Shown: one piece after another, positions 1 to 20,109 of the stretch
How positions within the stretch are numbered: the first letter of the stretch is position 1
How the letters are laid out: the number at the start of each line of letters is the position of its first letter
IMG/VR virus record: IMGVR_UViG_3300034105_000436
Span: 1 to 20,109 of that record
Strand: one strand, 5' to 3'
Source of the DNA: a virus
Length of the DNA stretch: 20,109 nucleotides
Notes under the pieces: model-generated
Seen by the model: only the letters and a program-made list of their open reading frames with translations
What the model was told of the DNA's origin: nothing
Databases searched by the model: none
Made by a program: the position numbers and the translations under genes

Positions 1-755
1 ACACAGGTGCAACATTCTCTAAGGTCGAACTTACTACCAAGAAGATTCGTCTTGATTGGGAAGTAACAGCAGAATCATTGGAAGATGGTGTAGAAGGTGA
101 CGCTCTAGAAGATCACTTGGTACGCTTAATGACCAACGCATTCGCAAATGATATCGAAGATCTCGCTATCAATGGTGACGGAGCGACAGGCTCATTCTTG
201 TCAATCATGGACGGATTTATCAATAAGGAAAAGACTGGAACAGGTGCTGGACAAGCACACGAGTCAGTTGTAACTGTAACAGATAACGCCTGGACACCTG
301 AAGTTATGCAGGGAATCATCAATGCAATGCCACGTAAGTACCGTGCACTTAAGAACAATCTTAAGTTCTACGCAGGTACAGATGTATTCGGAGGAATCGT
401 TAAGAATAACGGTACCCTTGCAGATGCAGTTGCAGAAGCATTCACTGGCCGTATGCCAGGAAGCACACAGTCAAACCGTCAGAACTATCTAGATGGACTC
501 GGACAGACATTCGGTGGAGCACGTACAACACGTGTTCTCGGAATTGAAGTTCAGGAAGTTCCTTACTACCCAGCAGGCTTTGTCGACTTGACATTCCCTG
601 CAAACCGTGTATGGGGATTCCAGCGCGACATCGTTGTAAACCGTGAGTACGTAGCAAAGAAGGACACAATTGAGTACACAGTATTCGTCCGCTTTGGTAT
701 TCAGTGGGAAGAAGAGGATGCAATTGCATTCGCTGATTCTGCATCAGATTCATAA
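1..755 (+). CDS. Major capsid protein, HK97 fold (5' partial)
   Basis: This is the C-terminal part of the protein that builds the icosahedral head shell. The reading frame is open from the window edge, with the first full codon at base 3, so the true start lies upstream; the TTG at 78 is an internal leucine. The visible 250 residues begin just before a segment typical of HK97-fold capsids: charged strands (KKIRLDWEVTAESLEDG), then the long spine helix ending in DLAINGDG with a following Gly-rich turn. The later part (TTRVLGIEVQEVPYYP) resembles the A-domain strands, and the end is acidic (WEEEDAIAFADSASDS). All 11 visible lysines are AAG and arginines are CGT or CGC, unlike most genes further on, which suggests selection for very high expression. 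A hairpin terminator follows at 777-806. The family call is from residue pattern and gene order; I am quite sure of it. Confidence 0.9.
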   Translation, partial: TGATFSKVELTTKKIRLDWEVTAESLEDGVEGDALEDHLVRLMTNAFANDIEDLAINGDGATGSFLSIMDGFINKEKTGTGAGQAHESVVTVTDNAWTPEVMQGIINAMPRKYRALKNNLKFYAGTDVFGGIVKNNGTLADAVAEAFTGRMPGSTQSNRQNYLDGLGQTFGGARTTRVLGIEVQEVPYYPAGFVDLTFPANRVWGFQRDIVVNREYVAKKDTIEYTVFVRFGIQWEEEDAIAFADSASDS

Positions 756-776
756 TCTGTAATCAGTACCTTTAAT

Positions 777-815
777 GGGGGGCGGGAGTTCACTCTCCTG
801 TCCCCCTTAATACTT
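777..815 (+). terminator. Hairpin terminator after the capsid gene
   Basis: Bases 777-788 pair with 795-806 around a 6-base loop. The 12-bp stem has no mismatch if two G-U pairs are allowed and is closed by a run of five G-C pairs at its base. The following sequence (TTAATACTTT) is only a loose T-tract, so termination may be partial. It separates the capsid gene from the neck operon. Confidence 0.75.
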
Positions 816-845
816 TAATGATATAATACAAACAAGGAGGATACA
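816..845 (+). promoter_or_regulatory. Extended -10 promoter and Shine-Dalgarno for the 846 gene
   Basis: TGATATAAT at 819-827 matches an extended -10 box (TGnTATAAT); no good -35 hexamer lies 16-18 bases upstream. The expected start of transcription is near 834, the first base of the Shine-Dalgarno sequence AAGGAGG (834-840). The mRNA leader would be only about 12 bases. The promoter sits directly after the capsid terminator and would restart transcription of the neck genes. The ribosome site is clear; the promoter is predicted only from sequence. Confidence 0.55.
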
Positions 846-1262
846 ATGGAAAATAATAATTATAACAATCCGTTTTCAGCAGAAAATGCAGAAGAGCATG
901 ACTATGTCGAAGCACCAGTAGTAGAAGTTGCAGTAGAGCCTACAGTAGAACCTGTAGTTGAAGCAGTAGTTGAAGCAGTGGTAGAAGCACCAGCAGTAGT
1001 TGAGCCAGTTCAAGCACTAGGCTTTACAGAGACAGGTGCTATTGGATCAATGGCAGCAGACGGCGCAAGTAAAACAATTAACACAGATGTAAACCTTTCA
1101 GGAAAGGTGGCGCTTCACTCAACAAAGAGCGTTCACTGGCAAGAAGTTGGAACTCTTAGCAGAGGATATAATATCGTAACACAAAAGCAAGCAGACAAGT
1201 GGCTAACTAGATCACATGTTAGAGTTGCTACACCAGAAGAAATCCAGAAGGCTTTCGGATAA
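846..1262 (+). CDS. Small conserved phage head-region protein with Val-Glu repeat linker
   Basis: The function is not known. The 138-residue protein has three parts: an Asn-rich N-terminus (residues 1-19), a low-complexity linker of Val, Glu, Ala and Pro with repeated VVEA units (about 21-56), and a folded-looking C-terminal part (about 60-138) rich in basic and aromatic residues that contains SRGYNIVTQKQADKWLTR and ends in VATPEEIQKAFG. From memory, similar C-terminal pieces are encoded directly after the capsid gene in several actinobacteriophages, without an assigned role. The start is fixed by a strong AAGGAGG five bases upstream. Its place between the capsid and connector genes suggests a head-associated protein such as a decoration or accessory protein, but this is inference. 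The next gene begins six bases downstream, so the two are probably cotranscribed. Confidence 0.8.
   Translation: MENNNYNNPFSAENAEEHDYVEAPVVEVAVEPTVEPVVEAVVEAVVEAPAVVEPVQALGFTETGAIGSMAADGASKTINTDVNLSGKVALHSTKSVHWQEVGTLSRGYNIVTQKQADKWLTRSHVRVATPEEIQKAFG
906..1013 (+). repeat. Degenerate 12-base tandem repeat coding VVEA
   Basis: Exact copies of GTAGTTGAAGCA stand at 954-965 and 966-977, with a variant at 978-989. Looser copies on both sides fill residues 21-56 of the 846-1262 protein. Such a repeat can change unit number by slippage and encodes an extended acidic linker. Confidence 0.75.
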
Positions 1263-1268
1263 TTAAAG

Positions 1269-2165
1269 ATGGAGATATTGAGAGTTTCGCCGTATTCAGA
1301 TATACCTGTTAATTTTGTAGTTCCTGCGGGAATAACATCATCAACTATAACTGTTAATATAACTGATATGGCGGATCTCTCAGTATCAACATTAACATTT
1401 TTAAATAAGGTATCAGGAAACAATCTCAGCATATCTTTACCAGGTAAATATGATTCATCTTATAGGGTTGAGATTGTTAAAAATCTTGGGGCAGTTGGAG
1501 AAGCAATTCTTCAAGATGAGACTTATGAAGTTGTAAGACCATACGTTGACCCATTAACAAAAGCAAGCACTGCATCAGACATATCAAAATACTCTGTAAA
1601 TGAAGAAATTGCAAGAGCGGTAATAGATTCTGTAATTCCAGAAGGATTTTATTATAAGAAAAAAGTTTTACACTTTGAAGGAACTGGAGCAGATTATCTT
1701 CCAGTTTGGGATGATGTTAAAAAAGTTTTGACGGTATATGAAAACAATAAATTAGTAGAAGATAGAGAATACGAAGTCTCGTCAGACAAGACAGCAATTA
1801 TTGAAAAGTCAACAGACAACATTAATAGAGCAGAATCAGCACCACTAGTTTTGCCTGCAGCAGCATCTGACTCCCTAGATCCTCAGTTTATCTATAGAGG
1901 GTTTGGAAGAGGTTGGGATTATCTAGTAACTGTTGAGCATGGATATACTGCAGTTCCATCAGACATTGTTAGAGCAACAGAAATGCTTGTTCACGATATA
2001 GAGTGTGGCAAATTAGATTATTACAAGAGATTTATTTCTTCTTACAATACAGATCAATTTAGAATTCAATTTGACAAGGGTCTTTTCGAAGGAACGGGAA
2101 ATATAATTGTAGACAAGATACTTTCAAAGTATGCTAAGTCTATTACAAAACTTGGGGTGTTATAA
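1269..2165 (+). CDS. Head-tail connector (adaptor) protein
   Basis: This 298-residue protein probably docks on the portal ring and begins the neck of the particle. Residues 1-95 look like a beta-sandwich (alternating hydrophobic residues, few charges). The middle is beta-rich and ends near residue 200. The C-terminal part (about 222-298) is helical and starts with EHGYTAVPSDIVRATEML, a pattern seen in HK97 gp6/SPP1 gp15-type connectors, where a His-Gly-Tyr-x-x-x-Pro turn leads into the first helix. The extra N-terminal domain makes it much longer than the roughly 100-residue simple adaptors. The start at 1269 has only a weak ribosome site (AAAG next to the ATG), so coupling with the gene ending at 1262 is likely. 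The stop overlaps the next start as TAATG. The role rests on gene order plus the C-terminal pattern. Confidence 0.65.
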   Translation: MEILRVSPYSDIPVNFVVPAGITSSTITVNITDMADLSVSTLTFLNKVSGNNLSISLPGKYDSSYRVEIVKNLGAVGEAILQDETYEVVRPYVDPLTKASTASDISKYSVNEEIARAVIDSVIPEGFYYKKKVLHFEGTGADYLPVWDDVKKVLTVYENNKLVEDREYEVSSDKTAIIEKSTDNINRAESAPLVLPAAASDSLDPQFIYRGFGRGWDYLVTVEHGYTAVPSDIVRATEMLVHDIECGKLDYYKRFISSYNTDQFRIQFDKGLFEGTGNIIVDKILSKYAKSITKLGVL

Positions 2166-2614
2166 TGACAGTTTGCGAAACCCCAGACTTTATGTTTCCA
2201 ATGCAAGCATCTGTTTATCATCCAATAATTAAGCAGGGTGATTTTGGAGCAATAAAAAAGCAATGGGTTCTTGATAGAGTCTTTGCTTGCAGTTTTTCTT
2301 CTGGAGGTTCAGCATTTAAAGAAGAAGTAAAGCCAAATGTAAACATAACACAAAACTCGATATTGGTTGGAAGAGTAAAATCTGACATAAGAATTTCTTT
2401 GCTAGATAGCAAAAACGCATTAACAAACATATTGATTACAGATATTAAAGACCAAGAAGGAAACTTAATATATATGGAAACATCAGGACCTAGGTCTGGC
2501 AAAGGAACACTTTTTGAACTAGCAACCTATGAACCATTTACAGGGCCATTTGGAAATATTGAATCTTATAAAGTAGTAATAAGAAGATCAGAAAATCAAT
2601 CAGGTGATGTATGA
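2165..2614 (+). CDS. Probable head closure (stopper) protein
   Basis: This 149-residue protein most likely follows the connector in the neck and closes the head after DNA packaging, as SPP1 gp16-type proteins do. The assignment rests mainly on position: the second of four short neck genes between connector and tail tube. The sequence looks mostly beta (VNITQNSILVGRVKSDIRIS; ILITDIKDQEGNLIYMETSG), which fits the small beta-barrel of the family, and it ends with a strand (YKVVIRRSENQSGDV). The start shares its A with the upstream stop codon and has a GGGGTG ribosome site at 2154-2159. The stop overlaps the next start as ATGA. There is no motif that proves the role, and a different neck function is possible. 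Confidence 0.55.
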   Translation: MTVCETPDFMFPMQASVYHPIIKQGDFGAIKKQWVLDRVFACSFSSGGSAFKEEVKPNVNITQNSILVGRVKSDIRISLLDSKNALTNILITDIKDQEGNLIYMETSGPRSGKGTLFELATYEPFTGPFGNIESYKVVIRRSENQSGDV

Positions 2615-3285
2615 TAACAACATTTAATTCAAAACAATTTAAAAAAGATATGAACAATATTGTTAATTATTCTGTAGGATTTTTAGAGGGTATCCAAAGA
2701 GGAAAGACTGTATTCCTAAAAACTCTAGGAATGGAAACAGTAGAAATAATGAAAGAGTTTATAGACTCAAACGCAAAAGTTAATCCACAAATGCTTCATC
2801 ATGTTTACGAATGGACTATGACTGGAAGCCCAGAAGCAAGACTATACGATATTTCATACACAACAAGCAATCTAGGACTATCTTTTAGATCATCTTTTAG
2901 TCAGTCTAAATCTATTAAAGATGGATCACGTACACCGTTCTACGATAAAGCAAGAATCATGGAAGAAGGAATTCCAGTTACAATTAGACCAAGAGTCGCA
3001 CAGGTATTAGCGTTTGATGATAACGGAGAAACAGTGTTTACAAGAGGTCCTGTTGAAATTTTAAACCCTGGAGGAACAGAAGTAGAAGGCGGTTTCGAAA
3101 AAGTCTTTGACATGTTTTTTAATAAGTATTTCTCACAAGCGTTTTTAAGAACAAGTGGAGTTGCAAGGTATCTTGAAAATCCAAAAGTATATAAAAAAGA
3201 TATGCCAGCAGGAAAAAGAATTGGCAAGTCTAAAGGCCTATCAACTGGATATCGCTGGATTGCTAACGCAGGAGTGGGTGTATAA
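2611..3285 (+). CDS. Neck/tail completion protein, HK97 gp10-like
   Basis: This 224-residue protein lies where HK97 gp10-like proteins are normally found, between head closure and tail terminator. The N-terminal 60 residues form a basic helical stretch (FKKDMNNIVNYSVGFLEGIQ, then a helix with TLGMETVEIMKEF), as in that family. The middle contains segments with Tyr, Ser and Pro (RTPFYDKARIMEEGIP), and the C-terminus is basic and Gly-rich (AGKRIGKSKGLSTGYRW). A helix (FEKVFDMFFNKYFSQAFLRT) precedes the tail end. It overlaps its upstream neighbour by four bases (ATGA) and its downstream neighbour by one (TAATG), so translation is probably coupled. The role is inferred from order and general shape rather than from a diagnostic motif. 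Confidence 0.55.
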   Translation: MITTFNSKQFKKDMNNIVNYSVGFLEGIQRGKTVFLKTLGMETVEIMKEFIDSNAKVNPQMLHHVYEWTMTGSPEARLYDISYTTSNLGLSFRSSFSQSKSIKDGSRTPFYDKARIMEEGIPVTIRPRVAQVLAFDDNGETVFTRGPVEILNPGGTEVEGGFEKVFDMFFNKYFSQAFLRTSGVARYLENPKVYKKDMPAGKRIGKSKGLSTGYRWIANAGVGV

Positions 3286-3794
3286 TGTCTGCATTAATTC
3301 ATCATCCACCTACAATTATTAACGCCTATCTAGCAGAAAAAATAAATCCTGGGTTTAGTGGTCAAGGAACAACATATTTTTTCCCAACTCTTCCAACAGA
3401 AATTGATGCACTAACTGAAACATTTCCACAAAGCAATGGGGTATTTGGGGTATACGACAGAATGTTTAAGATGAGAAGAACCCCATTCCCATACATTAAA
3501 TGTGAGCAACTTCTATACTATTTTTATTCAGTAGGTGATGACGCACAAAAGAATATGGTCATAACCCAGCAGCAGGTAAGTGACCTTCTGGATAATGGAG
3601 ATGACTCAGCAAAAGATTTAAATGAATGGGCAGCAGAAAATCCTACATCCTGGAACCTAGAATCCAAGCCAATGTTCTTCCATAACTTTAAGATCTACCA
3701 ACTAGAAGAAACCAGAGATATAGTTGACTTTGGAACAGCCCGTACCTATGCGGGGAATAAAATCATCATAGACTATGATTGGCATGCTAATTAA
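3285..3794 (+). CDS. Probable tail terminator protein
   Basis: This 169-residue protein stands immediately before the tail tube gene, the usual place of the tail terminator (SPP1 gp17/lambda gpU type), which caps the growing tube and joins it to the neck. The N-terminus (HHPPTIINAYLAEKI) looks like the first helix of that fold and is followed by a charged, Tyr- and Phe-rich core (CEQLLYYFYSVGDD). The C-terminal part has beta strands (FFHNFKIYQLEETRDIVDFG) and ends in IIIDYDWHAN. The start overlaps the previous stop (TAATG) and has AGGAG about 10 bases upstream. The stop codon lies inside the left arm of an 11-bp inverted repeat (3783-3825). Confidence in the exact role is moderate. Confidence 0.55.
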   Translation: MSALIHHPPTIINAYLAEKINPGFSGQGTTYFFPTLPTEIDALTETFPQSNGVFGVYDRMFKMRRTPFPYIKCEQLLYYFYSVGDDAQKNMVITQQQVSDLLDNGDDSAKDLNEWAAENPTSWNLESKPMFFHNFKIYQLEETRDIVDFGTARTYAGNKIIIDYDWHAN

Positions 3795-3825
3795 TTTATA
3801 ATAAAGAGGTAGTATAATTAGCATG
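3783..3825 (+). repeat. 11-bp perfect inverted repeat over stop codon and -10 box
   Basis: CATGCTAATTA at 3783-3793 is the exact reverse complement of TAATTAGCATG at 3815-3825, with 21 bases between. The left arm contains most of the end of the upstream gene (stop at 3792-3794); the right arm shares bases with the TATAAT at 3813-3818. It could be an operator for the tail tube promoter or an RNA hairpin. No T-tract follows, so it does not look like a terminator. Confidence 0.6.
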
Positions 3826-3866
3826 AGGAAACAACCCCCTTCCAATAAAATGAAAGAGGTGAAAAT
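3797..3866 (+). promoter_or_regulatory. Promoter-like region and ribosome site of the tail tube gene
   Basis: Two TATAAT hexamers occur at 3797-3802 and 3813-3818; neither has a convincing -35 box. From the second, transcription would begin near 3825 and give a leader of about 42 bases. A Shine-Dalgarno sequence AAAGAGGTGA lies at 3853-3862, four bases before the ATG at 3867. The 72-base gap is wide for this compact region, which supports a control site here. Confidence 0.5.
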
Positions 3867-4526
3867 ATGGCATACAGCCGTGGTTCAAGTAGTAACATCA
3901 TCGTAGGTGCAGCAGCACTATTTACGCATGATTCAGGCCCAATCGGATATGTAGACGCAACAGGAGCGATCACTGATACACAAGCAAGCACTGATCTTCC
4001 AGCACTTACAGCATCCACAACATCCTATAAGGAAACTTTGTCACTTGACGAAGATTACACAAATATAGGATACACATCAAATGGTTTGGAACTCGCATTC
4101 CAGCCAGACTTTGGTGATGTAGCAGTAGATCAACTTCTCGACGTTGCTCGTTTATTCAAGCAGGGTATGACAGTTAATCTAAATACATCTTTTGCAGAAG
4201 CAACACTAGAAAATCTTCTAGTAGCAATTGCATCAAATGAGGAAATCGCAACAGCATCCAACCTATCGACACTAAGAATGTCAGCAGGAGATATTGGTGA
4301 CGTTCCACTAGAGCGTGGTATTGTAGCAGTAGGACCAGGATCTGGTTCAGCAGCGATCAACAAGGAAAGAATCTATGTAGCATACCGTGCACTATCAATT
4401 GAGAATGTGACAGTATCTGCAAAGCGTGACGAGGCTTCAATGTTTGAAGTTTCATTCCGTCTTCTTCCAAACGACAATGCGTCATACGGTAAGATCGTAG
4501 ACCGCACACTAGCAACAGCAGTATAA
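3867..4526 (+). CDS. Major tail tube protein
   Basis: The 219-residue protein most likely polymerises into the non-contractile tail tube through which DNA passes. It has the size and character of siphovirus major tail proteins: Ala-, Ser-, Thr- and Val-rich, beta-strand pattern (YTSNGLELAFQPDFGDVAVD), a helix (LLDVARLFKQG) and late strands (VSAKRDEASMFEVSFRLLPN). It is followed at a normal distance by two tail assembly chaperones and the tape measure, the classic order. No sheath gene is present, so the tail is of the long flexible type. All five lysines are AAG and most arginines are CGT or CGC, as in the capsid gene, consistent with a protein needed in many copies. Its unit is bounded by a promoter region upstream and a strong terminator at 4545-4578. 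Confidence 0.8.
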   Translation: MAYSRGSSSNIIVGAAALFTHDSGPIGYVDATGAITDTQASTDLPALTASTTSYKETLSLDEDYTNIGYTSNGLELAFQPDFGDVAVDQLLDVARLFKQGMTVNLNTSFAEATLENLLVAIASNEEIATASNLSTLRMSAGDIGDVPLERGIVAVGPGSGSAAINKERIYVAYRALSIENVTVSAKRDEASMFEVSFRLLPNDNASYGKIVDRTLATAV

Positions 4527-4544
4527 TACAACTTAATATATGAG

Positions 4545-4578
4545 AGGCTCAATCCTTCGGGGTTGGGCCTTTCTGTTT
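4545..4578 (+). terminator. Rho-independent terminator with UUCG tetraloop
   Basis: Bases 4545-4555 pair fully with 4560-4570, giving an 11-bp stem that includes two G-U or U-G wobbles, closed by C(UUCG)G, a very stable tetraloop. A T-rich tail (TTTCTGTTT) follows at 4570-4578. It lies 18 bases after the tail tube stop. This is the clearest terminator in the window. Confidence 0.9.
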
Positions 4579-4592
4579 GGTATACTTATATA
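4578..4592 (+). promoter_or_regulatory. Extended -10 promoter placed for a leaderless start at 4593
   Basis: TGGTATACT at 4578-4586 fits an extended -10 box. Counting the hexamer TATACT as -12 to -7 puts +1 exactly on the A of the ATG at 4593. No Shine-Dalgarno sequence stands before this ATG, which supports a leaderless mRNA. The -35 region would fall inside the terminator stem and shows no consensus. Confidence 0.5.
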
Positions 4593-5273
4593 ATGGCAAC
4601 AAAAATATATGAAACAAAAAAAATATCACTAGTAGATGATAGAGTTATTATTGCTGCCCCATTAAAAATAAAATACTTAAGAGAATTTTTAGAAACCTTT
4701 GAAAAAATTAAAGAAGCAAAAAGTGATGATGAATCAATATCTATTTTGGCTCAATGCGCTCTTATTGCAATGCAACAATATTGCCCATCAATTAAAACTA
4801 TTGAAGATTTAGAAGACAGCCTAGACTTACCAACTATCTATGATGTTATTGATGTTGCAGCGGGAATCAAAATTAATGAGAAGTCAGAAGACACTGTTAA
4901 AAATCAGGCAGTTGACAGTGGATCAACATGGGAAACCTTAGACTTGGCAAAACTAGAGTCAGAGGTTTTTTTGATCGGTATATGGAAAGACTATGATCAG
5001 TTAGAATCATCAATGTCTATGCAAGAACTAACAGCCACACTAAAGATAAAAAGAGAATTAGACTACAGTGATAAAAAGTTTGCTGCAGCAATGCAAGGTG
5101 TAGATTTAGATAAAAATTCTGGTAGCGGTAATGAATGGGAAGACATGAAGGCTAGAGTATTTAGCAAGGGTGCAACAGGAAATGGAAATGATATTCTGGC
5201 CCTACAAGGAGTAAATGCTGAAAGAGCAGGGTTTGGCATTGGCATGGGTATTGATTATGAGGTTTCCGAATAG
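4593..5273 (+). CDS. Tail assembly chaperone, long form (G-T fusion type)
   Basis: This 226-residue protein should bind the tape measure and recruit tube subunits. Residues 1-94 align with the whole of the short chaperone encoded at 5329-5652: shared PLKI, FE, C..IAM.QY.P, LDLPT.Y and GIK in the same order. Residues 112-226 are a second domain with TWETLDLAKLESEVFLIG, SMSMQELTATL, a basic-acidic linker (FAAAMQGVDLDKN) and the C-terminus GFGIGMGIDYE, resembling the T part of actinophage G-T proteins, normally made by ribosomal frameshift. Here it is continuous in one frame. The ATG at 4593 is chosen because the upstream TTG at 4563 lies in the terminator stem and a -10 box stands seven bases before the ATG. 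Lysine codons are 16 AAA to 5 AAG, unlike the short paralog. A T TTT TTG heptamer lies at 4967-4973. Confidence 0.8.
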   Translation: MATKIYETKKISLVDDRVIIAAPLKIKYLREFLETFEKIKEAKSDDESISILAQCALIAMQQYCPSIKTIEDLEDSLDLPTIYDVIDVAAGIKINEKSEDTVKNQAVDSGSTWETLDLAKLESEVFLIGIWKDYDQLESSMSMQELTATLKIKRELDYSDKKFAAAMQGVDLDKNSGSGNEWEDMKARVFSKGATGNGNDILALQGVNAERAGFGIGMGIDYEVSE

Positions 5274-5291
5274 CCAGAAATAAGCCTGCGC

Positions 5292-5328
5292 TATGGTATA
5301 ATTAACTAAACCTTATAAGGAGGAATAA
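5292..5328 (+). promoter_or_regulatory. Extended -10 promoter and strong Shine-Dalgarno of the short chaperone
   Basis: TGGTATAAT at 5294-5302 is a full extended -10 match. Transcription would begin near 5309, giving a leader of about 20 bases with AAGGAGG at 5317-5323, five bases before the ATG. A 10-base perfect palindrome, CCTTATAAGG, at 5311-5320 covers the start of the Shine-Dalgarno sequence and could be a protein-binding site. A TAGCCA at 5272-5277 is a poor -35 candidate with a 19-base spacer. Confidence 0.55.
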
Positions 5329-5652
5329 ATGGCAATCGCCACTGAAGAAAAGACAGTAACTCTGATCGATGGAACAAAGATCAAGGTAAGACCACTTAAG
5401 ATTTCTCTACTTCGTCCGTTTATGAAGAAGTTTGAAGACATTGCAAAGGTCGCAGAAGATAACGAAAAGTCTATGGATTTGTTAATGGACTGTGTTCAAA
5501 TCGCAATGAAACAATACAAGCCAGAATTGGCAGAAGACAAGGAAGCCCTAGAAGAAAATCTAGATCTTCCAACAGTATACAAGATTGTCGAAGAGGCATC
5601 AGGAATTAAACTTTCTGACGCATCACTACTTGGCAACCTTGCAAATAACTAA
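5329..5652 (+). CDS. Tail assembly chaperone, short form (G type)
   Basis: This 107-residue protein corresponds to the G-type chaperone that coats the tape measure during tail building. It is a paralog of residues 1-94 of the gene at 4593-5273, and ends shortly after the shared GIK motif. It consists of an N-terminal beta hairpin (VTLIDGTKIKVRPL) and helices (LLRPFMKKFEDIAKVAE; SMDLLMDCVQIAMKQY). Lysine codons are 11 AAG to 2 AAA, as in the capsid and tube genes, and it has the strongest ribosome site of the two chaperones. Together these suggest that it is made in excess over the long form, as G normally exceeds G-T. No slippery site is visible near its end, and no T reading frame follows before the tape measure, so it does not appear to be extended by frameshift. 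The next gene starts 18 bases downstream. Confidence 0.8.
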   Translation: MAIATEEKTVTLIDGTKIKVRPLKISLLRPFMKKFEDIAKVAEDNEKSMDLLMDCVQIAMKQYKPELAEDKEALEENLDLPTVYKIVEEASGIKLSDASLLGNLANN

Positions 5653-5670
5653 ATAAAGAGGTGTTAATGG

Positions 5671-8600
5671 ATGGCTGATGTAGAATCCAATATTCATGTA
5701 AATATTGATACGTCTGATGCTTTAGCAAGTCTAAAACTTCTACAACGTCAAATATCAGCCTTCCATACACAAATGGCAAAGTCTGGTACCGCAGCCTCAG
5801 CGGTAGCAGCAAATCAAGCACAGAACTTGATGAACAGCATAAATGCTACTGGAAAATTCCAAGCATCTATGCGAACAGTAACATCAAGTACAGAGTCTTT
5901 TACTAATGCTTTAGAAAGAAACAAGTTAACATCTAGAGAATATTTTAGATATACTGGAGCAGCAACAAAAACTTTTGGAAGACTGTTTAGATCTGAATTT
6001 GAAACATTAAATAAAGTTGCACGAGAGCGTGTAAAAGATATACAGACCCAGTATGTAAAAATGGGCAGAGGTGCCAATGGAGCACTACAAGCAATTGCGG
6101 TAAGACCTCTAACGCTTGATATGAAAAATCTGGGCACACAAACAGCCATTGCTGCACAGAGACAACAACTACTTAATCAATTATTAAGACAAGGATCAAC
6201 CAATCTCCTAAACTTTGGTAAGAATACTCAGTGGGCAGGACGTCAGTTAATGGTTGGTTTTACTGTTCCACTTGCAATGCTTGGTACAGTTGCTTCAAAA
6301 ACATTCATGAAACTTGAAGAGCAGGCAATTAGATTTAAGCGTGTGTATGGAGAAATGTTTACAACACAAGCAGAAACTGATGCAATGGTTAAGCAAATTC
6401 AAAAACTTGCAACAGAATATACTAAGTATGGCGTTGCAATAGAAGACACAATGAAAATGGCTGCAGATGCTGCAGCAATGGGCAAGATGGGTGCAGAATT
6501 AGTTGCACAAGTTGTACAGGCAACAAGGCTTGCAGTTCTTGGCGGAGTAGAACAAACGCAGGCATTAGAGACAACAATTTCTGTAACTAACGCTTTTGGC
6601 GTTGCAGCAGAAGATCTTGCAAACAAAATTGATTTCCTTAACGCAGTTGAAAACCAAACTGTAGTATCTATTGAAGATTTAACAATAGCAATTCCAAAGG
6701 CTGGACCAGTTGTTAAGCAACTTGGTGGAAACGTTGAAGACTTAGCATTTTTCCTTACAGCAATGAAAGAAGGTGGAATCAATGCATCCGAAGGCGCTAA
6801 CGCACTTAAGTCTGGTCTTGCATCATTAATTAATCCATCAACAAAGGCAAGCAAGTTTCTTGGAGAACTTGGCGTAAATATTAAAGGAATTGTTGAAGCC
6901 AACCAAGGAGACATTAAAGCAACTGTTGTTGGGTTCGCACAAGCACTTGATACTCTTGACCCACTTAACCGTGCTCGTGCTATTGAACAACTATTTGGTA
7001 AGTTCCAGTTTTCAAGACTTTCCACACTGTTTCAAAACGTAACAACCCAGGGTACACAAGCACAGAGAGTCTTATCATTAACAAAAGCAACTACAGAAGA
7101 ACTTGCAATCTTGTCACAACGAGAATTGGATAAAATTCAGAATACAACAACATACAAATTTAAAAAATCAATGGAAGATTTAAAATTGGCTATTGCTCCA
7201 GTAGGAGAACAATTCTTAAAAGCATTAACCCCTATTGTTGAGTTTGTTGGGAAAATTCTTGACAAGTTTAATAACTTAGGAGATGGTACTAAAAAATTCT
7301 TAACTATTCTTACAGTTGCTCTTGCTGGTGTTGGACCAGTTCTTTTAATGGGATTTGGTTTGATTGCAAACGCTGTTGCTAATATAATTAAAATGTTTGC
7401 AGGATTAAAATCTATGTACAACAGAACGGGTCAATCAAGTCAAATATTAGGAGAGCAGACAAACTATTTAACTAAAGAACAGTTAGAGGCATCAGCAGTT
7501 GCAGCATCACTTGATCAAGTTCATCAAAGATTAAGACAAACCTTTACTTCTGAAACAGCAGCAGTTAACATGTTGGCAAATGCATACAGAAGAGCCATTG
7601 CAGCACAAATAGGATTTACGGGTCCCAGTGCTGGAAAGCGCTTGCCTACACCTAAAAAATATGGTAAAGGAACAACAAGCGTTCCAGGAACTGGAAATAA
7701 AGATAGCGTAAACGCAGACCTAACTCCTGGTGAAGCAGTAATCCCTCAACAATCAGCACAGGATCCAGCAAATAGACCAGCCATTGCACACATGGTTGCA
7801 GGCGGAAGAGTTCAAGGATTAGCATTTGCTCCTGAAGTAGCAGCAACAACAGATGCTAAATCAGTTGCAATTAATGAAACACACGTAGGCGGACGCAGCG
7901 AGCCAAGACTAATATCAGACATTATTAAGAGCAATCCTAATATGTCTCCCGATCAAAAGTTAAAACTTATAACTATGGAACAGGTTCTAATATCACAAGG
8001 TTTGCCACCAGTAACAACAACAAAGCACAGTCTTATGTTCAACTTCCCTGAGTGGATGAATAAAGCAATGCCTAGCCTAACTGGTGGAGTACCTAAGCAA
8101 CAGTTTATAGATGAATGGATTAAGGGTGGAGCAGGCAAATGGTCTCCATCTGGAATGTCTGCAGTACAGGCACAAGCGCTAGATAATGCATTCTTAAAGT
8201 CAATTCAAGAATCTAAAAGCCCATTTATAAATGATTCAATAGTTGACAATTTATATAAGAAAGAAATTCCAAAAATAATAAGTCCAAACGACCCAGGCTA
8301 TGTAAAATCTCAAGGACTGTATGCAACAGACTATAGATTTAATATGGGTAAGGGATTAGGAACTACACCTGATGAAAGTAGAAAAATTCTTGATGAGGCA
8401 AAAAGACAAGGTTTAATCTTAGACTACAGCATTGATGAAAGAGTTAATAGTAAAAAAAGAGTAGTAACTGGATCATCAACTATAACTCTTCCAGCAGGCA
8501 CATACCATGGAGTTCAAGTTCCAGAAGGAACCGTAGTTAATATGAACAGACTTGGAGCAGGAACAACCCCTGTAATTTCTCAAGGCACAAAGGCAGCAAA

Positions 8601-11600
8601 GAAAGCAAAGGTTGCAGCACCGCCATCAGCCCCACAATTGCTTGATCTTGAAAAAGCAATGGAGCACAAAGAAAAACTAAGAGCAGTTGCAATAGAGGCA
8701 TCTCAAACTGCCTTTGGAGCAAAGAAGCCTACAAACTTTGGTGTTCAAGAAACACAGAGTTCTGGTAGAAGTAATTTTATGTCAACCATTGGCGGAGTAT
8801 TTACAAAACCAGATGGGTCAAAAGTATTTGTAAAACCAATGCTAAGTGAGTTAGACGCTATAGCAGAAAAAAGAGGAACTGAGATTGCTAGAGCACAGGG
8901 CTTACTAGCACCAAGACAAACAATCAAAACAATGATTGATCCTACAGATATTGATGAACCAGATGTTAAGAAAAAAAGAAAGATTATTGTTTTGGAATCT
9001 CCATATGATTCAAGATTTGATCCAAACACAATGCCAAAAACTTTTACTGAAAAAGAATATATTAAGCAATTAGTAGCATCAAGCCTTCGTGGAGACAAAG
9101 ATCTTAAGAAAGGCAACCTTGGAGGCAATGTTGTAACTGATGTTGGAGCAGCAGGAGTATTTGATAAAGCCTCTGGAACAAGATCTTATTCAGCAGGACT
9201 TCCATCTATGGAAGCAATTGCTATGCACAATCTTAAAGGTGTTTCAGGTCCAAATGCCAACAACTCTCCTTTCTGGTTTGGAAATGCCACTGCTGATATT
9301 CCACAAAATATTCAGTCTGCAGATGAATATGAAAGAAAAATAAAAGATGAGATTAATAGAACTCTTCCAAAATTAAGAAAAACTATAGATGGTTTTAAAC
9401 TTGATGCTGGAGATCCAGCCAAAAAAGTTTATGAAGATATGTATAAGAGACTTCAGGCTGGTTTAAACGCAGACTGGAAAAAGGTTTATAACTTCCATCG
9501 TTCAATTTTGGTAAAGCCAGATGAAGTACTTGAAGACAAAAAGGGTAACCTAAAGCCAATACCAACAAAGCCAAATAACGGAAAGTTAAAATCAGACTCT
9601 GGCAGCATAAAGGATACAAGACTTGCTCCAGCGAGTGTTGCTTCATCGGTTCGTCAAGGCCCCAAGGGAAGAATTGTTGGAAAAGCAAATGCCCCAGGAT
9701 CAAAGAATGCAACTGTAAACGCAATTCTTGCGGGAGTAAAAGGATCTGTTGCAAAAGCCAAGGCTGCTGGTGCCACTATTGGAAAAACAATATCTCAATC
9801 CGCAGCAGCATCATCAAGGACTGCTTTGTATGGAACGGGATCAATAGATGCAGATGCTAAATCTTTACGTAGACAAATGGAAAAGCGCCAAAGGGCAGAA
9901 GCAAAAACACAAGCAAAGACGGCAGCATCAAGAACTAAACTATACGGCATGGGGCCAATGGATGCAGATGCCAAGTCTATGCGTAGACAAATGGAAAGAA
10001 GAACTAAGTTAGCAAACTCTGTAGCATATCAAAAAAGAATTATTAGTGAAAGAGCAGCAGCACAGTTTACACCAGCACCTTCAGTTTCTGGAACGCCAAT
10101 GGGACCTTCAATGGCAAATGGTAAATTTGAAACCACTAAATTGCAAAGACTTAAAAATAATAGACAAAATGCAAAAGTAGCAGGTAAGGGTGGTATGGGA
10201 ATTGCTGGCGGTGTCGGAATGGCAGCAGGTGCAGCAATGATTGGTTCTATGGTACCAGGTAAAGTTGGAGAAATCTCACAAAAATTAATGATGCCACTTA
10301 TGGGATTGTCTATGATAATTCCAATGTTAAAAAGTCCTGCTTCAGCCTTAGCAGTAGGACTTCTTGCAACAGTTGGATCATTTGCTGCCTTGAGAATGTC
10401 ATTTGATAAAGCAGCAGATCAGGTTTTAGAAGAGGGTGAAAAGTTTAAAGGATCTACATCTGCATTACAGACTATAGCAAAATTTGGTGGTAAGACAACA
10501 GCCTCAGAACAGATGGACCTAAGAAGAAAAAATTCTTTTGCAATGCTTGGCGCAGCAACTGGTAAGACTACTTATGGAGAAGCATATGCTCAAACAGCAG
10601 AAGGAAAGGCTTTGACTGCAAGAATTTCAAAACAGAACGCTGACGGTAAAGGAAATGTTGCAGTGAAAGATTTAGGTGGCCAACTTTCTGCAGCAATTAT
10701 GTCTGGTGCTATGGATATGTCACAGGCAAAAAGTTTGGCTATGAATGCTGCTAGACAAGCAGGAGATATGTCTATTGGTATAAAGGTTATTGCTCAATTA
10801 GAAAGTTTGCTTGGACCAAACGGAGAAAACCTTGTTAACGATCCATTAAATGTTAGAATAAATATGGTAAATGCAAATGCAAAGAATATGAAAACTAGTG
10901 CTGATAATGTAAAAAATGCTGGTGTTTTACAACAACTTGCTGGACAAAAAGTAACACAAGGACTAGGCATAGGCGCTTCGGCTCTTGGTGGAGCAGCAGC
11001 AGGTGCTGGAATTGGAACAGCACTAGGACCTGCAGGAACTCTAGCAGGAGCAATTATAGGTGCTGGAATTGGAACAGCAGTAGGAGCAATTGGTGGATAC
11101 TTTGCCTCAAAGAAATATGCAAAAGAGGCAGCAGTTCTTGGAGCAACCTATGCGGTAGATGCTAAAATTGCAATGGAACAAAATAAACAAATGCTTGACT
11201 CTCTTGATATGTATTATCAGAAAAAAATTGAAGAGTTAAGGCTGCAGGGTAAAATTAATGAGGCGTTAGAACTAGAGAAAGAGTATTTAGGAGATAAAGA
11301 AAAAGGCAAAGTTGGAAAAAGAGATCAACTAACTGCAGCCCAAGCAAAAATGCAAGGAGACATAGTATCTCAATACAATAGTGCTGGTGGACTTCAAGAA
11401 GCAATGATGTCTGGAATGAAAAAAGCCACAACTGCAAAATACAAAAATGATCCTAACCAGTTAGCATATATAGATACTGTAAATCAGCAATCAAAAAATC
11501 TAAGAAAAGATGGTCTTATCGATAGTGGACAAGAGTTTTTAATTCAAGCAAAGATGGCAAGTGGAGATATTCCTCCAGCAGTATTCAGAAGTCTTTTGCA

Positions 11601-14538
11601 AATGGCAACAGACAATAAAGACATGGCCCCAGTGATGATGAAAATTATTACAAAGTTTAGTGGTGCAACATCTGAGTCAATAGGTGTAGCAGCACAGAAT
11701 ATTCTTGATGCAAAGGGTACCATTAACAAGACAGTTCAAACAAAATTTATAACCAGGGTAGAAGCATTTGAAAAAGACTCAGATGCTCTTGATTTTACAA
11801 AAAATATAATTAAGTTAAACAGTCTCAATACAGTTATCCCATCAGATGTTATGGTCAGTTACTATACTGACAAAAGCAAGGAAAGCCAAGAGGCATACGC
11901 ATCATTAAATAAAATGCTAGACGCAATTGAAGGTAGCAAAGATTTAACTGCAAAAATTGTTTATGAGATTATGCCAGAGGTTAAGGGAACAGCAGCATTT
12001 GATGAAGCATACTTTAACACATTAACTGAAGATCAGCAAAAGGTTTATACAACTACAATTTCAACATTAGTTAATATTCCAGAGCCAAAAATTGAAGCAA
12101 GCGAAGACTATAAGGCGTGGCTTAAGGAGCCTGCACCAAGAGGTGGACAAGGAGTAACAGGAAGTCTTTCTTATAAAATACAAAAATACACAGAAGCCCA
12201 AGGATACAAAGCCGTTACAGATAACTTATCAGTAGGAGTAAAGGCTCCAGTAGGAGGAAACACTCCTGCCGATGGAAACAAAGTCCAGTCCTCACCACTA
12301 GATGACTTAGTAAAGAAACTAAGAGATGTACGAATGAACCAGATCAAGGTCACAGAAGGCTGGGGTGCTTCTCGTAAGGCACTAGATAAACTGTTTGGTG
12401 GTAACAAAACTATTGATGTATTTAGCGGTATAGAAAATGATCTAAGAGGCTTAGGTACAAGCCAAGACTTTATCGAACTAATCGTTGGCATGGATCCAAA
12501 GGTATATGAACAGAAAAAGAACTCATTGTTTAAGTTTGACAACAAGAAAAATATTGTTGGACTAAAAGAAGATGCTAAAAACATTCAGGAAGCATTAAAC
12601 TCAATAACTATGGGTGACTGGAAGTCTAGCATGGAAGCAGACTTCAAGGCTATTGAAAATCAATCAACTGCATTTAATAAGTTGGCAAACCTTGGAGTTC
12701 CAGTAGCAGAGGCATACCAATTAATTTCTGATAAAACTTTGGCAGCAGCCATTGCCAATGGAGTAAATGATAAAAGCCTTAGAACTTTGATTTCTAACTA
12801 TAAACTTTTAACTGCAGCACAAGAAAAGTCAGCGGCAATTCAAGGAGTAAAAACAGATATCGCACAATTTAAGAAAAACACAATTCAAGAAGCAAGACTA
12901 AGATCAAAGTATGGGGCAGAAGATGCTTTTGCAATTTCATCCGATGAAAACCTACAATCAATGGAAAGCCAAATTGCTTCACAACAATCGAGATTAAATA
13001 AGTTAATAGCAAACGGAGCACCAACAGCAATTATTGTTAAAGCCCAGGGAGAGTTAAATGATTTAATTGACGATTTTACTGAAAGGCTAAATCAATTAAA
13101 GTCTACCGTTGAATTCATGCAAGGCTTATTTGATAAAGGTTTTAGCAATGCTATGCAGGCCTTTGATGTTCAGGAGACAGCCCTAAATATACAATTTAAA
13201 ATAGATACAAAATCACAAAATGCAGTAATTAAAGAGGCACAAAATGCAATTGCAGCAATTCAATATGAAATAGATGACAAAGAAGCAGCACTAAAGGGTA
13301 TTGAAGAGCAAGAACAAAAAATTAATGATAAGTATGATGAAAGAATTAAGGCTTTAGATGAAGTAGAAAAGTTAAACTCTTCTATTTCTAATCAGCAAAA
13401 GGGTCAACTAACTCTTGCTGAGGCCCTAACCTCTGGAGATATTTCAGCAGCAGCAAAGGCCGTACAGGATATGAGAGCCCAAGCAGCAGCAGATGCAGTA
13501 ACAAAACAAAAAGATGCTGTAGAGAAATCTAGAGAATATGAATTGTCTAGAGTAAAAACTCAGGGTGGAAAAACTAGACTAGAACTTGAAAAAGAAATCA
13601 AAGATCTTCAAGATAAAATATTTAAAATTGAAGAAGAGAAACTAGAACCAGCACAAGAGTTTATTCGTTTAAGACAAATAATATTAGACAAAGATATAGA
13701 AGGACTTACGGTTCTTGGCAAAACAAAAGATGCTTGGGAAGCAATTAAAAATCAAGTAGACCTTGCATTAATTAAGAGTGCTGCATTTGTTGATTCTATG
13801 AAACTTGCACTAGAGACTCAAGCAAAACTTATTGCAGCATATCAGGCTCAACCAGGGAATACTTCAAGCAACTCTGGTACAACTGCAACACAAGGTCCAG
13901 GTCCATTTGTTCCAGATCCAAAAGCATCAACTGAAGGAAATAAAAAAGCAGAAGATATTAATAAAGCAGCATTAGAAAAGGCTGCAGATTATGCACCTGC
14001 TATTGCAGCAGCAGCATTTCACCCAAGCGCTAATGCAGCAATGGAAAATGGAATAATCGGGGCCCTGTCTATTGCATCACAAATAAAAGCAGCAGCAATT
14101 GCTGCAGCAGAAGCAATTAGTGTACAAAATCAAGCATCTAATCTTTCTAGATTTAAGGCAAAAGAAGCAGCAGATCTAGCAGCAGAGCAAGCAGCAATAA
14201 ATGCTAAGGGCAGAGTAGGAAGAATGAATGGTGGAATAATTCCTAAAATGTTCTCTCTTGGTGGATTTGCTAAAGGCACAGATACAGTTCCAGCAATGTT
14301 AACTCCAGGAGAATTTATAATGAGTAAGTATGCTGTAGATACTTATGGCGTAGATACTATGAGAAAAATAAATAATGGCGAATCAGTTGGTGGAGCAGTG
14401 TATAATAATACATATACATTAACTGTTAATGCAAAAACAAATGCTAATCCAAATGAAATTGCACAAGCAGTAATGTCAACAATTAAACAAGTTGATGATA
14501 GAAGAATTAGAGGGGTGTCATTAAATGCCAGAAATTGA
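5671..14538 (+). CDS. Tape measure protein (giant, 2955 residues) with embedded kinase-like region
   Basis: This protein sets tail length and is ejected ahead of the DNA. Order of parts: N-terminal helices (1-180); a phage tail tape-measure core (about 185-480; NTQWAGRQLMVGF, then LKSGLASLINPS near 379 and LFGKFQFSRL near 442); a hydrophobic stretch (about 543-578); a first TPGE motif (685-688); an unrecognised region (730-955); a kinase-like region (about 1010-1280); a duplicated 25-residue motif (1382-1444); hydrophobic Gly/Ala segments (1508-1576 and 1764-1815), possibly membrane-inserting; a long helical part; coiled coils (about 2425-2680) with LTLAEALTSGDISAAAKAV; and a C-terminal GTDTVPAMLTPGE motif (2878-2881). 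No lytic enzyme motif was seen. By the rule of about 0.15 nm per residue, the upper limit of tail length is near 440 nm. Ribosome site AAAGAGGTG at 5655-5663. The next gene overlaps by 14 bases. Confidence 0.95.
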   Translation: MADVESNIHVNIDTSDALASLKLLQRQISAFHTQMAKSGTAASAVAANQAQNLMNSINATGKFQASMRTVTSSTESFTNALERNKLTSREYFRYTGAATKTFGRLFRSEFETLNKVARERVKDIQTQYVKMGRGANGALQAIAVRPLTLDMKNLGTQTAIAAQRQQLLNQLLRQGSTNLLNFGKNTQWAGRQLMVGFTVPLAMLGTVASKTFMKLEEQAIRFKRVYGEMFTTQAETDAMVKQIQKLATEYTKYGVAIEDTMKMAADAAAMGKMGAELVAQVVQATRLAVLGGVEQTQALETTISVTNAFGVAAEDLANKIDFLNAVENQTVVSIEDLTIAIPKAGPVVKQLGGNVEDLAFFLTAMKEGGINASEGANALKSGLASLINPSTKASKFLGELGVNIKGIVEANQGDIKATVVGFAQALDTLDPLNRARAIEQLFGKFQFSRLSTLFQNVTTQGTQAQRVLSLTKATTEELAILSQRELDKIQNTTTYKFKKSMEDLKLAIAPVGEQFLKALTPIVEFVGKILDKFNNLGDGTKKFLTILTVALAGVGPVLLMGFGLIANAVANIIKMFAGLKSMYNRTGQSSQILGEQTNYLTKEQLEASAVAASLDQVHQRLRQTFTSETAAVNMLANAYRRAIAAQIGFTGPSAGKRLPTPKKYGKGTTSVPGTGNKDSVNADLTPGEAVIPQQSAQDPANRPAIAHMVAGGRVQGLAFAPEVAATTDAKSVAINETHVGGRSEPRLISDIIKSNPNMSPDQKLKLITMEQVLISQGLPPVTTTKHSLMFNFPEWMNKAMPSLTGGVPKQQFIDEWIKGGAGKWSPSGMSAVQAQALDNAFLKSIQESKSPFINDSIVDNLYKKEIPKIISPNDPGYVKSQGLYATDYRFNMGKGLGTTPDESRKILDEAKRQGLILDYSIDERVNSKKRVVTGSSTITLPAGTYHGVQVPEGTVVNMNRLGAGTTPVISQGTKAAKKAKVAAPPSAPQLLDLEKAMEHKEKLRAVAIEASQTAFGAKKPTNFGVQETQSSGRSNFMSTIGGVFTKPDGSKVFVKPMLSELDAIAEKRGTEIARAQGLLAPRQTIKTMIDPTDIDEPDVKKKRKIIVLESPYDSRFDPNTMPKTFTEKEYIKQLVASSLRGDKDLKKGNLGGNVVTDVGAAGVFDKASGTRSYSAGLPSMEAIAMHNLKGVSGPNANNSPFWFGNATADIPQNIQSADEYERKIKDEINRTLPKLRKTIDGFKLDAGDPAKKVYEDMYKRLQAGLNADWKKVYNFHRSILVKPDEVLEDKKGNLKPIPTKPNNGKLKSDSGSIKDTRLAPASVASSVRQGPKGRIVGKANAPGSKNATVNAILAGVKGSVAKAKAAGATIGKTISQSAAASSRTALYGTGSIDADAKSLRRQMEKRQRAEAKTQAKTAASRTKLYGMGPMDADAKSMRRQMERRTKLANSVAYQKRIISERAAAQFTPAPSVSGTPMGPSMANGKFETTKLQRLKNNRQNAKVAGKGGMGIAGGVGMAAGAAMIGSMVPGKVGEISQKLMMPLMGLSMIIPMLKSPASALAVGLLATVGSFAALRMSFDKAADQVLEEGEKFKGSTSALQTIAKFGGKTTASEQMDLRRKNSFAMLGAATGKTTYGEAYAQTAEGKALTARISKQNADGKGNVAVKDLGGQLSAAIMSGAMDMSQAKSLAMNAARQAGDMSIGIKVIAQLESLLGPNGENLVNDPLNVRINMVNANAKNMKTSADNVKNAGVLQQLAGQKVTQGLGIGASALGGAAAGAGIGTALGPAGTLAGAIIGAGIGTAVGAIGGYFASKKYAKEAAVLGATYAVDAKIAMEQNKQMLDSLDMYYQKKIEELRLQGKINEALELEKEYLGDKEKGKVGKRDQLTAAQAKMQGDIVSQYNSAGGLQEAMMSGMKKATTAKYKNDPNQLAYIDTVNQQSKNLRKDGLIDSGQEFLIQAKMASGDIPPAVFRSLLQMATDNKDMAPVMMKIITKFSGATSESIGVAAQNILDAKGTINKTVQTKFITRVEAFEKDSDALDFTKNIIKLNSLNTVIPSDVMVSYYTDKSKESQEAYASLNKMLDAIEGSKDLTAKIVYEIMPEVKGTAAFDEAYFNTLTEDQQKVYTTTISTLVNIPEPKIEASEDYKAWLKEPAPRGGQGVTGSLSYKIQKYTEAQGYKAVTDNLSVGVKAPVGGNTPADGNKVQSSPLDDLVKKLRDVRMNQIKVTEGWGASRKALDKLFGGNKTIDVFSGIENDLRGLGTSQDFIELIVGMDPKVYEQKKNSLFKFDNKKNIVGLKEDAKNIQEALNSITMGDWKSSMEADFKAIENQSTAFNKLANLGVPVAEAYQLISDKTLAAAIANGVNDKSLRTLISNYKLLTAAQEKSAAIQGVKTDIAQFKKNTIQEARLRSKYGAEDAFAISSDENLQSMESQIASQQSRLNKLIANGAPTAIIVKAQGELNDLIDDFTERLNQLKSTVEFMQGLFDKGFSNAMQAFDVQETALNIQFKIDTKSQNAVIKEAQNAIAAIQYEIDDKEAALKGIEEQEQKINDKYDERIKALDEVEKLNSSISNQQKGQLTLAEALTSGDISAAAKAVQDMRAQAAADAVTKQKDAVEKSREYELSRVKTQGGKTRLELEKEIKDLQDKIFKIEEEKLEPAQEFIRLRQIILDKDIEGLTVLGKTKDAWEAIKNQVDLALIKSAAFVDSMKLALETQAKLIAAYQAQPGNTSSNSGTTATQGPGPFVPDPKASTEGNKKAEDINKAALEKAADYAPAIAAAAFHPSANAAMENGIIGALSIASQIKAAAIAAAEAISVQNQASNLSRFKAKEAADLAAEQAAINAKGRVGRMNGGIIPKMFSLGGFAKGTDTVPAMLTPGEFIMSKYAVDTYGVDTMRKINNGESVGGAVYNNTYTLTVNAKTNANPNEIAQAVMSTIKQVDDRRIRGVSLNARN
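8698..9510 (+). other. Kinase-like domain inside the tape measure (residues about 1010-1280)
   Basis: The segment has the landmarks of a kinase-like fold in order: a strand-turn-strand with Gly (GGVFTKPDGSKVFVKP, 1041-1056) holding candidate ATP-binding Lys1055; a helix with Glu1071 (EKRGTEIARAQGL) that could pair with it; a hinge-like strand KIIVLESPYD (from 1104); a helix followed by GDKDLKKGNLGGNVV, where D1144-L-K-K-G-N1149 has the D-x4-N spacing of a catalytic loop; and VFDKASG with Asp1165 as the possible metal-binding Asp. A helical C-lobe (about 1218-1280) follows. The layout resembles the PI3/4-kinase or HipA-like branch at least as much as Ser/Thr kinases. This is pattern reading without a profile search. 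Confidence 0.45.
9814..10002 (+). repeat. Duplicated 25-residue motif in the tape measure
   Basis: Residues 1382-1406 and 1420-1444 (bases 9814-9888 and 9928-10002) are two copies of a basic motif, SRT.LYG.G..DADAKS.RR followed by QME(K/R)R, with 19 of 25 positions identical and a period of 38 residues (114 bases). The DNA copies have diverged at synonymous sites, so the duplication is not very recent. Confidence 0.85.
11001..11079 (+). repeat. 22-base direct repeat in a glycine-zipper segment
   Basis: An identical 22-base sequence beginning AGGTGCTGGAATTGG occurs at 11001-11022 and 11058-11079, 57 bases (19 residues) apart. It encodes GAGIGTA twice inside a Gly/Ala-rich segment (residues about 1764-1815) that reads like a glycine zipper, a type of helix pair common in membrane-inserting proteins. 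Confidence 0.8.
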
Positions 14539-15160
14539 TCCAAGAGTCACCTATGTTCAGGGTCGTAAAAAATATAACAGACCAAGCGGTATGCTGTGGT
14601 CTGAAAACTCTGGCACTCTTAAAGATGGTTTGTACATTCCCTATGGGTATGAAGTTGGAGTAGACCCAGAAGATGTTGAAGATCAAACCCTTCTAGATCA
14701 ATTCTTGTTTATTACTGATGATAATAGACAGCCCCTTGATTTTTCAGAAGAAAGAATTGAAAAGCGTGAAAGAATGATTAATGGTCGCATGAGATCATAT
14801 CACATTGCAGATAAAATAACACTAAGTACAAGTTGGAATTTAATTCCGTCTAGATCCCATGCAAACATTCCAAGTTTTGATACTGCTACTGGAGTTTCTC
14901 CATATGTATCCTATACAACTGATGGAGGCGCAGGTGGAGCAGATATGCTTGAGTGGTATGACTCACATAAAGGATCTTTTTGGGTATTTCTTGCCTACGA
15001 TAGAAAGGGTATATTTAGTGGAACACCAGAACCATACGACCACCTTGGACAATACAATCAACTTATAGAAATGTTTATTAGTGATTTTTCATATTCTGTT
15101 GAAAAAAGAGGAACTAAGTTTGATTACTGGAACGTCTCAATAACTTTGGAAGAAGTATAA
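14525..15160 (+). CDS. Minor tail protein, probably distal tail (Dit)-like
   Basis: This 211-residue protein is the first gene after the tape measure, the normal position of the distal tail protein that joins the tube to the tail tip. Visible features are a Pro/Tyr/Gly-rich N-terminus (GLYIPYGYEVGVDPEDVEDQ), a basic helix (EERIEKRERMINGRMRSYH), and a C-terminal beta-rich half with DMLEWYDSHKGSFWVFLAYD and a last strand DYWNVSITLEEV. These look like a tail-tip ring protein, but I cannot tie them to one family. The start ATG lies inside the last codons of the tape measure in another frame, with AGAGGGG at 14509-14515 nine bases before it, so coupled translation is likely. The stop overlaps the next start (TAATG). 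Confidence 0.55.
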   Translation: MPEIDPRVTYVQGRKKYNRPSGMLWSENSGTLKDGLYIPYGYEVGVDPEDVEDQTLLDQFLFITDDNRQPLDFSEERIEKRERMINGRMRSYHIADKITLSTSWNLIPSRSHANIPSFDTATGVSPYVSYTTDGGAGGADMLEWYDSHKGSFWVFLAYDRKGIFSGTPEPYDHLGQYNQLIEMFISDFSYSVEKRGTKFDYWNVSITLEEV

Positions 15161-18100
15161 TGTTTGAAGATAAAGAACTGCAAACATTTTTAGAGACTTC
15201 TCCGACGGTACGAAACAAGTCAATAATAACAGCAGAATGGAACATGAACATACCAACCAATATAAAACATATTGGTAACTATAGATATAGACCAACAGAG
15301 TCTTCTTCTCTTTATGCTTCACTTCCAACAAGTTTTGATATTAATGATGCTGGAAATTTTTATACAGGAGCGACAGATGCAGATGTTTTAGTAGATGGAA
15401 CATTTGACAATGACGACATTCCAACAACATTTTTGACAAAGAAGGAAAAGTTAAAAACTCTTTATTCTTTAGAAGAATGTTTTAATCAGTTTAGACCAAG
15501 GTCTGGAATTAACAAGGCAGTGTTCTTTGAGAACGGGAAACTGCACCACCCCAATCTAGTCATGGCCGACAGACCAAGATACTATATGCCAGATAAAAAT
15601 GATAAGTTTAAGTACTGGACTTCATACAGAACAGAGTCTGGTCAAGAATACGGGATTGCCTCAAAGGTAAGAGGTTCTCAAAACTCTATAGAAGATGCCT
15701 GTCCTTTTGTTGTCTATAAAGAAAAGATTCCAGCCAATAGAGTTGTTGTTAAGATGCAAACTCATACTGGAACAGAAAATCTAGGCCCCTTTTCGTCCCC
15801 AACTGGAGCATTTTCAGATCCATTCTTTGGAGAGTTAAATCAAAAGGTTCCAACTAGATGGAAAATTCAATTCCTAAAAGATTCAAACTGGCAGGATGTT
15901 ATATCTTTTAATCCAGCAATACGAAGAGCAGACGGATCATCCGTCATCAAGAGTGATGGATATGTTGAAATAGCCTATGGACTAATTGTTCCAGATGAAT
16001 GGAAAGCAAATTTTGTTTTTGCAGAAGTATACTCAAGTATTTCTTTGCTTCCCGAGCAGTCTGTAGTTGGATATGCTTATCTTATTAAAGAAAATGAAAA
16101 CGATATAGGCAAGTTTTATATTTGGAACGGTACAGATTATACAATCATAACCCCAAAGTATGGTTGGTATATCCAAGATGAGACAGTAGACAGACTTACA
16201 AACTTTGTTGTAGATGCTACATCTCCAAATGTATTTACTAAATCCTTAGATGGAAAAGAACAGTACCGAGAATTTGAATACATCTCTGGAATTAGAATTG
16301 TCGTTGACTCAATGAATGTAAAAGACTCAACCTTTGACCTTATAGAAATATCTCCAAGACTTGTTTTAAATGTATCTGATAAAACTTTAGACTATTCAAT
16401 TAATAAGAGTGCATCAGATCTTGGGCTAAGTGGTTTACCAGTTGGGCAGTTAATTGCATCTAATGGAAATATTAATATATTTGATTATGATCAAGCATTT
16501 AATGAAAACAATCAGTCAAGTATTATAGCAAAATATATAAATAGACATGTTCAGTTTAAGTTTTATGAAGTAATTGTTGATGTTGCAGGCTGGGATTACT
16601 GGGTTCCAATTAAAACACTATATGCCGATTCATTTCCCAAGCAGGATCTTATGAATAAAACTGTGTCCCTTTCCTTAAGAGATATGTATTGGTATCTAGA
16701 ATCAATAACTGCACCACAAATATTAATGACAGAAGTATCTGTAAGTTCTGCTGTTTCTCTTTTATTAGACCATATTGGTTTTTCTAATTACACATTTAGA
16801 AGAGTGGCAAATGAAAAAGAAACAATAATTCCATATTTCTTTGTTGGGCCAGACAACAGCGTTGCACAAATTCTTCAAGATTTAGCGGTATCAACTCAAA
16901 CTGCAATGTTTTTTGATGAATACAATAACTTTGTTATGATGAGCAAAGACTATATTATGCCAACAAAAGAACAAAGACCAACAACCTTTGAACTTAGGGG
17001 AACTAACGATCTGTTTCAAGATAATGAAATTAAAAATAAAACACTTGCAAATGCTAAACTTGCAAATGTGATTTCTGTATCTAGCCAGACAAACAATGTA
17101 TACAATGATGGAGTAATTAATTACACAACAAGACATATACAAAGATCTATTGGCTCTTTAAGACAAGCAAGCCTCTTAGATGATGAAAGATTTTACACTT
17201 ATAAGCCTGCTCTATTGTGGGAAGTGTCTGGAACAGAAAATACAAAGTCAATAAATAACGAAGTAAACAAGCAGTCTGCATATGTTCTTAGCGCTATACC
17301 ACTAAACTCTAATCTTTTAGCAGATGTGCCAATTGTAAAAAATAACATTGTAATTAATAATACATTTAGTCTTGGTGAAGCAGCGTATTGGATTACAAGA
17401 TATAATGGATATTTTTATTCACAAGGAGAAATTATAAAATATGATGCAGTTCAATACAACGTTACTGGTTTTGGAAATGTTTGGATAACTTCTACAGAAG
17501 ACTATCAAAATTATTTTTCTAAACTTCCATTCAATGGAAAGATATATCCAACTGGCCTTGTAAGAATTTATTCTGAACCAAAATATTTTGAGCAATCTGG
17601 TGTTATTAGATTACAAAATGGAGAAGTTCAAAAGCATGGTCGTGGACAATTTGGAACTACTGTTGTTGCACACAATGCTGGAATTGCTGATTACTGGAAA
17701 TCAGATGACAATGTTAAAGGTTGTTACATGTCATCAGAGTATTTGTTTCAAAAAGATTTAACTTTACCTGCAACCACCGTTGCATTATCTGGAAAATTAA
17801 CTGACTCTGGAATATCTTCTGATGCTTTAGCAAGAACTTCATCTAGAAGCGGAATTATTAAAAACTTTCTGTCAACTTCTGTTGTGGGAGAGATAACCAC
17901 AAATACTCAACAAGTCCCAGGCTCAGTTCAATCATCAGCACTTTCTTTGACTGGCCCAAACTTTGCTACTAAAGAAAAGCCAAGAAATTTTATTTCATAT
18001 GTTCATAAATCATTAGAAGGAAAAAAGTATAAACACTTTGGAACAAGACTAAGAATTATTGGTAAGATTGAAAGCAATGAAGACCGTGGTCAGACAACCA

Positions 18101-19452
18101 ATGGATCCTCAACTTACTATGTTGTAAATGGTTCTACACCAGATAAAAATATTAACGTTGCGGGTGGTTCTGCTGGAATTGCAGTAATGTTAAATCCAAC
18201 AACAAATGTAGGATATTATTTTGAGATAGCAGCACTTGGACTAGGTAATTTGTCAGAAACAGATAGACAAAGCGTTAGTAATGTTTTTTTCTACAAAATA
18301 AAATCTGATAATAGTAAGGCAATTCCTGTTGGCCTTTGGGATGGTCTTGCTACAATTACTGTTGATGATGGAAGATTTACTGGGCAGTCAAGAGTTTTTG
18401 CTGAGGAAAATCCAACGGTATATGATTTAGCAGTAGAATATGAAGACATAGGAAAGACAAGAAGATTCTACTTATACATTAACGGCAAACTAATAAAAAC
18501 AGTAGATGATAATGATCCACTTCCTATATATTCTAACATAGCATTATTTACAAGAGGATCTTCAAGAGCAATGTTTGAAAATGTTTATGCACTATGCAAT
18601 AACTATTCTCAAAACACATCATTTTCTTTGGGCGCACCAGTAAATTCTGTATTCGGAGATTCTGAAATTGACGCTAATGAGTCTTTTAGAAAGTATGCCA
18701 TTAGTGGTTTAATACAAAATACATATCTTTCTGGAATTGGTTCGTCAGAACCTCCAAAGTATGACATATATTTTGAAGAGTTTGGCAGCATTATGAGAGA
18801 AGCAGCAGTGTTTAATTTTAAATATGATAAGGCTTATCCAGCATTAACTGCAAAAATTTCTCCAACATTTAATAAAATAAAGGGGTATGTCGTTTCTGGT
18901 TTTAGAGCAGGATCATACGGTGCTGAGTTTATGATATTTAATGCAACAGACACTGCGCTTAGTCTAGACGAAACAAGTGGGAACTATTTAAGAATTCAGG
19001 GAATTACTTTTACACAGGAGTCAGATAACAACCTAACAGTTGATGAATATTTTAATAAGAATACTCTTGAATCAAGCCCACAGTTTGTTGCAGATAAATT
19101 AATTTCAAATCCTTTTAAATTTAAACAAGATTATCAAGATATAAAATTAAGTAGAATGACTTACGGGAAAAAAGATTTTTCACTAACTACTCCATATATT
19201 CAATCACAAGATGAAGCCTCAAACTTAATGAAGTGGATGGTTGAAAAAACATCAAAGCCAAGAAAGTCTATCGGAGTTAAAATATTTGCAATACCTACAA
19301 TTCAACTTGGTGACATAGTAAGTTTAGACTATCAAGAAAATGGAATAAGTATGGCATCAAATGCATTGAGCAGATTTGTTGTATATAATATTGATTTTTC
19401 AAGAGGTCCAAGTGGTCCAGACATGACAGTATTTTTAAGTGAGGTTTTATAA
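15160..19452 (+). CDS. Baseplate hub / tail-tip protein with LamG-like lectin domain
   Basis: This 1430-residue protein is probably the central tail-tip (hub) protein that contacts the host. The N-terminus has SIITAEWNMNIPTNIKHIGN, then a beta-rich part (about 195-430) that may include a discoidin-like sandwich (RVVVKMQTHTGTENLG). Residues about 477-602 resemble a hub domain: WDYWVPIKTLY, VSLSLRDMYWYLE, IPYFFVGPDNSVAQILQDLA and FFDEYNNFVMMS. A concanavalin/LamG-like domain occupies about 948-1150 (GYYFEI at 1018-1023; FYLYINGKLIKTV from 1102). The C-terminal part (about 1225-1430) has PTIQLGDIVSLDY and FSRGPSGPDMTVFLSEVL, again hub-like. The lectin domain thus seems to sit between two hub parts. 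Start overlaps the previous stop; the next gene starts at its own stop (TAATG). Family names are from pattern reading. Confidence 0.75.
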   Translation: MFEDKELQTFLETSPTVRNKSIITAEWNMNIPTNIKHIGNYRYRPTESSSLYASLPTSFDINDAGNFYTGATDADVLVDGTFDNDDIPTTFLTKKEKLKTLYSLEECFNQFRPRSGINKAVFFENGKLHHPNLVMADRPRYYMPDKNDKFKYWTSYRTESGQEYGIASKVRGSQNSIEDACPFVVYKEKIPANRVVVKMQTHTGTENLGPFSSPTGAFSDPFFGELNQKVPTRWKIQFLKDSNWQDVISFNPAIRRADGSSVIKSDGYVEIAYGLIVPDEWKANFVFAEVYSSISLLPEQSVVGYAYLIKENENDIGKFYIWNGTDYTIITPKYGWYIQDETVDRLTNFVVDATSPNVFTKSLDGKEQYREFEYISGIRIVVDSMNVKDSTFDLIEISPRLVLNVSDKTLDYSINKSASDLGLSGLPVGQLIASNGNINIFDYDQAFNENNQSSIIAKYINRHVQFKFYEVIVDVAGWDYWVPIKTLYADSFPKQDLMNKTVSLSLRDMYWYLESITAPQILMTEVSVSSAVSLLLDHIGFSNYTFRRVANEKETIIPYFFVGPDNSVAQILQDLAVSTQTAMFFDEYNNFVMMSKDYIMPTKEQRPTTFELRGTNDLFQDNEIKNKTLANAKLANVISVSSQTNNVYNDGVINYTTRHIQRSIGSLRQASLLDDERFYTYKPALLWEVSGTENTKSINNEVNKQSAYVLSAIPLNSNLLADVPIVKNNIVINNTFSLGEAAYWITRYNGYFYSQGEIIKYDAVQYNVTGFGNVWITSTEDYQNYFSKLPFNGKIYPTGLVRIYSEPKYFEQSGVIRLQNGEVQKHGRGQFGTTVVAHNAGIADYWKSDDNVKGCYMSSEYLFQKDLTLPATTVALSGKLTDSGISSDALARTSSRSGIIKNFLSTSVVGEITTNTQQVPGSVQSSALSLTGPNFATKEKPRNFISYVHKSLEGKKYKHFGTRLRIIGKIESNEDRGQTTNGSSTYYVVNGSTPDKNINVAGGSAGIAVMLNPTTNVGYYFEIAALGLGNLSETDRQSVSNVFFYKIKSDNSKAIPVGLWDGLATITVDDGRFTGQSRVFAEENPTVYDLAVEYEDIGKTRRFYLYINGKLIKTVDDNDPLPIYSNIALFTRGSSRAMFENVYALCNNYSQNTSFSLGAPVNSVFGDSEIDANESFRKYAISGLIQNTYLSGIGSSEPPKYDIYFEEFGSIMREAAVFNFKYDKAYPALTAKISPTFNKIKGYVVSGFRAGSYGAEFMIFNATDTALSLDETSGNYLRIQGITFTQESDNNLTVDEYFNKNTLESSPQFVADKLISNPFKFKQDYQDIKLSRMTYGKKDFSLTTPYIQSQDEASNLMKWMVEKTSKPRKSIGVKIFAIPTIQLGDIVSLDYQENGISMASNALSRFVVYNIDFSRGPSGPDMTVFLSEVL
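18001..18609 (+). other. LamG/concanavalin-like carbohydrate-binding domain in the hub protein (residues about 948-1150)
   Basis: The segment has the alternating strands of a jelly-roll lectin: FGTRLRIIGKI, then AGIAVMLNP, NVGYYFEIAALG, YDLAVEYEDIGKTRRFYLYI, NGKLIKTVDDNDPLP and a closing strand ALFTRGSSRAMFENVYAL. This order (ligand-edge strand, 'GYYFEI', 'LYINGK' hairpin, late aromatic strand) is typical of LamG-like folds. Its place in a tail-tip protein suggests binding of cell-surface sugar. Domain edges are approximate. Confidence 0.6.
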
Positions 19453-19970
19453 TGACAACAAGCGCAACAGCAAATCTTCCATATCCAGAAAGCGCATCTC
19501 AAGATAACTCAGTAAAAATTGCTACTCCAGATTTAATTCTTTTAAATGATGAGGCCATGTCTATTGAAATAATGACAGACCTTATATTTGAGGATATTGG
19601 AGGATATGAACTTGCCACTATATCTAGGCATGACCTGGTAAATGGGCAAAAGGTTATTTATACCCCGATTAAAAATTTAACAGATTTATATCTACAATAC
19701 AATCCAAATAATGTTTTAAGACTGCAGGCATCTGATTCGTATCTTAAGTCTTTATCTTTATCTATATTTGACCATCTACCAGTTTGTGGTACAGGATATG
19801 ATCTGGTGGATGGAGTTAAAGTGCCAAACTGTAAGTCAGTCTATATAGATCCGATAAGCGGAGACCTAGTTATTAACTTAGTTAATGTCAAAGAGGGCGA
19901 GCAAGCAGAAATTAATATATTGAACAGTGGAAGTATTTTTGATGATACAATACATAGTGGGAGTAATTAA
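19452..19970 (+). CDS. Tail-tip associated protein of unknown function
   Basis: This 172-residue protein is not one I can name. It starts on the stop of the hub gene (TAATG; GTGAGG just upstream) and its own stop overlaps the next start, so it belongs to the same translation-coupled tail unit. It has an acidic, hydrophobic middle (ILLNDEAMSIEIMTDLIFED), a segment with YTPIKNLTDLYLQYNPNNV, a beta-rich part (YLKSLSLSIFDHLPVCG) and a C-terminal YIDPISGDLVINLVNVKEGE, the last resembling a small beta-sandwich. Similar proteins, as I recall, occur beside the hub gene in phages of marine and freshwater bacteria, with no assigned role. It may be part of the tail-tip or carry the next tail fibre. Two Cys (in VCGTGYDLVDGVKVPNC) lie 17 residues apart. 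Confidence 0.75.
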   Translation: MTTSATANLPYPESASQDNSVKIATPDLILLNDEAMSIEIMTDLIFEDIGGYELATISRHDLVNGQKVIYTPIKNLTDLYLQYNPNNVLRLQASDSYLKSLSLSIFDHLPVCGTGYDLVDGVKVPNCKSVYIDPISGDLVINLVNVKEGEQAEINILNSGSIFDDTIHSGSN

Positions 19971-20109
19971 TGATAACTAATATAGGTAAAAATCTTTTAG
20001 CCAAGTATCTTGTGGGTCAGACACAATCATATGCCTCACACATTGCTGTGGGCTGTGGGCCTAGCCCAGTGGCTTCTGATGGGGGTGTTTTTGGAGACTA
20101 TGCACTAAA
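19970..20109 (+). CDS. Tail-associated protein, N-terminal fragment (3' partial)
   Basis: The ATG at 19970 shares its A with the previous stop codon and is preceded by GGGAG. The open frame runs to the window edge (46 full codons). The peptide begins MITNIGKNLLAKYLVGQTQS, followed by YASHIAVGCGPSPVASDGG. The pattern 'NIG+NLLAKYLxGQxxSYASxIAxGCG' is, from memory, common in phage proteins encoded next to the tail tip, of unknown structure. The function cannot be given from this fragment. Confidence 0.7.
   Translation, partial: MITNIGKNLLAKYLVGQTQSYASHIAVGCGPSPVASDGGVFGDYAL

Follow-up and report, generated by a model that had tools for sequence, protein, structure and literature searches.

A predicted kinase-like domain carried as a cassette in the tape measure protein of an actinophage-like virus

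The tape measure protein (TMP) encoded on a 20,109-nucleotide stretch of viral DNA (IMG/VR record IMGVR_UViG_3300034105_000436, positions 1 to 20,109; referred to as the window) raised the question of whether a kinase rides in the middle of this virion protein and, if so, where such an enzyme should act. A sequence-only reading had placed a kinase-like fold at positions 8698-9510 (aa 1010-1280; residue n starts at 5671+3(n-1)) and considered a delivered effector, a function during assembly, or a dead fold used as structure. The list of open reading frames agrees with the placement, as the TMP is encoded by one continuous ORF with the candidate domain in its middle. Its features are listed below; fractions refer to 82 distinct homologous cores, the selection of which is described further on.

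5671-14538, + strand: TMP, uninterrupted ORF of 2955 aa; PhageMin_Tail (PF10145, 1.5e-24, aa 244-443) and phrog_10030 (tail length tape measure, 4.6e-100)
5671-7590, + strand: N-terminal region (aa 1-640), common to the TMPs of about 2100 aa of Streptomyces phages and to many uncultured phages
7591-7821, + strand: Gly-rich segment (aa 641-717) with an LTPGE motif at aa ~685, where the variable region begins; from motif positions and direct reading of the sequence
7873-8595, + strand: separate upstream module (aa ~735-975), present in 27 of the 70 distinct ORFs that bear the kinase
8728-9570, + strand: predicted kinase-like domain (aa ~1020-1300); from the model, structure matches, and conservation
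8740-8805, + strand: strands 1 and 2 with the glycine-containing loop between them (aa 1024-1045); G1032, S1034, and G1042 invariant
8833-8835, + strand: K1055, strand-3 lysine (FVKP), 82/82
8866-8868, + strand: E1066, alpha-C glutamate, 81/82
8980-9009, + strand: hinge strand KIIVLESPYD (aa 1104-1113); E1109, 82/82
9100-9117, + strand: catalytic loop D1144-LKKG-N1149, both residues 82/82
9139-9147, + strand: D1157-V-G1159, D-x-G motif, putative metal binding, 82/82
9208-9501, + strand: helical C-lobe (aa 1180-1277); helices 201-208, 215-219, 223-227, 238-262, 270-287, and 290-298 in the numbering of the modelled query

The ORF was assigned as a TMP by its PhageMin_Tail region, its great length, and its place ahead of minor tail genes within a run of tail genes. 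The virion structural genes of the window comprise a capsid-type gene (phrog_1623, virion structural protein), then head-tail genes, a gene for an Ig-domain protein in the position of the major tail protein, a pair of ORFs in that of the tail chaperones, and the genes for the TMP and a minor tail protein, an order which is that of four annotated Streptomyces phages (Stanwilliamsviridae). The TMP N-terminus (aa 1-640) is matched by 636 phage records, the best of which are Streptomyces phages with about 30% identity. Because the N-terminal matches and the gene order resemble Streptomyces phages, we infer an actinobacterial host and regard the virus as an uncultured, actinophage-like siphovirus. 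The two ORFs preceding the TMP gene (4593-5270 and 5329-5649, both on the + strand), named tail chaperones from their position only, each match phrog_10504. In the first one, phrog_10474 is matched as well and in the same frame, which gives the appearance of two tail-chaperone parts joined with no frameshift between them; the second one resembles a duplicate of the first part (phrog_10504) of its neighbour.

For structure prediction, a query of 331 residues (979 is to be added for TMP numbering) was placed first in an alignment of 44 sequences, which was obtained from 47 domain references by leaving out L031, identical to the window, two truncated entries (L085 and L087), and L088. AlphaFold2 modelled the region from about 1020 to 1300 as a two-lobed kinase-like domain (pLDDT 85.7, pTM 0.82) consisting of a beta N-lobe with one helix, a hinge, and a helical C-lobe. 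In query numbering, strands 46-50, 63-66, and 72-77 precede a helix (81-96), two further strands (105-110 and 125-132), a second helix (148-161), the catalytic loop (163-170), a very short hairpin (171-172/175-176), D178-x-G180, and the C-terminal helices. The order of the modelled elements, beta1-2-3, alphaC, beta4-5, hinge, helix, catalytic loop, short hairpin, D-x-G, and helical lobe, is that of kinases. Several details proposed from the sequence alone reappear in the model: K1055 is located in a strand (72-77) following the Gly-rich turn, KIIVLESPYD is the hinge-like strand (125-132), D1144-L-K-K-G-N1149 is placed after a helix (148-161), and a helical lobe comes after the catalytic motifs.

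Comparisons of the model with known structures by VIA-align gave Z scores of 11.1 for CotH (rmsd 4.6, 232 residues aligned), 10.7 for CtkA (4.2, 202), 9.9 for PI4KIIalpha (4.8, 218), 9.2 for HipA (5.2, 216), and 9.0 for a Golgi casein kinase of the Fam20 type (5.2, 211). According to the note accompanying the tool, a best Z of 7 to 8 is typical when Foldseek gives no clear match. Among the matches listed, all 50 PDB rows belong to kinase-fold families, including the lipid kinase VPS34; this count contains LepB and entries titled 'MDT protein', which we take to be kinase-fold families. The comparison with PI3/4-kinase, HipA, and protein kinase folds that had been proposed as a check returned kinase-fold neighbours. 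The top Z scores lie within about 2 Z, so they do not allow assignment to one kinase family. Foldseek alone was weaker, its best PDB E-value being 6.5e-3. In BFVD, six matches reached E <= 1e-3; two of them are named ADP-ribosyltransferase, one carries the name PI3/4-kinase and one HK97 portal protein, and the names of the remaining two are uninformative. These matches suggest that kinase-like domains may ride on other virion proteins as well. With a confident two-lobed model, a VIA-align list of kinase-fold families, and the strict residue conservation described below, the proposal of a kinase-like fold embedded in the TMP has held, and we consider the predicted fold almost certain.

Sequence and profile searches gave a different result. 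Library searches of the TMP (Pfam, PHROG, PDB sequences) revealed no match that names the domain, and the PDB sequence searches yielded nothing relevant and no kinase. Searching Pfam with 44 members at E <= 1 produced weak, scattered matches, with no kinase, no HipA (PF07804), and no CotH kinase (PF08757) among them, and family searches of the window for HipA_2 (PF20613) and PI3_PI4_kinase (PF00454) gave no match at E <= 10. A profile-profile match of the HHpred kind to known families, also proposed as a check, was not obtained: hhalign probabilities were 0.14% and 0.40% for two HipA sets, 0.55% for a HipA_2 set, and under 1% for gp16 of the haloarchaeal virus HSTV-2, none of them significant and the HipA and HipA_2 values alike to that of the TMP N-terminus used as a control (0.29%). 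In the best local alignment to HipA_2, and in that to one of the HipA sets, K1055 faces the kinase Lys and E1066 the kinase Glu; the other HipA set and gp16 yielded unrelated alignments. A pattern scan of genome contigs gave 65 matches, none a relative. In cultured phages, tblastn found a single match with P0001 (E 6) and nine records with L068 (E 6-10). With L105, eight Achromobacter records were hit in or beside the virion RNA polymerase (E 0.9-2), which a profile search of one region did not confirm, and FrayBell gp102 and gp103, considered as candidate carriers, showed no match.

Relatives were found in viral contigs. Scans starting from the domain of the window detected them at best-segment identities from 100% down to 43%, all within long ORFs; one of these scans revealed 197 loci with a relative, 79 of which were used. 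All 154 loci from L031 to L184 carry one domain copy in an ORF of at least 1130 aa, where the loci overlap between scans, many come from the same contigs, and 70 distinct domain strings are represented. The TMP N-terminus is also present in 53 of 54 distinct domain-bearing ORFs above 2500 aa, the exception (L096) beginning at a contig edge. When ten longer records were searched whole, nine contained a single copy of the domain and the record of L222 contained none.

For an analysis of conservation, 89 strings were collapsed to 82 distinct homologous cores. K1055, D1144, N1149, D1157, and G1159 are invariant in all of them, E1066 is replaced once (by Q), and the spacing from K to E (11), D to N (5), and N to D (8) is fixed in 82 of 82. 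By sequence position only, a strand-3 Lys is combined with a helix-C Glu, and D-x4-N with a later D-x-G; placed in this way, E1066 and D1157 sit at the positions of the kinase alpha-C Glu and of the DFG-type Asp. The sequence-only reading had given these roles to Glu1071 and Asp1165. Both vary freely among homologues, with E in just 19 and D in just 34 of 82 cores, and E1066 and D1157 take their places, whereas K1055, D1144, and N1149, which it had also named, do not vary at all. Part of the observed conservation was selected for, since the two scans supplying most homologues used patterns containing KVFVKPM and D-x-D-L..GN and therefore parts of the motif. Sixteen cores were found only through the TMP N-terminus; K1055, D1144, N1149, D1157, and G1159 are present in all 16 and E1066 in 15. 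Together, D1157 and G1159 are reminiscent of the D-x-G in PI3/4K-like proteins, and HSTV-2 gp16 has IDSGG. The distance from N to D, 8 residues, is shorter than in gp16 (13) and HipA (18), and metal binding may therefore differ. We consider it likely that the domain is an active enzyme.

Substitution rates were compared between the window and six relatives. Against five diverged ones (dS 0.74-1.26), dN/dS of the kinase region was 0.09, 0.10, 0.10, 0.15, and 0.30, and that of the TMP N-terminus 0.06-0.10. In four of the six comparisons, the kinase values (0.09-0.15) are below those of the next linker (0.21-0.37); in three of these four (0.09-0.10) they are near the N-terminal value, and in the comparison with L044 they are 0.150 for the kinase and 0.055 for the N-terminus. 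For L050 (dS 1.26), the kinase value of 0.30 stands against 0.34 in the linker. In the near-identical L034, kinase and linker reach 0.18 and 0.16, and the N-terminus 0.01. These ratios show the coding sequence of the domain to be under purifying selection. Between the window and L034, nucleotide differences are locally in excess at aa ~1110-1260, the C-terminal half of the kinase, with nearly identical flanks; this cluster suggests an allele exchange through recombination.

Is the domain a regular part of these TMPs? A scan with the TMP N-terminus alone gave at least 574 relatives (at least 600 stretches). Among the best 80 loci, the ORF is closed in 51, 13 of which carry the domain, and cut by the contig end in 29, five of which carry it; the closed ORF of one locus, 1179 aa long, is possibly broken. 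Closed ORFs have a median length of 2793 aa with and 2195 aa without the domain. L221 and L217 share 91% identity as far as residue 1268, where a single block of about 345 residues, holding the domain at 1279-1586, follows in L221 only, and L217 runs directly into the matching GIGNVLKG/IIGNVLKG sequence. According to BLAST, L194 differs from L222, which lacks the domain, by residues 1307-1636 (domain at 1311-1622) between sides of 57% and 47% identity, and residues 1232-1571 of L199 face 12 residues in L201, a case in which fine alignment blurs the exact ends. The domain is absent from five of five Streptomyces phage TMPs, and among ORFs with an intact N-terminus its start varies from aa ~724 to ~1547. 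A tree of N-terminal regions started from 116 candidates; in 112 of them the N-terminus was long enough, and 106 were distinct. The tree requires six gains or losses of the domain, five of them forced by well-supported branches and either direction being possible; it was made by a quick method and carries a long-branch warning concerning L066. An ORF of at least 2000 aa was demanded of rows lacking the domain, and one of more than 2500 aa of rows from the kinase-selected set, and for this reason group sizes in the tree are not frequencies. The alignments show the domain present or absent as a block within otherwise collinear TMPs, and we read it as a self-contained, dispensable cassette of about 330 residues.

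Other modules are found in the same protein family. The upstream module of the window (aa ~735-975) was modelled with a pLDDT of 81.4, and a fold search gave no clear match (best Z 4.8; best BFVD E 0.076). At the same place, upstream of the kinase, L100 has a cytidylyltransferase-like domain (3719-4105, TMP aa ~729-857; PF01467, 2e-9, above the cut-off), and the module of the window differs from it. TMPs of L260 and L265, which share the N-terminal family and have no kinase, contain a LysM domain, and that of L265 also CHAP. For aa ~920-1150 of the L144 TMP, a resemblance by eye to what we take to be an ADP-ribosyltransferase-like motif was dismissed, as no library supports it.

Gain and loss as a block in related phages, together with the kept active-site residues, make the domain look like host-directed cargo. 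Fusion to a TMP and variable presence are both seen; entry into the host would have to join them in a virion-delivered effector domain. Our favoured explanation, held with moderate confidence, is a predicted catalytically intact kinase cassette of an atypical type (PI3/4K, HipA, CotH, Fam20) that would enter the host before the DNA does. A tail tube lumen is unlikely to admit a folded domain of about 300 residues, and delivery would therefore need unfolding. The TMP would be loaded in the tail tube with the kinase domain extended or unfolded and be ejected before the phage DNA; the domain might then fold at or inside the host membrane and, at an early stage of infection, phosphorylate a protein or lipid of the host, or modify it otherwise using ATP, which could aid takeover or blunt defence. 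In other systems, TMPs are described as being ejected and inserting in the membrane, and TMP-like effectors as carrying enzymatic domains (PMC11126660, PMC13277306).

The motif order, on which the kinase proposal originally relied, is by itself no better than chance, since the loose K/E/D-x4-N/D pattern is fitted by 5 of the 7 D-x4-N sites of the TMP and five or more such sites occurred in 103 of 500 shuffles. What raises the domain above chance is the conservation in homologues with fixed spacing and the predicted fold. A chance motif in an unrelated alpha/beta domain would also be in line with the lack of a significant sequence profile match, but the confident two-lobed model with its kinase-fold VIA-align list and the exact conservation and spacing in 82 cores make it extremely improbable. 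In favour of a catalytically dead kinase fold, serving as a structural or ruler element, are the role of the carrier protein in setting tail length through its own length and the greater length of domain-bearing closed ORFs. Dead kinase folds usually lose the catalytic K, D, N, D, and G residues, yet these are invariant here; since, in addition, the whole block is missing in collinear relatives, this explanation is disfavoured and appears very unlikely.

An intact catalytic set also fits an active kinase whose work is done in the cell that produces the virions, while tails are assembled or late in infection; its target might be a tail chaperone, the TMP itself, or a host protein, for instance, and delivery would be incidental. 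A precedent would be the HipA-family kinase gene located between the portal and capsid genes of 'Gratiaviridae', for which a late action against superinfection was suggested (PMC8008677). Collinear relatives have TMPs without the domain, so that assembly does not generally require it; moreover, a separate late gene would do, yet the domain is inside a long ORF in 154 of 154 loci and occurs as one copy only in the nine longer records containing it. We regard such a role as unlikely. Kinase folds performing other chemistry exist, and the fold could phosphorylate membrane lipids, as PI4K does, or transfer AMP or another group to a protein. The lipid kinases PI4KIIalpha and VPS34 among the fold neighbours, the action of TMPs at the membrane, and the unusual N-to-D spacing would fit; no feature separating lipid from protein kinases was seen, though, and in VIA-align the scores of the protein kinases CotH and CtkA equal or exceed those of the lipid kinases, which leaves this variant rather improbable. 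Among the three earlier readings, the delivered effector fits best, and we consider it reasonably probable.

A broader idea is offered with reserve: the TMPs of a broad group of uncultured, actinophage-like siphoviruses might be modular delivery chassis, in which the region past the N-terminal part takes folded enzyme cassettes that would reach the host before the phage DNA. Such cassettes would include a family of kinase fold that Pfam lacks, a cytidylyltransferase-like domain in some cases, and other modules, and the kinase could perhaps be among the earliest phage enzymes to act. An active kinase entering with the TMP would work before any phage gene expression, at the time when injection-targeting defences operate; one of these, SNIPE, is reported to associate with tape measure proteins (PMC13190303). 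TMP pairs differing by one cassette make the delivery idea directly testable.

Virion-associated kinases, enzyme fusions, and TMP-related effectors of contractile injection systems are already known; a kinase-fold domain inside a phage TMP was not found reported among the top-ranked matches in open-licence papers. The best structural neighbours, CotH kinase and Fam20-type atypical kinases, differ by having no sequence match and another carrier. HipA (PF07804) and HipA_2 (PF20613) are likewise two-lobed, with Lys, Glu, D-x4-N, and a later Asp in identical order, but differ in N-to-D spacing, in the absence of a significant profile match, and in that the TMP domain is embedded. HSTV-2 gp16 (L192:10647-12119; PF00454, 1.5e-5, just under the Pfam cut-off), whose gene lies amid those for head and tail proteins, has a domain of kinase type too, and a 490-aa HSTV-2 protein in BFVD, gp16 by its length, matches the model of the window (E 2.6e-3). 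It differs from the TMP domain in its location between head and tail genes outside the TMP, its spacing, and its non-significant profile match. In the gut phages 'Gratiaviridae', the HipA-like kinase of the structural gene cluster is a separate gene, between portal and capsid (PMC8008677). The Tox-Peptide Kinase of PVC-type systems is a kinase-type domain assigned to phage-tail-like delivery as well, but is of the lantibiotic-synthetase type and not a TMP domain (PMC3482391).

Enzymatic domains on virion or injected proteins are also known from MuF/portal head-packaged effector fusions and from polyvalent proteins, which include a distinct protein-kinase group having lost the C-terminal subdomain; their carriers are head, portal, or large injected proteins, and the term 'tape measure' is absent from the main texts (PMC9503650, PMC5512222). 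If the kinase is active and delivered, the carriers of phage-injected enzymes would extend from head and portal proteins to the TMP. Tme and Sle1 of contractile injection systems likewise consist of a TMP-like chassis and a functional domain, which in Tme is an endonuclease and in Sle1 can be exchanged; there the domain is C-terminal, the machines are bacterial and not infectious phages, and no kinase is described in the accessible parts (PMC11126660, PMC13277306). Delivery of an active kinase would reveal natural cargo insertion sites in phage TMPs, in parallel to the TMP-related effectors of bacterial injection systems.
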